From: Thermococcus guaymasensis DSM 11113
GTDB taxonomy: Archaea; Methanobacteriota_B; Thermococci; Thermococcales; Thermococcaceae
Length of the DNA: 64,000 nt
Assembly: GCF_000816105.1 (NCBI RefSeq)
Contig: NZ_CP007140.1
Span: 1,390,388-1,454,387, forward strand
Direction: 5' to 3'
In this document: in pieces, positions 1-64,000 of the stretch
How positions within the stretch are numbered: position 1 is the first letter of the stretch
How the letters are laid out: each line of letters begins with the position of its first letter
Position numbers and translations under genes: made by a program
Notes under the pieces: generated by a model
What the model saw: the letters and a program-made list of their open reading frames with translations, nothing else
Told to the model about the DNA's origin: nothing
Database searches by the model: none

Positions 1-278
1 CTCATCTCAACCCCCGAGACCCTCGCCTTCCGGTTTATTGCCTTGAGCTCCTCTATAACCCTGTCCATCTGCCTGTGGGTTCTGGCCAGGTAAAGAACCT
101 TGAAACCCAGCTCCCTGGCTACCGGGAGAACTCCAGCCAGAACGCTCACGGTCTTTCCGAAGCCGGTGGGTGCCTCGATGATAACGTTCTCGCCCCTCTC
201 AACGGCCCCTTTAACCAGTTCTATGAACTCCAGCTGGTGCGGACGTGGTTCGTAGGGTAGGTACTCGAGTTCGGTCAT
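1..278 (-). CDS. XPD/Rad3-like DNA helicase, N-terminal part
   Basis: Only the first 92 or so codons are in the window; the gene runs off the left edge. It opens with EYLPYEPRPHQ, a Q-motif-like start, then has a Walker A segment EAPTGFGKT near residue 38 and helicase motif Ia-like YLARTHRQMDRVIEEL. This order is typical of superfamily 2 XPD/FANCJ (DEAD_2) helicases, which unwind DNA 5' to 3' in repair and use a 4Fe-4S domain, not visible here. The ATG at 278 follows a purine-rich stretch. XPD versus a DinG-like relative cannot be settled without the remainder. Confidence 0.8.
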   Translation of the reverse strand, partial: MTELEYLPYEPRPHQLEFIELVKGAVERGENVIIEAPTGFGKTVSVLAGVLPVARELGFKVLYLARTHRQMDRVIEELKAINRKARVSGVEM

Positions 279-322
279 GGCTCTCCAGAGGAGTAGGGAG
301 GGGGGCTTTTAACCTTTCCCGA

Positions 323-763
323 TCAGTCCTTCCAGATGTAGAACCTTATCTCACATGGGAAGTATTCCTCCGGAACCGGCGTCCAGTAGTTGGCCCAGTA
401 GTTGATGGGTTCGAGCGGCCCTTCGTGGGTGATCACCTGATAACCTGCCACATTGGGGGGTTTGTTAAGGCATATTAATGCCAGCTGGGCTTTTCTGACC
501 GGTGCCTTGACTGCCTGGATCTTGTACTCCACCTTGTACGTTCCGTCTCCGTTATCCACGAGGTGCGCCTCTATTTTTACATCGCCGTAGTCGGCGGTGG
601 CGTTCTTGAAGATTAGCGGATCGAGGACGAGCTGGTTATAATAGGGGACGTTCTTGGTAGTCCCCCGGAGGTAGTGCACGCTGATACCGATAACCATTAG
701 GACAGCTACGATGATCAGGAGGTACTCAACGGCAGACTGCCCCTTCCTCAAGGCAACCACCAA
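323..763 (-). CDS. Pilin-like protein with class III signal peptide
   Basis: A 146-residue protein that begins with a short basic stretch followed by KGQSAVEYLLIIVAVLMVI. The Q-S-x-x-E-Y-L pattern is the archaeal class III signal peptide, which the prepilin peptidase EppA/PibD-type enzyme cuts just before the Q. The hydrophobic helix that follows (residues 9-27) would pack into a pilus core. The rest is a soluble beta-rich domain with two cysteines near the C-terminus. It is probably a type IV pilin-like surface subunit. No pilus assembly gene lies beside it. Confidence 0.75.
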   Translation of the reverse strand: MVVALRKGQSAVEYLLIIVAVLMVIGISVHYLRGTTKNVPYYNQLVLDPLIFKNATADYGDVKIEAHLVDNGDGTYKVEYKIQAVKAPVRKAQLALICLNKPPNVAGYQVITHEGPLEPINYWANYWTPVPEEYFPCEIRFYIWKD

Positions 764-815
764 TCTAGCTCTACGATAAAATATCTTTAAATCTACCGGG
801 GGCCAAGTTTTTTAA

Positions 816-1163
816 GTGTCAGGCACATTCAATACGGCGATCAAAATGGACGAGGAAAGGACACTGGAGCTCATTGAGTACGGGGTCGAGGCACTTCTCC
901 TCGGGGCGTTCACGTACCTCTTCGCCTACCAGAACTACCTCCTCTACCGCTGGCACCGCGGCCTACCGCTCCCCAGTAAGCTGCCCTTCCTTATCATCGG
1001 GGCCGTTGTGGGGCTGGGGTTCTTCCTTTATAAGTCTAGGGAGATTTTGAAAGAAGTGGAGACACGCCAGCCAGAAGTCAAACCGGTGAAGTCGGGAGAG
1101 AAGCCCCTCGAAGGAGATGTGGGATCTCCAGAGGAATCAGACTTTTCCCAATGGTCTGACTGA
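816..1163 (+). CDS. Small two-helix membrane protein, unknown function
   Basis: I do not recognise this 115-residue protein. It has two predicted membrane helices, roughly residues 26-43 (EALLLGAFTYLFAYQNYLLY) and 55-72, then a charged tail rich in Glu, Lys and Pro. The GTG at 816 sits about 25 bases after a TTTAAA box A (near 787), which fits a leaderless start; an in-frame ATG at 846 is an alternative. It is divergent from the pilin-like gene. Confidence 0.6.
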   Translation: MSGTFNTAIKMDEERTLELIEYGVEALLLGAFTYLFAYQNYLLYRWHRGLPLPSKLPFLIIGAVVGLGFFLYKSREILKEVETRQPEVKPVKSGEKPLEGDVGSPEESDFSQWSD

Positions 1164-1227
1164 AAGCAACTCTTTTTGCTTCGTTCTTAAATTGGAAGAA
1201 GAGAGAAAAGCCAAAAATTATGGAGCT

Positions 1228-2286
<1,059 letters not shown>

Positions 2287-2310
2287 TTAGATAATCATCG
2301 TAATGGGCTT

Positions 2311-3666
2311 TTAAGGGTTTAGGTGGGAGACGAGTTCTTCGATGGTCATGCAGTCACTGCACTCTCTCCGAAATCCTCTCGCGATTAGGAGGTAGTCCTT
2401 TTCCCCCTTCCACGGGACAAGGCTGGATTTGGCTATTAGTTTGCCTATCTCTCTCGGTCCGTCTACCGAAGTTCCCCACTTGGCCTCTATGAAGACGGCT
2501 CTTTTCTCTACGCTGTTGACGGCCACCAGGTCTATCTCGTAGTTCCTGCCCCACTGGGGGCCAAGCTTATCGAAGGTGATGATATCTCCGTTGAGTTCCC
2601 ACAAAATGTCTGCAACTGTTCTTTCAAACGCCCTTCCCAGAAAAACCTTCAGATTTTTCTCAAGAAAGTGCTCAAACGATCCAACGTCTCCAGCCTCAAT
2701 GTTCCTGAGCTGGGGTTCGATCATGGTGAACCAAAAGCGGAGGAAGCTGTCTTTTATCACGTACCTCGACCGCCCGCCTCCGAGCACAGGGGTTTCCCGG
2801 GCAACGATGCCGTAGTAGTTGATGAGGGAGTCGAGGTACTTGGAGAGGCTTCCGGGCTTCATTCCAAGGAGGTTTGCTATCTCCACGAGCCTGTTCTTCC
2901 CCATTGCTATCGCCCTGAGGATTGAATAGTAAGTCTTGTAGGCCCGGCCGAACTCATCCATTAGGAGGCCTTCACCTTCAGAGACCAGAAACGTTGAGTA
3001 CCTGACCGCATCGGTGAGAAGTTCGCGGAGGGTCATCTTCCCGAGGAGTTCAACGAGCTCATAGTACTTTGGAACTCCTCCGAAGACAGTATAAAAGGCC
3101 ACCTTCTCCTCCGGATCCTTGACGCCAAGGTCATCTAGCATCTCAAAAACGTGGCTTGGATGGAGTGGTTTAAGCTCCATGAAAACCGTACTCCTGCCGT
3201 AAAGGGGGGCCTTTCTCGATGCAAAGAGGCGCCTCATCATGCCCAGGTAAGAGCCAGAGATCACCAGCAGCATGGGCTTTGACTCGTTGCGGTCTATGAA
3301 CTTCTGGAGCTCAAATGCCATTGCCGGGTTTACTCTGAGCACGTTCTGAAACTCGTCAAAGAAGACCGCTCGCACATCCAGGTGCTCGAGGTATCTCAGA
3401 AACTCTCCAAAGTTCTCGAACCTTGGTGAATAACCAGTTAAGCGCTTGACTTCTTCGGCAAAGTCCTCCATTAGCAGCTTTTCCCCCTTAACGCCAATGA
3501 ACAGATCTAAGTAGTCAACACCTTCCTGCCGGAAGAACTCTCTCACCAGCCGAGTCTTTCCTATTCGCCTGCGTCCCGTGATGGCGACGACAACGAGCCT
3601 TGAATCTGAAAGTCTAAGGGCTTTCCTCAACGTCTCCATCTCGTCTTCCCTGTCGTAGAACTTCAT
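2311..3666 (-). CDS. Archaeal AAA-type ATPase with DUF234 nuclease-like C-terminus
   Basis: A 451-residue protein of the archaeal ATPase family that is multiplied in Thermococcales. It has Walker A TGRRRIGKTR near residue 32, Walker B RAVFFDEFQ near 100, a sensor-like ISGS, and a winged-helix segment (about 245-290). The C-terminal DUF234 part contains EIDLVAV followed by FIEAKW, which resembles the D-(E/x)xK core of PD-(D/E)XK nucleases. The cellular role of the family is unsettled. It stands alone, divergent from sfsA. Confidence 0.85.
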   Translation of the reverse strand: MKFYDREDEMETLRKALRLSDSRLVVVAITGRRRIGKTRLVREFFRQEGVDYLDLFIGVKGEKLLMEDFAEEVKRLTGYSPRFENFGEFLRYLEHLDVRAVFFDEFQNVLRVNPAMAFELQKFIDRNESKPMLLVISGSYLGMMRRLFASRKAPLYGRSTVFMELKPLHPSHVFEMLDDLGVKDPEEKVAFYTVFGGVPKYYELVELLGKMTLRELLTDAVRYSTFLVSEGEGLLMDEFGRAYKTYYSILRAIAMGKNRLVEIANLLGMKPGSLSKYLDSLINYYGIVARETPVLGGGRSRYVIKDSFLRFWFTMIEPQLRNIEAGDVGSFEHFLEKNLKVFLGRAFERTVADILWELNGDIITFDKLGPQWGRNYEIDLVAVNSVEKRAVFIEAKWGTSVDGPREIGKLIAKSSLVPWKGEKDYLLIARGFRRECSDCMTIEELVSHLNP

Positions 3667-3750
3667 TATTATCCACCAACTGGATTATCCTGTTTCTGGA
3701 TAAAAATGTGACGGTCAACGTTTATATCCTCAAAGTCTCAAGGGTCTTGT

Positions 3751-4461
3751 ATGAAAGAAGTTCTAATGAAGCTCAACGTAATCCCATGCAGATTCCTCAA
3801 GAGGCTCAACCGCTTCGTGGCTTTGGTCGAGGTGAACGGCGAAATCAGAAGGGCCCTCTTAACCAACACAGGTCGCCTGGAGGAGTTCCTGATTCCAGGA
3901 CGAAAGGTCTTCTGCACGCCTAAGAGCGGGGGAAAGACGGACTTTGTCCTGATCGCCTTCGAGGATTTAGAAGGCAAGGGGGCGATAGTGGACACGAGAA
4001 CCCAGGCGAGGGCCTTTGAGAGGGCAGTTGAGCTCGGTTTAGTCCCCTGGCTGAGGGACTGCGCGATAAAGCGGAAGGAAGTCTGTGTCGGGAACTCACG
4101 GCTCGACTACCTCTTCGAGTGTCCCGGTGGAGAGCTCTACGGCGAGATGAAGAGCGCCGTTTTGAGGGGAGGTGAACGGGGTGAGTACGCGATGTATCCC
4201 GACTGTCCGACTTTGCGCGGGCAGAGGCACGTTAGGGAGCTCATTGAGCTCGTCAAAGCAGGAAAGGACGCGATAATATTCTTCATCGGGGCGATGCCAG
4301 GCGTTGAGAAGTTCAGGCCCTATGAGAAGGGCGACCCTGAACTCGCGAGGCTCCTTAGGGAGGCGAAAGAGGCGGGGGTTAAAATCGAGGGGCTCTCGAT
4401 TTCTATTCTTCCGGATGGGAGGGTGATTTTAGAAAAGCCAGAGCTCGAGATCGAGCTTTAG
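3751..4461 (+). CDS. sfsA: SfsA family DNA/RNA nuclease-like protein
   Basis: A 236-residue SfsA homologue. Typical features are an N-terminal OB-like part with RFVALVEVNG and HTN-equivalent LLTNTGRLEEF, then the nuclease-like domain with SRLDYLFEC, GEMKSAVLR (acidic/lysine core) and YPDCPTLRGQRHVREL. E. coli SfsA was linked to sugar fermentation regulation and binds DNA; the fold is related to nucleases. A box A at 3719-3728 lies about 25 bases before the ATG at 3751, so the transcript may be leaderless; ATG 3766 is the alternative. Its stop codon overlaps the convergent rpoP stop. Confidence 0.88.
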   Translation: MKEVLMKLNVIPCRFLKRLNRFVALVEVNGEIRRALLTNTGRLEEFLIPGRKVFCTPKSGGKTDFVLIAFEDLEGKGAIVDTRTQARAFERAVELGLVPWLRDCAIKRKEVCVGNSRLDYLFECPGGELYGEMKSAVLRGGERGEYAMYPDCPTLRGQRHVRELIELVKAGKDAIIFFIGAMPGVEKFRPYEKGDPELARLLREAKEAGVKIEGLSISILPDGRVILEKPELEIEL

Positions 4462-4607
4462 ATGGCCTTGACCCTTCTAGCTACCCTTGGGCGGGGTTTG
4501 TAGAGTATCTTGCTCCCGCAGTAGGGGCAGCGGACTTCCCTCGCTGTTTCGAGATCGAGCTCAACTTCCCGGCCGCACTTGGCGCAACGGTATATGGCCT
4601 TGACCAT
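4458..4607 (-). CDS. rpoP: RNA polymerase subunit P (Rpo12)
   Basis: A 49-residue zinc-ribbon subunit of archaeal RNA polymerase, homologous to eukaryotic Rpb12. It has the pair YRCAKCGREV and RCPYCGSKIL, giving a CxxC...CxxC zinc site, and a basic tail. The ATG at 4607 follows GGGGTGATATC. It is 23 bases downstream of rpl37A, with which it forms a common archaeal operon. The reading frame is open further upstream, but that part overlaps rpl37A and is not expected in the family. Confidence 0.95.
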   Translation of the reverse strand: MVKAIYRCAKCGREVELDLETAREVRCPYCGSKILYKPRPRVARRVKAI

Positions 4608-4630
4608 GATATCACCCCAAAATGGGAGAA

Positions 4631-4891
4631 TCAGGCCTTGGAAGCGACAACGCGCTTCGCGACCTTTCCGGCCGGAGTGGTCGGCAGGTAGGCACCGCCC
4701 GCAAAGGTTGCACCGCACTTCTGGCACTGCCATATGCCCGTACTAATTCTCCTGACGGCCTTCCTTCCGCAGACCGGGCAGACGTGCTTCTGCTTCATCC
4801 TGGCTTCGACAGCGGCTACTCTCCTTCTGATCTTGAGACCATACCTGGGACCAAACCTTCCAGCGGAACCAACCTTAGTAGTCCTTCCCAT
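4631..4891 (-). CDS. rpl37A: Large subunit ribosomal protein L37Ae
   Basis: An 86-residue protein of the archaeal/eukaryotic L37Ae (eL43) family, part of the 50S subunit. It shows the conserved start [18 protein letters not shown], a zinc ribbon with CPVCGRKAV and CQKCGATF, and [12 protein letters not shown] near the end. The start at 4891 is chosen because GGGGTGATGCTC precedes it; the open frame reaches 25 codons further up. rpoP follows on the same strand. Confidence 0.95.
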
Positions 4892-4943
4892 GAGCATCAC
4901 CCCTTGAGTAATTCCCCTCCTTGAGACTGTTGGGTTTTTTAGG

Positions 4944-4998
4944 AGACGTTTTATAAACCTTTGCATGGGCGGAAAGCCCCAGTGGGTTTATAAATTAT
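4944..4998. promoter_or_regulatory. Divergent promoter pair between rpl37A and the MoaD-like gene
   Basis: On the minus strand GGTTTATAAAACG (4945-4957) is a good box A about 55 bases before the rpl37A ATG. On the plus strand GGTTTATAAATTATC (4984-4998) is a box A 30 bases before the GTG/ATG region of the MoaD-like gene. Both agree with the TTTATA consensus of Thermococcales. Confidence 0.6.
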
Positions 4999-5027
4999 CC
5001 CCGAGTGATAGGGGAGGGGTGAGAGAA

Positions 5028-5231
5028 ATGATAAAGGTCAAGGTTCTTGGAAGGGGGATTGAGAAGGAGCTTGAATGGAAGAAGGGCATGCTCGTTAAGG
5101 ACGTCCTCAGGGAAGTCAGCTTCAACACGGAGAGCGCGATAGCGAAGGTAAACGGAAAGGTCGCCCTGGAAGATGAGCCTGTTAATGACGGAGATTACGT
5201 TGAGGTGATTCCGGTAGTTTCGGGAGGTTAA
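5028..5231 (+). CDS. MoaD/ThiS family ubiquitin-like small protein
   Basis: A 67-residue beta-grasp protein ending in VVSGG. The C-terminal Gly-Gly is the site that is adenylated and thiocarboxylated in ThiS and MoaD, or conjugated to lysines in archaeal SAMP proteins. The core VNGKVALEDEPVNDGDYVEVIPVVSGG region, given here from its key residues, is typical. The ATG at 5028 follows GAGGGGTGAGAGAA. Which sulfur carrier or modifier role it has cannot be told from sequence; no E1-like gene is adjacent. Confidence 0.85.
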   Translation: MIKVKVLGRGIEKELEWKKGMLVKDVLREVSFNTESAIAKVNGKVALEDEPVNDGDYVEVIPVVSGG

Positions 5232-5283
5232 TGTCCGCCAAGGGCTCCCAAAAGTTTTTATTTCTCCCTTGCTATGCCTAACC

Positions 5284-5517
5284 ATGCAGATTTTCATCCC
5301 CCTCCTCCTGGGCATTATTCTTGGCTACGTCCTTCGTCGGTTAGGAAAGAGGCCCAACCTTTCAGGAATCACGAGTGCAGTGCTTCTGATCATGATTTTC
5401 CTCCTGGGCACAAAAACAGGAGAAGTCCAAGTGGACAGTTTTTGGCTCCTCTCGGTTTCATTAGTCTTTGCGATCTTGACCTCCGCGGGAAGTCTCTTGA
5501 TGGTGGTGAAAGCGTGA
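5284..5517 (+). CDS. LysO-type lysine exporter, N-terminal subunit
   Basis: A 77-residue membrane protein with three hydrophobic segments (about residues 2-17, 27-44 and 53-75). It corresponds to the N-terminal part of the bacterial LysO/YbjE (DUF340) lysine exporter, including the GIILGYVLRR and FLLGTKTG segments. The next gene carries the remainder. The stop TGA shares bases with the GTG start of that gene, so the two are translationally coupled. The ATG at 5284 is preferred over an upstream alternative. Confidence 0.78.
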   Translation: MQIFIPLLLGIILGYVLRRLGKRPNLSGITSAVLLIMIFLLGTKTGEVQVDSFWLLSVSLVFAILTSAGSLLMVVKA

Positions 5518-6104
5518 GGTTCCTTTACTTCGTTCTCACGGCACTTATTGCAGGGGTAGTGGTCGGCCATTACTTGAGCCCCGAGTTTGGCAACGCATAC
5601 GAGCTGATGCTTTATCTGCTGATATTCCTTATTGGGCTGGACTTGGGCATGAACTTTAGAATAACTGACCTTAAAAAAGTAGGGAAAAGTGCAGTCATAA
5701 TGCCTTTTTTGACCATCATTGGGTCTCTCTTTGGTGCCCTTCTTGCGTCTGTGATCCTCGGTGTGCCGCTCAAATGGGGCCTTGCAGTTGGAGCTGGCTG
5801 CGGCTGGTATTCACTTACTGGCCCCCTGATAGCCCAGTACTCGGTGGTTTATGGGGCAGTTGGCTTTCTTGCTAACCTCCTCAGGGAGATCCTCACGATA
5901 ATACTTTATCCAGTCCTTGCAAGACGGATCAGTCCGGAGAAGGCCGTTGTTCTTGGAGGGGCCACGACAATGGACACGACGCTCCCCATAATAGCAAGTT
6001 TTGGAGGTAGAGAGGTTGCGCTCGTTGCATTTGTACATGGTTTTATTCTGACCGCCATCGTCCCATTCCTCGTTCCGCTCGTTCTCTCACTTTTCGACCA
6101 TTGA
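5514..6104 (+). CDS. LysO-type lysine exporter, C-terminal subunit
   Basis: A 196-residue integral membrane protein with about six helices. It matches the C-terminal domain of LysO family exporters: LIFLIGLDLGMN, GCGWYSLTGPLIAQY, RE(I)LTIILYPVLARR and GGATTMDTTLPII. The GTG at 5514 overlaps the upstream TGA (GTGA), so the pair is probably made as a two-subunit version of the 299-residue bacterial LysO. The likely job is export of lysine or a similar cationic amino acid; the substrate is inferred from the family. Confidence 0.82.
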   Translation: MRFLYFVLTALIAGVVVGHYLSPEFGNAYELMLYLLIFLIGLDLGMNFRITDLKKVGKSAVIMPFLTIIGSLFGALLASVILGVPLKWGLAVGAGCGWYSLTGPLIAQYSVVYGAVGFLANLLREILTIILYPVLARRISPEKAVVLGGATTMDTTLPIIASFGGREVALVAFVHGFILTAIVPFLVPLVLSLFDH

Positions 6105-6170
6105 CGAGCTAAATATTGGCATTAAGCGAAAACCTTATTAATGTTGAGTTAGGTATAAGCTTTCAGGTGA

Positions 6171-6392
6171 ATGTCTATGAAACCGGGGATAACGCTGCTG
6201 AAACGCAGGCTCGACGTTGTTAAGAAGCAGAAGGAGTATATCATCCTCGAAGAGGCCAAACTCGTTAGGATGGCCCACCAGAGGAAAAAAGTCGCCAATA
6301 GGCTTGAAAAGATCAAAAAAGAAAAGTTCCGCCTCTTAGCTGAGGAAGCAAAGCTCGTTAGGGTTATAAAGCAGAGCACCAAGCCTGCTTGA
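6171..6392 (+). CDS. Small basic coiled-coil protein, unknown function
   Basis: A 73-residue, Lys/Arg/Glu-rich protein predicted to be almost entirely helical. It contains an internal repeat: EEAKLVRMAHQRKK (about 24-37) and EEAKLVRVIKQS (about 57-68), so it may be a helical hairpin made by duplication. I cannot assign a function. A box A (AGGTATAAGC at 6150-6159) lies in front. ATG 6177 is an alternative start. Confidence 0.6.
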   Translation: MSMKPGITLLKRRLDVVKKQKEYIILEEAKLVRMAHQRKKVANRLEKIKKEKFRLLAEEAKLVRVIKQSTKPA

Positions 6393-6508
6393 AGTTTTCT
6401 TTTTAGACCGATTTAAGCAGCTAGTGCTTTTTCTCACTCTCACCAAGCTTAAGCTTAAAAAGGTCTTTCCCCAAGACTCTGCAGGATGAAAAAGGAGAGG
6501 TGATTCTC

Positions 6509-7330
6509 ATGCCAAGGAAAGCCAAGGAGTTTCCCGAAGAGGGAGAGTTTGTCGTTGCTACCGTCAAGAACATCCACCCGTATGGAGCGTTCCTTTCCCT
6601 TGACGAGTATCCCGGTAAAGAGGGCTTCATGCACATAAGCGAGGTCGCACCGACCTGGGTCAAGAACATCAGGGACTACGTGAAGGAGGGCCAGAAGGTA
6701 GTCGTCAAGGTCATCCGCGTTGATCCCGAGAAGGGCCACATAGACCTGAGCCTCAAGAGGGTAAACCAGCAGCAGAGGAAGGCCAAGCTCCAGGAGTACA
6801 AGCGTGCCCAGAAGGCCGAGAACCTTCTCAAGATGGCAGCCGAAAAGCTCGGCAAGGACTTCGAGACCGCATGGAGAGAGGTCTGGGTTCCGCTCGAAGA
6901 GGAGTACGGCGAGGTCTACGCCGCCTTCGAGGACGCCGCCCAGAACGGCATCGAGGTTCTCAAGGGGCTCATCAGCGACGAGTGGATTGAGGCACTGAAG
7001 CCAATCATCGAGGCCTACGTCGAGATTCCGACGGTCACCATCGATGCCGAGTTCGAGATAACCGTCCCGAAGCCCAACGGGATTGAGATAATCAAAGAGG
7101 CTCTCATAAGGGCCCGCGACAGGGCAAACGAAGAGAAGGACATTGACGTCAAGTTCACCTACCAGGGCGCCCCGCGCTACAGGATTGACATAACCGCTCC
7201 GGACTACTACAAGGCAGAAGAGGTTCTTGAGAGCATAGCCGAGGAGATTCTCAGGGTCATAAAGGAAGCGGGGGGAGAGGCAACGCTGATAAGGAAGGAG
7301 AAGCGCATAAGGAAGATAAAGAGGAGGTAA
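6509..7330 (+). CDS. Translation initiation factor aIF2 subunit alpha
   Basis: A 273-residue subunit of the aIF2 heterotrimer that brings initiator Met-tRNA to the small ribosomal subunit. It starts with an S1 RNA-binding domain (VATVKNIHPYGAFLSLDEYPG...HISEV, residues 12-80), followed by a helical domain and the C-terminal alpha-beta domain that binds the gamma subunit. The ATG at 6509 follows GGAGAGGTGATTCTC. It heads an operon with Nop10 and a PAC2 protein; a box A (AAGCTTAAAAAGG) lies near 6448-6462. Confidence 0.95.
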   Translation: MPRKAKEFPEEGEFVVATVKNIHPYGAFLSLDEYPGKEGFMHISEVAPTWVKNIRDYVKEGQKVVVKVIRVDPEKGHIDLSLKRVNQQQRKAKLQEYKRAQKAENLLKMAAEKLGKDFETAWREVWVPLEEEYGEVYAAFEDAAQNGIEVLKGLISDEWIEALKPIIEAYVEIPTVTIDAEFEITVPKPNGIEIIKEALIRARDRANEEKDIDVKFTYQGAPRYRIDITAPDYYKAEEVLESIAEEILRVIKEAGGEATLIRKEKRIRKIKRR

Positions 7331-7332
7331 AG

Positions 7333-7515
7333 ATGAGGTTCCGCATAAGGAAGTGTCCCGAATGCGGGCGCTACACCCTTAAGGAAATCTGCCCGGTCTG
7401 CGGGGCCAAGACCAAGGTAGCCCACCCGCCGCGCTTCTCGCCGGAGGACCCATACGGCGAGTACAGGCGCAGGTGGAAGCGGGAAGTCCTTGGAATAGGG
7501 AGGGCTAAGAAATGA
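7333..7515 (+). CDS. Ribosome biogenesis protein Nop10
   Basis: A 60-residue protein of the archaeal H/ACA pseudouridylation complex, where it packs on Cbf5. The zinc ribbon is KCPECGRYTL and ICPVCGAKT, followed by HPPRFSPEDPYGEYRRRWK, a family hallmark. It starts two bases after the aIF2-alpha stop and overlaps the next gene by four bases, so it is cotranscribed. It would act with H/ACA guides such as the one at 17243-17311. Confidence 0.95.
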   Translation: MRFRIRKCPECGRYTLKEICPVCGAKTKVAHPPRFSPEDPYGEYRRRWKREVLGIGRAKK

Positions 7516-8312
7516 AGGAGACAATGATTTACCTACTTGAGAGACCCCAGCTCAGGGACCCCGTCTTCATAGAGGGCCTCCCTGGCATAGGCCTCGTTGG
7601 AAAGCTCGCCGCCGAGCACCTCATCCAGGAGCTCAACGCGGTAAAGTTTGCGGAGCTCTACTCACCGCACTTCATGCACCAGGTCATCATAAAGAAGGGC
7701 TCGATCGTCGAGCTCATGAAGAACGAGTTCTACTACTGGATTAACCCCGACGAGGACGGCAGGGACATCATCATCGTTACCGGCGACCAGCAGGTCGCTC
7801 CGACCGACAGCCCCGGCCACTACGAGGTAGTCGGCAAGATGCTTGACCTCGTTCAGGAGCTTGGCGTCAGGGAGATAATAACGATGGGCGGCTACCAGGT
7901 GCCGGAGCTCCAGGGCGAGCCGAGGGTTTTAGCTGCTGTAACCCACGAGGAGCTCGTTGATTACTACAAGGAGAAGCTGGAGGGCTGTCAGGTAGAGGTC
8001 GTCTGGCGCGAGGACGAGGGAGGAGCCATAGTCGGTGCCGCTGGACTGCTCCTCGGCATGGGCAAGCTCCGCTCGATGTACGGCATAAGCCTCCTTGGCG
8101 AGAGCCTCGGCTATATCGTTGATGCAAAGGCCGCGAAGGCCGTCCTCTCGGCAGTCACGAAGATACTCGGCATCGAGGTCGACATGACTGCACTGGAGGA
8201 GCGTGCCAGGGAGACCGAGGAGATACTCAGAAAAGTCCAGGAGATGCAGAGGGCGATGCTGGAGCAGACGATGCCACCTCAGCAGGAGGAAGAGGACAGG
8301 GGCTACCTCTGA
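7512..8312 (+). CDS. PAC2 family proteasome assembly chaperone-like protein
   Basis: A 266-residue protein of the PAC2 (former DUF75) family. It has the family start EGLPGIGLVGKLAAEHLI, ITMGGYQVPELQGEPRVLAA, and GAAGLLLGMGKLRSMYGISLLGE. A C-terminal helical tail ends in a run of Glu/Gln and an aromatic residue (DRGYL). Archaeal relatives (PbaA/PbaB type) assist proteasome assembly or bind proteasome-like particles. The ATG overlaps the Nop10 stop. Confidence 0.88.
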   Translation: MKETMIYLLERPQLRDPVFIEGLPGIGLVGKLAAEHLIQELNAVKFAELYSPHFMHQVIIKKGSIVELMKNEFYYWINPDEDGRDIIIVTGDQQVAPTDSPGHYEVVGKMLDLVQELGVREIITMGGYQVPELQGEPRVLAAVTHEELVDYYKEKLEGCQVEVVWREDEGGAIVGAAGLLLGMGKLRSMYGISLLGESLGYIVDAKAAKAVLSAVTKILGIEVDMTALEERARETEEILRKVQEMQRAMLEQTMPPQQEEEDRGYL

Positions 8313-8437
8313 GGCCATTCCTTTCTTTTCTCCATGTTTTGTGTCGGCTTTTAACCAGTTAACTCGTTCTAAAGCACATTGCTTCTGAGAAGGGAGATTA
8401 GGAGTAGAGGAAAACTGCTGGAAAAGTGGAAGAGGAA

Positions 8438-9808
8438 CTAAGCCCCAAGAACTTCCTCCAGAAGCCTGAGGCCCAGCTCAAGGTACTCCTTCGCCTTCTC
8501 CTCGCTCTTGGCCTCGCTGAAAATCCTAATTATCGGCTCGGTTCCGCTCGCCCTCACGAGAACCCAGCCGTCCTCAAAGATTATCTTAGTCCCATCGGTA
8601 GTGTCAACGTTGTAACCTTGGGCCTTGGCGAGCTCGGCAACCTTTGCCACAATCGCCTTCCTGTCGCCTTCCACCTTCCTCTTCGTCTTGAACTGGTAGT
8701 ACTTCGGGAGCTCGTCTATCAGCTCGCTGAACTTCTTTCCACTCTTGGCAAAAATCTCGACTATCTTCGCGGTGGTCATCGCCCCGTCCCTGCCGAGGAC
8801 GAAGTCCGGGAAGATAACGCCACCGTTCTCCTCGCCACCGATGGTTCCGTTGTGCTCAAGCAAAGCCCTCGCAACTATGAGGTCTCCAACCTTCGTGCGC
8901 ATGACCCTCGCGTTGTTCCTCTTGGCTATGTCATCGAGAAGGTTGGAAGTTGCTATAGTCGTGACGAGGAGCCCACCGCCGTTCTCCCTCAGAACTGCAT
9001 CGGCAACCAGAGCGAAGGTCTTGTCGCCCTGGATAAAGCGCCCGTTCTCGTCTATGAACACTGCCCTGTCCGCGTCACCGTCCTGAGCGACGCCGAAGTC
9101 CGCACCGAGGGCCTTGACTATCTCCTTGAACTCCTTCAGGTTCTCCTCGTTCGGCTCGGGGTTTCTGGCCGGGAAGTGACCGTCGGGGTGGGCGTTCACG
9201 CTGATGACCTTGCACCCGAGCTCCCTGAGCAGGTAGGGTAAGGTGAGAGAGCCCGCACCGTTTGAGGTGTCAACGACAACGAAGGGCCTTCTCTTCTTTA
9301 TTGCCTCCACATCGACCCTGCTCTTTATCGCCTCTATGTACGGCTTGATTATGTCCTCATTCCTAACCTCGCCGATTTCGTACCACTTGGCCCTCTCAAA
9401 GTCCTCGTTGAAGAAGACCTCCTCAACAACCGCCTCTCTCTCCTTCTTGAGGCCCATTCCGTTCGGTTCGAGGAGCTTTATACCGTTGTATTCGGGCGGG
9501 TTGTGGGAAGCGGTTATAACGGCACCGCCGTCGGCCTTGAAGTGGTTGGTCGCCCACTGTATGGCCGGAGTGGGGGCTATTCCAACGTCTATGACGTCAC
9601 AGCCGACGCTGAGGAGCCCGCTGATTAGAGCGTCCTTCAGCATCTCACCGCTTACCCTCGTGTCCCTGCCGACAACGACAAGCGGCCTCTCCCTTCCTTC
9701 CCTCTTCAGCATCGTCCCGAAGGCCATGCCCATCTTAAGGGCGAACTCCGGGGTTATCTTTTCGTTCGCTATCCCCCTGACGCCAAAGGTTCCAAAGAGC
9801 CTCCCCAT
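8438..9808 (-). CDS. Phosphomannomutase/phosphoglucomutase
   Basis: A 456-residue alpha-D-phosphohexomutase. The catalytic phosphoserine loop is TASHNPPEYNG (about residue 96), the metal loop is DGDADRAV (about 245), the sugar-binding loop is GGEENGGV, and the phosphate-binding loop near the end is RASGTEPIIRI. It converts hexose 1- and 6-phosphates. Gene order with manC and ADP-glucokinase matches what I recall of T. kodakarensis TK1108-TK1110, where TK1108 has both activities. The ATG at 9808 follows GAGGTGGTAAT. A TGM lies directly upstream. Confidence 0.92.
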   Translation of the reverse strand: MGRLFGTFGVRGIANEKITPEFALKMGMAFGTMLKREGRERPLVVVGRDTRVSGEMLKDALISGLLSVGCDVIDVGIAPTPAIQWATNHFKADGGAVITASHNPPEYNGIKLLEPNGMGLKKEREAVVEEVFFNEDFERAKWYEIGEVRNEDIIKPYIEAIKSRVDVEAIKKRRPFVVVDTSNGAGSLTLPYLLRELGCKVISVNAHPDGHFPARNPEPNEENLKEFKEIVKALGADFGVAQDGDADRAVFIDENGRFIQGDKTFALVADAVLRENGGGLLVTTIATSNLLDDIAKRNNARVMRTKVGDLIVARALLEHNGTIGGEENGGVIFPDFVLGRDGAMTTAKIVEIFAKSGKKFSELIDELPKYYQFKTKRKVEGDRKAIVAKVAELAKAQGYNVDTTDGTKIIFEDGWVLVRASGTEPIIRIFSEAKSEEKAKEYLELGLRLLEEVLGA

Positions 9809-9819
9809 ATTACCACCTC

Positions 9820-9836
9820 TATCACTCCCGGTGATA
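9820..9836. promoter_or_regulatory. Thermococcales glycolytic motif upstream of the phosphohexomutase
   Basis: TATCAC, five bases, GTGATA: a perfect match to the TGM bound by the sugar-responsive regulator TrmBL1/Tgr. On the minus strand it lies downstream of a candidate box A (GTTTTAAC, complement of 9843-9850) and just before the ribosome binding site. In this family an operator placed after box A normally represses when sugar is absent, as in glycolytic genes. Confidence 0.85.
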
Positions 9837-9851
9837 TACAACGTTAAAACT

Positions 9852-11249
9852 TTATCCCCTGCCGAAGTCGTCCTCAAAGCGGACTATGTCGTCCTCGCCG
9901 AGGTATTCACCAATCTGGGTCTCTATGACCTCCAAAACCACCTTTCCAGGGTTCTCAAGGCGGTGCTTAACGCCGGCCGGAATGAAGGTGCTCTCTCCCG
10001 GCCTGAGGAGTAGCTCCTTGTCCCCGACGGTCACCTTCGCCGTGCCCCTGACGACGACCCAGTGCTCACTCCTGTGGTAGTGCATCTGAAGGGAGAGCTT
10101 CTTGCCCGGCAGGACGGTGAGGCGCTTTATCTTGTAGCGCTCACCCTCCTCAAGGACGGTGTAGCTCCCCCATGGGCGATAAGCAGTCCTGTGGACGATA
10201 ACGCGCTCATCCCCAAGCTCTTTCAGGACTTTGTAAGCCTCTTTGACCTTCTGGCTCTCGCCCTTCTTGGCCACGAGGAGTGCATCACCGGTGTCCACGA
10301 TGATGAGGTCTTCAACGCCGACCGTTGCCGTTAGCCTCTCGGTCATGATGAGGTTGTTCTTGGAGTTGACGCCAACGTGGTAACCCTTCTTCCCGCGAAC
10401 CCTGACCGCGTTTCCGTTGGAGTCCTTCTCAAGGACTTCGTAGATGGCGTCGAAGCTGCCGAGGTCACTCCACTTCGTGTTGAGCGGCACCACAGCGGCC
10501 TTGTCCGTCTTCTCCATGACGCCGTAGTCTATGCTTATCTCCGGGACGCGGGCGTAAACTTCATCAATGTCGCCGCTCTCCTCAAAGGCCTCCCAGACAT
10601 CGGGGGCGTGCTTTCTGACCTCCTCGATGAAGAGCGAGCTCGAGAAGGCGAACATGCCGCTGTTCCAGTAGTAGCCGTTCTCGACGTACCTCTTGGCGGT
10701 CTCGAGGTCTGGCTTCTCCTTGAACTCGGCAACGGTATAGCCTATTATTCTCCCGTCCCCCTCGATTTTTTCGCCCGGCTTTATGTAACCGTAGCCAGTG
10801 TGGGGCCTGGTCGGCTTGATTCCAAAAGTGACTAGGTAATCTTTGGCAAGCCTCTTGGCGTTCTTAAATGCCCTCTCGTAGGCCTCGTTGACCTCTATAA
10901 GGTGGTCGCTTGGAAGCACTGTGACGGCGGAGTTCCCGAACTCCTCTTCAATCCTGAGTGTAGACCACAGTATCGCGGGCAGGGTGTTCTTACCGCTCGG
11001 TTCAAGCAGGATGTTGTCTTCGGGGATTTCGACACCGAGCTCCCTCAGGTCGTCCAAGACGCGGAAGCGGTAGTCCCTGTTGGTAACTATGAATATCTCC
11101 CCGGGCTTTGAGAACATCAGGGCCCTCTCAACGGTCTTCTGGAACAGGCTCATATCGTCGAGGAAGCGGACGAACTGCTTCGGCATCAGCTCCCTGCTCA
11201 GGGGCCACAGACGGGTTCCCTTTCCACCAGCTAGGATTATGGTCTTCAC
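9852..11249 (-). CDS. Mannose-1-phosphate guanylyltransferase / mannose-6-phosphate isomerase
   Basis: A 465-residue bifunctional enzyme. The N-terminal nucleotidyltransferase has ILAGGKGTRLWPLSRE and later FKEKPD and YWNSGMFAF. The C-terminal cupin (about 350-460) has RPWGSYTVLEEG, QMHYHRSEHWVVV and GEYLGEDDIVR. It makes GDP-mannose for glycans and lipids, and feeds on mannose-1-P from the neighbouring mutase. The GTG at 11249 is preferred because GGGGTGGTCACT precedes it. Confidence 0.93.
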   Translation of the reverse strand: MKTIILAGGKGTRLWPLSRELMPKQFVRFLDDMSLFQKTVERALMFSKPGEIFIVTNRDYRFRVLDDLRELGVEIPEDNILLEPSGKNTLPAILWSTLRIEEEFGNSAVTVLPSDHLIEVNEAYERAFKNAKRLAKDYLVTFGIKPTRPHTGYGYIKPGEKIEGDGRIIGYTVAEFKEKPDLETAKRYVENGYYWNSGMFAFSSSLFIEEVRKHAPDVWEAFEESGDIDEVYARVPEISIDYGVMEKTDKAAVVPLNTKWSDLGSFDAIYEVLEKDSNGNAVRVRGKKGYHVGVNSKNNLIMTERLTATVGVEDLIIVDTGDALLVAKKGESQKVKEAYKVLKELGDERVIVHRTAYRPWGSYTVLEEGERYKIKRLTVLPGKKLSLQMHYHRSEHWVVVRGTAKVTVGDKELLLRPGESTFIPAGVKHRLENPGKVVLEVIETQIGEYLGEDDIVRFEDDFGRG

Positions 11250-11342
11250 AGTGACCACCCCTGTCTCTGCAGGGTACTGGGATGTCATCACTTTTAACTT
11301 TGGCGTAGAAATTGGGAATGAAACAGAAATGAAATTGAGAAT

Positions 11343-12704
<1,362 letters not shown>

Positions 12705-12707
12705 TTA

Positions 12708-12724
12708 TATCACCGGGAGTGATG
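12708..12724. promoter_or_regulatory. Thermococcales glycolytic motif upstream of ADP-glucokinase
   Basis: TATCAC, CGGGA, GTGATG on the plus strand: one base from the TGM consensus and with the same spacer sequence as the TGM at 9820-9836 read on the other strand. It overlaps the ribosome binding region of the glucokinase gene, so TrmBL1-type repression without sugar is expected. Confidence 0.8.
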
Positions 12725-12914
12725 TAAAAGCCGAAGTCTAATAAGGGTTGCGGTTTAAAGCTTCAAATGGACATTGTACTCATAATTAAGCTGTTCGGGC
12801 CTGTCTCCCTTTTGGAATACAGCAGGTTCTTGCCTCGCACCTGTAAACCTCAAGCTGGACTGTGATGTGTGTCACCACCAAATTTCTTCTGCCTTCATTA
12901 ATTTCGCCAATAAC

Positions 12915-13049
12915 CCTCTATACCTCGCAGAGGTTTCCTCGTACATGGTGGTCCTTCTTGCCCTTTCCTGGGCGGTTGAGAACTTCAGGAGGGGTTATAG
13001 AAAGCGGGAGCGGGTCAGAGCATCGGCTCCTCATCACACCTCAGAGTGA
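12915..13049 (+). pseudogene. Duplicated 3' end of the gene at 44238-44747
   Basis: The reading frame here encodes VSSYMVVLLALSWAVENFRR and then RKRERVRASAPHHTSE, nearly the same as the last 39 residues of the protein at 44238-44747. Nothing upstream resembles the rest of that protein, so this is a fragment. At DNA level a 35-base block plus flanks is shared, and that block is exactly the C/D guide RNA described next. The frame is probably kept by the RNA, not by protein function. The other parts of 12725-13118 show no gene. Confidence 0.7.
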
Positions 13050-13071
13050 GGGAAATCGCTCATCATTTCTC
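13010..13071 (-). ncRNA. Box C/D guide sRNA, copy 1
   Basis: Read on the minus strand: C box ATGATGA (13066-13060), 15 bases, D' box CTGA (13044-13041), 4 bases, C' box TGATGA (13036-13031), 12 bases, D box CTGA (13018-13015). The D' guide carries TTTCCCTCAC, complementary to GUGAGGGAAA of the universal 23S motif GUACCGUGAGGGAAAGG; the fifth base rule points at the A of GUGA. The D guide is GGAGCCGATGCT. The terminal stem is weaker than in copy 2 at 44216. Confidence 0.75.
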
Positions 13072-13118
13072 CCCAAGTTTGGAGTATCCTTTTAAATGAA
13101 TTCGCTAGAGGGGGAGTG

Positions 13119-14183
13119 ATGTTAGTAGAAATCGTGCTTGCAGTGATACTCCTGTGGGACGTTTCTTTCTTCCTCAGGTATCTGGTCAGTTTTCAAAAAA
13201 AGTATCTCACCACGGATTGGAAACCTAAGGTCAGCATCATTATCCCTGCCTACAACGAGGCCGAGAACATCGAAGAAGCTATCAGGGCGGCTCTTTCTCA
13301 AGATTATCCGAGCATTGAGGTAATCGTTGTGGACGATGGAAGCGAGGATGGGACGTACGAAAGGGCTCTCTCGCTCAAGGATCCAAGGCTTAGAGTCGTC
13401 CAGATTGATCACGGGGGAAAGACTAAGGCGTTAAACAGAGGGCTTGAGATCTCCGCTGGAGAAATTATCGTCACGACCGATGCCGATGGGGTTCTTGAGA
13501 GAAACGCCGTTTCACGGCTTGTGGAGCGCTTTTACTCTGATGATATTGTCGCAGTCGGCGGCCAGGTGCGGGTTAGGGGAAGAAGGTTCCTTGAGCTGGC
13601 CCAGGACATCGAGCACCTGAGGATAGCAACCTTTCGGAGGGCAAAGGAGCTTGAGAACCTCAGCCTCGCACCCGGCCCTGTCTCTGCGTTCAGGAAGAAT
13701 GCCCTACTGAGGATAGGGGGTTTCGTTGAAGACCTGGTCGAGGACTACGCAACCACACTTGCCCTCAAAAGGCTCGGCAGTGTTGTTTATGCTCCCCACG
13801 CCAAAGTCTGGGTTAAGATGCCCTCCGAGCTGAGGGCCCTATGGCGGCAGAGAAGGAGATGGTTCCTGGGAGACCTTCCAAAGCTCGCAGCGAAGCCTCT
13901 GGGAGAAAAACTGTTTTTCGTTCTAAGCGACACAGTGGCTCTCTTTGATGTTTTCTTCCCCTTAGCCGCGCTCTTAACTGGAAAGTGGTTTTTGTTGTTA
14001 GTCTTTCTGGCGCTTGAATGGGCTATGATGTCCATAATCGTCAGAGTGGAGGGAGGCTCTCTTCTCGAAGTCCTGCTGTTTCCGATCCTCCTTTGGTTCT
14101 GGGCGGCTTTCTATTTAGCACTTCATATTTACGGTTTAGTTCACTATGCTTTTGGAAGAGAAACCTCAATTGAATGGAATTGA
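13119..14183 (+). CDS. Membrane glycosyltransferase, family 2
   Basis: A 354-residue processive-type GT2 enzyme. It has an N-terminal helix (residues 2-24), the nucleotide-sugar domain with [36 protein letters not shown] (the DxD-type metal site), LVEDYATTL (acid/base ED) and [10 protein letters not shown] (QxxRW). At least three membrane helices close the protein. It probably polymerises or transfers sugars at the membrane for cell-surface glycans. The ATG follows GAGGGGGAGTG, and a box A TTTTAAATG lies at 13090-13098. Confidence 0.88.
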
Positions 14184-14233
14184 AGGGCTCACTCGATAAA
14201 AAGTCCGATAAAAGCAAAGGGTAGAAAGGAATC

Positions 14234-14731
14234 CTAAAAGCCTTCCTTCAGAACCTCTTCTATTGCTCTTTTCAGCTCATCGTAGGCCTCTTGCAACGAC
14301 TCTGGAATCACTTTCGTGTCCGCGATTACAGGCATGAAGTTAGTATCCCCGTTCCAGCGCGGTACGATATGCAGGTGAACGTGGTCGTCTATGCCCGCGC
14401 CGGCCACTCTGCCAAGGTTGACACCCATATTGAAGCCGTCTGGGTTCATAGCCTTTTTTATCGCCCGTATCATGAGCTGTGAGAGCTTCATTATTTCAAG
14501 GAGCTCATCATCCGTCAGATCCTCCCATCTTCCAACGTGCCGATAAGGGGCGATCATAACGTGACCTGGGTTGTAGGGGTAGTTGTTCATTATGACGAAG
14601 CTGTGCTCTCCTCGGTAAAGAATTAGCCTCTCCTTATCCCTATTCTCCTTGGGGAAGTCACAGAATATGCAGCCCTCGTACTTTGGAGATCTGATGTACT
14701 CAATCCTCCATGGTGCCCACAGGATCTTCAA
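14234..14731 (-). CDS. HIT family nucleotide hydrolase/transferase
   Basis: A 165-residue histidine-triad protein. The signature HVHLHIVPRW carries the catalytic histidines, with NYPYNPGHVMIAPYRHV upstream. CIFCDF and the histidine near residue 70 may bind zinc. Members cleave dinucleoside polyphosphates or AMP conjugates. The TTG at 14731 is chosen because GGAGGTGAGAGG sits directly before it and the protein then begins KILWAPWRIEYI, as in homologues. Confidence 0.85.
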   Translation of the reverse strand: MKILWAPWRIEYIRSPKYEGCIFCDFPKENRDKERLILYRGEHSFVIMNNYPYNPGHVMIAPYRHVGRWEDLTDDELLEIMKLSQLMIRAIKKAMNPDGFNMGVNLGRVAGAGIDDHVHLHIVPRWNGDTNFMPVIADTKVIPESLQEAYDELKRAIEEVLKEGF

Positions 14732-14765
14732 CCTCTCACCTCCACTGGAGGGATAAAGAGGGGGG

Positions 14766-17141
14766 TTAAAAAGTTTCCCTAGTCCCGCGGGACAAGTAAA
14801 CAAGGGGTATTATCATGAAGAAAAGGACTGACCCCGGACCGCAGATCCCGTTGGTTCCTTTTTCCGGGTTTTCTTCTTTAGTGGTGTACAGTACGTTCCC
14901 CCTCTGAATTTCCACCGAAACTGGCACTGCGTTGACTTTTGTACCGTTCACAGAAAGAACATTGAGCTTCTCCTTGAAGTCTTTGTTCGTTACTTCGATA
15001 GCTTTCACAGTGACGTTTTCTATGTCTCGGTAATATGGATCACGGTAGAATTCCTCAGGAGAAATGTGCTGGAGAACTCCGCTGGATGTTCTTAGCCGGG
15101 CATCGCGTATTTGGACCCCGATAGAATCCCCTGAAATCCTCAACCAGTTGCACTCTGAAAAAGGTTGGAACTCTTCCCAGCCCCATATCCTCAAAACTCC
15201 ATTTTCACCATATGCAATAATGACAGACCTGTTGGCCCCTAATATTCCTAAAATCCTCCCATCTACTATTATCTTTCTTACACTGCTATTTTTGCTGATT
15301 ATAAGTATCTTCGTATTGTTGTGTCCTAGATCATGCCATCTGCTCAAAAATACCAACTCATCAGAAACTTTCATGAAGTTTGTATCACTTGTGGGCCCAG
15401 AATCAAGTGCCCTTATCTCATACGAATCTGTGCTTTGGATAGTCGCAAGACACAGCATACCTCCACTGTTAACGAGAACATTTATCGCTCCACCCAACGG
15501 GGCTGCACCAAGAACCATGCCACCCAAAACAGAATACTTTGTCGCAGTATTGGATTGGCCACCGTCAATAACAATGATGTACCCGCTACCCCAGAATACC
15601 ATCCGATTGCCTTCTACCAGCCCTCCCCTTACCGGACTATTCCTGGGTATAACAACTTCTTTGAAATCTCCTGGTGACACCAGGAGGTAGGGAGAGTATA
15701 AACCGCTAAATTTCACCAAGAGTCCGTCTTTGGTGCTACTGAGAAATCCTCCCCCTGCAGGATGCGAATCCAGCCCCTTCTCCGCATTTGGAGCCAGGTA
15801 GGAGATTCCCTCCGTTACGTCTTCAAGGATCTCACTTCCGTTGTTGGACACAAGAGCATAGAGCCTGTCCCTATATACGACCATTTCCTCGATGGAGCGC
15901 CCTTCAGGGACTCTGAATGCATCATCTACAGTTCCGAGTGGAGAGTAATGCAATACATACCCCCAGGGCCATTCCTCTGTCTTCAGATGGATCCAGTATC
16001 CACTTTTTCCGGGGAGGACTTTCTCTACAATAACACTTCTCATGAATGTTTTCGCCCATTTCAGCCCCATGTCTCCAGACAGGAGATATACGTTTATCCC
16101 GTTCCCAGAAGTCGAAGCAATTACGACGTTATCTTTATAATTGCCCAGCTTTCCAGAGCCGTCAATCTGCAGGGAGATGCCTTTGAGGAATTTTCCGTCT
16201 TTTGATATCTTCAGAAGATGAGAATTTCCATTCTCCTCCCTCACGAGAATCAAGATGTTTCTCTCAAGAACCGTGAGAGATTCCGGTGTCAGTGCCGCGT
16301 GCACTTCGCCAGAGGTTTTAGCAAAGTACTCCCTGCTAATTTTGACATCAACTGACACTGGTATCGTATAGTTCACATAAAGACTAATATCGTTCCATTG
16401 CAATGCTACAACCCCGAGGGTGCTTTCTCCACCCACGGTGCCCACCACATAGATTGAGTCCCCGATAGCCGCTCCATGGATACCATTTATATTCTGGAAT
16501 ACAACTTTTTCCTGTACACCTCCATCTGCGGTAACGCGGAACAAATTGGTAGAGATTCCAAGGATGCTCTCCAGAATGTATATCCCCACCGAAGAAGGTA
16601 TTAAATCGAATTTTGGACGCTCCAATATAACAGGAGGAAATTCGCTGCGGTCCTGAAGCCTAACCGTCCAGTCCAAAGTTAGACCCGGTCTTAACTTGCT
16701 AAGATACAGGCCATCCCCAAACCAGAGCATGTAAAGAGACCGATCCGAGCTGGCTATCTTTATGCCGATTCCACCTCCATCAGACGTTTCTAGAAACCCA
16801 GCATAGACAGCCCTTACTATATCACCAGTCCTATTTATTTCGATGATCCTCGTATCCATTGTGAGCACGTAAAGGTTGTCTCCAATCGTAACGGCATCAA
16901 CAGCTATAAAATCCCGGTATGAAACTACCTTTTTGAGCGTTCCATCTGGTGAAATCAAAGCGAGAAGCGTGCCCAAGCCAGAAGTCAAAACAGCAAGATT
17001 GTCCCCAAGAGGACCGACCCACACAATCTGATCTTCGTATCTTGCAGGATTTTCGATGGGTGGCAGTTCCAGAGAGAGGGAGTACCGCGCCGGGAAAAGG
17101 AGCAGAATACCAATCATGACCACAATAGGAATCCTTTTCAT
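14766..17141 (-). CDS. Large secreted beta-propeller-like protein with CGP-CTERM anchor
   Basis: A 791-residue exported protein. It begins with a signal peptide (RIPIVVMIGILLLFPA) and consists of many short beta-strand repeats of the type 'GD-N-L-Y-V-L', as in propeller proteins. The end is ICGPGSVLFFMIIPL plus a basic tail, the CGP-CTERM sorting signal of Thermococcales: Cys-Gly-Pro, a hydrophobic helix, then arginines. It should be attached to the cell surface after processing at that Cys. Function is unknown. The last base pairs lie close to the HIT gene. Confidence 0.82.
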   Translation of the reverse strand: MKRIPIVVMIGILLLFPARYSLSLELPPIENPARYEDQIVWVGPLGDNLAVLTSGLGTLLALISPDGTLKKVVSYRDFIAVDAVTIGDNLYVLTMDTRIIEINRTGDIVRAVYAGFLETSDGGGIGIKIASSDRSLYMLWFGDGLYLSKLRPGLTLDWTVRLQDRSEFPPVILERPKFDLIPSSVGIYILESILGISTNLFRVTADGGVQEKVVFQNINGIHGAAIGDSIYVVGTVGGESTLGVVALQWNDISLYVNYTIPVSVDVKISREYFAKTSGEVHAALTPESLTVLERNILILVREENGNSHLLKISKDGKFLKGISLQIDGSGKLGNYKDNVVIASTSGNGINVYLLSGDMGLKWAKTFMRSVIVEKVLPGKSGYWIHLKTEEWPWGYVLHYSPLGTVDDAFRVPEGRSIEEMVVYRDRLYALVSNNGSEILEDVTEGISYLAPNAEKGLDSHPAGGGFLSSTKDGLLVKFSGLYSPYLLVSPGDFKEVVIPRNSPVRGGLVEGNRMVFWGSGYIIVIDGGQSNTATKYSVLGGMVLGAAPLGGAINVLVNSGGMLCLATIQSTDSYEIRALDSGPTSDTNFMKVSDELVFLSRWHDLGHNNTKILIISKNSSVRKIIVDGRILGILGANRSVIIAYGENGVLRIWGWEEFQPFSECNWLRISGDSIGVQIRDARLRTSSGVLQHISPEEFYRDPYYRDIENVTVKAIEVTNKDFKEKLNVLSVNGTKVNAVPVSVEIQRGNVLYTTKEENPEKGTNGICGPGSVLFFMIIPLVYLSRGTRETF

Positions 17142-17242
17142 TATACTCACCATGAACACCTATTAAAGAGATCCTTAAAAGTATTTTGCTTCTAATTTTC
17201 TAGAATAATATCTGGTTGGCAGTAATAGCTCAGATAGCAGAA

Positions 17243-17311
17243 TGTGCCCCCGGGGAGCGAAGGGGAATCACAGCTCGCCGAGGCGCTCATCCCCCGCGGT
17301 TTCCCGGGGGC
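17243..17311 (-). ncRNA. H/ACA guide sRNA, single hairpin
   Basis: On the minus strand a nine-pair lower stem (GCCCCCGGG with CCCGGGGGC) encloses a pocket with left arm AAACCGC and right arm TTCGCTC. Above it, GGGGGA pairs with TTCCCC, and TGA opposite TGTGA forms a kink-turn of the kind bound by L7Ae. ACA follows the lower stem at once (17245-17243), 16 bases from the base of the upper stem, as the family rule requires. It would direct Cbf5-Nop10-Gar1 to pseudouridylate a target. A TTTAAG box A lies about 25 bases upstream. Confidence 0.75.
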
Positions 17312-17389
17312 GAATAATTATTGAGATCTTGTGCTTAAATCCCTTCCCTCGGCAAAAGTTTAATAACAGTTGGGGGGCTTCTTCCTAAC

Positions 17390-18028
17390 ATGCAACTTGG
17401 AGACAGGAAAGAGCTGACGTACGTGGGAACCACATACATAGGAAACTTCATGGATAAGAGCCTCATATTCGAAGTTCTTGATAGAGTTAACCGGTACTTG
17501 ATCCAGAGCGATTTTCCCGTCAGATTCGTCTATCTCGGAAAGCTGGAGGTAGGGCCGGGTTACCTGATAAACATTCCCGTTGGGGGTGTACAAGTTAAGG
17601 GTTATCCCCTCGAAGCTATTATCGAAGCCCTCTATGCTAAGCTTCTTCAAGAACTAAACAAAGACGAGAGCTTCCCTATGAGGCGCATTTTCGGTCTCAC
17701 GACATTTCCCCTTGTTTCGAGGAACAAGTACTTCCACATGTATGACAAGTTCCTCGGTTTTCAGCAGGAGATACTCGGAATGAAAATAATGGTTCTGTCC
17801 ATGAAGCCCTTTGAATCGGAAAACAAGGAGCTAATGGCCGAGAGGATTTTTAAGGGAATTCTCCACGAGCTCGGCCACAGCTTTGATCTCGACCACTGCA
17901 GCGGCGAGTGCGTTATGAATCCCCCCAGCACATTGGAGGAATGGGATGAAAGGCCCCCTTCATACTGTCCCTCCTGTATGAGAAAGCTTCAGAGTGCCGT
18001 CTCTGCGGAGATATTTCTTCAAAAATGA
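17390..18028 (+). CDS. amzA: Archaemetzincin-like zinc metalloprotease
   Basis: A 212-residue member of the archaemetzincin family. The zinc helix HELGHSFDLDHC gives three histidines, and a second zinc site is formed by the following Cys residues and CPSC near residue 198. Two differences from the family pattern HExxHxxGxxHCx4CxM are visible: Asp replaces the Gly after the second His, and only three residues (SGE) separate the two cysteines. VM follows as expected for the Met turn. Substrate unknown. Its stop overlaps the guide RNA at 18027. Confidence 0.85.
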   Translation: MQLGDRKELTYVGTTYIGNFMDKSLIFEVLDRVNRYLIQSDFPVRFVYLGKLEVGPGYLINIPVGGVQVKGYPLEAIIEALYAKLLQELNKDESFPMRRIFGLTTFPLVSRNKYFHMYDKFLGFQQEILGMKIMVLSMKPFESENKELMAERIFKGILHELGHSFDLDHCSGECVMNPPSTLEEWDERPPSYCPSCMRKLQSAVSAEIFLQK

Positions 18029-18098
18029 AAGGGGGTCGGTAACGGCAGGGCTCTTCATCGGAACCTCAGATAGCGAAATTCTCGTCATTCCCCTTTTC
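18027..18098 (-). ncRNA. Box C/D guide sRNA with C-C variant kink-turn
   Basis: Minus strand: a perfect terminal stem AAAGGGG/CCCCTTT (18096-18090 with 18034-18028), C box ATGACGA (18088-18082), 12 bases, D' CTGA (18069-18066), 5 bases, C' CGATGA, 15 bases, D box CCGA (18039-18036). The U-U pair of the normal kink-turn is replaced by C-C on both sides. The D' guide GAATTTCGCTAT is complementary to UAGCGAAAUUC in 23S rRNA (E. coli helix 71 region, recalled), predicting methylation of the C in UAGCG. Confidence 0.7.
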
Positions 18099-18105
18099 CA
18101 CTTCT

Positions 18106-18675
18106 TCACTTAAGCCTCTGGTATGCGGTGTAAAACCTCTGGAAGACCGTTATCCAGGCGAGTATCCCCACGAGGTAAACGCCGTACTTTACGTATTCAG
18201 CTCCGAGGAATGAGAAGACCATCATTATTATCAGCCTCTCGGCCCTCTCGGCTATGCCGACGGCGAGCTTTCCTGAGCCTGCCAGCTCGGCCCTGCAGCG
18301 CTCGTAGCTCACGAGGTAGCTCCCTATGAGGGTTAAAAACGCCACGCGCCAGTCCACGAGGCTCCCGAGGGCTATCCCGAACAGCACCGCCCCGTCGCTT
18401 ATCCTGTCGAACGTCGAGTCGAGGAAGGCTCCAAACTTGCTCGTCTTTCCCGTGAGCCTCGCCAGGGTGCCGTCGAGGGCGTCAATGAGAGAGCCGATTA
18501 GGAGGACTAAAGCGGCCACTCTCGGCTCACGAAGGTAATAGAGGTAAGCCGAGAGCAGGCTGAGGATGAGGCCGATGAGAGTCACAGCGTTCGGCGTGAG
18601 CCCCGCCTTCGCGAGGGGCCTGACGATCGCCTCAAGGTAGCCCCTGACGTTCTCTCGATACCTGTTGAGGACCAT
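18106..18675 (-). CDS. CDP-alcohol phosphatidyltransferase, probable archaetidylinositol phosphate synthase
   Basis: A 189-residue integral membrane enzyme. The catalytic motif of the family is complete: DALDGTLARLTGKTSKFGAF then LDSTFDR, i.e. D-x2-DG-x2-AR-x8-G-x3-D-x3-D. About five or six helices are present. Size and the N-terminal NRYRENVRGYLEAIVRPLAKAGLTPN-type stretch resemble archaeal AIP synthases, which join CDP-archaeol with inositol phosphate; other head groups are possible. The ATG at 18675 overlaps the end of trm56, with which it is cotranscribed. Confidence 0.85.
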   Translation of the reverse strand: MVLNRYRENVRGYLEAIVRPLAKAGLTPNAVTLIGLILSLLSAYLYYLREPRVAALVLLIGSLIDALDGTLARLTGKTSKFGAFLDSTFDRISDGAVLFGIALGSLVDWRVAFLTLIGSYLVSYERCRAELAGSGKLAVGIAERAERLIIMMVFSFLGAEYVKYGVYLVGILAWITVFQRFYTAYQRLK

Positions 18676-18680
18676 TTCCT

Positions 18681-19217
18681 TCACCCGTCGAGCTGGATTA
18701 CCTTCTTCCCCCTCTCCTGTGGGATGATTTTGAGCTTCGCCCCCTCGAACTCCTTTCTCAGGCCCTCACCGTCGAGGAGCCTGTCGAGGAAAACTGCTAA
18801 AGCTGCCACCTCGCTGTGGGGCTGGTTGCCAACCGCCACGTTGTAGTGCGCCAGCTCGTAGACATCTCTCGGCACCTTCTCGGCACCGACGACGATGAGG
18901 AAGTCATTTCCTGCATTTAGCTCCTCCTTCAGTTTCGGCATCACGTCGTCTATGTGCACCCCGTACATCGTCAGGTGGACTATAACGCCCCTCTCGCGCC
19001 ACTCCTTCAGGATTTTCTTCCAGCTGGGGTTAAACTCTATCTCAAACGGCCCTCCCCATCTCCTCACAACGTCCTCGACGCTCTCCCTGACGTGCTCGTC
19101 CTCCTCCGCCGAGATAATAATTTTATCAGCCCCGAAGGCCCTCGCCGTTAGGGCGACGTGGGTTGTGATCCTCTTGTCTCTCTCAGGCCTGTGACCGAGT
19201 CTTAAAACGACTATCAT
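18681..19217 (-). CDS. tRNA (cytidine-56 2'-O)-methyltransferase Trm56
   Basis: A 178-residue SPOUT enzyme that methylates C56 in the T-loop of tRNA, a modification specific to archaea. It begins [21 protein letters not shown] and carries the knot segments [16 protein letters not shown] and [16 protein letters not shown] that bind S-adenosylmethionine. It stands at the head of a two-gene operon with the CDP-alcohol phosphotransferase. Confidence 0.93.
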
Positions 19218-19239
19218 CTCAACCCCCGCAACCTCTTAA

Positions 19240-20043
<804 letters not shown>

Positions 20044-20088
20044 GAAAATGTTATCAACGGCAAAAACAAAGAGGCATCTGGTGAGAAA

Positions 20089-20289
20089 ATGAAGGAGATA
20101 AAGGTTAAGGTCTTAATTCCCGAGGGCCTTGAAGAGATTTTCGAGAAGGAATTGGACGCGCTGGTAAGGGGATTGAGGCGTTTGTCCGAGAAGCCCAAGG
20201 TAACCGTTGACGATGTCTTCGGTATGATGCCAACTAAGAAATCGGCCAAGGAAATGAGGCTTGAGGCCTATGAGGAGCTATTTGGTTGA
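20089..20289 (+). CDS. VapB-like antitoxin
   Basis: A 66-residue protein overlapping a PIN toxin gene by about 20 bases. It is a basic, helical protein starting with a beta-strand (IKVKVLIPEGLEEIFEKELD), a pattern seen in archaeal antitoxins of the DUF2683/ribbon-helix type; the C-terminal half would wrap the toxin. Identity as antitoxin rests on the gene pair and size. Confidence 0.72.
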   Translation: MKEIKVKVLIPEGLEEIFEKELDALVRGLRRLSEKPKVTVDDVFGMMPTKKSAKEMRLEAYEELFG

Positions 20290-20746
20290 TTCCTCGGTCA
20301 TACTGGAAACCTTAAAGGGTAATCCCAAGGCAGGAAATTTGCTAAAAAGTCTCGAAAACGAGGCTAAGTTTATAAATGCCGTAATATTCAGTGAGGTTCT
20401 CTTCATATTTCTGAAAAACATCACCGGGAAGAGCTATCTAACACTCCGGGGAAACAGGAAAGAGATTGGCGCCCATAGGGCCAGAATCTTAAGGCTCTAC
20501 CGATTTCTCAGGGAAAACTTTGTGGAAGTGCCACTTACCGAGGAGATAAGTGATATGGCGTTCAAAATGGTTCTTACCTATGCCCTTCTACCCAACGATG
20601 CCCTAATCCTTGCTACTGCGAAATTCTATGACTTAACTCTAGTTACCCTCGATTCTGACTTTGTTGATGCCGCCAAGAGTGAGGGAATAAAAATTGTCAT
20701 AGGTAATTCGTTCAATGAGACGGAACGAAACGTTCAAAAAGATTGA
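20270..20746 (+). CDS. VapC-type PIN domain ribonuclease toxin
   Basis: A 158-residue PIN domain protein. The four acidic positions are visible: LVDSSVIL at the start, SEVLF near residue 44, PNDALIL near 115, and TLDSDF near 132. VapC toxins cleave RNA, often initiator tRNA or rRNA, when their antitoxin is lost. The ATG at 20270 lies within the antitoxin gene, so translation is coupled; a TTG at 20261 is less likely. nadM follows after 14 bases. Confidence 0.85.
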   Translation: MRSYLVDSSVILETLKGNPKAGNLLKSLENEAKFINAVIFSEVLFIFLKNITGKSYLTLRGNRKEIGAHRARILRLYRFLRENFVEVPLTEEISDMAFKMVLTYALLPNDALILATAKFYDLTLVTLDSDFVDAAKSEGIKIVIGNSFNETERNVQKD

Positions 20747-20760
20747 ACGGGGTGGTTGTT

Positions 20761-21327
20761 ATGGTCAAGCGCGGTCTATTCGTCGGTCGTTTCCAGCCCG
20801 TCCACAACGGGCACCTAAAGGCGCTAGAATTCGTCTTTTCGCAGGTTGATGAGGTCATCATAGGGATTGGAAGCGCCCAGGCAAGCCACACGCTCAAGAA
20901 CCCCTTCACGACGAGCGAGAGAATGGAGATGCTCATAAGGGCCCTTGATGAAGCGGAGTTCCCCAAGAAGCGCTACTATTTGATTCCCCTCCCGGACATA
21001 AACTTCAACGCCATCTGGGCGACCTACGTGGTGAGCATGGTTCCGCGCTTCGACGTCGTCTTTACCGGGAACTCTTTGGTTGCCCAGCTCTTCCGTGAGA
21101 AGGGCTACGAGGTCATCGTCCAGCCGATGTTCAGGAAGGACATACTCTCGGCGACAGAGGTAAGGAGGAGGATGGTCAGCGGGGAGCCGTGGGAAGACCT
21201 CGTTCCGAAGAGCGTCGCCGAGTTCATAAAGGAAATCCACGGCGTTGAAAGGATTCAGATGCTCGCGACCAACCTTGAGAAGAACGAGAAAGAGTTGCAG
21301 GCGCCGATAAGGATTCCGGAGTTTTAG
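20761..21327 (+). CDS. nadM: Nicotinamide-nucleotide adenylyltransferase
   Basis: A 188-residue archaeal NMN adenylyltransferase that makes NAD from NMN and ATP. GLFVGRFQPVHNGHLKALEF carries the nucleotidyltransferase (H/T)xGH-type site, and ILSATEVRRRMVSGEPW the second (ISSTxxR-like) site. NPFTTSERMEM is also typical. The start at 20761 follows GGGGTGGTTGTT. It follows the VapBC genes closely. Confidence 0.93.
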   Translation: MVKRGLFVGRFQPVHNGHLKALEFVFSQVDEVIIGIGSAQASHTLKNPFTTSERMEMLIRALDEAEFPKKRYYLIPLPDINFNAIWATYVVSMVPRFDVVFTGNSLVAQLFREKGYEVIVQPMFRKDILSATEVRRRMVSGEPWEDLVPKSVAEFIKEIHGVERIQMLATNLEKNEKELQAPIRIPEF

Positions 21328-21453
21328 TTTTGGCATAAACACCTGAATTCAATGTTTCACTTTTCCTTTCTGTTGTGTTTCTTCAATAGATCTCACTCAG
21401 ATGGACATCTTAACCGACAAATATTTATAGTAGCGTGCCCAATTCCTCCTGCT

Positions 21454-23193
21454 ATGGCGGACTCAATGGGGCAGTTAAAGCGGTTGCTGAGCTATCTGCG
21501 GGAACACAAACTCCACTTCATGGCTGGCTTAGTTATAGTTCTTCTCATGTCTTACACGAACGGAGTAATCCCTGTCCTCATAAGGGAGGCGATAGACGGG
21601 GGCATAGTGACTGGAAAATACCGCGTGGCAGTCCGCTACGCCCTCCTTGTCCTCTTCGTAGGGATTCTAAACGGAGCCTTCAGCTTCAGTGGTAGGTATC
21701 TGCTCGTCAAGGCGGCCCAGCACGCAGTTTACCACCTCAGAATGGACGCATTCAGAGCGATCCAGAGGCATAGAATGGAATTCTTTGACAAAACCTACTC
21801 CGGCCAGCTCATAAGCAGGATAACGAACGACACCGAAAGGATAACGCGCTTTCTCTCATTCCGCGTGAGGATGTTCGTTTATTCCGTCTTTCTCATCATC
21901 GTCTCGCTCTATTACATGGCCAGGATGAACGTTGCCCTCACGGGAGTGGCCCTCGTGACCATAGCGGTTGTGGTTGCCCTCAACACGACCTACGCGAGGA
22001 AGGTACGGCCCATCTACGATAAAATAAGGCACCAGACGGGCGTTGTTGCGTCGGTCTCAACGGGCAGCATAGCCGGGGTGAAGACGATTAAAGCCCTCTC
22101 CGTCGAGGAGCACATCCAGGGGAAGTTTGAGAAAGAGAACGAAGAGCTCTACTCCCTCAACGTCGAAGCGACCAAAATCACGGCCCTCTACGGCAACGCG
22201 CCCTTCCTCGTGATGGGAATCGCCATGAGCGCGATGCTCTACTACGGCGGGAGGGCGATAATGGCTGGAGCACTGACCGTTGGCGAGCTGACTGCCTTTC
22301 TCACCTACATGCTCACGATGACCTGGCCGCTTAGGGCGCTGGGCTTCACCATCGGCGACATCCAGAGGAGTTTGGCGGCAGCATCGAGGCTCTTCGAGGT
22401 CATAGACTCCGCCCCGGCAGAGGTTGACCCCCCTGATGCCGTGGAGCTTGAGAACCCGCGCGGGGAAATCGAGTTCCGCGACGTCTGGCTGACCTACCAC
22501 ACAGGAAAGACCGTGCTCAAGGGCCTGAACCTCAAAATAAGGCCCGGCGAGAAGGTTTTAATAACCGGCCCTCCCGGCTCCGGGAAGAGCACCCTCCTCA
22601 AGCTGATAGCGCGCTTCTACGAGCCGGACAAGGGACAGGTTCTGATTGACGGCGTTGATGTGAGGAAGATAAAAACTTCATGCCTTAGGAAGATAGTCGC
22701 CTACGTTCCGCAGGAGCCCTTCATCTTTAACCGGAGTTTGAGGGAGAACATAGCCCTCGCAAAGCCCGACGCGAGTATGGAAGAAATCGAGAGAGCCGCT
22801 AAGATAGCGAAAATCCACGACTTCATAGCCTCCCTCCCCGAAGGCTACGACACCGTTGTCGGCGAGAAGGGTGTGACACTCTCCGGCGGGCAGAGACAGC
22901 GCATAGCCCTGGCGAGGGCCCTCCTCCTTGAGCCGAAGATACTGCTCCTCGACGACCCCGTTTCAAACCTCGACGCAGAGACCGAGAAGAGGCTCGTTGA
23001 AGACCTTAGAGGAATCCTTGAGGGCAAGACCGCGGTGATAGTATCCCAGAGGCTCTCGATGGCCAAGCTGGCCGACAGGGCCATCGTGATGAAGGACGGC
23101 CAGATCGTTGAGGACGGGAAGCCGGAGGAGCTCGCAAAGAAGGGCGGACTCTTCAGCGAGATGCTCGGCAGGGGTGGTTGGAATGGAGAGTAA
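21454..23193 (+). CDS. Heterodimeric ABC exporter, subunit A
   Basis: A 579-residue half-transporter: a six-helix membrane domain (about 1-310) and an ATPase domain. It has Walker A TGPPGSGKST, signature LSGGQRQR and Walker B ILLLDD, with Asp in place of the catalytic Glu (DDPVSNLD). So this subunit supplies a canonical signature but a weakened catalytic base. The ATG at 21454 is close to the expected start site after box A AATATTTATAG (21420-21430), which suggests a leaderless mRNA. The partner gene overlaps by 11 bases. Confidence 0.9.
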   Translation: MADSMGQLKRLLSYLREHKLHFMAGLVIVLLMSYTNGVIPVLIREAIDGGIVTGKYRVAVRYALLVLFVGILNGAFSFSGRYLLVKAAQHAVYHLRMDAFRAIQRHRMEFFDKTYSGQLISRITNDTERITRFLSFRVRMFVYSVFLIIVSLYYMARMNVALTGVALVTIAVVVALNTTYARKVRPIYDKIRHQTGVVASVSTGSIAGVKTIKALSVEEHIQGKFEKENEELYSLNVEATKITALYGNAPFLVMGIAMSAMLYYGGRAIMAGALTVGELTAFLTYMLTMTWPLRALGFTIGDIQRSLAAASRLFEVIDSAPAEVDPPDAVELENPRGEIEFRDVWLTYHTGKTVLKGLNLKIRPGEKVLITGPPGSGKSTLLKLIARFYEPDKGQVLIDGVDVRKIKTSCLRKIVAYVPQEPFIFNRSLRENIALAKPDASMEEIERAAKIAKIHDFIASLPEGYDTVVGEKGVTLSGGQRQRIALARALLLEPKILLLDDPVSNLDAETEKRLVEDLRGILEGKTAVIVSQRLSMAKLADRAIVMKDGQIVEDGKPEELAKKGGLFSEMLGRGGWNGE

Positions 23194-24928
23194 CACGGGC
23201 AAGTCTTCGCTCTCGCTCCTCAGGAGGTTCATCGGGGAGGCCCTCTCCCACAGGCGGACGCTCGCGGTGGTCGTCTTCAGCATATTCGGCTCCGCCCTGG
23301 CAACCCTGGCACCGCCCTACATCCTCAGCGTGGCTATTGATAAGTACATCCTCCCAGGCAACTACGGGCGTTTCTGGGTCATTGCGCTCCTCTACCTGCT
23401 CTCCCTCGTTGCCGGGTGGTTCTTCGCGACGCTCCAGACATTCTACATCGAGGTATTTGGCCAGAAAGTCCTCCGCGACCTCAGGGCGAGGCTCCACGAG
23501 AAAGTCCTCCGCTCGAGCCTCGACTTCTTCAAGGACAAGTCCACGGGCGACCTCGTGTCGAGGATAGTGAACGACACCGGAATCGTCAACGACGTCCTCG
23601 TTTCCGGCCTTCTCGGGAGCCTTGGGAGCCTCCTCAGCCTCATCGGCATAATAACCGCCATGTTCCTGCTGGACGTCAGGCTTACCCTCGTTACCCTCGC
23701 GAGCGTCCCGCTGATGGTGCTCGTTGCCTACTACTTCGGTGGGAAGATGAGGAAGGCCTACAGGGAGACGAGGCAGAAGATAGCGAAGATATCGAGCGTC
23801 GTTGAGGAGAGCGTCGCGGGAATTGAGACGATAAGGGCCTTCGGCAGGGAGAGGGACGTTGAGGGGGAGTTCTCAAAGGTCTCGCGCGAGACGATAAAAG
23901 CCTACCTCCGCGTTGCAGTTTACATGGGCCTCTTCTGGCCCCTCATGAACATCACGAGCCTCCTCTCTGTGATAATCGTCATAGCCTACGGCGGCTATCT
24001 GGCGTATCAGGGGGCCGTAAGCGTCGGTGTCGTGGTTGCGTTCATCCAGTACGCCCAGCGCTTCCGCGGGCCAATAAACGAGGTCATAGGCCTCTACGAC
24101 AGCCTGCAGTCGGCGCTGGCGGCCCTGGAGAGAATATACGAGGTTCTCGACGATGAGAACGTCGAGGACTACGAGGGGATTCACGTCGAGAAGCTCAACG
24201 GCGAGATTGAGTTTGATGACGTGTGGTTCGAGTACGAGCGTGGGAGGCCCGTCCTCAAGGGGATAAACCTCAAAATCGATCGCGCCTCGAAGGTGGCCGT
24301 TGTCGGGAGAACGGGCGCCGGCAAAACCACAGTAGCCAACCTGATAATGCGCTTCTACGACCCCACCAAGGGGAGGGTGCTCTACGACGGGGTTGATGGG
24401 CGGGAGATAAGCCTGAAGAGCCTGCGGAGGAGGATAGGCTACGTCCCGCAGGAGACCTACCTCTTCCCGGGCACGATAATGGAGAACATCCTCATGGCGA
24501 ACCCGGAGGCAAGCGAGGAGGACGTCATCAGGGTGTGCAAGGAGCTTGGAGTCCACGAGTTCATAATGCGCCTGCCCAGGGGCTACGAGACCTCTGCTGG
24601 TGAAGCTGGAAAGCTCCTTTCAGTGGGTGAGAGGCAGCTGATTTCCCTGGCGAGGGCTATGCTCAAAGACCCGGACATTGTAATCCTCGACGAGGCCCTT
24701 TCGAGCGTTGACCCGAAGACGGAGAGGCAGGTCCAAGATGCTATGCTCAAGCTCATGGAGGGCAGGACGAGCATAATAATCGCCCACAGGCTCGGAATCA
24801 CGCGCTTCGCCGACAAAATTGTCGTCGTTGAGGACGGCAGGATAATCGAGGAGGGCTCACCAGAGGAGCTACTCAAAAAGAAGGGCCACTTCTACAGGCT
24901 CTACACCTCTCAGATTGGGGAGGCGTGA
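23183..24928 (+). CDS. Heterodimeric ABC exporter, subunit B
   Basis: A 581-residue half-transporter with six membrane helices and an ATPase domain. Walker A is GRTGAGKTT, Walker B with the catalytic Glu is IVILDEALSSVD, but the signature is LSVGERQ instead of LSGGQ. With subunit A this makes one competent and one degenerate ATP site, as in TM287/288-type heterodimers. Substrate unknown; multidrug or lipid/peptide export are both possible. It ends just before the AT-rich island, so export of the peptide encoded there cannot be excluded. Confidence 0.9.
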   Translation: MESNTGKSSLSLLRRFIGEALSHRRTLAVVVFSIFGSALATLAPPYILSVAIDKYILPGNYGRFWVIALLYLLSLVAGWFFATLQTFYIEVFGQKVLRDLRARLHEKVLRSSLDFFKDKSTGDLVSRIVNDTGIVNDVLVSGLLGSLGSLLSLIGIITAMFLLDVRLTLVTLASVPLMVLVAYYFGGKMRKAYRETRQKIAKISSVVEESVAGIETIRAFGRERDVEGEFSKVSRETIKAYLRVAVYMGLFWPLMNITSLLSVIIVIAYGGYLAYQGAVSVGVVVAFIQYAQRFRGPINEVIGLYDSLQSALAALERIYEVLDDENVEDYEGIHVEKLNGEIEFDDVWFEYERGRPVLKGINLKIDRASKVAVVGRTGAGKTTVANLIMRFYDPTKGRVLYDGVDGREISLKSLRRRIGYVPQETYLFPGTIMENILMANPEASEEDVIRVCKELGVHEFIMRLPRGYETSAGEAGKLLSVGERQLISLARAMLKDPDIVILDEALSSVDPKTERQVQDAMLKLMEGRTSIIIAHRLGITRFADKIVVVEDGRIIEEGSPEELLKKKGHFYRLYTSQIGEA

Positions 24929-25186
24929 GGTTTGTTTTTATCAAAGGTTTTTGAAGTGTAGTCTGCTGGTGTTATTGTTTCTTAGAGCTCTTTTTTTATA
25001 GCTCTTCTTACGTATTGACCTATATGCTACTTCTACTGCTTGATATTGCATATATTTGTTTTAAATCTAAAGCATTTTGTTACGTTATAAACGTGTTATA
25101 TATTTATATTACTAGCTTGATGTTTTAAACTACTCGTTTACAAAAAATTTAAATATTATAATCCATAATAATAATTGGTGACTCCC
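24929..25186 (+). promoter_or_regulatory. AT-rich intergenic region and promoter of the peptide island
   Basis: No supportable gene lies in these 258 bases. Base composition drops sharply to AT-rich right after the exporter stop. A box A (AAATTTAAATATTATA, 25145-25160) lies about 30 bases before the Cys-rich peptide. An inverted repeat AGAGCT...AGCTCT flanks a T7 tract near 24983-25006 and may end transcription of the exporter operon. Confidence 0.5.
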
Positions 25187-25288
25187 ATGGGATGGCTATG
25201 TTACGCAGGTTGCGCGGCAGGATGTATGACCGGATGTGGAGCAGTATGTTCTGTAAGCGGAGCAACTTGCTTGGGCCTTTGCCGTTAA
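25187..25288 (+). CDS. Cys-rich 33-residue peptide, probable RiPP precursor
   Basis: Too short for routine gene calling. The ATG at 25187 is preceded by GGTGA five bases upstream and by a box A. The peptide starts MGWLCYAGCAAGC and has cysteines at 5, 9, 13, 17, 21, 28 and 32, a CX3C ladder broken once, with Gly and Ala between. This resembles thuricin CD peptides (CX3CX3C at 5, 9, 13), whose cysteines form thioether bridges to alpha carbons. No leader is evident; a GTG at 25178 would add only three residues. A radical SAM gene, a PqqD-like gene and an exporter follow. Function is inferred. Confidence 0.75.
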   Translation: MGWLCYAGCAAGCMTGCGAVCSVSGATCLGLCR

Positions 25289-25319
25289 AAGAGAAAACAT
25301 TAGTAGGAGGTGAAAGCGC

Positions 25320-25583
25320 ATGAGCTACGTGCCTCCTGTTGGTGGTGATATCGGGGTTGCCGTAGATACCGTGGCAATAAACCAAGCATATGTTTTAAAT
25401 GTGGGTGTATTAATGAATGCAGGCGCATACTTGGATGTGGTAGCTGGTCAATATCTTGCAGTTGCATTAGTGATAGTGGCTTATGCTGGGGTCTTTGTTG
25501 CAACTGTTGCTGCAAAATGGATTCTACGGAGCAATATGGATGTAATACAAAATGAAAAACTTAGTAACTCTAACATGAACTAA
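25320..25583 (+). CDS. 87-residue hydrophobic protein of the peptide island
   Basis: Not recognised. A strong AGGAGGTGA lies six bases before the ATG. The protein is rich in Val, Ala, Tyr and Asn, has no Cys, and holds a likely membrane helix (about residues 46-69, LAVALVIVAYAGVFVATVAA). The N-terminal PPVGGDIGVAVDTVAINQAY stretch is Gly/Val-rich. It could be a second precursor, an immunity protein or a partner that presents the Cys-rich peptide to the enzyme. It is 31 bases after the peptide gene. Confidence 0.65.
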   Translation: MSYVPPVGGDIGVAVDTVAINQAYVLNVGVLMNAGAYLDVVAGQYLAVALVIVAYAGVFVATVAAKWILRSNMDVIQNEKLSNSNMN

Positions 25584-25609
25584 ATATATGGCTTGGTAGG
25601 TGATGAAAA

Positions 25610-26793
25610 ATGAAAATTAGTGATGAGCTTAAAGAGTTCTATGTTTCATTTTACTCAATACTTGATAAATTCGCCCAAAGTCCTCACACAAGAGTGCCTA
25701 TGAGAGCAACTCAATTAAAAGAGTTCTCGGAGTTATTTAGTGAGCTTCGAGAGTTATATCGCAAATACCACATGTGGGCAGAGAACCTAAAAGGTCCTGT
25801 TTCTGTTTCAATCGATGTCACGTATAGATGTAATTACAATTGCCCCTATTGCTACGTTGGATGTTCTTCCAATTTAAATAGGCATGAACTCACTACTAAT
25901 GAAATAATAAATATCATTGACGAACTTGCGGAATTAGATGTGTTAGTTTTGTGTTTATGTGGGGGGAACCAACTCTCCGCAAAGATCTTCTTAAACTTGT
26001 AGACTACGCCAATGAAAAAGGAATTACCGTCAATATGGTAACCAATGGATCTTTGATATCAGACAACTTTGCTTCAAAATTAGCGGAATCAGGTATTGGT
26101 GTCGTTCAGGTCTCCCTAGATGGATCTAAACCTGAGATAATGGAAAAACTAAGACCCAAAGGTTCATATAATAGAGCTATTAATGCAATAAAGAATCTGA
26201 CCGAATATGATATTCCAACAGTTGTAAGTTTCTGTTCAACTAAATTAAACATAGATGACTTCCCAAACACCGTTGAGCTATGCGAAAAACTTGGGATTTT
26301 GTCTGTCCGCACAATGTATTTTGTGCCTGAGACTCCTAGCCATCTAAACTTGGCCCCGACTAATCGTCAATATAAAAACTTGGTATCGTGGATAAATAGC
26401 CATTGGCATGAGTATTCTGTTAGAATAGAATTTGGAGATCCAACTGAACATATAGCAATTGGCCCATATATGTCACTTGTATCATTAAGTATTAGTGCGG
26501 AGGGCTATATCCTTCCTACGCCCTACTTAAGCTTGGCATATGGTCATGTCTCAGATGGAATAAAACATCTATGGCACAATGGATTAGAATATATATGGAG
26601 AGACAATCCTGTTCTTTTGGCAATATCTTCTTACATGAAGACTGAACATGATTTCCTAAAATTGATGTCCTTATTTATGACTAGGATACACTCGAATGGT
26701 TATGTAGATCTGCTACGACTAAATGTGAAGGAAACCATGGATTTAGCAAAAAAGGTTAAGGGGGTGTTAGTGAATGACAACTCCTCTCAATAA
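25610..26793 (+). pseudogene. Radical SAM peptide-modifying enzyme, frameshifted
   Basis: Two frames together make a protein of about 394 residues. The first (25610-25960) holds the 4Fe-4S motif CNYNCPYC near residue 77; the second (from about 25961) continues GEPTLRKDLLKLVDYANEKG, VTNGS and VSLDGSKPE. They meet at a run of six G (25961-25966); seven would restore CGGEPTLRK. The C-terminal part has a Gly-rich segment and HLW, like twitch/SPASM regions, but no cysteines for auxiliary clusters. It would install thioether or similar bonds in the nearby peptide. Real mutation, slippage or sequence error are all possible. Confidence 0.8.
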
Positions 26794-27211
26794 TGCCGGC
26801 ATCTTAAATGATTATTTAACCAATATATTGGATCATGTCGAGGCTGAGGAATATTCGCTTGCTATTCTTGAGGACATTAATTTTAGATTTGAAAGTGATG
26901 GTAGGATTACCACATTCAACCCCCTCACATGGAAAATAACAATTTTGAACCCTACAATGGGTGAAATCGTTAGGATAATTAAAACAAACAGATATGCAAA
27001 ATTCTCGGAGATTCTCAAAATCCTGCATTATAAGTATCCAGATATACCAATAGATGTCCTAAAAAATGACATAAAAAACGCAATTCTATGGCTCTTTGTA
27101 AATGAATTTATTTATATTGTTTCCAATAACAAAGAAAAACTTCACTTTATCTCATTACTGAAAAAAGCCAATGACTTTGACATCAACGACAATAACTCGG
27201 AGGAGGGATAA
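26774..27211 (+). CDS. PqqD-like peptide chaperone (RRE domain)
   Basis: A 145-residue protein overlapping the radical SAM gene by 20 bases. The central part, roughly 45-120, has the PqqD/RRE layout: two or three strands (FNPLTWKITILNPTMGEIV) followed by three helices with YPDIPIDVLKNDIKNAILWL and a final strand. RRE domains bind precursor peptides and hand them to radical SAM partners. Assignment is by fold pattern and context, not by strong sequence identity. Confidence 0.6.
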   Translation: MTTPLNNAGILNDYLTNILDHVEAEEYSLAILEDINFRFESDGRITTFNPLTWKITILNPTMGEIVRIIKTNRYAKFSEILKILHYKYPDIPIDVLKNDIKNAILWLFVNEFIYIVSNNKEKLHFISLLKKANDFDINDNNSEEG

Positions 27212-27213
27212 TT

Positions 27214-27657
27214 TTGGCGGATGGCTCTTTTATCCCTCTCTTAATAGTGTTTGCGCCAATTTTCGGGACAGTGTCATTCGTGGTAGTGATGATAAAGAGA
27301 TGGTTGGACAGCTATGTCCCGTTAAAAGTCATCGTGAGACACAGGAAGGGTAGAACGGAATTGATCATACAGACAAAAAGGAAAACAGAGTATATCAATG
27401 TCTTTGAATTCATCCCTGCGGAATGTTGGGAAGTATTAAGAAGAAGAATCCGTGGGCTTGAATTTGGTAGATATAAATTGGGTCGCTATAAAGGCGCACA
27501 TGGGGAAGTGTATTCGTACGCTATTTCGTGTTCTGGAATATTAATAAAGGATTCAAATGGGACAAAATATTATCTGGCCTTTAACAACATCCAAGAGGTT
27601 ATAGATGCCCTATTGGATGATAATATACAAGAAAAGGTTATAGAGGTGAGAAGATGA
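27214..27657 (+). CDS. Membrane-anchored protein with PH-like domain, unknown function
   Basis: A 147-residue protein starting at a TTG preceded by GGAGGGATAATT. It has one N-terminal membrane helix (about 6-27) and a soluble domain of alternating strands ending in a helix (YAISCSGILIKDS, YLAFNNIQEVIDALLDD), reminiscent of bacterial PH-like domains. It lies between the PqqD-like gene and the exporter permease and could be an immunity or assembly factor. No motif identifies a reaction. Confidence 0.6.
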   Translation: MADGSFIPLLIVFAPIFGTVSFVVVMIKRWLDSYVPLKVIVRHRKGRTELIIQTKRKTEYINVFEFIPAECWEVLRRRIRGLEFGRYKLGRYKGAHGEVYSYAISCSGILIKDSNGTKYYLAFNNIQEVIDALLDDNIQEKVIEVRR

Positions 27658-28457
27658 GCCTCAAACCCGTTATAATAAAAGAGCTCTGGCAGTATCGCTC
27701 AAACAAAAATCTAATTGTACTCTCAACGAACGCCTTGTTTATAATTGCCATTGGACTACTATTGATTTTAAGTGGCCCTCAGTATCTAACTCCATATTCA
27801 AAGCAGGTTGCCATGAGGCAGATATCAGAAAATCCGTCGATTTTTGGGCTATCCATAGAAGATGTGGCAAAAATGGGTGATCAAGCCATAGTCTTTGCCT
27901 CCTTAGTTTCCCAGTTACCACTTGTAATAATAGTAACGTCGACTTTGAGTTCCTACATGTCAATTGTAACGTCTCTATTCTATGAGAGATTATATAAAAC
28001 AATGGAAGTCCTTCTTTCTTCCCCCCTGTCCGAGTCTGAAATCCTCCTTGGAAAGTTGCTTTCCAGTTTGCTCTTTAGTTTGTTCTCGTGGAGTGCTAAT
28101 TTCTTGGCGATTCTCGCCCTTTTGCAGTACCTGCATTTAGAGAGCCTAGGTAGAATGTGGGCTCCAACAGAATATTTTCTGGTTCTCACGATGTTTGTCC
28201 CATTTTCAATGATAATGGTATCCACAAGCATTGGCCTCGTGGCCAGTGCAAAAATAAGAAACCCTGAATTCGTAAATCTAATAGGTATTCCCTTAGTTCT
28301 GGTTCCGACGATAATTTCATTTATTTCTTACCGAATGAAACTGGAAAGCTCCATGCAGGTTTATCTAATCCTAGGTATCACTTCTATAATACTGTCTACC
28401 ATACTATCAATGTTTGGCAAGAGAATTCTCAATCGCCTTGCGTTTATAGCCAATTGA
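27654..28457 (+). CDS. ABC-2 type exporter permease of the peptide island
   Basis: A 267-residue membrane protein with about six helices and the ABC-2 layout: a cytoplasmic start (VIIKELWQYRSNKN), a long first loop after helix 1, then YERLYKTMEVLLSSPLSESEILLGKLL before the helix cluster, a typical coupling region. The ATG overlaps the preceding stop. The ATPase follows ten bases downstream. It most likely exports the modified peptide or protects the producer. Confidence 0.82.
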   Translation: MSLKPVIIKELWQYRSNKNLIVLSTNALFIIAIGLLLILSGPQYLTPYSKQVAMRQISENPSIFGLSIEDVAKMGDQAIVFASLVSQLPLVIIVTSTLSSYMSIVTSLFYERLYKTMEVLLSSPLSESEILLGKLLSSLLFSLFSWSANFLAILALLQYLHLESLGRMWAPTEYFLVLTMFVPFSMIMVSTSIGLVASAKIRNPEFVNLIGIPLVLVPTIISFISYRMKLESSMQVYLILGITSIILSTILSMFGKRILNRLAFIAN

Positions 28458-28467
28458 GGTGAGGTTT

Positions 28468-29377
28468 ATGCTTGAGGTGGAAAATATTAGTGCTGGCTAT
28501 GGTAACGGCGATGTGATAAAAAATCTAAGCTTTATCGCAATAGGAAGGGAGATTTATGTACTATTGGGAGCGAATGGGGCAGGCAAAACAACAACGTTTA
28601 GAGCAATCACTGGCATTTTGCCCCTTTCTAGGGGTAGAGTGGTAGTTGATGGAATTGATCTTTGGGTGGAACCTGAAAAAGCTAAAAGAAAGATCGGGTA
28701 TCTGCCAGAGGGAGAGCGAGTTTATCCAGATTTAACTGTCTACAAGAATCTGCGATTTTTTTGCCAGAATTTATGATGTTGAAGAAGAGCGAATTAATGA
28801 ACTTCTAAGAGAATTTGGACTTGAAAGGTATCGAGATACAAAAGCTGGATATCTAAGCAGAGGATTTAGAAAGAGACTCGCTTTGGCGAGAGCATTACTT
28901 CATAATCCAAACATTTTAGTTTTAGACGAGCCCTTCAGTAACTTGGACATTCCCACAGTTTTGAGCTTAAGGGATAAAATCTTTGAAATGCTGGAAGAAG
29001 GCAAGACAATTTTATTCTCAACACACATTCTAAGTGAACTCCAGAACTTTGAAGGGATAAGATGCAGGGTTGGAATAATGAAAGAGGGAAAACTCATTTT
29101 GGAGGAAAGACTGGAGAACCTACTCAACAGAATCAGCAACATTGAAGTACTGTTTAAAGTCGACAAAAAACAACAGGCAAGAGAACTATTAAAGAAGTTT
29201 GGGTATCCTGTTAAGATGGAAAGCACTGGAGTTGCTGTAAGGGTTTCTAACTATAACGAGGAAACCCCTGCAATAATGAAAATACTCCTAACACAAGGTA
29301 TCAATGTGTATGAGGTAAAACCAAAAGAAACACCAATAGAAAAAATATTCACCGAAATAACAAAGAGAAGTGAGTAG
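28468..29377 (+). pseudogene. ABC exporter ATPase of the peptide island, frameshifted
   Basis: The start (28468, after GAGGTGAGG) has Walker A LGANGAGKTTT and continues to YPDLTVYKNL, where the frame stops soon after a run of seven T (28756-28762). Removing one T joins it to FFARIYDVEEERINELL, the signature region LSRGFRKRLALARALL, Walker B ILVLDEPFSNLD and H-loop STHILSEL, ending at 29377. The intact protein would be about 302 residues. Signature SRGFRKR departs from LSGGQ as in many ABC-2 ATPases. Confidence 0.82.
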
Positions 29378-29458
29378 ACCAAAATGAGAGGGTGCTTCGG
29401 CAGAATATAATTATAGAATGACCCATGCGGAGATTGTTCCCTAAAAGGAGCGTGCACT

Positions 29459-29548
29459 ATGTGCCGTTCGGTAGTTGAATCCATTAATATCCCTCCAGAT
29501 TCATGTCCCATATGGGAAAAAGCTCTAGAGGTGGAAAAATGGGATTAA
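29459..29548 (+). CDS. Possible 29-residue leader ORF before the second ABC transporter
   Basis: ATG preceded by AAAAGGAG and a box A (AATATAATTAT, 29404-29414). The short product starts MCRSVVESINIPPDSCPIWE and has two cysteines. Its stop overlaps the next start by ten bases, so it could couple translation, or be a chance frame. No homology is recognised. Confidence 0.3.
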   Translation: MCRSVVESINIPPDSCPIWEKALEVEKWD

Positions 29549-30206
29549 CATGGACTCAACTTCCTGAGGAGATTAAATACACAGCGAAGCAATTCGGGTT
29601 CTACATCATAGGGATTCCCTCTGTGGTAGCGGTTGTTTACATGTTCGCGAGCTGGACCCCCTTCCGAGCGATGCAATCGTCGGAACGTCGAGCTTCTCCA
29701 TTGCCGTCCTGATTTCCCTTTTCCTAGGTGGTTCGGTTGTCAAAGAGAAGCTCCTTGGAATCCACGAGGTGCTCCTCAGCCTTCCATTCGACCCGGTTAA
29801 GTTTATCTCCATGAGAACCCTCGCGAGCTTCATTATTGGAATCGCGGGAATTGCAGTTGGAAGTGTCGCGGGATGGTTCATAGCCCTCCACGTGGGCACT
29901 CCAATATCATTAACAACGGTGCCCATCGGGATTCTAATCTCAGTCCCGGCGCTCTTCAGCTTCACGTTCCTCATAATCCTGATAACACTCCTCTTTCAGT
30001 CAAAGTACCTCGACGTGGCAAAGCTCATAATTTTCTTCACGGCATACTTTGGGCCCGCGTGCATTCCCAAATACTTTGGAGTTGGCCTCTCATTGGAGAT
30101 TGCACTTGTGTTATCGCTCCTGATGTCCATGGGCGCACTTGCAGTCTCCTACTTGATTATTCACTCCCTCGGAGAAAGACTCGCCGAGAGAATGGTGCTG
30201 GTGTGA
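29539..30206 (+). pseudogene. ABC-2 type permease, frameshifted
   Basis: GC content returns to the genomic norm here. The first frame encodes LTWTQLPEEIKYTAKQFGFY and a first helix, then leaves frame near 29651-29661; one missing base there would join it to DPLPSDAIVGTSSFSIAVL and the rest of a six-helix permease of about 222 residues ending at 30206. The ATPase at 30216 is intact. Either the gene is recently broken or the sequence lost a base. Confidence 0.75.
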
Positions 30207-30215
30207 GGTGGTTCC

Positions 30216-31103
30216 ATGATAGTCCTTGAGAACGTCCGGAAGACCATAAAAGGAACGGAAGTCCTCCGCGGGATAAGCTTGACCGTAAAGCCTGGCGAAA
30301 TCCACGCCTACCTCGGCCACAATGGGGCCGGCAAGACAACGACCTTCCGGCTGGTTCTCGGCCTCCTCGTTCCGGACTCGGGCAGGGTTGAGGTTCTCGG
30401 CGTCAATCCGCTCAAGAGTCCTGAGGTAAGGGCTAAAATTGGCTATCTCCCAGAATATGACCTCCTCTACCCTAACCTCTCAGTGCGAGACAACCTCAGG
30501 CGCTACGCCCTGCTGAAGGGGGTTTATGACGAGAGGGAGCTGCGGGAGCTTCTTGAGTTCTTCGAGCTTGAAGAATACGCCAAAAAGAAGGTTTCGGCTT
30601 TATCAAGCGGGACGCAGAGAAGGGTGGTGATGGCGAGGGCGTTCCTCGGAAGCCCCGAGGTTCTAATCCTCGACGAGCCCACGAGGGGCCTCGATCCCGA
30701 GTGGAGGCTGAGGTTCAAGCGGTTTCTGGGGGAGTATGCGAGGAAGAACGATGCCTCCATCGTTTTCTCGACTCACATCCTCAGCGACGTCGATGAGGTC
30801 TGCAACACTGTCACCGTAATCCGCGAGGGCCGGGTTCTCTTCTCGGGGAGCTTGGAGGAATTCCGGAGGAGCGCGCCGGCGGAAGAGGCCGTCCTCGTGA
30901 AGGTGGCCGATGTTGAGAGGGCCATCGCGGTTCTCCGGGAGAAGGGCTATTCCCCGGAGGTCGTGAGGGGTTACATAGCCCTGAAGAACGCCGAGCCGTC
31001 GGAGGTGAACGCGCTCCTTGTGAAAGCCGGCCTGAGGGTTGAGGAGATTAAAAGGGCGGAGCCGAGCCTTGAGGAGGTCTACGCAATGCTTTATGAGGAG
31101 TGA
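30216..31103 (+). CDS. ABC transporter ATP-binding protein
   Basis: A 295-residue ATPase with Walker A LGHNGAGKTTT, Q-loop region YLPEYDLLYP, signature LSSGTQRR, Walker B VLILDEPTRGLDP and H-loop STHILSDVDE. The C-terminal 80 residues are the regulatory tail typical of ABC-2 ATPases. It forms a unit with the permease just upstream (9-base gap, GAGGTGGTTCC ribosome binding site). Its Walker segments resemble those of the island ATPase, but codon use and GC differ. Confidence 0.9.
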   Translation: MIVLENVRKTIKGTEVLRGISLTVKPGEIHAYLGHNGAGKTTTFRLVLGLLVPDSGRVEVLGVNPLKSPEVRAKIGYLPEYDLLYPNLSVRDNLRRYALLKGVYDERELRELLEFFELEEYAKKKVSALSSGTQRRVVMARAFLGSPEVLILDEPTRGLDPEWRLRFKRFLGEYARKNDASIVFSTHILSDVDEVCNTVTVIREGRVLFSGSLEEFRRSAPAEEAVLVKVADVERAIAVLREKGYSPEVVRGYIALKNAEPSEVNALLVKAGLRVEEIKRAEPSLEEVYAMLYEE

Positions 31104-31109
31104 TTTGCG

Positions 31110-31289
31110 GTGCGTCCCTGGGAAGTCGCTTTCAAAAGTTCCTCAAGCCCTGGGAAGAAAACGAGGTCGTTGAGGCGGCTTTGCTCACGGGAACTCGGAA
31201 CCGAGAACGCCGAGGCTTTGATAACTCATGTCCTTGAGAGGATGGGCGGTTTCATCATAGATGGGTGGAGGCTGAGGACGAGGGTTTAA
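31110..31289 (+). other. Possible gene remnant after the ABC ATPase
   Basis: A GTG frame of 59 codons ends with ALITHVLERMGGFIIDGWRL, while a neighbouring frame over its first half reads FLKPWEENEVVEAALLTG, which looks more like real protein. The mixture suggests a small gene broken by a frameshift. I cannot name it, and chance is possible. Confidence 0.25.
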
Positions 31290-31582
31290 TTTTCTCCTCA
31301 ATAACTCCCAGGATGTCTTCAAGAGAGATTTCTTTTGAAGGCTGTACGTTGTCCTTGGAGCCAACGTGCTTGTGATGTGGAAACGTTTCGATGTCCCTGT
31401 GATGCGGTGCGTTGTCCCATCTGATTATCAGGTTCCCGTTTCTCTGCCATATGAAGAACGCTCCCATCCACAATGGCCGCTCTAATTTTCAGAAAATAAA
31501 AACTCTCCCCCTCCTTGTAGTCAAGGATTTCGTAGCTTTTGACCACTGGGCTACCATCAAGCAACTCTAACTCTCTGAGCAT
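31255..31582 (-). pseudogene. TumE-like (DUF6516) toxin, frameshifted
   Basis: Two frames together encode a protein of about 108 residues. The first, from ATG 31582, gives LRELELLDGSPVVKSYEILD to AIVDG; the second continues FFIWQRNGNLIIRWDNAPHH and RDIETFPHHKHV, the hallmark of TumE-family toxins. One extra base in the CCC at 31463-31465 (GGG on the coding strand) explains the break. The antitoxin gene upstream is intact, as expected if the toxin is decaying. Confidence 0.7.
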
Positions 31583-31829
31583 GTTCAATCTCCTTGAGCC
31601 TCTTTTTAAGCTCCTCAAATTTTCTGACGTAAGCCTTCCACTCGATGTAGTCGTCCCAGGCTACAAAGGACTCTTCTGAATCCTTGAGTTTCTCCTCAAA
31701 CTCCCTCAGTGTCATCCCGTACTTTCTCTCAAATGCCCTGATTCTCTCTCGTATGGGGGCAAGCTCCGAAATTATCCTCAGCTTCTCATAGATTAGGAGG
31801 TCCCTCTTTGACACAATGACTTCACTCAT
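31557..31829 (-). CDS. TumA-like antitoxin
   Basis: A 90-residue, highly charged helical protein (VSKRDLLIYEKLRIISEL and EFEEKLKDSEESFVAWDD). The FVAWDDYIEWKAY segment is common in antitoxins paired with DUF6516 toxins. It overlaps the toxin start, so the two were cotranscribed. The start is uncertain (ATG 31829 or 31835). Role inferred from the pair. Confidence 0.65.
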   Translation of the reverse strand: MSEVIVSKRDLLIYEKLRIISELAPIRERIRAFERKYGMTLREFEEKLKDSEESFVAWDDYIEWKAYVRKFEELKKRLKEIEHAQRVRVA

Positions 31830-31842
31830 CTTCATCACGCTC

Positions 31843-33024
31843 TTACTTCATCCTTTTCTGATAAATATCTTTTCTTGCCATCACCCAGAACATCGCCCCA
31901 GCTATCAAAAACAGCACCAGACTCGCATCATAGGGCAACGTCGCGTGGATGCTTGCCAAAGCTCCGGCTATGGCTGGCGTAAATAATCCGAGAAGCTTCC
32001 GGTAGCTCGATATCGCCGCGTGGAACTCGCTGGCCTTCTCCTTGGGGATTAACTTGAACATCCAGGAGCGGTAGAAGGGGAACCAGAGCGTGCTCCCGAA
32101 GTCACCGAGAGCATAAACAGCCAGCGCCAGCCAAAACGGTGGTGAGAGCGCCATGACCAGAGCATAGAAGGCGTTGATGAACATGCCGAGGCCGATGACC
32201 TGGAATCCCTTCCCCTTCGGAACCCTCTCGCTGGCGTACGTGCCGATTATCGATGCCAAACTGCTCGCGCAGGCTATCAGCGTTACCTCAAAGACGGTCT
32301 TGTGGAGCACGAATACCACGTAGTTGATGAGCACCAGCTCCGGTGCGAGCTCCCAGGCGAGCGTGAGCAACGCTTCAAATGCAAGGAGGAGCTTGAACTC
32401 ACCTGCCTTGAATGTGAAGCCCTCCGGTGTTATTCTCTCCTCCCTGCCAATAGAGGGTAGAAACTTCCAGATGTAGGCCACTGTAACAGTCGAGAAGAGG
32501 CCAAAGAACATGAACGTCCAGCGGTAGCTCTCCGGTCCGGGATAGACGTAGCCGAGGATGTAGCCCATAATCGGGAAGGTTACCAGCCTCGCTATCTCCG
32601 GCAGACGGAGGTGCCAGGCGAAGATTTCCTCGTATTTGTCCTCTGGGTAGATTATCTGCTCGTAGGCGCGGTAGAGGGGGTAGAGAACCGTTGAGAGCTT
32701 CTCGATTGTCCTCCCAGCGAAGAGCATGAGCGGTGCTATGGCTCCCTTCGCGAGGCCGTACAAAACGTAGGCGACGCCATCCAGGACATCTATCGCGATG
32801 AGGCCCTTCTTGATGTCCCAGCGGTTGAAGAGCCTGCCGAAAAAGTAGGTTAGGGGAATCGAGGCTACGTTGACGGCAGTGAAGAACGCTCCGACTTCGA
32901 GAATCGAGTAGCCGGTCTCCATGAGATAGAGCGGGAAGAGTGTCCAGACTATCAGGCCGGGTGCTATTAGCGTGTGGTAGAGCATGTAGGCCTTAGCTTC
33001 CCTCGGAATCTCGCTCCAGCGCAT
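31843..33024 (-). CDS. MFS transporter
   Basis: A 393-residue membrane protein with about twelve helices and the two-half layout of the major facilitator superfamily. LFNRWDIKKGLI after helix 2 fits the basic loop between helices 2 and 3. Substrate cannot be read from the sequence. The ATG at 33024 follows GGGGTTCAC. It stands alone. Confidence 0.82.
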   Translation of the reverse strand: MRWSEIPREAKAYMLYHTLIAPGLIVWTLFPLYLMETGYSILEVGAFFTAVNVASIPLTYFFGRLFNRWDIKKGLIAIDVLDGVAYVLYGLAKGAIAPLMLFAGRTIEKLSTVLYPLYRAYEQIIYPEDKYEEIFAWHLRLPEIARLVTFPIMGYILGYVYPGPESYRWTFMFFGLFSTVTVAYIWKFLPSIGREERITPEGFTFKAGEFKLLLAFEALLTLAWELAPELVLINYVVFVLHKTVFEVTLIACASSLASIIGTYASERVPKGKGFQVIGLGMFINAFYALVMALSPPFWLALAVYALGDFGSTLWFPFYRSWMFKLIPKEKASEFHAAISSYRKLLGLFTPAIAGALASIHATLPYDASLVLFLIAGAMFWVMARKDIYQKRMK

Positions 33025-33106
33025 GTGAACCCCAGTTCATATTACGACCGAGATTTTAAAGGTTTCTCAGACGTCCATAAAAACCCGAAGAGGCGGCCTA
33101 AAAGCA

Positions 33107-33123
33107 ATCCGATGTGGTCGGAT
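33107..33123 (+). terminator. Short perfect hairpin between the MFS and argF genes
   Basis: ATCCGA, loop TGTGG, TCGGAT: a six-pair stem in the 150 bases between two minus-strand genes. A weaker outer pairing (GCCT with AGGC) surrounds it. There is no T-run on the minus side right after it, so a terminator role is only a guess. Confidence 0.3.
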
Positions 33124-33174
33124 GCCAGAAGGCTAGCGATTTTCACGTTTTAAAAGCAAAAGAAGAGAGGAGAA

Positions 33175-34122
33175 TCAGACCTTAATTCCGCCCATAACGA
33201 GGGCCATAACCGCCTTCTGGGCGTGGAGCCTGTTCTCGGCCTGGTCGAAGACGACGCTGTTCGGACTGTCTATGACGTCGTCGGTGACCTCCTCACCGCG
33301 ATGGGCCGGGAGGCAGTGCATGAAGATGTAGTCGGGCTTGGCGTGCTTGACGAGCTCCTTGTTGACCTGGAACGGCATGAATATCTTTCTCCTCTCCTCG
33401 GCCTCGGCCTCCTGACCCATGCTCGCCCAGACGTCGGTGTAGATGACGTCCGCATCTTTAACGGCCTGAACCGGGTCGTGGAGGAGCTCGAAGCTTCCGC
33501 CGCTCTCAGCCGCGTTCTGTTCAGCCCACTTGATGACTTTCTCCTCCGGCTCGTAGCCCTCTGGGGTTGCTACTACGACGTGAGCACCGAGCTTGGTTCC
33601 GGCTATCATTAGCGAATGAGCCACGTTGTTTCCGTCACCGACGTAGACGACCTTGAGGCCCTGAATCCTGCCCTTCTTCTCGAGGATGGTCTGGTAGTCA
33701 GCTAAAGCCTGGCACGGGTGGGAGAAGTCCGAAAGGCCATTGATGACAGGAACGCTCGCGTACTTGGCGAGGTCTTCAACGTCCTTGTGGTCGAAGACGC
33801 GGGCCATTATTCCGTCCACGTACCTGCTGAGAACCCTTGCCGTGTCGGCAATGGTCTCACCGCGCCTGAGCTGGAGGTCGTTCGCGTTGAGGTAGAGGCC
33901 GTATCCGCCGAGCTGGTAGATCCCAACCTCGAAGGAAATCCTAGTCCTTGTGGAGGGCTTCTGGAAGATCATGGCGAGGGTCTTGCCCTCGAGAACGCGG
34001 TGTGGCTTTCCAATCTTGTTCCAGATCTTCATCATCTCAGCGGTCTTGAGAATTGTCTCAATCTCCTCCCTCGTGAAGTCCTGGAGGCAGAGAAGGTCTC
34101 TTCCGGCAAGGCTAACCACCAT
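33175..34122 (-). CDS. argF: Ornithine carbamoyltransferase
   Basis: A 315-residue enzyme that makes citrulline from ornithine and carbamoyl phosphate. The carbamoyl phosphate site FQKPSTRTRISFE, the DFSHPCQALAD segment and HCLPAHRGEEVTDDV (catalytic Cys, ornithine site) are complete. It is very close to the well-studied P. furiosus enzyme as I recall it. The ATG at 34122 follows GGTGATGCAC. In Thermococcales it may serve arginine breakdown or synthesis. Confidence 0.95.
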   Translation of the reverse strand: MVVSLAGRDLLCLQDFTREEIETILKTAEMMKIWNKIGKPHRVLEGKTLAMIFQKPSTRTRISFEVGIYQLGGYGLYLNANDLQLRRGETIADTARVLSRYVDGIMARVFDHKDVEDLAKYASVPVINGLSDFSHPCQALADYQTILEKKGRIQGLKVVYVGDGNNVAHSLMIAGTKLGAHVVVATPEGYEPEEKVIKWAEQNAAESGGSFELLHDPVQAVKDADVIYTDVWASMGQEAEAEERRKIFMPFQVNKELVKHAKPDYIFMHCLPAHRGEEVTDDVIDSPNSVVFDQAENRLHAQKAVMALVMGGIKV

Positions 34123-34366
34123 GTGCATCACCGTTTAAGGCTGTTCACAGAATTTAATAACCCTTTCGTCGAAGGAAAGGCCGACTTTCAAAATGCATTG
34201 AGGAGAGATACCAGAAAAGCTTTCCAAATGTAACATCAAAATGACGAGAAGCTGATGGTGAATGGGTCGAGTGGCATTTGTTAAAGCCTTCCTATGACAC
34301 TCCGGCAAACCAGGAGCACAAACCGATATAAGCATCGTCCACCGTTTGAGTGAGGGGAAACCAACA

Positions 34367-35113
34367 ATGGAAGGAATAAGGGTTAGACTTGTCAATTATA
34401 CAGAAAAACCCCTTGAAACTGTCACATGGGCAGCCCTCATAAGTTATTGGGATGAGTGGGAGAGCGAGGCCTTCGAGCGAATGAGCAAGAACGACGTCGA
34501 AATGCACCTGCCTAGGGTTCTTGGCTACGGCCACGAGAGCATTTTAGAACATGCGGTTCTGACGTTCTCGATTGAGGGCTGTTCTCGTGTGTGTAGTCAC
34601 CAGCTTGTAAGGCACCGTCTGGCGAGCTACACCCAGCAGTCAATGCGCTACATCAAGCTCAACACTGATGACGTGGAGGAGACATTTCTCATCCCTGGGA
34701 GTGTTAAAGAGAATCCAGAACTCTACGAAAAGTGGAGGGAACTGATGAGAAAGACCATGGAACTCTACGAGGAGAGCATCAATGCCGGGGTTCACCAGGA
34801 GGACGCGCGCTTCATCCTTCCGCAGGCAGTCAGAACGAAGATAGTCGTCACCATGAACCTGCGCGAGCTAAAGCACTTCTTCGGCCTCAGAGCCTGTGAG
34901 AGGGCTCAGTGGGAGATACGGGAAGTCGCATGGAAAATGCTCGAAGAAATAGCCAAGAACGACGATCTCAGGCCGATTATAGTGTGGGCAAAGCTCGGGC
35001 CGAGGTGCATTCAGCTCGGTTACTGCCCGGAGAAGGAGCTAATGCCTCCCGGCTGCTGGAAGAGAACTAAAGAGAAGTGGGAAGGACTGGTTTCAAATAG
35101 ACCCGATGATTAG
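34367..35113 (+). CDS. thyX: Flavin-dependent thymidylate synthase
   Basis: A 248-residue ThyX that makes dTMP with FAD and NADPH. The ThyX motif RHRLASYTQQSMR (RHRx7S) is present near residue 82, with HESILEHAVLTFSIEG upstream and NLRELKHFFGLRAC later. The ATG at 34367 follows GAGGGG; a TATA-like CCGATATAAGC lies 45 bases upstream (34322-34332). It replaces ThyA-type synthases in these organisms. Confidence 0.94.
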   Translation: MEGIRVRLVNYTEKPLETVTWAALISYWDEWESEAFERMSKNDVEMHLPRVLGYGHESILEHAVLTFSIEGCSRVCSHQLVRHRLASYTQQSMRYIKLNTDDVEETFLIPGSVKENPELYEKWRELMRKTMELYEESINAGVHQEDARFILPQAVRTKIVVTMNLRELKHFFGLRACERAQWEIREVAWKMLEEIAKNDDLRPIIVWAKLGPRCIQLGYCPEKELMPPGCWKRTKEKWEGLVSNRPDD

Positions 35114-35221
35114 TCAAAGTGATGAGATTTTTCCGCTCTTTTCTTCAGAATTGACAAAACGACAGCTTTATTGTGAAAAAATTGATAAAGACAAAGGATT
35201 AATCTGTCAATGGTGGGGGAA

Positions 35222-35326
35222 ATGGAAGAAGTCTTTGATGTTGAAGTTCTCATAAGTGTTACTAACTTTGAACTGATGTGCATCGAACTGGAAAAAATGG
35301 TAGAGGAAGAAGTTAGGGATAGTTAG
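35222..35326 (+). CDS. Possible 34-residue acidic peptide
   Basis: ATG after GGTGGGGGAA, with box A-like GGATTAATC upstream. The product starts MEEVFDVEVLISVTNFELMC and ends in a Glu-rich tail. It meets the convergent pheT gene at its stop. Evidence is only the ribosome binding site and spacing. Confidence 0.3.
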   Translation: MEEVFDVEVLISVTNFELMCIELEKMVEEEVRDS

Positions 35327-37029
35327 AGATACGGCTCCGTGTAGAGTGGCCTGAGGAACAGCTCAAAGCCCGCAACGGGCATCTCAATTCCCCACTTTTC
35401 TAAGACCGCCGGGTGGATTTCGCCGATGACACCGATGGTTTTGCCGTTCACGATTATCCTTCCGACCCTGCCCGAAATGAAGCTCGGGTGCTCGACTTCT
35501 TCGAGCTCATATTCAAAGCCGAGGTGGCGCATCACGCCCTCAAGTATCTCCTTCGCGTCGGTGAAGGTTACCCTCGGCTGGGCCAGGACGACTGCGAGCT
35601 TGCTCTCGCTGACAGTCTTGGTCTCCCTGCTCTCGTCGATAAGTGTTGCTTTTCCGACCTCAAAGAGCCTCTGTGGGTACTCCTCGTGGGTGTTCTGGCT
35701 CAGGAAGTCGAGCAGACTTGGAAGAATCCAGTTTCTCAGCGCTGACCACTTCGGACTTATCGGGTTCTCTATCTCGACAAGCTCAGCGGGAGGGTTGTTG
35801 AAGTAGTCCCTTCCGTATTCGAGGTTCATCTTTTCGTACTGCGCTTCCCTGTTCGTCAGGTTGAACGTCATGACTTCCTGCAGGCCGAAGCCGACCATGA
35901 GCTCCCTCACAGCGTCCTCAAACTCGATAAATTTGTCTCCCCTGCCCTGGACGGCGAGCTTCGGCTCCTCCGGCTCAATCTCGTTGTAGCCATAAGCTAT
36001 GAGAACGTCCTCCAAAACGTCCCTCGCGTGCATTATGTCGTCGCGGAATGCCGGATAGAGGAGCTTTGCTTTACCGTCCTCAAGGGTTACGTCGTACATC
36101 ATCCTTTCGAGGAGACCCTTGATTTCGCCGTCGCTCAAATTGAGCCCCGAAAGCTTCCTTATGTAGTCCAGCTCGACCTCGAAGGACTTGGGAGTTAAAT
36201 CGGGGGTCACGATTTCGAAGTCGGGATAGACTACTTTAACGCTCTTAATCCTTCCTCCGCGCTCCGCTAAGGCAGTAACAACTACGTTCAAAGCCAGCAT
36301 CACCTTGTTCAAATCCCAGCCCGTGACGTCAACGAAGACGTTCCTCGTTTCGGTCGTTACCCTGCCGGTGAATTCAGAGTTGATTATCGGGGGCATCGAG
36401 AGGACTTTACCTTCGGAATCAACGAGGAGTGGGTAATAAAGCTTGTCCTTAATCAAATGCCCGTACTCCCTACCCTTCTCGTGCTTTTCGAGGATTTCCT
36501 CCAGCGTAAGCTCCTCTTCAAAGCCGAGCGGGACGAACCTCTCGGTCTTCTCGGCGGCGCGGTAGTATATCGGCGGCTTCACCCTGTCGAAGTCGAAGAT
36601 GCCTATCGCTACCTCCCTTCTCCTCCTCCCGAAGGTCAGCGCTACCTTTTCCTGAAGGTTAATCATCTGTTTGAGCGCTTCCTCGTCGAGGCTCAGCCCC
36701 TCAACGATTGCATAGACACCATAGGGACGAATATCTTTCAGCTTCTCATCAACGTAAACTGTAACGTCGCTCCTCTCGACCTCGTATTTCGGCAATCCCC
36801 TCTGGAAGCCGAGCGCCCAGCGTATCTGCCTCGCTATTCCTTCAGCGCTCCAGAGGTCTGGCCTGTTGGTGTCCTTGGAGTCGGCCTTGAAGTAGATTTC
36901 ACCGTTCTCCTCCCAGACGTCGTCCAGCTCGCATTTGGCGTATAGGAAGAGATCCTCCCACTCCTCGACTGTGAACTCCTTGCCGACAAGCCTCTCCAAA
37001 TCCCGCTTTGACACGTCGAACTTTGGCAT
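35323..37029 (-). CDS. pheT: Phenylalanine-tRNA ligase beta subunit
   Basis: A 568-residue archaeal/eukaryotic-type beta subunit. It has the B3/B4 editing region (HGREYGHL-type Lys/Tyr-rich centre), B5 segments, and the catalytic-like core QEVMTFNLTNREAQ and NPISPKWSALRNWILPSLLDFL. With PheS it forms the alpha2-beta2 enzyme. The ATG at 37029 follows GGAGGGTTGAAG. Two small genes separate it from pheS. Confidence 0.94.
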   Translation of the reverse strand: MPKFDVSKRDLERLVGKEFTVEEWEDLFLYAKCELDDVWEENGEIYFKADSKDTNRPDLWSAEGIARQIRWALGFQRGLPKYEVERSDVTVYVDEKLKDIRPYGVYAIVEGLSLDEEALKQMINLQEKVALTFGRRRREVAIGIFDFDRVKPPIYYRAAEKTERFVPLGFEEELTLEEILEKHEKGREYGHLIKDKLYYPLLVDSEGKVLSMPPIINSEFTGRVTTETRNVFVDVTGWDLNKVMLALNVVVTALAERGGRIKSVKVVYPDFEIVTPDLTPKSFEVELDYIRKLSGLNLSDGEIKGLLERMMYDVTLEDGKAKLLYPAFRDDIMHARDVLEDVLIAYGYNEIEPEEPKLAVQGRGDKFIEFEDAVRELMVGFGLQEVMTFNLTNREAQYEKMNLEYGRDYFNNPPAELVEIENPISPKWSALRNWILPSLLDFLSQNTHEEYPQRLFEVGKATLIDESRETKTVSESKLAVVLAQPRVTFTDAKEILEGVMRHLGFEYELEEVEHPSFISGRVGRIIVNGKTIGVIGEIHPAVLEKWGIEMPVAGFELFLRPLYTEPYL

Positions 37030-37031
37030 CT

Positions 37032-37262
37032 TCAACCCTCCATGTGGGCCTTCTCGGCCTTTATCTTCTCAATGAACTTCATGAACTCGGGCAGGATTAG
37101 CTTCCTCGCACGCCAAATCTCGAAGCCAACGACCTCTCCGTTCTCGTCGAGATCTATGACGACGTCCCCCTTCATATCGGCATCAACTGGCTTCTTCTTC
37201 GAAAGCTGGATGTAGAGGATGTCAACGTCAGGGTCGTACCTAACAAGGATTTCCTCGCTCAT
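37032..37262 (-). CDS. DUF2283 family protein, possible antitoxin
   Basis: A 76-residue DUF2283 protein: ILVRYDPDVDILYIQLS, then VVIDLDENGEVVGFEIWRAR. These small beta proteins are often encoded next to DUF4258 proteins, as here, and the pair is thought to form a toxin-antitoxin module. It overlaps the DUF4258 gene by four bases and precedes pheT by two, so it is within the pheS-pheT transcript. Confidence 0.85.
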   Translation of the reverse strand: MSEEILVRYDPDVDILYIQLSKKKPVDADMKGDVVIDLDENGEVVGFEIWRARKLILPEFMKFIEKIKAEKAHMEG

Positions 37263-37531
37263 AACTCAATCCACCTCCCAGATGACAGTTTAGCCCTAAT
37301 GATTTTATCAACCTTGCTTGTGTGGTATGTGGTAACGACGACCTTTTCACCGTGAACCACTTCGTAAACCACGACTAAACCGTGCCCGTTCTTTGTTCCG
37401 ATGGCCACATAGCGATTTGAGCTAAAGTCAAAAAACAAATGGAGGGGATTACGTAGGGTATCTTCCACTTCTTCCCTGGAAATACCGTACTGGCTCATTC
37501 GAATCTCGGCATGCTTAGTGTAGTGAACCAC
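37259..37531 (-). CDS. DUF4258-like protein, possible toxin
   Basis: A 90-residue protein with YTKHAEIRMSQYGISREEVEDTL, then FDFSSNRYVAIGTKNG and VVTTYHTSKVDKIIRAKL. This resembles DUF4258/RelE-like folds (H-A-x-x-R-M start). The GTG at 37531 is chosen because GGTGAG lies four bases before it and six bases separate it from the pheS stop. Probable toxin partner of the DUF2283 protein. Confidence 0.75.
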   Translation of the reverse strand: MVHYTKHAEIRMSQYGISREEVEDTLRNPLHLFFDFSSNRYVAIGTKNGHGLVVVYEVVHGEKVVVTTYHTSKVDKIIRAKLSSGRWIEL

Positions 37532-37536
37532 CGAAC

Positions 37537-39036
37537 TCACCACACTAATTTCGCTTCCCTCAGCCAGCGGAGGTCGTAGCTGAAGAGGTAGCGTATGTCG
37601 TCTATCCCGAGCTTGAACATAGCCAATCTGTCGATTCCGATTCCCCACGCTATGACGGGAGCGTCTATGCCCAGAGCTCTGGTCATCTCCTCGCGGAAGA
37701 TTCCGGCACCGCCGAACTCGACCCAGCCGAGCTCTGGATGGTAGGCGCTCATCTGGACGCTCGGCTCGGTGAACGGGTAGTAGTCGGGCAGAAACTTCAC
37801 CTTCTTCGCTCCAGCGATTTCCACCGCGAAGCGCTTGAGGATTCCGAGGAGGTGCCTGAAGTTGAGGCTCTCATCTACTACGAAGCCGTCAATCTGGTTG
37901 AACTCGATGAGGTGCGTCCTGTCGAGGACGTCTGGCCTGAAAACGCGCTGTATTGTGAAGTATTTTCCAGGAATCTCAACGCCTTTGGCGAGCTGCCTTC
38001 CGCTTAGAGCGGTTGCATGGGCCCTCGGCATGAGGAGCATGGCCCTTTCTGGGCTCCACACGTAGCCCCATCCGCGCGAACCTGCTAAACCGCGCTCGTG
38101 GGCTTCTTTAACGCGCTCAACGAGCTCCTTCTCGGGCAGGAAACCGCTCTTCGGATGCTTGAGCTGGTAGGTGTCGGTCCACTCCCTCGCCGGGTGGTTC
38201 TGGGGCTGGAAGAGTGCGTCGAAGTTCCAGAACTGGGTCTCAATGAGTGAATCAATCGTCATCTCGATGAAGCCCATCTCGATGAGCCTTCTCCTTATCT
38301 TGTCGAGGAACGCCCTGTAAGGTTGCTTCTTGCCCGGGTAAATCCTTCTCACAGGGGCCTTTATATCAAAGCGCCTGAACTCGACCTCGCGCCATTTGCC
38401 CGACTTTATGAGCTCGGGGGTTAAAACTGAAACTTCCCTCTTCAGCTCCACTTTTGGAGCTAACTCCTCGCCCTCAGGGTTGATCTCGACGGTTCTCTCG
38501 GTTATCGTTTCTTCCTCGCCGATTTTCCTCCTCTTGAGCTCCTTGACAGGAACGAGCTTCTCGATTTCCTTAACGGGGACAATCCCCTTCTCGGCGAGGA
38601 GCTTTAGGGCCTCGTCAATGGGCCTCTCCTCCGCGCTGAGCCCCTTCTCGGTGATTTCGAGGATTAACTTACCGTCCTCTTTCCTAACGCTCGCCCAGCC
38701 CTCCTTTCTGAGGAGGCCGACTATCGGTTTAAGCTCGTCGTCGCTGAGAACCTCCCTGAGGTCGTCGAGCGTAACCTTTTCCCTCTCGCGGAGAAGTCTC
38801 AACGCCCTCCACTCGGGGAGGCCGATTTCAGCGTACTTTTTCCCGGTCTCGGTGAGCTTGACAACGCGCTCGCTCCTCTCGTGGAGCTTCGCCAGGCCCT
38901 TCGCCTGCAGGCCGAGGACGGCCCTCATAACCGCTACCTGGTCGAGTCCGGTCTCCTTGACGAGCTCCTCGAATTTCGCTTTTTTCAGTTCGTTGAGCTT
39001 GATGAGGGTGAGCTTCTCCTGATAGCTCAGCTCCAT
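37537..39036 (-). CDS. pheS: Phenylalanine-tRNA ligase alpha subunit
   Basis: A 499-residue alpha subunit. The N-terminal 150 residues hold winged-helix DNA/tRNA-binding domains, as in archaeal and eukaryotic enzymes. Catalytic motifs include [38 protein letters not shown] (motif 2 region) and [14 protein letters not shown] with [18 protein letters not shown] (motif 3). The ATG at 39036 follows GGAGGTGTTGGA. It leads the pheS-DUF4258-DUF2283-pheT unit. Confidence 0.95.
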
Positions 39037-39146
39037 TCCAACACCTCCGCTTGAAATGCGGAAGGGTTTACTTAAGAATTGCGGTGGAAGAAAAAAGGGA
39101 TAAAACATGTCCCTAAAGATCCAATTCTAATGGGATTCCCGTGCTA

Positions 39147-39821
39147 TCATGACTCAGCCCCTGGGAAAATCCAAATTGGACATTCTCCCTCGCCCATAGT
39201 GGATTTTCGACCGGCCCACGTGCTGGTGCCGTCTGTGTAGAGTACCTTACTCCAGTTCTTCCCAATGAGTTCTGACCTCACAACGGCACTGTTGATGCTC
39301 CCTCCGGGAGAAACCTCGATTATGAGGGTTCTGTTTTCCAGCCTGAGCTCTTCGAAGGAATGTCCCTCTGGAAGTTCGATGATCGCTATTTCGCCTAGGT
39401 TGTATGGACTCGCGAGGTAGTAGACGCTCCTCTCAGGATTGGCGGTCTTGGAGGGTACAGGCGTTGTCAGAACACCCTCGCACGATGGGCGGAAGGTCTT
39501 CCCATCGACGCTGACTTCAAAGAGGTCAGGGCTTAGGTTCTTTGGGATGCATGTGATCGTGAAGTTGGCGCGGTTTATCCTTAAATCGCCGGATCCCCTT
39601 GAGCGGAAGCGCAGTATTATCCTATCCCCTTTAATTTCATAGCCAGTTGCAGTGATCTCTCCAGGATAGTAGACGTCGAGGAAGAGGTGGAGCGTTCCTT
39701 CGGAGCACAACTTGGGTTCCTTCTGGACGTCTGAGACCTCCCTATCGTTCAGGTATATCATGACCGAAATCAAGATCACAACAATAAAAGCTCCTAATAC
39801 GATTTTTTTGCCATCGATCAT
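39147..39821 (-). CDS. Membrane-anchored extracellular protein, unknown function
   Basis: A 224-residue protein with one N-terminal membrane helix (IVLGAFIVVILISVMIYL) and an outside beta-rich domain containing four or five cysteines (positions near 38, 91, 114 and 211) that may form disulfides. No family was recognised. The ATG follows GGGGGTAGCTT. Confidence 0.6.
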   Translation of the reverse strand: MIDGKKIVLGAFIVVILISVMIYLNDREVSDVQKEPKLCSEGTLHLFLDVYYPGEITATGYEIKGDRIILRFRSRGSGDLRINRANFTITCIPKNLSPDLFEVSVDGKTFRPSCEGVLTTPVPSKTANPERSVYYLASPYNLGEIAIIELPEGHSFEELRLENRTLIIEVSPGGSINSAVVRSELIGKNWSKVLYTDGTSTWAGRKSTMGEGECPIWIFPGAES

Positions 39822-39885
39822 AAGCTACCCCCATGTTCCCTGTTCTAATATTCGCGGGCTTACTAGGTATAAAAAAGAAGGGACA

Positions 39886-40938
39886 TCACCCCTTGTGGGG
39901 GAAGAAGACGACCTTACCGGTTTTGCCGGCGCGCATGAGCTCGAAGGCTTCCTCGTACTTGTCGAAGCCCTTGTACTTGTGGGTGATTATCGGGTCGAGG
40001 TTGAGCTTTCCGCTCTGGATGAGGCTTGAGACGGTGTACCAGGTCTCCCAGAGGTGCCTTCCGGTGATGCCGTGGACTTCGAGGGCCTTGAAGATTATCA
40101 GATTGTTGAAGTCGAGCGTGACATCGCGCGGGAACAGGCCGAGGAGGGATACCCTTCCTCCGGGGGTTGTCGCCTTGAGACCCTGCTCAAGGGCTTTAGG
40201 TGCACCGCTGAACTCCAGGAAGACCTCGACACCGGCGCCGTCTGTTATGCTCATGACGACCTCAACGGGATCCTCCTCGAAGGGGTTGAGGACGTAGTCG
40301 GCACCAACTTTCTTGGCGAGCTTCCTCCTGAACTCACTCGGCTCGCTCACGATGACCGGATAGGCTCCGGCGGCCTTGGCCACCGCTATTCCGAGCAGTC
40401 CAAGCGGACCGGCTCCAGTTATGAGTGTGCTCCTTCCCGCTATCGGTCCGGCCAGAACGGTATCAACTGCGTTGCCAAGCGGCTCCTGAAGGGCTGCGTA
40501 CTCGGGCTTCATGTCCTTGGGGTTCTTCCAGGCGTTCTGAGCGGGGACTATTGCGTAGGTCGCGAAGACACCGTCCATGTCAACGCCGAAAATCTTGGTG
40601 TTCTGGCAGACGTGGTAGCGGTTGTGCCTGCAGGCGTAGCACTTCCTGCAGACGATGTGCGTCTCCGCGCTTATGTAGTCGCCCTCCTGAAGGTCTTCAA
40701 CGCCGGGGCCGACTTCAACGACTTCTCCAGCGACCTCGTGGCCCATAATCTGGGGCGGCTTAATCCTGCTCTGCGCCCACTCGTTCCACTCGTAGATGTG
40801 GAGGTCCGTACCGCAGATGCTGGTGGCGAGAACCCTGATGAGGACTTCGCCCGGTCCGGGCTTGGGGACGTCAACTTCAACGAGCTCCGCTCCGTAAGCG
40901 GGTTTAGTCTTCATAATAGCGGGCATTTTTTCGGCCAT
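39886..40938 (-). CDS. tdh: L-threonine 3-dehydrogenase
   Basis: A 350-residue medium-chain zinc dehydrogenase. The catalytic zinc site is [10 protein letters not shown] near residue 42, with GHEVAGEV; the structural zinc site is [15 protein letters not shown]; the NAD site is [18 protein letters not shown]. It oxidises threonine to 2-amino-3-ketobutyrate. The ATG at 40938 follows GGAGATGATAACC. Box A GTTTATATCC lies 38-47 bases upstream, and an inverted repeat lies beyond it. Confidence 0.94.
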
Positions 40939-41031
40939 GGTTATCATCTCCTACATTGGTGCATAGCTCTGTCGCGGATATAAACTTTTTTCCCAGGTGA
41001 ACTGGAATGGGCATACACTCAAGTTTTTATC

Positions 41032-41069
41032 GAAATTCAAACTTTTTACTTGAATTAAGTTCGAATTTC
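41032..41069. promoter_or_regulatory. Inverted repeat between tdh and the TRAM gene
   Basis: Two 13-base arms, GAAATTCAAACTT and AAGTTCGAATTTC, differ by one mismatch and are 12 bases apart. The spacer contains a further ACTTGAA. They lie about 50 bases upstream of the tdh box A and about 65 bases before the divergent TRAM gene, a fitting place for an operator. Confidence 0.45.
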
Positions 41070-41133
41070 TTCTAATTTGGCCATCCTCTATTCACTAGTC
41101 TGACATAGCGGTTAAATACCCATCCTTCTTACT

Positions 41134-41376
41134 ATGATGGACATCTCTTGGGTGGTGTCTGAGTTGAAGAGGAGTGGGTTCCAAAGCAGAAAGCCTCCCG
41201 TCAAGAGGGGGGAGCATTACAGGGTTCGTATTGAGTCCCTCGGCAGAGGTGGAGATGGCATTGCCAGAATTAGGGGTTTTGTTATATTCGTCCCCAAGAC
41301 CAACGTCGGGGATGAGGTGGAGATTGAGATAAAGAACGTGAAAGAGCGCTTTGCCTTCGCCGAGGTAGTTGGGTGA
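41134..41376 (+). CDS. TRAM domain protein
   Basis: An 80-residue protein whose last 55 residues are a TRAM domain: GEHYRVRIESLGRGGDGIAR, IRGFVIFVPKTNVGDEV and IKNVKERFAFAEVV. Free-standing TRAM proteins bind RNA and are cold-responsive RNA chaperones in some archaea. Box A GGTTAAATAC lies at 41110-41119, close enough for a leaderless message. Confidence 0.88.
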   Translation: MMDISWVVSELKRSGFQSRKPPVKRGEHYRVRIESLGRGGDGIARIRGFVIFVPKTNVGDEVEIEIKNVKERFAFAEVVG

Positions 41377-41409
41377 ACTCTAGGGTGTTGATCTCTTTTG
41401 TTCCTTCTA

Positions 41410-41437
41410 ATCGTTTCTTTTTCACATCGTTTCTTTT
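41410..41437 (+). terminator. T-rich stretch with tandem ATCGTTTCTTTT after the TRAM gene
   Basis: ATCGTTTCTTTT occurs twice, 16 bases apart (41410-41421 and 41426-41437), inside a pyrimidine-rich region. Runs of T on the coding strand end transcription in Thermococcales, so a terminator is likely. Confidence 0.4.
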
Positions 41438-41562
41438 CATCAGGTATTGGATCATCTGACCTCCTCCCTGCTGTGAACGGCGAGGCTTTCAAAAGAAAAA
41501 TGTAAGGCAGCGAAAAAGTTAATAAAAAGGAATCTCAAAAATTCAGGGATGGAGGGAATAAA

Positions 41563-42306
41563 ATGGCAGTGATCGTAATGACAGGCAGAGGTGGCGCCGG
41601 AAAAACAACGACCACAGCAAACCTGAGCACTTTTCTTGCCAAAAGGGAATACCGGGTCCTTGCAATCGATGGAGACCTGTACCTCCCCAACCTCGGTTTT
41701 CACTTCAGACTGGATAATCCCAAGTACACAGTCCACTCCATTCTCAAAGACCCGAGCCTTGACCCGGAGTGGGCTATATACAAACACAGGGAAACTGGAG
41801 TCTACGTAATGCCGGGGAGCTCGAACCTCCATGATGTGATTGGAATCTCTCCTCAAGGTCTGAGGGATCTCGTGGAGAGAGTCAAATACAAGTTCGGTGT
41901 TGTTTTCGTTGATTCTCCAACGGGAGTGCCGTTTGACACCCTTCCGACTTTTGAGATAGCCGATTATCAGATAATCGTTGTGGAGATAGAGCGCTCTCCT
42001 ATCTACTCCTTCGAGACGATGGTTGAGAACGAGGTCTATAAGCTCAAAGCCCTTGGTGAGGAGTACGGGCTTAAAATCGGCGTTGTCCTGAATAAAGTCC
42101 GTGAGAGTGCCGATGTGGTTGACAAGATAATAGACGTGATAGAGAATGAAATCGGTGTCCCGGTTCTGAGCTGGGTGCCCTTCGATGAGGCCGTCCCCGA
42201 GTCCATAAACGTCGGCATTCCGGTGCTCGCTTACAAACCGAAGAGCGATGCGGCGCTTGCCTTTGCCGAGGCTGGAGAAGTTCTTGAGCAGTGGATATTC
42301 GGCTGA
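41563..42306 (+). CDS. MinD/ParA-like P-loop ATPase
   Basis: A 247-residue SIMIBI-class ATPase. The P-loop is GRGGAGKTTT, with Arg where MinD/ParA proteins carry the signature Lys; AIDGDLYLPNLG is switch I-like and VVFVDSPTGVP switch II. No C-terminal amphipathic helix like that of MinD is obvious. The role could be in positioning or in metal-protein maturation. hmgA starts 17 bases later, so they may share a transcript. Box A AGTTAATAAAAAGG precedes it. Confidence 0.85.
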   Translation: MAVIVMTGRGGAGKTTTTANLSTFLAKREYRVLAIDGDLYLPNLGFHFRLDNPKYTVHSILKDPSLDPEWAIYKHRETGVYVMPGSSNLHDVIGISPQGLRDLVERVKYKFGVVFVDSPTGVPFDTLPTFEIADYQIIVVEIERSPIYSFETMVENEVYKLKALGEEYGLKIGVVLNKVRESADVVDKIIDVIENEIGVPVLSWVPFDEAVPESINVGIPVLAYKPKSDAALAFAEAGEVLEQWIFG

Positions 42307-42322
42307 TTCTGGGGGTGTTGAA

Positions 42323-43543
42323 ATGGAGTTCGAAGAGCTCGTTGAGAAAGTCGTTAAGGGAGAGATAAAACTCCACCAGGTCGAAAAGTACACCGATAAA
42401 AGAACCGCGACAGAGGTCAGGCGAAAGGCCCTTGAGAAGAAGCTCGGCGTCAAGCTCGAGCACATCGGGCACTACAGCATAGACCCCGAGCAGCTCATCG
42501 GTAGGAACATCGAGAACATGATAGGCGTCGTCCAGATACCGATGGGCGTCGCCGGGCCGCTTAAAATAAACGGCGAATATGCGAAGGGCGAGTTCTACAT
42601 ACCGCTTGCGACCACTGAAGGCGCGCTCGTTGCAAGCGTTAACCGCGGCTGTTCTGCCCTGACAGAGGCCGGCGGAGTTAAGACGACTCTCATAGACGAC
42701 AAGATGACGAGGGCACCGCTCCTCAAGTGCCCGGACGCAAGGCGCGCCAGGGAGGTTGCCGAGTGGGTTAAAGCAAACATAGACTACATTCAGGAGAAAG
42801 CCGTCAGCAAGGTCACCAGGCACGGCAAGCTTCGCGGCGTTAAGCCCTTCATCGTGGGCAACAACCTCTACCTCAGGTTTGAGTTCGAGACCGGCGACGC
42901 TATGGGCATGAACATGGTCACAATATCGAGTGAGGAGATAATGAAGGTCATCGAGGAGGAGTTCCCGGACGTCAAGTACCTCGCCCTCTCAGGCAACCTC
43001 TGCGTTGACAAGAAGCCGAACGCGATGAACTTCATCAACGGGCGCGGAAAGACGGTCATTGCTGAGGCTATAATCCCGCGCGAAATCGTTGAGAGGAAGC
43101 TGAAGACCACACCGGAGCTCATAGCCGAGGTGAACTACCGCAAGAACCTCGTCGGCTCCGCACAGGCCGGCTCCTACGGTTTCAACGCTCATTTCGGAAA
43201 CATCGTCGGTGCAATCTTTCTCGCCACCGGACAGGACGAGGCCCAGATTACAGAAGGCTCCCATGGCATAACCCTGGCCGAGGTCACCCCTGAAGGAGAC
43301 CTCTACATCAGCGTAACAATGCCGAGCCTTGAAATCGGAACGGTCGGCGGCGGAACCCGCGTCCCGACCCAGAGAGAGGCTTTAAGCATTATGGGTGTCG
43401 CTGGAGGAGGAGACCCACCAGGAACCAACGCCAAGAAGTTCGCGGAGATTGTTGCCGGTGCAGTCCTTGCCGGCGAGCTCTCGCTCCTCGCGGCGATAGC
43501 GGCTAAACACCTGGCAAAGGCCCACAAGGAGCTGGGGCGCTAA
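42323..43543 (+). CDS. hmgA: HMG-CoA reductase
   Basis: A 406-residue class I reductase producing mevalonate for archaeal isoprenoid lipids. Seen are EGALVASVNRGC (catalytic Glu), GDAMGMNMVT (NADPH-binding DAMGMN), VDKKPNAMNFINGRGK (catalytic Lys), GQDEAQITEGSHG and GGGTRVPTQ; His near the end in AAKHLAKAHKELGR. No membrane part, as usual in archaea. The ATG at 42323 follows GGGGGTGTTGAA. Confidence 0.96.
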   Translation: MEFEELVEKVVKGEIKLHQVEKYTDKRTATEVRRKALEKKLGVKLEHIGHYSIDPEQLIGRNIENMIGVVQIPMGVAGPLKINGEYAKGEFYIPLATTEGALVASVNRGCSALTEAGGVKTTLIDDKMTRAPLLKCPDARRAREVAEWVKANIDYIQEKAVSKVTRHGKLRGVKPFIVGNNLYLRFEFETGDAMGMNMVTISSEEIMKVIEEEFPDVKYLALSGNLCVDKKPNAMNFINGRGKTVIAEAIIPREIVERKLKTTPELIAEVNYRKNLVGSAQAGSYGFNAHFGNIVGAIFLATGQDEAQITEGSHGITLAEVTPEGDLYISVTMPSLEIGTVGGGTRVPTQREALSIMGVAGGGDPPGTNAKKFAEIVAGAVLAGELSLLAAIAAKHLAKAHKELGR

Positions 43544-44130
43544 AGGGACACCTTCACGACTTTTCCCTTCTTTTCCGAGACTTCGTATGCCTTTTTGACA
43601 GTCTTTTCATTAAGCTCCGTTGCCAGAGTTCGAAAGTTTCCCTTTTTAGGGCCAAGGAGATACTCAACGACCCCAAAAACTGCGCCGAGGAGCACGGCGC
43701 CCCAGACTCCCAGCTCGAGGTTGAAGTATTCCCCAATGGAGACCACTGCGAGCGTTGCAATGAAGTCTATGAGGAAGCGCCACTTCTTGCCCTTCTTTCC
43801 CAGCCCCCTATCGAGGATTTCATCGAGGTTGTCCTCCGCAAGTGCCCTGAAGACATCGCCAAGGCCCTTACGCGGCACTACAAAAACCCTCGGAAGACTG
43901 TCATTGATTAGGACCAGCTCCTCTCCAACGGGAAGGACGAATACGTGGCGGTTTTCTCCCTTAAGGTCAATCACGAGAAGCCCGGCATTCTCTTTTGGGG
44001 GCTCGACTATTGAGAAGCTCTCCTCAGTCGGGTTCTTGAACTCAAGCGCTGAGGGAAAGGCCTCCCTGACCCGCTCTGGGGGAACGTTGAGCTCGTAGTA
44101 AAGGATTGGAACGGCGTTGATGAACTTCAT
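43540..44130 (-). CDS. Conserved membrane protein, unknown function
   Basis: A 196-residue protein starting KFINAVPILYYELNVPPERV. The N-terminal two thirds are soluble, and two membrane helices lie near residues 110-150 (IDFIATLAVVSIGEY, WGAVLLGAVFGVVEYLL). The start at 44130 lies about 25-30 bases after a box A ATTTAAAG (near 44153), suggesting a leaderless mRNA. It shares its general plan, a soluble part followed by two helices, with the next minus-strand gene at 44238. Confidence 0.6.
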   Translation of the reverse strand: MKFINAVPILYYELNVPPERVREAFPSALEFKNPTEESFSIVEPPKENAGLLVIDLKGENRHVFVLPVGEELVLINDSLPRVFVVPRKGLGDVFRALAEDNLDEILDRGLGKKGKKWRFLIDFIATLAVVSIGEYFNLELGVWGAVLLGAVFGVVEYLLGPKKGNFRTLATELNEKTVKKAYEVSEKKGKVVKVSL

Positions 44131-44215
44131 CGGAAAGAAAACAACTTCACGCTTTAAATGGTTTTCGCTCCGCGTTGGTAAGGCAGGCTTTAAAAGGACG
44201 GAAGGAAAACGGAAA

Positions 44216-44277
44216 CGGGGATGATGAGCAGTTTCCCTCACTCTGAAGCGTGATGAGGAGCCGATGCTCTGACCCGC
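44216..44277 (+). ncRNA. Box C/D guide sRNA, copy 2
   Basis: C box ATGATGA (44221-44227), 15 bases, D' CTGA (44243-44246), 4 bases, C' TGATGA (44251-44256), 12 bases, D CTGA (44269-44272), with outer CGGG/CCCG pairing. Spacing 15/4/12 is the same as copy 1 (13010-13071) and the RNA at 55542. The D' guide TTTCCCTCAC pairs with GUGAGGGAAA of 23S rRNA; the D guide is GGAGCCGATGCT. The RNA runs antisense across the last codons of the gene at 44238-44747. Confidence 0.85.
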
Positions 44278-44747
44278 TCCCGCTTTTTGTAGCCCCTCCT
44301 GAAGTTTTCTATCACCCACGAAAGCGCGAGGAGGCCTATCATGTAGGATGAGGCCTCCTTAAGAACGTCGTTTCTGTAGCCAAGGTATCCAAGAAGGAGG
44401 ACAAGCGCCCAGAGGACGGCCTGGACGATGTTGACGACGGTGTCGAGCTTGAGCCTCTTCACGCCGAGGATTTCTTCAGCGACCTTTCTAAGGCCCTCTT
44501 CTTTCCCGACGAGGAACTCATAGGCCTTTCCATCAATCTCGTATTCACCTGGAGCGACATAGATTACACTTGGAGTTCTCACAACGGTTATCTTGGGGCT
44601 TAAATACGAGGCCTGCAGAACGGCGTCTGCCAGAGTACCCACATCGGGAGAGAAGAGTGCAATGTAGTTTTTGAGGGCCTTTCTCGGTTCGCCTTCGTCA
44701 TCAACCTCATGGTAGTGAACCACGAACTTCGCATTGAGCGTAGACAT
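44238..44747 (-). CDS. Conserved membrane protein, unknown function
   Basis: A 169-residue protein: a soluble N-terminal part (HYHEVDDEGEPRKALKNYIA) and two membrane helices (about 103-121 and 131-146), then a basic tail. The tail is encoded antisense to the C/D RNA at 44216-44277. A copy of its last 39 codons occurs at 12915-13049. No known function. Confidence 0.65.
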   Translation of the reverse strand: MSTLNAKFVVHYHEVDDEGEPRKALKNYIALFSPDVGTLADAVLQASYLSPKITVVRTPSVIYVAPGEYEIDGKAYEFLVGKEEGLRKVAEEILGVKRLKLDTVVNIVQAVLWALVLLLGYLGYRNDVLKEASSYMIGLLALSWVIENFRRGYKKRERVRASAPHHASE

Positions 44748-44777
44748 AGAAGAAAGTAAGAAAAGGGGCTTAAAAGG

Positions 44778-46670
44778 TTAGCTTCCGCTGAGCTCCTGGA
44801 TTTTCTTTCTCACCAAGGTGCTGACGAGCTTTCCGTCCGCCCTTCCGCGGAGCTTCGCCATGGCGCGACCCATTACCATGCCCATGGCGCCCATGCCCTT
44901 CGCCTTGATGACCTCGATGTTGGCCTGGATTACCTCGTCGATGATTCTCTCGACTTCTTCCTCGCTGAGCAGGGTGAGGCCCTTCTCCTCGGCCACCTGG
45001 GCGGCGCTTTTCTCAGGGTGGAGCGCGAGCTCCTTGAATATCTCCTCGAAGGCCTCCTTGGCTATCTTGCCCTCGGTGTAGAGCTGGAATGCCTCCCTGA
45101 TGTGCTGGTCGGTGATGTTCTCAATTGGGACTTCCTTCTTGAGGCCCTTGAGGACAACAACGAGTATAGATGCAGCCAGTGAGGGCTTCACACCCTTCTT
45201 CACGAGCTCCTCGAAGAGTTCGTCGCGCTCGTCGTTAACGAGGGTCTCGGCCAGGCTTTTGTCAATCTTGTACTCCTTCACGTAGCGCTCGACCCTCTCC
45301 TGCGGGAGCTCTGGGAGGTTTGCCTTAATCCTCTCCTTCTCCTCGGGCGGGATGAATATCGAGGGTATGTCGGTCTCCGGGTACATCCTCGCCTTGCCGG
45401 GCAGGGGGCGCATGTACTGGGTGTTGCCGTCGGGCAGGGCCCTCCTCGTCTCCTCCGGGACGCCTTCTATTGCCTCCCTCGCGCGCTTAACGACTTCCGC
45501 GAGGGCCTTCTTTGCGGTCTCTTCGTTAGCCGCGACGAGGACAAAGGCATCAAGCTCGCCGAGGCCAAGTTTTTCAATAACTCCATTAACCTCTTTTTCC
45601 CTAATTCCATAATTCGGTAATTCATCGACGTGGAAGATGCCCTTCACGTACTTCTTCGCCCTATCGGCCATCTCGGTGCCGAGCCTCCTGCCGGGCTGGA
45701 TTTCCCTGCCTATGAGCCCGCGGAACTTCGGCAGCTTCACTGCGAGAACCTTTCCGCCCCTCTTAATCGTCCTCGCGATTATCTTGGACTCAGTGTTCTC
45801 AAAGACGTCGGTGACGTCGTAGAACTCCTCCTTAATGTCTTCGGGCTTAACGCCCCTCTCGCGGAGCTCGTCGCGGATTTTGAGGAGGTTGAGCTGTCTC
45901 TCAACTTCCCTCTCGATGATGAGCGGAATCATGTCGAGCTCCTGGACGCCCTTAATCTCAACTCTTGCCCCTCCTTTAATCGAGACGTTCAAATCCTGCC
46001 TTATCGTTCCAAGGCCGCGCTTGACCTTTCTCGTCGCCCTCAGCGCGTCTCCAATGTACTTGGCGACGACCTTGGCCTGCTCAGGGTGGTGTATGTCGGG
46101 GGTCGTGCTTATTTCCACCAGTGGAATTCCAAGGCGGTCGAGGCGGTATATTACCTCCTTCTCCTTTCTCTCGACGATTCTGCAGGCGTCTTCCTCAAGG
46201 CATATCGTCGGGATTCCAACGCTTCCCCACGGAGTATCAACCCTTCCGTCGAGCGCTATAACAGCAGTCCTCTGGAAACCGGAGACGTTGGAGCCGTCAA
46301 TGACAATTTTACGCATGAAGTGGACTTCGTCAACGGGCTTGGCGTTCAGTAAATAGGCTATCTGGAGCGTAACCTCTAAAGCCTCCCTGTCCGGCCCCCT
46401 CGGCGGTTCCTCGTCCATGTAAACGAGGTCGCTCAGCTCGTAGCTGCCCTCGTAGATGTACTTCCTCCCCTTCTTGAACTCCTCGAGTGCGGCGGGGTCT
46501 ATCTCACCGAGCTCGCTCATCGTGGGCCTTAAACGGCGCTCAAACGTGAAGTCAACCTCCTCGGTAAGCTCGCTCGGAACTGGCGAGAACAGCTTTTTGG
46601 TATCGAGCTGCCTGTGAATCTCAAGGCCGACCTTAAGGCCGAGCTCCCTGTAATCGAACTTTTCGGTCAT
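44778..46670 (-). CDS. gatE: Glu-tRNA(Gln) amidotransferase subunit E
   Basis: A 630-residue GatE of the archaeal GatDE enzyme that turns Glu-tRNA(Gln) into Gln-tRNA(Gln). It has [27 protein letters not shown], the AspRS-like insert (about 290-400) and the C-terminal GatB/YqeY tail domain ([20 protein letters not shown]). It starts five bases after gatD; ATG 46670 has GAGGTGATGAAG before it. Confidence 0.96.
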
Positions 46671-46675
46671 CTTCA

Positions 46676-47995
46676 TCACCTCAGGAACGTGTCGTACCTC
46701 GTGTAGGGCGTGATTTCGCCAGCGTAGTTTGTCAACATCATCTTCTCCACTTCCTTCAGGTCGTTGGTGTGGCCGAGAACCCACATGAGCTTGACGTAGG
46801 CCGTCTCTGGAAGCATGTCCTCACAGGGTATTGCCCCGGCCTTCAGGAGCTTCCTGCCGTTTGAGTAGACGTTGAGGTTCACTCTGCCGTAGAGGCACTG
46901 GCTCGTGACGCAGACGGCGACGCCTTCCTGAACTGCCCTCTCAACGTGCGGGATGAAGTCCTGCGGGACGTGGCCGAGGCCGGTTCCCTCTATGACAACG
47001 CCCCTGTATCCCCTGTCCACGAGGAAGTCGAGGATCTCACCGCTGATTCCCGGGTAGACCTTCAGGAGGGCGACTTTCTCCTCCATCTTGGTATCAGCTA
47101 CAACCTCTCCCTCGCCCCTCCTCCTGTAGTCGCTCCTGAGGAACTCGATTTCGCCCTTCGGCCACACCTTCGCTATCGGGACGTCGTTGATGCTCCTGAA
47201 GGCGTCGCGCCTGCTGGTGTGCATCTTCCTGACCTTCGTTCCCCTATGAGCTAAGCAGTAGGTGTCGCTCGTCTCGCCGTGCATCACCACCATGACCTCG
47301 GCAACGTCGCTCGTCGCCATCTTAACTGCGCAGGTGAGGTTCATGGCCGCGTCGCTGCTCGGCCTGTCGGAGCTCCTCTGGGCACCGACGAGGACAACTG
47401 GCTTCGTGAGGTTCCTCAGCATGAAGCTCAGGGCAGAGGCCGTGTAGCCCATAGTGTCGGTTCCGTGGGCTATGATAACGCCGTCCTCACCCCCGTTGAG
47501 AGCTTTAGCCACTTCCTCGGCGATTTTGACCCAGTAGGCCGGCTTCATGTCCTCACTGAGTATGTTCATAATGAGCTTGGGCGTGATGTTCGCCATCTCG
47601 AATATCTCGGGAACGGCCTTCGCCAGCTCCTCGGCGGTAAAAGCCGGGTGAACGGCACCGGTCTTGTAGTCAACCCTGCTCGCTATCGTCCCTCCAGTTC
47701 CTAGAATCGTGACGCTCGGAAGCCCTTCCCTCCTCGGCAGAACCTCCTTGAACTCCATCTTCGGCTTCTCGACGGCCTTTTCAATGACTTCAACGCTCTC
47801 AATGGCGTCAATTAGAACGCCGACGTTGTAGCCGTTGTCGAGCTTTATCGTCAGCGTCTCCCCCGGAGAAAGCTCGTAGGGGGGCATCACGAGGCCTTCG
47901 AAGGTAATCCTCTCGTCCCCTTCCCTCTTGACGACCCTGATGAGGTCGCCCACTTCAAGGTTATGTCTCTTCATAAATTCCTCAACCTTTCTCAT
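46676..47995 (-). CDS. gatD: Glu-tRNA(Gln) amidotransferase subunit D
   Basis: A 439-residue asparaginase-like subunit that frees ammonia for GatE. The N-terminal domain (about 1-80) is specific to GatD. Catalytic motifs are [18 protein letters not shown] and [16 protein letters not shown], with the second-site Lys/Asp region around [12 protein letters not shown]. Start at 47995 follows GGAAGGAAG. Confidence 0.96.
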
Positions 47996-48003
47996 CTTCC
48001 TTC

Positions 48004-48046
48004 CCCCGGCACTTGCTCTCCAAACCACTATAAAACAATGCCGGGG
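48004..48046. promoter_or_regulatory. Divergent gatD/translin promoter region with inverted repeat
   Basis: The 8-base arms CCCCGGCA (48004-48011) and TGCCGGGG (48039-48046) enclose ACTATAAAAC, which on the minus strand is a box A for gatD. On the plus strand CCTTATAAGTTC (48048-48059) is a box A for the translin gene. The repeat could be an operator acting on both. Confidence 0.45.
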
Positions 48047-48086
48047 CCCTTATAAGTTCTTTTTCAAACCCAAAATTGGTGGGAGC

Positions 48087-48707
48087 ATGAGGATAGAGGA
48101 CATAATTGAGAGAATCCGAAAGAAGCTTGACGAAATAGACGGGGCAAGGGAAGAGGCCCTCCAAATGACGCGAGAAATCGTAAGGCTGAGCGGCGATGCC
48201 GTCAAGGCCCTCCACAGGGGAGAAGTTGATAAAGCCAGGGAACGGCTGAAAGTTGCAAGAAGCTTAGTCGAGGAGCTCAGGAACCTCTTGTCTCCTTACC
48301 CCATGCTCTACTACTCCGGCTACGTGCAGAGTGCCCACCAGGAGTTCGTCGAGGCCAATCTTTTACTAGCGTACCTGACGGAGGAGGAGCTACCCTCCCC
48401 CTGGGATCTTGGAGTGCCTGAAGCTGACTACCTCCTCGGTCTCGGAGACTTCATAGGTGAGCTAAGACGGCACTTCCTTCACCTGCTACTCCGGGGAGAG
48501 ATAGATAAAGCCGAGGAAGTGTACAGGTTCATGGAGAAGCTGTACGGCGAGCTTATGACGCTTGAATATCCCAAAGGCGTTGTGAACGTCAGGGCAAAGC
48601 AGGATCAGGCTAGATATGTGCTAGAAAGAACCCTCGAAGACCTGACGCGGGCTAAACTCAATAAGAGCCTTGAGGAAAAGCTGGAAGCGGCGATGGGGGA
48701 TGGATGA
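48087..48707 (+). CDS. Translin family RNA-binding protein
   Basis: A 206-residue all-helical protein of the translin family: [18 protein letters not shown] near the start, [16 protein letters not shown], and [16 protein letters not shown] near the C-terminus, which is the typical signature. Archaeal translin relatives form octamers and bind or cut RNA. The next gene, endonuclease V, overlaps its end by eight bases, and both may work in nucleic acid processing. The start follows GGTGGGAGC. Confidence 0.85.
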
Positions 48708-49269
48708 GGTTCTAAAGAAAATCGCGGAGGTTCAGCTCAAGCTGGCACGGAAGATCAGAGAGCAACCTCTGGCCCTTGAAGATGTTGCAACGGTCGGAGC
48801 AGTGGACGTGTCGTATCGGGGAGAGAAAGCGAAGGCCGCCTTTGTCCTTTGCACTTTTCCAGAGTGCAGGATTTTAAAACAGCGGATTATAGAGACCACT
48901 GTAGAGTTCCCCTACATCCCCACGTTCTTTTTCCTGCGGGAGACAAAACCTGCTCTCTTGGTCATAGGGCACGAGAGACTGGACGTTCTGCTGGTTGAAG
49001 GGCACGGGAAGGCTCATCCAAGGGGATACGGGCTTGCCTCTCACATTGGCTTACTCCTCCGGGTGCCCACGATTGGAGTCGCAAAAAGGCCCCTCAAGGG
49101 AGCTCCCGAAGGCTCGTGGGTGAAAGTTGGCAAAGCCTACGTAAGTGTCGGACACCTGGTTGACCTTCCATCTGCGGTTGCTATAGTTAAGGCTTTAAAC
49201 CGGAACGGCTATCCCTTACCGCTCAAGCTGGCGGACGAACTCTCCAAGGGGAAGAGAGATGGGCAGTGA
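48700..49269 (+). CDS. nfi: Endonuclease V
   Basis: A 189-residue enzyme that nicks DNA (or RNA) next to deoxyinosine. The conserved parts are [10 protein letters not shown] with the metal Asp, [15 protein letters not shown] (PYIP wedge), [21 protein letters not shown] with the second acidic site, and TIGVAKRPL. It is translated from ATG 48700 within the translin gene end and overlaps the RibK gene. Confidence 0.94.
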
Positions 49270-49903
49270 GAGGATAGAACTTCTGCTGAAGCTGGCAGAA
49301 CTCGGGGCTATAGGTGAAAAAAAGGAGGTAACGCTCAGAGAGCTTGCCTCAATCCTGGACACTTCTCCCCAGAGTGTACTCAGATTGATAAGGGATCTCG
49401 AGAGAGAAGGGCTTGTCTCTAGGGGGAGTTCAGGCAGAAAAACCCGCCTTGAGCTGACGGAGAAAGGCCTTGAACTCCTGGAGCGGCTTCATGAGAGGCT
49501 TGAAAGGGCTCTGTACCAAGGCCTTATTCTTGGGGAGGTAGTTTCGGGCCTCGGGGAAGGCTCCTACTACGTCCAGCTTTACAAAGACAGAATTAAAGAG
49601 TACCTCGGTTTTGAGCCATTTCCGGGGACGCTGAACGTTAGAGTGATCTTTCCAAAGACGGTATTTGATGCCCTGGCAGATGTAAGGCCTATCCTGATTC
49701 CAGGCTTCGTGAGAGACGGGCGAACCTTTGGGGACGTTAAAGCATACCCAGTCAGGGTTGAAGGCATAGAGGGCGCCATCGTGGTGCCTTCCAGAACTGT
49801 CCACCCTCCAAAAATAGCCGAAATAATAGCCCCCGTGAACTTGAGGGAGACTCTGAGGCTCAAGGATGGGAGCAGGATCAGGATACAAGCTCTTAGGAGG
49901 TAA
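49259..49903 (+). CDS. ribK: CTP-dependent riboflavin kinase with HTH domain
   Basis: A 214-residue protein. Residues 1-85 form a winged helix-turn-helix ([21 protein letters not shown]), and 90-214 the archaeal RibK domain with [28 protein letters not shown] and the final [11 protein letters not shown]. RibK makes FMN using CTP, and the DNA-binding part may repress riboflavin genes. Last gene before a membrane protein whose ATG overlaps its stop. Confidence 0.92.
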
Positions 49904-50421
49904 TGAAGGTGGAGAAGCTTTTTAAAGCTGTAACCGGCGCCGGCGTTGGGTCTCTTGTTGCGTTCCTTCTAGCGATAACAACCTTACCGGAGGATATTGA
50001 TGTTTACCTCGTCATGGGGATGTACACTGCTTCTATGCTGATTTTTGCACTGATATTCTCAAAAAAGGAGTGGCAATTCAAAACGTCCTCTTTGAGCTAC
50101 GTTTCTGGAATGGTGATTGTGGCCATAGCGCAGATGCTTTCGATTTACACAGGTATAGGAGGGGGTGTGGTTTTCTTCCTAGTGGCATTGTCTCTGTTTT
50201 TCATCCTCTACTCTAAGCCCGGGGGAGTTTTCGATGTCGTTCTTGCGGGTCCGCTCTATTTTTCGGGGGCTATGACAGTTTTTGTCCTTGAAAGCGCGCT
50301 CGGTATCCCTGCGGAGCAGGGGGAAGTTTGGATCGTGGCCATCTTCGTAGGTTTCCTTGGGATGATGGGCGCCCTTACCGGGGCCGCCGCGAGGTTGCTT
50401 CTCGCAAAACCGAAACCTTAA
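49903..50421 (+). CDS. Membrane protein with five or six helices, unknown function
   Basis: A 172-residue hydrophobic protein; helices lie near residues 10-25, 33-49, 60-80, 84-103, 108-127 and 143-165. Start overlaps the ribK stop (TAATGA context), so it belongs to the translin-endoV-ribK transcript. No family recognised. Confidence 0.65.
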   Translation: MKVEKLFKAVTGAGVGSLVAFLLAITTLPEDIDVYLVMGMYTASMLIFALIFSKKEWQFKTSSLSYVSGMVIVAIAQMLSIYTGIGGGVVFFLVALSLFFILYSKPGGVFDVVLAGPLYFSGAMTVFVLESALGIPAEQGEVWIVAIFVGFLGMMGALTGAAARLLLAKPKP

Positions 50422-50457
50422 ATACGATTGTAAAGCAGAATCAAGAGGGTGGTTTAA

Positions 50458-50667
50458 ATGGTCATGAGGCTGTCGAGGATATACGGAAAGCAGATCTATA
50501 ACACAAAGGGGAACTACGTTGGCTATGTGGACGAGGTTCTAATCGACATAGACACGGGATATGGAAGAGTACTGGCCCTTGCGCTTCCAGGAGAAAAAGT
50601 TGGAATTCCTTATGAGCGCGTTGTTGCAATAGGGGACATAATTCTCGTCAAGGCCAAGGAGGAGTGA
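50458..50667 (+). CDS. PRC-barrel domain protein
   Basis: A 69-residue PRC-barrel protein: LSRIYGKQIYNTKGNYVGYV, then VLIDIDTGYGRVLALAL, VGIPYERVVAIGDIILVK. Archaeal single PRC-barrel proteins are related to CdvA and to rRNA-maturation factors. ATG 50464 is an alternative start. A promoter AACCTTAAATACG (50413-50425) overlaps the previous stop. Confidence 0.85.
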   Translation: MVMRLSRIYGKQIYNTKGNYVGYVDEVLIDIDTGYGRVLALALPGEKVGIPYERVVAIGDIILVKAKEE

Positions 50668-50743
50668 GCCACCTGCTATTTTCCCAGTTTTGTCTCTTCT
50701 ATGTGTCCCCTCTCTGCCGGTTTCGTTTAAAGCCATAGCACAT

Positions 50744-51040
50744 CTAAGATTTAGACTCGATCTTGAACCTCGGCTCCTCAATCCACTCGCTCTTACAGCG
50801 CGGACAGCGGGAGGGGATGTTGATTTCAGGTTTAAAACGGAAGCCGCACTTTCTGCACTCAGCGGGTTTGACGAGTAGAACTTTTCCCTCTCGCTTCAGG
50901 GTCTTCTGAATCGCCTTGAGATCCTCCAGGATGAGTTTTTTGCTCCCCCTCCCCCTGATGCCGAGAATCTGGGCTAGCTCGCTCACGGAATAGTCGCGCT
51001 CCTCCAAAAGGCTTATTATCCGTTCCCGCCGAGTGGCCAT
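50744..51040 (-). CDS. Transcription regulator with winged helix and zinc ribbon
   Basis: A 98-residue protein: an N-terminal helix-turn-helix (RERIISLLEERDYSVSELAQ) and a C-terminal zinc ribbon (CRKCGFRFK, CPRCKSEWIEEP). This family is common in archaea as predicted transcription regulators. It is divergent from pus10, with start sites about 45 bases apart. Confidence 0.85.
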   Translation of the reverse strand: MATRRERIISLLEERDYSVSELAQILGIRGRGSKKLILEDLKAIQKTLKREGKVLLVKPAECRKCGFRFKPEINIPSRCPRCKSEWIEEPRFKIESKS

Positions 51041-51084
51041 CGGAGGAACTTGGACGATGGAATAAAAAGCTTTAGGGTGGGAAG

Positions 51085-52242
51085 ATGATACTCGAGAAGG
51101 CCGAAAGGATCCTTGAGAAGCACGAACTCTGCGACCACTGCCTTGGAAGACTGTTCGCAATGCTCGGCAAGGGGACAAACGAAGAGCGTGGAAAGGCTAT
51201 AAGGTTCGTCCTCAACATGGAGCGCTCCGCGAGAGGTTTACAACCGATAGAAGAGCCTGAGGAGTGTGAGCTCTGCCACAACGTCTTTGAAAGAATTCCT
51301 GAGCTCGTCGAGGCCATGAAAAAGGCGGGCGAAGGGATTGAGTTCGAGACGTTTCTCGTGGGCTCCCGCTTCCCGGAGGAAATCAAGGAGAAAGAGAAAG
51401 CAATCTGGGAGGCGTTTGATATCGAGACCGCCGAGCCGATAAACCGGGAGTTCAACCGCGAGCTCGGCAAGGCCTTTGGAAAAGCAACCGGGAAGGAAAC
51501 CTCGAAGAACCCCGATGTGGTTTTCATAGTCGAACCGTTCTCGGGCAAGGTTGAAATTCAAATCAACCCGGTTTACGTTTACGGGCGCTACAGAAAGCTG
51601 ATCAGGGGGATTCCCCAGACCCCCTTGCCGGACTTCGAGGACAGCGTAGCCTCTATAATCTGCAGGGCGTTTTCAAAGGCATTTGAAGGCAAGTGCGTCT
51701 TCAAGGGTGCCGGAAGGGAGGACGTGGACGTAAGGATGCTTGGCAACGGGAGGCCCTTCATCGTCGAAATTAAGAGACCGAAGAGGAGAAGGGTTGACCT
51801 TGAAAAGGTCGCCGGGGAGATAAACGCGAGCGGGAAGGTGGAGGTTCTCGACCTGCGCTTTGTCTCGGCGAAGGAGGCCGAGGAAGTTCTCACGAAGAAT
51901 CACCGGAAGGAATACCTCGCGCTCGTTCTCGTTGAGGAGGGGGTAACCCCCGAGGAGGCTGAGGAAGTGGCGAGGAAGCTAAGTGGCCTCGAAATCCACC
52001 AGAGGACTCCCTGGCGCGTTAGGAAGGCGAGGGCCGACAAGGTGAGGGTGAAAAGGGTTCACGAGGCCGAGGCGAGGTGGGTTGATGAAAAGCACTTCGA
52101 GTTAAGGCTCGTCACAGATGGAGGGCTCTACATCAAGGAGTTAATCTCCGGTGACAAAGGGCGCACGAAGCCCTCTGTTACTGACCTGCTTGGAAAGAAA
52201 GCGTGGTGCGAAAGGCTGGACGTGCTCAACATTCTCGACTGA
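51085..52242 (+). CDS. pus10: tRNA pseudouridine(54/55) synthase Pus10
   Basis: A 385-residue archaeal Pus10 that makes pseudouridine 54 and 55 in tRNA. The N-terminal zinc-binding part has CDHCLGRLFAMLGKGTNEER and CELCHNVF; a THUMP-like domain follows; the catalytic segment is GREDVDVRMLGNGRPFIVE with Asp, followed by KRPKRR. DLRFVSAKEAEEVL and IHQRTPWRVRKARADKVR are further family stretches. Starts after GGGTGGGAAG. Confidence 0.94.
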   Translation: MILEKAERILEKHELCDHCLGRLFAMLGKGTNEERGKAIRFVLNMERSARGLQPIEEPEECELCHNVFERIPELVEAMKKAGEGIEFETFLVGSRFPEEIKEKEKAIWEAFDIETAEPINREFNRELGKAFGKATGKETSKNPDVVFIVEPFSGKVEIQINPVYVYGRYRKLIRGIPQTPLPDFEDSVASIICRAFSKAFEGKCVFKGAGREDVDVRMLGNGRPFIVEIKRPKRRRVDLEKVAGEINASGKVEVLDLRFVSAKEAEEVLTKNHRKEYLALVLVEEGVTPEEAEEVARKLSGLEIHQRTPWRVRKARADKVRVKRVHEAEARWVDEKHFELRLVTDGGLYIKELISGDKGRTKPSVTDLLGKKAWCERLDVLNILD

Positions 52243-52410
52243 AGGCAAGGGCAAAGTTTTATAAATTGATCGAAGAGGCTTTTAGTGATTCCTAGGGGGT
52301 TAGTCCTAAGTCTAAACGGAGCGAAAAGGTTCCCCCTCTGAAAAGATTAGGTCTCTAAGTTGTCCTGTTGGACGATATCTGCATACTGAAGTCGTTGAGA
52401 GGTGGTTGGA
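52243..52410 (+). promoter_or_regulatory. Promoter and long 5' leader of rpl21e
   Basis: Box A AGTTTTATAAATTG (52255-52268) puts the start of transcription near 52293, leaving about 118 untranslated bases before the L21e ATG, unusually long for this genome. The leader can form AGGGGG/CCCCCT (52295-52300 region with 52334-52339) and a small GTCC/GGAC hairpin with loop TGTT further on. This might be an autoregulatory site for the ribosomal protein; not proven. Confidence 0.4.
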
Positions 52411-52707
52411 ATGGTTAAGAAGGCGCACAGCTTCAGGAAGAAGACCCGCGGGAAGCTCAGCAAGCACCCGAGGAGAAGGGGCCTTCCCCCGCTTACCAGG
52501 TTCCTCCAGGAGTTCGAGGTCGGGCAGAGGGTTCATATTGTCATAGAGCCGAGCTACCACAGGGGCATGCCCGACCCGAGGTTCCACGGAAGGACCGGGA
52601 CCGTCGTCGGTAAGCGCGGTGATGCCTACATCGTCGAGATAAGGGACGGCGGTAAGGTTAAGACCTTCTTCATACACCCGGTCCACCTCAGGCCTCAGAA
52701 GGGATGA
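52411..52707 (+). CDS. Large subunit ribosomal protein L21e
   Basis: A 98-residue L21e (eL21) protein of the archaeal 50S subunit: [56 protein letters not shown] and [13 protein letters not shown]. The ATG at 52411 follows GAGGTGGTTGGA. The rpoF gene overlaps its stop, a common archaeal pairing. Confidence 0.95.
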
Positions 52708-52709
52708 GC

Positions 52710-53078
52710 ATGATCGGGCGGAAAAAGCTTGAAGAGCGCTACATCACCCTTGCAGAGGCCAGGGAGCTCCTTGAAAGGCGCAGAGCTGAGGGAATGGAAG
52801 ACAACCCAGAGGAGCCAATGTTCTACGAGGCAAGGGTCAGCCTTGAGCACGCGGAGCGCTTTGCAAAGCTGAAGCCAGAGCAGGCAGTTGAGCTCAAGGA
52901 GAAGCTAACGGAGCTCTTTGACTGGATTGACGAGAGGATAGCTGCCAAGCTCGTCGACCTCCTCCCTGAGGACTACTTTGACATCAGGGTTATCTTTGCA
53001 AAAGAGGAGTACATGCCTACCCCCGAGGAGGCCGAGGAAATCATCAACCTGATAGACCAGTACAGGCCCCTCGACTGA
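52710..53078 (+). CDS. rpoF: RNA polymerase subunit F (Rpo4)
   Basis: A 122-residue Rpb4-type subunit that, with RpoE, makes the stalk of archaeal RNA polymerase. Segments such as EAEEIINLIDQYRPL, LPEDYFDIRVIFAKEEYMPT and EDNPEEPMFYEARVSLEHAE are typical of Thermococcales Rpo4. ATG 52710 is preferred for spacing to GGGATGA; ATG 52704 overlaps the L21e stop and is an alternative. Confidence 0.93.
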   Translation: MIGRKKLEERYITLAEARELLERRRAEGMEDNPEEPMFYEARVSLEHAERFAKLKPEQAVELKEKLTELFDWIDERIAAKLVDLLPEDYFDIRVIFAKEEYMPTPEEAEEIINLIDQYRPLD

Positions 53079-53141
53079 CTCTTCTCTTTTTCCTCACAAA
53101 GTATAAAAACTTCGGGAGAGTAGATTTCTGGGGGAGAGAAG

Positions 53142-54589
<1,448 letters not shown>

Positions 54590-54622
54590 ATTGAAGTCAT
54601 AGAAGAACTTTTGGTGATGTTC

Positions 54623-55027
54623 ATGATCGAGGTCGGAGAGTACAAAGTTAAGGAAGGCCTCTACTACACAAAGGACCACGAGTGGGCTCAGGTTCTTGAG
54701 GACGGAACCGTTCTCGTCGGAATCAGTGACTACGCTCAGAAGGAGCTCGGCGATCTTGCTTACGTCGAGCTCCCCGAGGTCGGGAAGGAGGTAAACAAGG
54801 GCGACGTCCTCTGTGAGCTGGAGAGCGTCAAGGCCGTCAGCGAGGTCTACGCCCCCGTCAGCGGGGAGGTCGTTGAGGTGAACGGGGAGCTTGAGGATTC
54901 GCCGGAGCTCCTCAACGAAGACCCCTACGAACACTGGATTGCCAAGATAAAGCCGACCAACCTTGAAGAGGAGCTCAAGGAGCTCATGGATGCCGAGGCC
55001 TACGCTGAATACATCAAGAGCCTCTGA
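54623..55027 (+). CDS. gcvH: Glycine cleavage system H protein
   Basis: A 134-residue lipoyl carrier of the glycine cleavage system. The lipoyl lysine is in GDVLCELESVKAVSEVYAP; KDHEWAQVLEDG and LLNEDPYEHWIAKIKP are also typical. ATG 54623 follows GGTGATGTTC. The other glycine cleavage genes are not nearby, as is usual in Thermococcales. Confidence 0.95.
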   Translation: MIEVGEYKVKEGLYYTKDHEWAQVLEDGTVLVGISDYAQKELGDLAYVELPEVGKEVNKGDVLCELESVKAVSEVYAPVSGEVVEVNGELEDSPELLNEDPYEHWIAKIKPTNLEEELKELMDAEAYAEYIKSL

Positions 55028-55094
55028 GTCCTCCTTTTCTCTTGCCCTAGGAAGTTTTAAGTATTTTACAGCCTTATTCTCTTTGGTGGTTCTC

Positions 55095-55436
55095 GTGAAG
55101 GTTCTGAAGGAGTGGGACGTTAAGGTGAAGCTGGTCAGGACAAAGAGGGGAGCGATTCTCCACATGATCGAGCTTGAGCCCGGGCACTTCTACCTTGAAC
55201 AGAACCCTCTGAAGGACTCGAAGTACGGCGTCGCCTACAGAAAGATAAAGGAGCACTTCCCCGAGTTCTACATGTTCTGGGAGATTAAGAACAACCGCTA
55301 TACTGGAAAGCTCCTCGCGGGGGCGTTTTTAGAAAAGCAGGAGATAGACGAGTTCATAACCCTGCTCGCGCAGACGGAGGACTTCAAGAAGTTCGAGGAA
55401 ATCCTGGAGGAGATTGAGGAACTTGAGGAGGAGTGA
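55095..55436 (+). CDS. Conserved archaeal protein, unknown function
   Basis: A 113-residue acidic protein. GTG at 55095 follows GGTGGTTCTC; box A AGTTTTAAGTATTTTAC lies near 55053-55069. The sequence has VKLVRTKRGAILHMIELEPGHFYLEQNPLKD, broken here to its key parts: a beta-rich start, YRKIKEHFPEFYMFWEIKN, and a Glu-rich helical end. No function is known to me. Confidence 0.72.
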   Translation: MKVLKEWDVKVKLVRTKRGAILHMIELEPGHFYLEQNPLKDSKYGVAYRKIKEHFPEFYMFWEIKNNRYTGKLLAGAFLEKQEIDEFITLLAQTEDFKKFEEILEEIEELEEE

Positions 55437-55541
55437 GCTCCGCCCTTGGCTTTCATCATTTTGCTGCGCAAAGCGCAGTTTCAGATACCCTAGAGGTCTT
55501 CATCGCTCGGTTTTCTTCAAGAAAAGATGGATAAAAGCCTA

Positions 55542-55604
55542 ACGGCTCAGTCAGTATACCCCTCATCACATTTCAGCTACCGTGAGGCTCCTCATCGCCA
55601 CCTT
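55542..55604 (-). ncRNA. Box C/D guide sRNA with D' guide to the same 23S motif
   Basis: Minus strand: C box GCGATGA (55598-55592, one base off consensus), 15 bases, D' CTGA (55576-55573), 4 bases, C' TGATGA (55568-55563), 12 bases, D CTGA (55550-55547). The D' guide contains CCTCACGGTA, complementary to UACCGUGAGG of the 23S motif GUACCGUGAGGGAAAGG; the fifth-base rule points to the second C of UACC. Spacing 15/4/12 equals that of the RNAs at 13010 and 44216. Confidence 0.75.
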
Positions 55605-55629
55605 TCTCTCTGAAATGCTTCTTAAAAGG

Positions 55630-56790
55630 CTACTCTTCCAGCGAGGACAGGACTTCCTCGTAGGCCTTCTCGATTTTGCCCGCCACGACCTTCCATGAGT
55701 ATTTCTCCTCAACGGCCTGTCTCCCCGCTTCTCCCAGCTTCCTTGCGAAGTTCCTATCGGAGAGAATCTCCACAATGGCGCCCGCAAGCTCTACTTCATC
55801 TCCAGGAGAAACGAGGATGCCGCTCCCACTTTCTTTTACTACCTCTGGGATTCCCCCAACGGTAGTCGCGACAACAGGAACTCCCGATGCCATTGCCTCA
55901 AGGATGACTATCCCGAAGGCCTCTGCCGTTGTTGATGGGAGCACGAAGACGTCCGCCGAGGCGTACAGCTTTGGAAGGAGCTCTCCCGGGACGTAGCCCA
56001 TGAACCTGACCCTGTCCTCGACTCCGAGGAACTTGGCCTGTGCTTTCAAGATGGACAGCATCTCCCCGGAACCGACCATAACTAGGATTGCATCGTCCAC
56101 TTCTCTCAAGACCCTTTGGAAAGCGTTGAGAAGGACGTGCGGGCCCTTCCTCGGTGACATCCTGCTGACGTAGAGGACAACGCGCCCCTCGATGCCGAGC
56201 TCCTCCTTGACTTTTTCCTTCTCCCCCTCGCTAAGGGGCCTGAAGAGCTCGTCCTCAACGCCGTTCGGGATTACTTCCACTGGGGAGCCCGTGAAGTGCT
56301 CTATGAACGCTTTTGCCGCGTTGCTGACGGCTATTATCCTGTGGGGGAAGCCCAGGTAGTGGCCGAGGAGCGGGAATGTCAGCCCAAGGGCCTTCCACAG
56401 GGACGACTCGTGGGAGAGCGATATGCTGTGGGTGGTAAGCAGGGTGGCCTTTCCTAGGTTCCTGCCGGCTTTTACCGCCTTCAGGGAGAGGGGTGTAAAC
56501 GCGTGGTGTGAGTGGATAACGTTGAAGTCCCTCAGGTATTCCCCAAGCTCCCTGTTTGATTTGAGGCTGTAGGTCAGGTTTATGCCCAGGATTGGGCTTA
56601 CAGTCCCGGGGATTTTTCTCAGTTCGATTCCGAGTCCCTCAAGCTCTTCCTCCTTCCCGGTTTCGAGGTCGTTCGTCACGATTGCCACGTCATGGCCTCT
56701 CCGTTTCAGATGTATCGCTAGGTGGTGCATGTGGCTCGCAACTCCCCCGACCTTTGGGTAGTACCAGTCGCTCACGAGAGCTATCCTCAC
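55630..56790 (-). CDS. Glycosyltransferase family 4
   Basis: A 386-residue GT-B fold enzyme. N-terminal segment RIALVSDWYYPKVGGVASHM; sugar-nucleotide motif ASADVFVLPSTTAEAFGIVILEAMASGVPVVAT with the EX7E pair; VIPNGVEDELF and VLYVSRMSPRKGPHVLL. It is likely to add mannose or glucose to lipids or glycans. It overlaps the UbiA gene by four bases, suggesting a linked lipid-glycan path. Confidence 0.9.
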   Translation of the reverse strand: MRIALVSDWYYPKVGGVASHMHHLAIHLKRRGHDVAIVTNDLETGKEEELEGLGIELRKIPGTVSPILGINLTYSLKSNRELGEYLRDFNVIHSHHAFTPLSLKAVKAGRNLGKATLLTTHSISLSHESSLWKALGLTFPLLGHYLGFPHRIIAVSNAAKAFIEHFTGSPVEVIPNGVEDELFRPLSEGEKEKVKEELGIEGRVVLYVSRMSPRKGPHVLLNAFQRVLREVDDAILVMVGSGEMLSILKAQAKFLGVEDRVRFMGYVPGELLPKLYASADVFVLPSTTAEAFGIVILEAMASGVPVVATTVGGIPEVVKESGSGILVSPGDEVELAGAIVEILSDRNFARKLGEAGRQAVEEKYSWKVVAGKIEKAYEEVLSSLEE

Positions 56791-57596
56791 GGCACAGTCC
56801 CCCCGGCCGCTAAAACGACTCCGACCATCGCAATGTCGAAGAGGCGGTAGGCTGTTCTTTGGTCAATTCCCAGTCCACGCCCGACAACCATGAGAGAGGA
56901 CGCGATTACTAGGTGGGGCTTAAGGGTGTACAGGGTTACCGCGATGGCAAGGATTGAGAAAACCTCCACGAGGAGCTCGCTCTTCCCTTTTCCGATGACT
57001 ATCGGGGTTGTCTTCAGCCCTGCTTCGAGGTCGCTCTCGTAGTCCGCCAGGTGGTTCCTCAGCTCAAGGGCGAAAGAGTAGAAGGTTATCCCTGTGGCTA
57101 TGAGGATTTCTACCTCGGACAAGTTTCCGTCGATTAGTGCCCCATACAGGAAGGGCAGGCCGCCGAAGAACAGCCCGTGGGACAGCACGTCCATTATCGG
57201 CCTCGCTTTGAGCCTCGGTGGGGCCGAATAGAGCGTTGCGAGGAGCAACATTACTGCATAGACTGCAAAGGCCTCTCTGTTCGTCATTGATGCAAGTCCA
57301 AGCCCTGTCAAGGCGAGCAGGACCGATACCAGCAGTCCCCTTCTGAATGACAGCTCTCCCGCGGCTATGGGGTTCTTTCTGGTCTTTGCGGGGTTCCTAG
57401 AGTCAGTGTCCACGTCGAAGCAGTTGTTTATCGAGAAGGCGTACCACACGAAGAGGGCTCCTGCCACAAAGGCCGTGGCCAACTTTTCTACCCCAATATT
57501 CTTCCAGTTCATCAGCAGGGCAAAGCCTATCAGTGATATATAGGCCCTACCCTCCAGGGGCCGGAGGTTTCGCACGACCGCTGAAACCGATGTCAT
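56787..57596 (-). CDS. UbiA family prenyltransferase
   Basis: A 269-residue membrane enzyme with about eight helices. The first Asp-rich motif is NNCFDVDTDSRNP (N-x3-D-x3-D form) and the second YESDLEAGL. UbiA members attach prenyl chains to aromatic or glycerol acceptors; DGGGP synthase is one archaeal example. The acceptor is unknown. Start at 57596 (ATG after GGTGACAACG) is preferred over GTG 57605. Confidence 0.82.
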   Translation of the reverse strand: MTSVSAVVRNLRPLEGRAYISLIGFALLMNWKNIGVEKLATAFVAGALFVWYAFSINNCFDVDTDSRNPAKTRKNPIAAGELSFRRGLLVSVLLALTGLGLASMTNREAFAVYAVMLLLATLYSAPPRLKARPIMDVLSHGLFFGGLPFLYGALIDGNLSEVEILIATGITFYSFALELRNHLADYESDLEAGLKTTPIVIGKGKSELLVEVFSILAIAVTLYTLKPHLVIASSLMVVGRGLGIDQRTAYRLFDIAMVGVVLAAGGTVP

Positions 57597-57661
57597 CGTT
57601 GTCACCGCTCACTCCTCTGGAAGAAAGTGTTATAAACCTTTCCACAAACTAGGGAATAGGT

Positions 57662-58018
57662 ATGAAGAAAAATCTTCAGGGGATTGGAATGGAGGACGTG
57701 CTCCGTACCCTGTCCAAAACCCTCAGGGTCTTTGAGCTCGGGGAGTCCGAGATAAAAATCTACTCACTCCTTCAGCGGAAGGCGCTTACGGCGAGGCAGA
57801 TTGCAAAAACCCTCGGCCTCTCGGAGAGGATTGTAAGGGAAAAGCTGAAGCACCTCCTTGAGCTGGGCCTCGTAGAGAGAACCCTCGTGAACAGGGGCTG
57901 GCTGGGCTACGTTTACTACGCCAAGGCCCCCAAGGAGGCTCTTCAGGCGCTCTTCACCAGGCTGGAGTCCACGCTAAAGGCCATAGAGAAGGAGGGCGAG
58001 CTGAAGCTGAAGGGCTAA
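57662..58018 (+). CDS. TrmB-type helix-turn-helix regulator
   Basis: A 118-residue protein with a winged helix of the TrmB type: ESEIKIYSLLQRKALTARQ, KTLGLSERIVREKLKHLLELGLVERT. It lacks the sugar-binding domain of full TrmB, so it is a small regulator. Box A GTTATAAACC (57630-57639) lies about 25 bases before the ATG at 57662, giving an almost leaderless mRNA. It precedes the ATPase with the palindrome. Confidence 0.8.
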   Translation: MKKNLQGIGMEDVLRTLSKTLRVFELGESEIKIYSLLQRKALTARQIAKTLGLSERIVREKLKHLLELGLVERTLVNRGWLGYVYYAKAPKEALQALFTRLESTLKAIEKEGELKLKG

Positions 58019-58071
58019 ATTCCTATACACCCCTGCCGAGCTTCGGAATATCAAAATCCTTATAACTTCTG

Positions 58072-58093
58072 CCCCGGTAGTTAACTACTGGGG
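58072..58093. promoter_or_regulatory. 22-bp palindrome at the ATPase start region
   Basis: CCCCGGTAGTT and AACTACTGGGG form an almost perfect palindrome (one mismatch). It lies seven to ten bases downstream of box A CCTTATAACTTC (58058-58069), i.e. over the expected transcription start, and touches the GTG start. A protein bound here would block transcription. GGTAGTT is repeated once more at 58094-58102. Confidence 0.5.
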
Positions 58094-59190
58094 TGGTAGT
58101 TTTGTACTTCGATACTCGACCCAAAAGAAAGCGCGAGGATTTGTACGACCGTGAGAAAGAGCTGAGCGATTTTGAAAACTCCCTCCGCTCGAACAACCCC
58201 CTCACGGTCATTACGGGAATCAGAAGACTCGGGAAGACCTCCCTTCTCCTCGTGGGGCTGAACGAACTCGGCCTTCCCTACGTCCTAGTGGACTTCAGGG
58301 GGGTGAACCCGAACTCCAGAATGGACGTCTACAAGCGGATAGAGAGCTCCCTAAACCTTTTCTTCCGCGAGAACCGCGACCTCTGGGAAGAACTCAAAGA
58401 AAGCCTCAGGACTATAACGGGCCTTCGAGTCCTGAGTTTCGGCGTCAACCTTTCCTGGCGCGAGGAAAAGACGGACTTGATAGCCCTGTTCAGGGAGCTC
58501 GAAAAGCACGACGTCGTTCTGGCCTTCGACGAGGTGCAGTATCTGAGGGGCCCCGTTGGGAGCGAGTTTGCGGGCCTAATCGCTCATCTCTACGACTACT
58601 CTGACCTGAGAATAGTCATGACAGGCTCCGAAGTTGGCCTGCTCCACGACTACCTCGGCGTTGACGACCCCCGGGCGCCCCTCTACGGCAGGTACTTTCA
58701 CGAGGTTACACTCTCAAGGTTCACGCGGGAGCAGAGCAGGGACTTCCTTATTAAGGGGTTCGAGCAGGTTGGACTTGCCCCTCCTGAGGCCCTAATCGAG
58801 ACCGCGGTTGAGAGGCTCGACGGCATCGTAGGCTGGCTCGTCCTCTTTGGCAGGAGGGTTCTTGAGAAGGGCCCCTCCAATGAAGTAGTCGAGGAGGTCT
58901 TTGAAGAGGCCAGGAGACTCGCGCTGGAGGAGTTTGAGAACTTCCTCTCAAAGAGGCCCTCCGCGAGGAAACGCTACCTGGAGATAATGCGCGCAGTTGC
59001 GAACGGGAAGAACACTTGGGAAGGGATAAAGGAGCACCTCGAACGGAAGGAGGGCAAAAGCATAGCCGACAGCGTGCTGGCGAGGCTTTTGAAGGCGCTC
59101 GTCGATTCCTCCTTCCTCCAGAAGGTCAGGGACGGCCGGAACGTTCGTTATAGAGTCTCCGACCCGGTGCTTGAGGCGGTGTTTAAGTAA
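58093..59190 (+). CDS. Archaeal AAA-type ATPase
   Basis: A 365-residue ATPase of the archaeal family: DLYDREKELSDFENSL, Walker A TGIRRLGKTSLLL, LAFDEVQYLR as Walker B, sensor VMTGSEVGLLHDYLG, and a C-terminal winged helix (GKNTWEGIKEHLERKEG). No DUF234 nuclease-like part is present, unlike the relative at 2311. GTG 58093 or TTG 58102 (with GGGGTGG in front) could be the start. Confidence 0.87.
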   Translation: MVVLYFDTRPKRKREDLYDREKELSDFENSLRSNNPLTVITGIRRLGKTSLLLVGLNELGLPYVLVDFRGVNPNSRMDVYKRIESSLNLFFRENRDLWEELKESLRTITGLRVLSFGVNLSWREEKTDLIALFRELEKHDVVLAFDEVQYLRGPVGSEFAGLIAHLYDYSDLRIVMTGSEVGLLHDYLGVDDPRAPLYGRYFHEVTLSRFTREQSRDFLIKGFEQVGLAPPEALIETAVERLDGIVGWLVLFGRRVLEKGPSNEVVEEVFEEARRLALEEFENFLSKRPSARKRYLEIMRAVANGKNTWEGIKEHLERKEGKSIADSVLARLLKALVDSSFLQKVRDGRNVRYRVSDPVLEAVFK

Positions 59191-59205
59191 AAAAGGAAAG
59201 AAAGC

Positions 59206-61516
<2,311 letters not shown>

Positions 61517-61587
61517 GATGAACACCTCCGTGCATGAGCCCAAAGTTGGACATCTAAAGGTTCAGAATCTTTAGTGTTTATAAATCT

Positions 61588-61610
61588 GTTCTCAACCAAA
61601 GGTTCAGAAC
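61588..61610. promoter_or_regulatory. Two SurR-type sites in the nfnAB promoter
   Basis: GTTCTCAAC and GTTCAGAAC are two GTTn3AAC elements five bases apart, the exact extended SurR pattern (GTTn3AACn5GTT). They lie just upstream of box A GTTTATAAA (61576-61584; minus orientation). A third near-match GTTCAGAAT sits at 61560-61568, downstream of box A, over the start of transcription. SurR is the sulfur-responsive redox regulator of Thermococcales; upstream sites usually activate in the absence of sulfur. Confidence 0.75.
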
Positions 61611-61748
61611 ATTGGGTTCTTTTCGGCGAGCTAGCAGAATGTGCTAAGAGAGTTCGCCAAACATCATCAAAATTCGAAAGCAGCATCTTCCCAGGATGGA
61701 ACCAAAAAACGTTAAAAGTCCAAGAACAAAGGGGTGAGGGGAAGAAAG

Positions 61749-61949
61749 ATGCGGGAACTTTACAAAATCTTCGTAATCCTCACCGCGATATTCATCTTTT
61801 GGCCGGTGCTCTACGGAAGTGTTGAGGCCCTCAGGAGAATCCCCGGAGATCCAACCCTCCAGGCGGTAATGGGAACCCTAATCTTCGGACTGCTCGCGTA
61901 CGCAACCTACGAGGAGGATACTGAAAAAGAAGAGCTTACAGCTTCCTGA
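61749..61949 (+). CDS. Small two-helix membrane protein, unknown function
   Basis: A 66-residue protein with two membrane helices (about 6-24 and 40-55) and a Glu-rich end. ATG 61749 follows GAGGGGAAGAAAG. It overlaps the 3' end of trmI by 14 bases, in convergent orientation. No function known. Confidence 0.6.
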   Translation: MRELYKIFVILTAIFIFWPVLYGSVEALRRIPGDPTLQAVMGTLIFGLLAYATYEEDTEKEELTAS

Positions 61950-62700
61950 GGAACGTTATGTAGCCGGTGTGAGCCAGCATCGTTGTCTTTGGCCTCATGC
62001 ACTCTTTCTTTACTTCATGCTCCCTGACTAGGACTTCAACCACCCTCGGCCTCATGAAGTGGTCTCTGTACTCTTGGAACGCCTGGAAGAAGCGGTGAAC
62101 CTGGTTCATGCAGGGGGTGTAGGCGACGAAGTAACCCCCCGGTCTTAAGACCTCAACGGCATAAGGAAGGACGTTCTCCGGCTGGGGAAGGTCGAGGACT
62201 ATATGGTCGGCGCTCTCCTCGTCTATGCCGTCGTAGATGTTTTTGTTCTTGAGGGTTACTCTCTCGGAGAAGCCGGCAAGCTCGATGTTCCTCTTTGCTA
62301 TCTCGTAGAAGTCCTTCCTGACCTCATAGCTTATGACCCTGCCCTGTGGTCCGACGGTGTTCGCTAGGAATATCGTTAAAGCTCCGCTCCCAGCGCCGGC
62401 CTCTATGACGGTGTCGCCGGGCGAGATGCCAGCGTAGGCGATTATTATGCCCGCATCTTTAGGGTGCACTATCTGGGGGCCCCTCTTCATCTTTGCTATT
62501 ATGTCGTTGATGTCCGGCTTGAGCGCAACAAAGGTTTCACCTTTGTGCGTCTCTATCCTGCTCCCGTAGGGCTTGCCAATGAGCTCTCCCAGTTTAAGTA
62601 TTCCGAGGTCTGTGTGGAACTCCCTGTCTTCCACCTTCACGAGGTAGCGCTTCCCGCGCTTATCGACGAGAAGGACTCTCTCTCCCTCCTTAATCGTCAC
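61936..62700 (-). CDS. trmI: tRNA (adenine-N1)-methyltransferase TrmI
   Basis: A 254-residue class I methyltransferase that makes m1A57/m1A58 in archaeal tRNA. N-terminal beta domain (about 1-75), SAM motif VIEAGAGSGALTIFLAN, acidic loop ISYEVRKDFYEIA, and LDLPQPENVLPYAVEVLRPGGYFVAY, given here from its key residues. GTG 62700 follows GGGAGGTAACGGGC. The upstream DUF257 gene overlaps by 11 bases. Confidence 0.93.
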   Translation of the reverse strand: MTIKEGERVLLVDKRGKRYLVKVEDREFHTDLGILKLGELIGKPYGSRIETHKGETFVALKPDINDIIAKMKRGPQIVHPKDAGIIIAYAGISPGDTVIEAGAGSGALTIFLANTVGPQGRVISYEVRKDFYEIAKRNIELAGFSERVTLKNKNIYDGIDEESADHIVLDLPQPENVLPYAVEVLRPGGYFVAYTPCMNQVHRFFQAFQEYRDHFMRPRVVEVLVREHEVKKECMRPKTTMLAHTGYITFLRKL

Positions 62701-63319
62701 GCCCGTTACCTCCCTTGACGATCTCACACCCTTCCTCCACAAGCCGGACGACCCAGGAGGATATTTCCTCTAGGATTGACCGTTGCTTTTCATTCACTGC
62801 ATCGACATTGAGGAGGATAATGGTTACCCAATCTTCAATCGGGATCGTGCTTATAACATTGATGATGTTGAAAAGGCCTGAGGGGCCTGCAAAGTACAGG
62901 TACTCCGAAATTCCAAAAACAACGGCATATCTGGGCTTTCTTGGAAGGCTCAGGGCACGCTGAACCATAGTATAGTATCCTTTGAGGAAACTCTCCGCGT
63001 CGGTATAAACTTTTTCATGACCGACGACTTCCCCATAACTCGCCCCGCCGGGGCCTATTTTAAATATGTAGATGTTTCTCTTGGATTCAATCAGCTGGCG
63101 ATACTCTTCTCCTGATATCAACCTTAGATAGTTCCTAAACATTATATCGCCAATTCCATAGAAATCGAATATTATGACCGGTTCGTCTTCGAGAATATAA
63201 CGGGTGATGTATCTCCATGCAATTTTTGAAATAGGAAGCTTTGCTTCGTACTCCATGAGAACCCTATCACCGGGCTGGAAGCTGTGCGTTAATCTAGAAG
63301 TTTCCTCATATTTTAGCAT
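62690..63319 (-). CDS. DUF257 family protein
   Basis: A 209-residue protein of the Thermococcales DUF257 family, which has a RecA-like outline without a normal P-loop: EPVIIFDFYGIGDIMF (about 45), IYIFKIGPGG, KPRYAVVFGISEYLYF. Members are multiplied in this order and have no settled role. ATG 63319 follows GGTGATGCAA. It overlaps trmI by 11 bases, so both form one transcript. Confidence 0.8.
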   Translation of the reverse strand: MLKYEETSRLTHSFQPGDRVLMEYEAKLPISKIAWRYITRYILEDEPVIIFDFYGIGDIMFRNYLRLISGEEYRQLIESKRNIYIFKIGPGGASYGEVVGHEKVYTDAESFLKGYYTMVQRALSLPRKPRYAVVFGISEYLYFAGPSGLFNIINVISTIPIEDWVTIILLNVDAVNEKQRSILEEISSWVVRLVEEGCEIVKGGNGRDD

Positions 63320-63375
63320 TTGCATCACCACAATGGTTTTTAAGCTCCAGAATTTTAAAAGTTTGGGTGGATGAA

Positions 63376-63711
63376 ATGCCAAGGTTCGTGGTATGGCCAA
63401 ACGAGCTCGATGCGAGGCTCAGCAGAAAATACGGAAGAGCCGTTCCCAAGAACGTTGCGGTCGATGGTCCTAAGATTTCGGAGATAGAGGACGCCGCTTT
63501 GATCATAGGGATGAAAGTCGTTGAGAAAGATCCGAGGAAGCTCAACCCCCGGCTTTCGGGTCTTGATGAGGATCTCAGAACGTACGGCCTCCTGAGGGTG
63601 GAAAGTCCCTATGGAAAAGGGAAGAGCCTTAAACTGATCGCAGAGAAAATCAGAGAACTCCGCTCGAGGGCAAAGCCCAAGAAGGACAAGACTAAGAGGA
63701 AGAGAAGGTGA
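63376..63711 (+). CDS. srp19: Signal recognition particle protein SRP19
   Basis: A 111-residue SRP19 that binds the tips of helices 6 and 8 of 7S RNA and prepares it for SRP54. Family stretches are FVVWPNELDARLSRKYGR, AVDGPKISEIEDA and GLLRVESPYGKGKSLKLIA; the end is a strongly basic tail. ATG 63376 follows GGTGGATGAA. Its stop is directly followed by the convergent Lrp-type gene. Confidence 0.95.
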   Translation: MPRFVVWPNELDARLSRKYGRAVPKNVAVDGPKISEIEDAALIIGMKVVEKDPRKLNPRLSGLDEDLRTYGLLRVESPYGKGKSLKLIAEKIRELRSRAKPKKDKTKRKRR

Positions 63712-63951
63712 TCACTCTTCGGTCTCGACGACAATGGCAGTGGTTGTGTCTATAACGCCGTCGATGTTGTGGATGTCGTGGAGTATCTTCCTGGTGAGTT
63801 CTCCGAGGTCGTTTGCCTCGATGTGAACTATGGCGTCGTAGGGGCCTGTCACGGCGTCCGCCTTGGTAACGCCGGGTATCTGCTTGAGGGCCTCAATTAC
63901 GCTTTCAACCTTTCCGATTTCGACAGTCAACAAAACATACGCCCTAACCAT
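63712..63951 (-). CDS. Lrp/AsnC ligand-binding domain protein without HTH
   Basis: A 79-residue stand-alone RAM/AsnC_trans_reg domain: RAYVLLTVEIGKVESVIEAL, VTGPYDAIVHIEANDLGEL and IHNIDGVIDTTTAIVV. It lacks the DNA-binding half. Such proteins may bind amino acids and pair with full Lrp regulators. ATG 63951 follows GGTGATACCT. Confidence 0.9.
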   Translation of the reverse strand: MVRAYVLLTVEIGKVESVIEALKQIPGVTKADAVTGPYDAIVHIEANDLGELTRKILHDIHNIDGVIDTTTAIVVETEE

Positions 63952-64000
63952 AGGTATCACCGCCGGAATTTTCTTCATTTCCTAATGCGAGTTCCGTTCA

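Follow-up and report, generated by a model that had tools for sequence, protein, structure and literature searches.

SPASM/twitch clusters are a feature of sactisynthases and related enzymes, and paralogues that share a short N-terminal motif and have variable C-termini represent a typical leader/core architecture. The proteusin epimerases have no auxiliary cluster, and they possess an RRE and a conserved catalytic Cys (PMC8326336). Lasso RREs bind a YxxP motif (PMC12710340), which is also essential for binding in LPP RREs (PMC13381572). In the open-access literature that we searched, we found no account of radical SAM RiPPs from Thermococcales. Here we analyzed a 64,000-nucleotide stretch of Thermococcus guaymasensis DSM 11113 (the window), in which an initial annotation had proposed a single 4.2-kb sactipeptide-like island with a 33-residue seven-Cys peptide as the precursor. 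ORF and profile checks of the window located all the genes listed there, throughout on the + strand, but the radical SAM and ATPase genes are frameshifted, which had gone unreported. The AT-richness described earlier was confirmed, with a GC content of 37–40% over 25–29 kb versus mostly 50–59% in the surroundings, while an Rfam search of the island gave no match. The listed genes are present, but they do not form one self-contained island: the true unit spans 25109–31103, with the permease and ATPase at 29539–31103 belonging to the same cluster (alpha) as the Cys peptide. Comparison of the sequences shows that the locus is a mosaic, with a beta cassette inside alpha, rather than a single sactipeptide pathway; the reading of the two parts as RiPP clusters is quite probable.

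Nucleotide comparison with the alpha and beta loci of relatives placed the joints of this mosaic to within a few bases. By blastn, the window consists of alpha-type DNA at 25109–25267 and 29410–31103 and of beta-type DNA at 25271–29384, leaving a left joint at 25268–25270 and a right joint at 29385–29409; alignment of the joints revealed no long homology at either. About 2.66 kb of alpha, corresponding to its two enzyme genes, is exchanged for the 4.1-kb beta cassette. We infer both the mechanism and the direction of the swap, in which beta would have displaced the enzyme genes from an alpha Cys-peptide cluster already at the site. On the left side, the alpha promoter/leader region and the first 27 codons of the Cys-rich peptide gene (25109–25267, +) match the alpha loci L043 and L044 at 73–74%, with the matches stopping at 25266–25267. 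On the right side, the final ~45 codons of the 412-aa radical-SAM-like alpha gene (CGDCSLKGACTMCRS...SCPIWEKALE; 29410–29548, +) are 80% identical in nucleotides to L046 and, over a longer alignment, 68% identical to L043. They are followed by the alpha ABC-2 permease (29539–30206, +), which lacks one base in a C-run near 29658, and the alpha exporter ATPase (30216–31103, +), which is 82% and 73% identical to the alpha ATPases of genomes G022 and G037, respectively.

The seven-Cys ORF (25187–25288, +) is real, but it is a truncated alpha/beta chimaera and not an intact gene. Its codons 1–27 (25187–25267), with five Cys, are the start of the alpha Cys-peptide gene, whose relatives are ~50 aa long (with five Cys in G037), while the part beyond 25271 is the 3' end of beta precursor 1 read in another frame. 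Because the ORF crosses the joint out of frame, two of its seven Cys are joint products: the sixth is encoded by the joint codon and the seventh comes from out-of-frame beta DNA. A match of the 33-mer to halocin C8 (E 0.14) was rejected, being below the cut-off and drawn from a chimaeric query. Among 94 Thermococcales genomes, G037 and G070 match the peptide strongly (75% identity), and G001 and G022 more weakly. Intact alpha is found in G037, G070, and G022, with the G070 copy assigned only by the similarity of the cluster ends and their spacing. The alpha order is the Cys peptide, a 511-aa radical SAM/SPASM enzyme, the 412-aa radical-SAM-like protein, permease, and ATPase. The best NCBIfam match of the 511-aa enzyme is CcpM (TIGR04068; E 3.6e-69 over 350 residues), at 234 bits against a family cut-off of 500 bits. 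This CcpM-like maturase, which accompanies the Cys-peptide family, has been lost and replaced in the window.

The pairing of the Cys-ladder peptide with the adjoining radical SAM enzyme as its maturase, with export by the ABC-2 transporter, is therefore very improbable, since the peptide belongs to another cluster, the maturase of which has been replaced. The two genes are adjacent on one strand, and the sactisynthase SkfB is the closest solved-structure relative of the enzyme (E 2e-27), which is what makes a sactipeptide or ranthipeptide attractive. Among the 94 genomes, however, the alpha Cys peptide is found in none of the other beta genomes, the beta enzyme is found in none with intact alpha, and no genome besides the window's own has both. 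In addition, the Cys of the SkfB "PCQ" is replaced by Thr (PTP) in the beta enzyme, and an alignment of five intact beta enzymes revealed no SPASM/twitch auxiliary-cluster Cys. The adjacency is misleading: proximity-based genome mining would assign this enzyme a precursor that is not its own. The broader RiPP logic of the initial annotation (precursor, RRE, radical SAM enzyme, and exporter) is supported.

The beta cassette has the order precursor 1, precursor 2, radical SAM enzyme, RRE, TM/PH-like protein, permease, and ATPase. Strong matches to its enzyme occur in nine of the 94 Thermococcales genomes, the window's own included. The order is kept in six others (G055, G080, G077, G093, G018, and G067), and partial copies occur in G016 and G081. 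The expectation of a conserved gene order in other Thermococcales was thus borne out from the 87-aa protein to the ATPase, but the Cys peptide has no part in it. Searches with the beta enzyme found nothing in IMG/VR. Among plasmids, the sole match was a Collinsella radical SAM protein with 30% identity, and a scan of GTDB contigs gave one close relative, the same match as G055. No full-length beta enzyme was found outside Thermococcales among 396 relatives sampled up to domain level; one of these searches' distant genomes, G246, has a partial relative of the enzyme and a PqqD-like gene with no YxPP precursor.

Both beta precursors start with M..Y-x-P-P-x-G and then diverge into Cys-free hydrophobic sequence. 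Alignment of 10 sequences from six genomes showed that Y-x-P-P-x-G is invariant and that no residue beyond this leader is invariant across the cores, a pattern of conserved leader and variable core. Comparison of G055 and G080 gave dN/dS values of 0.11 and 0.21 for the precursors, indicating purifying selection. The window retains precursor 2 (25320–25583, +; MSYVPPVGGDIG...), which is the 87-aa hydrophobic protein reported before and a likely RiPP precursor with an N-terminus conserved across other beta loci. Precursor 1 has lost its start, and only the 3' tail of its gene remains (25271–25323, +; 87–89% nucleotide identity to L035 and L038), which in its own frame ends in PLPLKEKTLVGGESA followed by the stop codon, as compared with SLPLKDKTSGGENA in G055 (locus L035). 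The precursors show no cleavage-site signature, and the beta cassette contains no peptidase gene. Precursor 2 is 53–87 aa long across the loci and resembles a membrane segment, and the longer YxPPxG proteins could be small membrane proteins instead of precursors. We regard it as improbable that the YxPPxG proteins are membrane partners, serving in immunity or as transporter accessories, with the true substrate encoded elsewhere: each cluster has two paralogues with a common N-terminal motif and variable C-termini, and we saw no further conserved small ORF. We read beta as an uncharacterized two-precursor RiPP class.

The beta radical SAM enzyme (25610–26793, +) carries CNYNCPYC and CxCGGEP, and PF04055 is matched in both halves of the frameshifted window gene. 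In the intact L035 copy, CxxxCxxC and GGE lie in a PF04055 domain (E 4.7e-29). The five intact enzymes are 41–84% identical to the first of them and share only five invariant Cys, those of CxxxCxxC and of the CxC directly before GGEP. The latter pair, C132 and C134, is invariant in the alignment, and its first Cys is kept in the distant G246 homologue. A viperin match in PADLOC was rejected as generic radical SAM similarity. Since the enzyme has only the SAM-cluster Cys and CxC and its substrates are Cys-free, it would be expected to rewrite hydrophobic residues rather than to form thioethers. By analogy with the proteusin enzymes, epimerization through abstraction of the C-alpha hydrogen, with a Cys as the hydrogen donor, is our best single guess for beta, and a tentative one. 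That CxC might be this donor is likewise a guess; known epimerases have their donor Cys at other positions. It is slightly less likely, and on the whole doubtful, that the enzyme instead forms a C–C, C–O, or other crosslink or decarboxylates its substrate in the manner of PqqE or MftC. The best NCBIfam matches of the enzyme include MftC, PqqE, AhbD, and WgkB, and Tyr, Trp, and Asn are present in the precursors. However, these enzymes use SPASM/auxiliary clusters, which beta lacks, and the cores offer no invariant residue for such chemistry.

The PqqD-like partner named in the initial annotation (26774–27211, +) was identified as a discrete RiPP recognition element, with borderline E-values. 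Its AF2 model (pLDDT 85.8) adopts the RRE fold, and the top Foldseek matches are TbiB1 structures with leader peptide (5v1v/5v1u; TM score 0.80 to the target, best E 1.1e-3, which is borderline). The RRE-bearing NisB, TigE, and TruD match less well, with some unrelated proteins ranked in between. PqqD profile matches to the window protein are weak, and its homologue in L041 matches PF05402 at 3.7e-4. The beta YxPPxG fits the Y..P of the lasso motif, and the RRE is predicted to bind this leader, but at +5 the beta motif has Gly in place of the hydrophobic residue of lasso leaders. The next protein (27214–27657, +) combines a TM helix with a beta-rich PH-like domain. Its L035 homologue matches PF10882 (bPH_5) at 3.9e-4, just below the cut-off, and its AF2 model has no fold match in the PDB; we speculate that it could be a self-immunity or accessory protein. 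The beta exporter consists of an ABC-2 permease (27654–28457, +; PF12679/PF12698), 60–70% identical in L035 and L036, and an ATPase (28468–29377, +; PF00005), 80–95% identical to its relatives in two frames.

In the window copy, frameshifts interrupt the radical SAM gene at a G6 run (25961) and the beta ATPase gene at a T7 run (28756), both of which are read through in relatives, and the downstream alpha permease is split in its C run. It is nearly an even question whether assembly errors account for these frameshifts, so that the copy would be a functional beta cluster with a single precursor. Each of the three indels is located in a homopolymer, and the window genes keep a low dN/dS with no sign of long relaxation. 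On the other hand, the three single-base indels fall within 4.7 kb, whereas 25 conserved neighboring genes (26.6 kb) are free of frameshifts (P ~0.003 by length and ~0.03 by homopolymer runs ≥5), and the beta copies of G016 and G018 are also damaged. This clustering favors decay of the window copy, which may be inactive, with precursor 1 lost and two beta genes frameshifted. The homopolymer indels have no bearing on the loss of precursor 1.

Comparison of the same chromosomal site in relatives identified it as a turnover hotspot. In G022, alpha lies between the genes that flank the window island, a 188-aa gene (20761–21324) and an MFS gene (31843–33024). G018, ~90% identical to the window across the shared downstream flank, carries at this site a third type of cluster, in which a different radical SAM gene accompanies an exporter of the same type whose permease is intact, while in G031 and G019 the island is absent and ~50 bp separate the flanks. 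In G001, a deletion has fused the alpha peptide region with the last part of the 412-aa gene, and G016 has a decayed beta remnant between the genes that flank alpha in G037. The mosaic joints, the presence of alpha and beta in other Thermococcales, and the island-free sites support the horizontal movement proposed earlier, and the site appears to be one where radical SAM peptide modules swap while the exporter stays.

In the proposed beta pathway, the discrete RRE would hold the leader and present the Cys-free peptide to the radical SAM enzyme, which would alter hydrophobic residues, most likely by epimerization. The ABC-2 permease/ATPase pair would then export the peptide, with the TM/PH-like protein possibly conferring immunity. 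This peptide probably acts on membranes as an antagonist. A bolder proposal, which we consider unlikely as a whole, is that beta represents a new archaeal RiPP class of hyperthermophiles. Its members would be hydrophobic two-peptide archaeocins without Cys that carry a YxPPxG leader and are matured by an auxiliary-cluster-free radical SAM epimerase with a discrete RRE, and the radical SAM modules would be exchanged at one chromosomal site beside a shared exporter. Beta points to a RiPP family of Thermococcales that is compact and testable and has intact copies in other genomes, among them G055 and the nearly identical G080 and G077.

Among known systems, alpha resembles the CcpM systems in its 511-aa enzyme and the adjoining Cys-rich peptide, but its match lies below the family cut-off, it has a second radical-SAM-like protein, and its enzymes are missing from the window. 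Beta shares with the lasso peptide clusters a discrete RRE fold, with the B1-type TbiB1 as the best match, and a YxxP-type leader; the conserved beta unit contains neither a lasso cyclase (C) nor a B2 peptidase, the +5 residue differs, and we do not place it among the lasso clusters. Its enzyme is closest in sequence to SkfB, with an alignment extending into the SkfB C-terminal region, but it differs from the sactisynthases in lacking SPASM/twitch Cys and in having substrates without Cys. With the proteusin and epipeptide systems (PoyD and EpeE-YydFGHIJ), beta has in common peptides that are hydrophobic and rich in Val/Ile/Ala, a single radical SAM enzyme, and an ABC transporter. The proteusin epimerases likewise lack auxiliary clusters and use an RRE (PMC8326336), and their catalytic Cys may have a counterpart in the beta CxC. 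Epimerization by beta is putative and its sequences do not assign it to these families, from which it is set apart by its discrete RRE, its YxPPxG leader, and its two precursors.

Comparison of the window with the beta loci L035 and L038 from other Thermococcales revealed that the between-cluster similarity of the beta ATPase (window 28468-29377) is far above that of the remaining beta genes, with the N-terminal part of the protein sharing 95% of its amino acids and with a dS of 0.56, versus approximately 2.9 for the beta permease. In the genome G093, the values were 84-87% for the ATPase versus 35%. This excess similarity in the sequences suggests that the ATPase was exchanged separately from the other beta genes.

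The beta copy of G018, another Thermococcales genome, may be decaying too, because its only visible precursor (L039 8361-8600) is frameshifted. The island site in G018 is occupied by a third peptide/radical SAM cluster (L072, G018:C1:2077000-2096000, reverse-complement coordinates 9255-13415), consisting of a 45-aa ORF (MEPEVNESTYVVGVLEKVAKVGACGHYN...), a 488-aa radical SAM gene, an MFS gene, two permeases, and an ATPase. An insertion in G016 (L040, reverse-complement coordinates 11399-14170) separates the remnant of the alpha permease from the ATPase; it carries genes for a 550-aa radical SAM protein and a 371-aa membrane protein.

Elsewhere in the window, a sequence of approximately 50 bp (41456-41506), which is neither a tRNA nor an Rfam family, recurs at many places in related Thermococcus genomes with 90-96% identity. 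Rfam matches were observed for the H/ACA RNA Pab160 (17243-17311, minus strand) and the C/D-box RNAs snoPyro_CD (44217-44275, plus strand) and sR51 (55545-55599, minus strand).

At L079 7976-12107, the genome G246 encodes a distant relative of the beta radical SAM enzyme, whose SPASM-like segment also lacks the usual Cys residues: TADGHVGFTPYF. This gene adjoins a PqqD-like gene and two genes resembling TldD/PmbA-type peptidases, with ABC-2 genes located upstream.

Follow-up and report, generated by a model that had tools for sequence, protein, structure and literature searches.

The described systems closest to the peptide family considered here are thuricin CD and thuricin Z/huazacin. Thuricin CD, encoded by the trn genes of Bacillus thuringiensis, consists of two peptides with three cysteines, in which a first arm bearing a CX3C ladder is followed by a cysteine-free second arm, and its cluster encodes an ABC transporter and a pair of radical SAM/SPASM proteins that are dissimilar to each other. 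The two radical SAM proteins, TrnC and TrnD, bind each other mainly via RRE domains, and only the radical chemistry of TrnC is reported to be strictly needed; the SPASM domain of TrnC has the spacing C-x11-G-x4-C-x36-C-x2-C-x5-C-x2-C-x14-C (PMC12093266). In thuricin Z, cysteines 4, 8, 12 and 16 are linked to residues 38, 34, 30 and 26 (PMC8172795). Two radical SAM genes and ABC genes are also present in the thz (thuricin Z/huazacin) system, the peptides of which are covered by model NF037972.

Radical SAM RiPP clusters are widely predicted in archaea. According to a 2025 paper, experimental validation had until then extended to two haloarchaeal lanthipeptides only, and the paper itself adds lanthipeptides (PMC12144867). 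We analysed a stretch of 64,000 nucleotides from Thermococcus guaymasensis DSM 11113, hereafter the window, in which an earlier note had proposed a 33-residue, seven-cysteine, leaderless RiPP resembling thuricin CD. The ORF in question (25187-25288, + strand) translates to MGWLCYAGCAAGCMTGCGAVCSVSGATCLGLCR followed by a stop codon, and the translation of its 33 residues confirms the cysteines that had been read at positions 5, 9, 13, 17, 21, 28 and 32. A six-frame search of the window gives a single match to the pattern C-X3-C-X3-C-X3-C-X3-C; residue shuffles average 0.

Homologues of the ladder ORF and two kinds of cluster

Homologues were sought in 94 genomes of the order Thermococcales; the genome of the window is a single 1.92-Mb contig and looks complete. 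Clear relatives of the 33-mer were found in G037 and G070 (E 1.2e-8), and a longer relative used as query also retrieved G022 and a degenerate copy in G001. A plasmid search with the ladder peptide gave no relative; the viral contigs likewise held no ladder-peptide relative, with five candidate matches to the cysteine pattern, and Rfam and tRNA scans gave no match. The Halocin C8-like domain (TIGR04449, cut-off 24 bits), which is cysteine-rich like the 33-mer, matched it weakly (13.1 bits) and did not match the intact ladder peptides.

In G037, G070 and G022 the gene order is peptide, rSAM1, rSAM2, ABC-2 permease and ABC ATPase, which we call cluster A. Cluster B is intact in G055, G077 and G080, genomes without a close rSAM1 or rSAM2, and comprises two small ORFs, a radical SAM gene, a PqqD-like protein of 139-145 aa, a 147-aa protein, a permease and an ATPase. 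Parts of both occur in the window, as follows.

25108-25186, + strand: conserved promoter region of the ladder-peptide gene; homology to L025/L026 begins at 25108-25109.
25148-25157, + strand: TATA-like TTTAAATATT, about 25 nt ahead of the start codons.
25187-25267, + strand: cluster A precursor codons 1-27 (MGWLCYAGCAAGCMTGCGAVCSVSGAT), with Cys 5, 9, 13, 17 and 21; 74% DNA identity to L025 7752-7910 over 25109-25267.
25268-25288, + strand: out-of-frame tail CLGLCR and stop, from the 3' end of cluster B small ORF 1; junction at about 25267-25271.
25271-25323, + strand: what is left of the 3' part of B small ORF 1, read in its native frame (GPLPLKEKTLVGGESA and stop); the intact form ends in SLPLKDKTSGGESA or SLPLKDKTSGGENA.
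25320-25583, + strand: second small ORF of cluster B, with a hydrophobic product of 87 aa (N-terminus MSYVPPVGGDIG); clear relatives are always in B clusters.
25610-26793, + strand: radical SAM gene of cluster B, split by a frameshift at a G6 tract near 25961-25966 into the frames 25610-26002 and 25951-26793.
26774-27211, + strand: cluster B 145-aa protein, a possible RRE from a weak PqqD-like model match.
27214-27657, + strand: cluster B 147-aa protein, no function assigned; homology to B clusters.
27654-28457, + strand: cluster B ABC-2 permease; homology to B clusters.
28459-29377, + strand: cluster B ABC ATPase, frameshifted within a T7 tract around 28756-28762, where the reading in relatives is ATTTTTCGCC.
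29417-29539, + strand: cluster A rSAM2 remnant, the last 41 residues (NDPCGDCSLKGACTMCRSVVESINIPPDSCPIWEKALEVEK); 76% identity to P0004 residues 372-412.
29536-30206, + strand: ABC-2 permease of cluster A, with a frame break at about 29658-29661; its two frames match one 225-aa L028 protein.
30216-31103, + strand: intact ABC ATPase of cluster A (295 aa), which is 82-90% identical to its cluster A counterparts in G022 and G021.

The ladder ORF at a recombination junction

Homology on its two sides identifies the ORF as a recombination scar, not an intact gene. Its first 27 codons correspond to the 5' end of a gene of 50-51 codons, which G022, G037 and G070 have in intact form; the ORF tracks these relatives through codon 27 and departs from them thereafter. 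Codons 28-33 come from the unrelated cluster B, whose first small ORF contributes its 3' end, read out of frame. Cys28 and Cys32 are thus accidental, since these bases of B small ORF 1 happen to read CLGLCR and a stop in the ladder frame. The expectation that homologues would keep the cysteine spacing holds for the first five cysteines; Cys28 and Cys32 are foreign to the family. At the place of the cysteine-free second arm of the three intact peptides, where acceptor residues would be expected, the window ORF has CLGLCR instead.

Across the locus, DNA matches to cluster A cover 25108-25267 (73-74% identity) and 29410-31091, and matches to cluster B cover 25271-29384, in L029-L033. The homology thus switches at 25267/25271 on the left, a point confirmed by a junction alignment, and at about 29384-29410 on the right, and both DNA comparison and alignments show clean homology on either side of each junction. 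Where an intact cluster A has the later half of its peptide, the whole of rSAM1 and 90% of rSAM2, the window has the B insert (about 25268-29400). To the right of the insert follow the last 41 residues of rSAM2, the A permease in two frames and the intact A ATPase. No close rSAM1 was found in the genome of the window, and of rSAM2 only its end, so that cluster A is not intact elsewhere in this genome.

Three genes of the locus are frameshifted, namely the B radical SAM gene (at G6), the B ATPase gene (at T7) and the A permease gene (at about 29660). Each break involves the change of a single base within or beside a homopolymer, and sequencing error may account for part of them. To extend that explanation to the junction itself, with both clusters normal in the living genome, seems highly improbable to us, given the missing rSAM1, the lone rSAM2 end and the clean homology that flanks both junctions. 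Moreover, the rest of the window consists of long genes without breaks, and outside the locus each gene that it has in common with G022 and G021 matches in a single frame.

Decay of cluster A is also seen in other genomes. In G001 the degenerate peptide is joined to the rSAM2 end and the transporter genes are intact, and in G021 (L114 6988-9948) the end of rSAM2 is cut nearly as in the window and is followed by a split permease and an intact ATPase. Loss of the maturases with survival of transporter genes would be expected if the transporter also protects its owner. G021 additionally carries a second permease copy and ATPase fragments beside an NMN adenylyltransferase-like gene.

Cluster B as the proposed incoming cassette

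Cluster B (window 25320-29377; L030 9471-13710) constitutes a separate RiPP-like system. Its radical SAM gene is one open frame in L030-L032, and the encoded protein has a SPASM-like region without cysteines. The two small ORFs are hydrophobic, share a Y-x-P-P-x-G start and have no cysteine ladder; in intact clusters the first of them ends in SLPLKDKTSGGESA or GGENA. None of the curated models names the B peptides. The 87-aa small ORF 2 is probably a B precursor peptide. It had been suggested as a possible helper of the ladder peptide, an idea that its distribution speaks against, for it belongs to the invading cluster and is absent from intact A clusters. The cluster B radical SAM protein was also considered as the maturase of the ladder peptide and dropped, never having been found alongside an intact ladder peptide. 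In G028 (L029 8600-10010) cluster B is heavily decayed, a deletion joining the radical SAM gene to the ATPase gene, and the gene end just upstream of it is the one that stands ahead of cluster A in G037.

The chimera might be imagined as a new functional RiPP, in which the B radical SAM protein has adopted a seven-cysteine ladder in place of its own small peptide. The stump does occupy the position of the first small ORF of B, a few tens of bases ahead of small ORF 2, with promoter and start kept, and its 26 compared codons differ from G037 mostly at silent sites, per site. We nevertheless regard this as very unlikely: the radical SAM and ATPase genes of B are frameshifted in the window, Cys28 and Cys32 come from another gene out of frame, and the B small ORFs lack a cysteine ladder just as the stump lacks the Y-x-P-P-x-G start. 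The 33-residue, seven-cysteine chimera was, besides, found in no second genome among the 94 of the order. The proposed seven-cysteine leaderless RiPP is not supported; the window holds what remains of a truncated gene, joined out of frame to an unrelated cassette and with its own maturases gone.

The intact peptide and its upstream region

The intact cluster A peptides are longer than the ORF (MVIPMGWLCYAACAAGCVGGCGAVCYITGATATFVSSQAAMAGATAYAYEH in G037 and (V)IPVGWLCYAICGTICVGGCTAACGVTSGAALAVASQGLMAGGTAAAFGR in G022). Counted from the G of GWLC, the core in G037 and G022 has 46 residues, with cysteines at 4, 8, 12, 16 and 20 followed by 26 cysteine-free residues; this arrangement of cysteines and acceptor arm is drawn from three intact A clusters, two of which have a nearly identical peptide. 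In all three, the peptide gene overlaps rSAM1 or ends within about 15 bp of it. Over 26 shared codons the window and G037 differ with dN 0.13 and dS 0.82. Between G037 and G070 there are one replacement and 18 silent changes in 46 codons (dN 0.02 for the cysteine-free arm), and between G037 and G022 the same arm is more diverged than in the close pair (dN 0.52). Judged from these substitutions, the peptide family was constrained as a protein.

The absence of a leader, pointed out for the ORF, proved true and applies equally to the intact relatives, in which at most MVIP(M) precedes GWLC and a stop codon and a TATA-like box lie just upstream. In L025 the TATA-like TTATAAATA stands about 24 nt ahead of the ATG at 7818. 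The start of a transcript can be placed from the characteristic distance between TATA box and start in archaea, and by this measure the L025 transcript would begin at the codon of that ATG. The missing leader thus looks like a real property of the family, because in-frame stops and the promoter allow at most five residues (MVIPM).

An upstream element, TTAACT...TTAACT..AGTTTACGAAAATTATAAATATT, is common to A and B clusters of different genomes (window 25108-25186; L025 7720-7800; L030 9350-9470), as if the clusters were co-regulated or exchanged there. The TATA-like element of the window resembles the one ahead of intact B clusters. At the G022 cluster, two ABC-2 permease genes flank the locus (L028 7494-8171 and 11251-11931), and of the relatives found, the permease gene ahead of the peptide is the one closest to the split permease of the window.

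The two radical SAM-type proteins

In the three genomes with intact A clusters, rSAM1 has 503-511 aa and rSAM2 410-412 aa. A CX3CX2C motif and a seven-cysteine SPASM domain are present in rSAM1, with the spacing C393-x11-G-x4-C-x35-C-x2-C-x5-C-x2-C-x8-C, nearly equal to that of TrnC (PMC12093266). The partner, rSAM2, has C112-x5-C118 and no CX3CX2C, and keeps GGE and a SPASM-like cysteine set. AlphaFold models of both proteins (mean pLDDT 40-42) are too poor for fold searches; in that of rSAM1 the first 90 residues form three strands and three helices, RRE-like at low confidence.

The direct succession of peptide, two radical SAM-type genes and ABC transporter in 3/3 intact relatives bears on another reading of the ORF, as a small metal-binding or redox protein with no tie to RiPPs. 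Small size, many cysteines and the absence of a leader would suit such a protein, and against this gene context we consider it extremely unlikely.

No library names rSAM1 or rSAM2, and rSAM1 falls well below the curated cut-off of every NCBIfam maturase model. Its best matches include CcpM, lachnocin and PapB-type maturases and RumMC, with CcpM on top (TIGR04068, 233.8 bits; cut-off 500) and RumMC fourth (NF035951, 163.1 bits; cut-off 720), both far under their cut-offs. Profile scans of genome contigs with rSAM1 and rSAM2 returned no confirmed relative in a set outside which near relatives of the window possibly lie; viral contigs gave distant radical SAM matches only, and a phylum-wide rSAM2 search found members only within the window's own family.

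By tblastn against plasmids, relatives of rSAM1 and rSAM2 were found side by side on pRUMAL03 of Ruminococcus albus 7. The enzyme is 33% identical to rSAM1 (E 9e-75), its partner is 26% identical to rSAM2 over the first 190 residues (E 5e-11), and two huazacin-family peptides (NF037972, 50 bits) and an ABC transporter adjoin the pair. This huazacin-family locus (L120, NC_014826.1, 5073-9411) is the nearest bacterial cluster found. Its partner gene is annotated only as a hypothetical protein; the product contains CX3CX2C and gives weak matches to grasp-with-SPASM and SPASM models.

PapB is an enzyme that matures ranthipeptides. With a PapB-type model, CcpM and lachnocin maturases among the matches of rSAM1 besides RumMC, the intact A peptides might carry other radical SAM links, for instance of ranthipeptide type, and the likeness to thuricin CD would then be superficial. 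We find this unlikely, since the seven-cysteine spacing is TrnC-like, a second enzyme is paired with the first, and the nearest bacterial cluster found lies in a huazacin-family context.

Placement among known sactipeptide-type systems

The likeness to thuricin CD that had been drawn for the ORF is meaningful for its intact relatives, which combine a ladder and a cysteine-free arm with a pair of radical SAM-type enzymes and an ABC transporter. It does not hold for the ORF itself, which is a stump only. Compared with thuricin CD, intact cluster A has an archaeal host and one peptide with five cysteines instead of two peptides with three. Of the features that mark thuricin CD-type systems, a TrnC-like enzyme with CX3CX2C and a seven-cysteine SPASM domain is present as rSAM1; an N-terminal leader beyond five residues is absent, and rSAM2 lacks the CX3CX2C of a TrnD-like second enzyme. 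Leader-free recognition is conceivable, given that TrnC and TrnD pair mainly through RRE domains.

The core cysteines 4, 8, 12 and 16 of thuricin Z/huazacin are in the same register as those of the archaeal core, which differs in an extra cysteine at 20, the want of a real leader and the absence of a match to NF037972 (P0001, P0002 and P0005 at E up to 1; cut-off 35 bits). By the thuricin Z rule, under which the positions of cysteine and acceptor add up to a constant and the innermost gap is 10, the archaeal links are predicted to be 20-30, 16-34, 12-38, 8-42 and 4-46, reaching the last residue and taking up the complete 46-residue core. We file the family as a thuricin CD/huazacin-like variant rather than a member, because the huazacin model gives no match and both leader and partner motif differ.

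Proposed history of the locus and its significance

Taken together, these comparisons make it very probable that the ORF is the broken stump of a sactipeptide-type precursor, the middle of whose cluster A was replaced by cassette B. This account starts from the observed homology, junctions, gene content and frame breaks. The ancestor would have held a cluster A with a nearly leaderless 50-51-residue peptide, rSAM1, rSAM2, an ABC-2 permease and an ATPase. Where cluster A is still intact, rSAM1, held with rSAM2, would link the cysteine ladder to alpha-carbons of the second arm by thioether chemistry. The product would be a hairpin whose thioether rungs are nested as they are in thuricin CD and thuricin Z/huazacin. 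The two ABC proteins may export this product, shield the producer, or both, and competing archaea are presumably the target of a putative antimicrobial.

In the lineage of the window, the RiPP-like cassette B, with a promoter region like that of A, would then have replaced the middle of A. The acceptor arm would have been lost in this replacement, together with rSAM1 and almost the whole of rSAM2. The first 27 codons would have stayed behind their former promoter, joined, in another frame, to the end of B's first small gene. The ladder ORF is probably dead; no product is expected from it because of the losses from A and the frameshifts, the ATPase alone of cluster A being intact. The arrangement suggests that A and B cassettes may be exchanged at one site, with the window as a botched example, in a pattern that few genomes support. 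Only tentatively do we propose the fuller reading, possible though rather doubtful as a whole, of a five-rung, practically leaderless archaeal sactipeptide with a scaffold-only partner in Thermococcales that swap A and B cassettes behind a common promoter, the window being a failed exchange.

Although the ORF is itself a dead end, it leads to an intact five-cysteine family with two radical SAM-type proteins that is directly testable. The lack of CX3CX2C in rSAM2 bears on the reported finding that only the radical chemistry of TrnC is indispensable (PMC12093266). A leaderless thuricin CD-like peptide from a hyperthermophile would show a maturase pair recognising its substrate without a leader.
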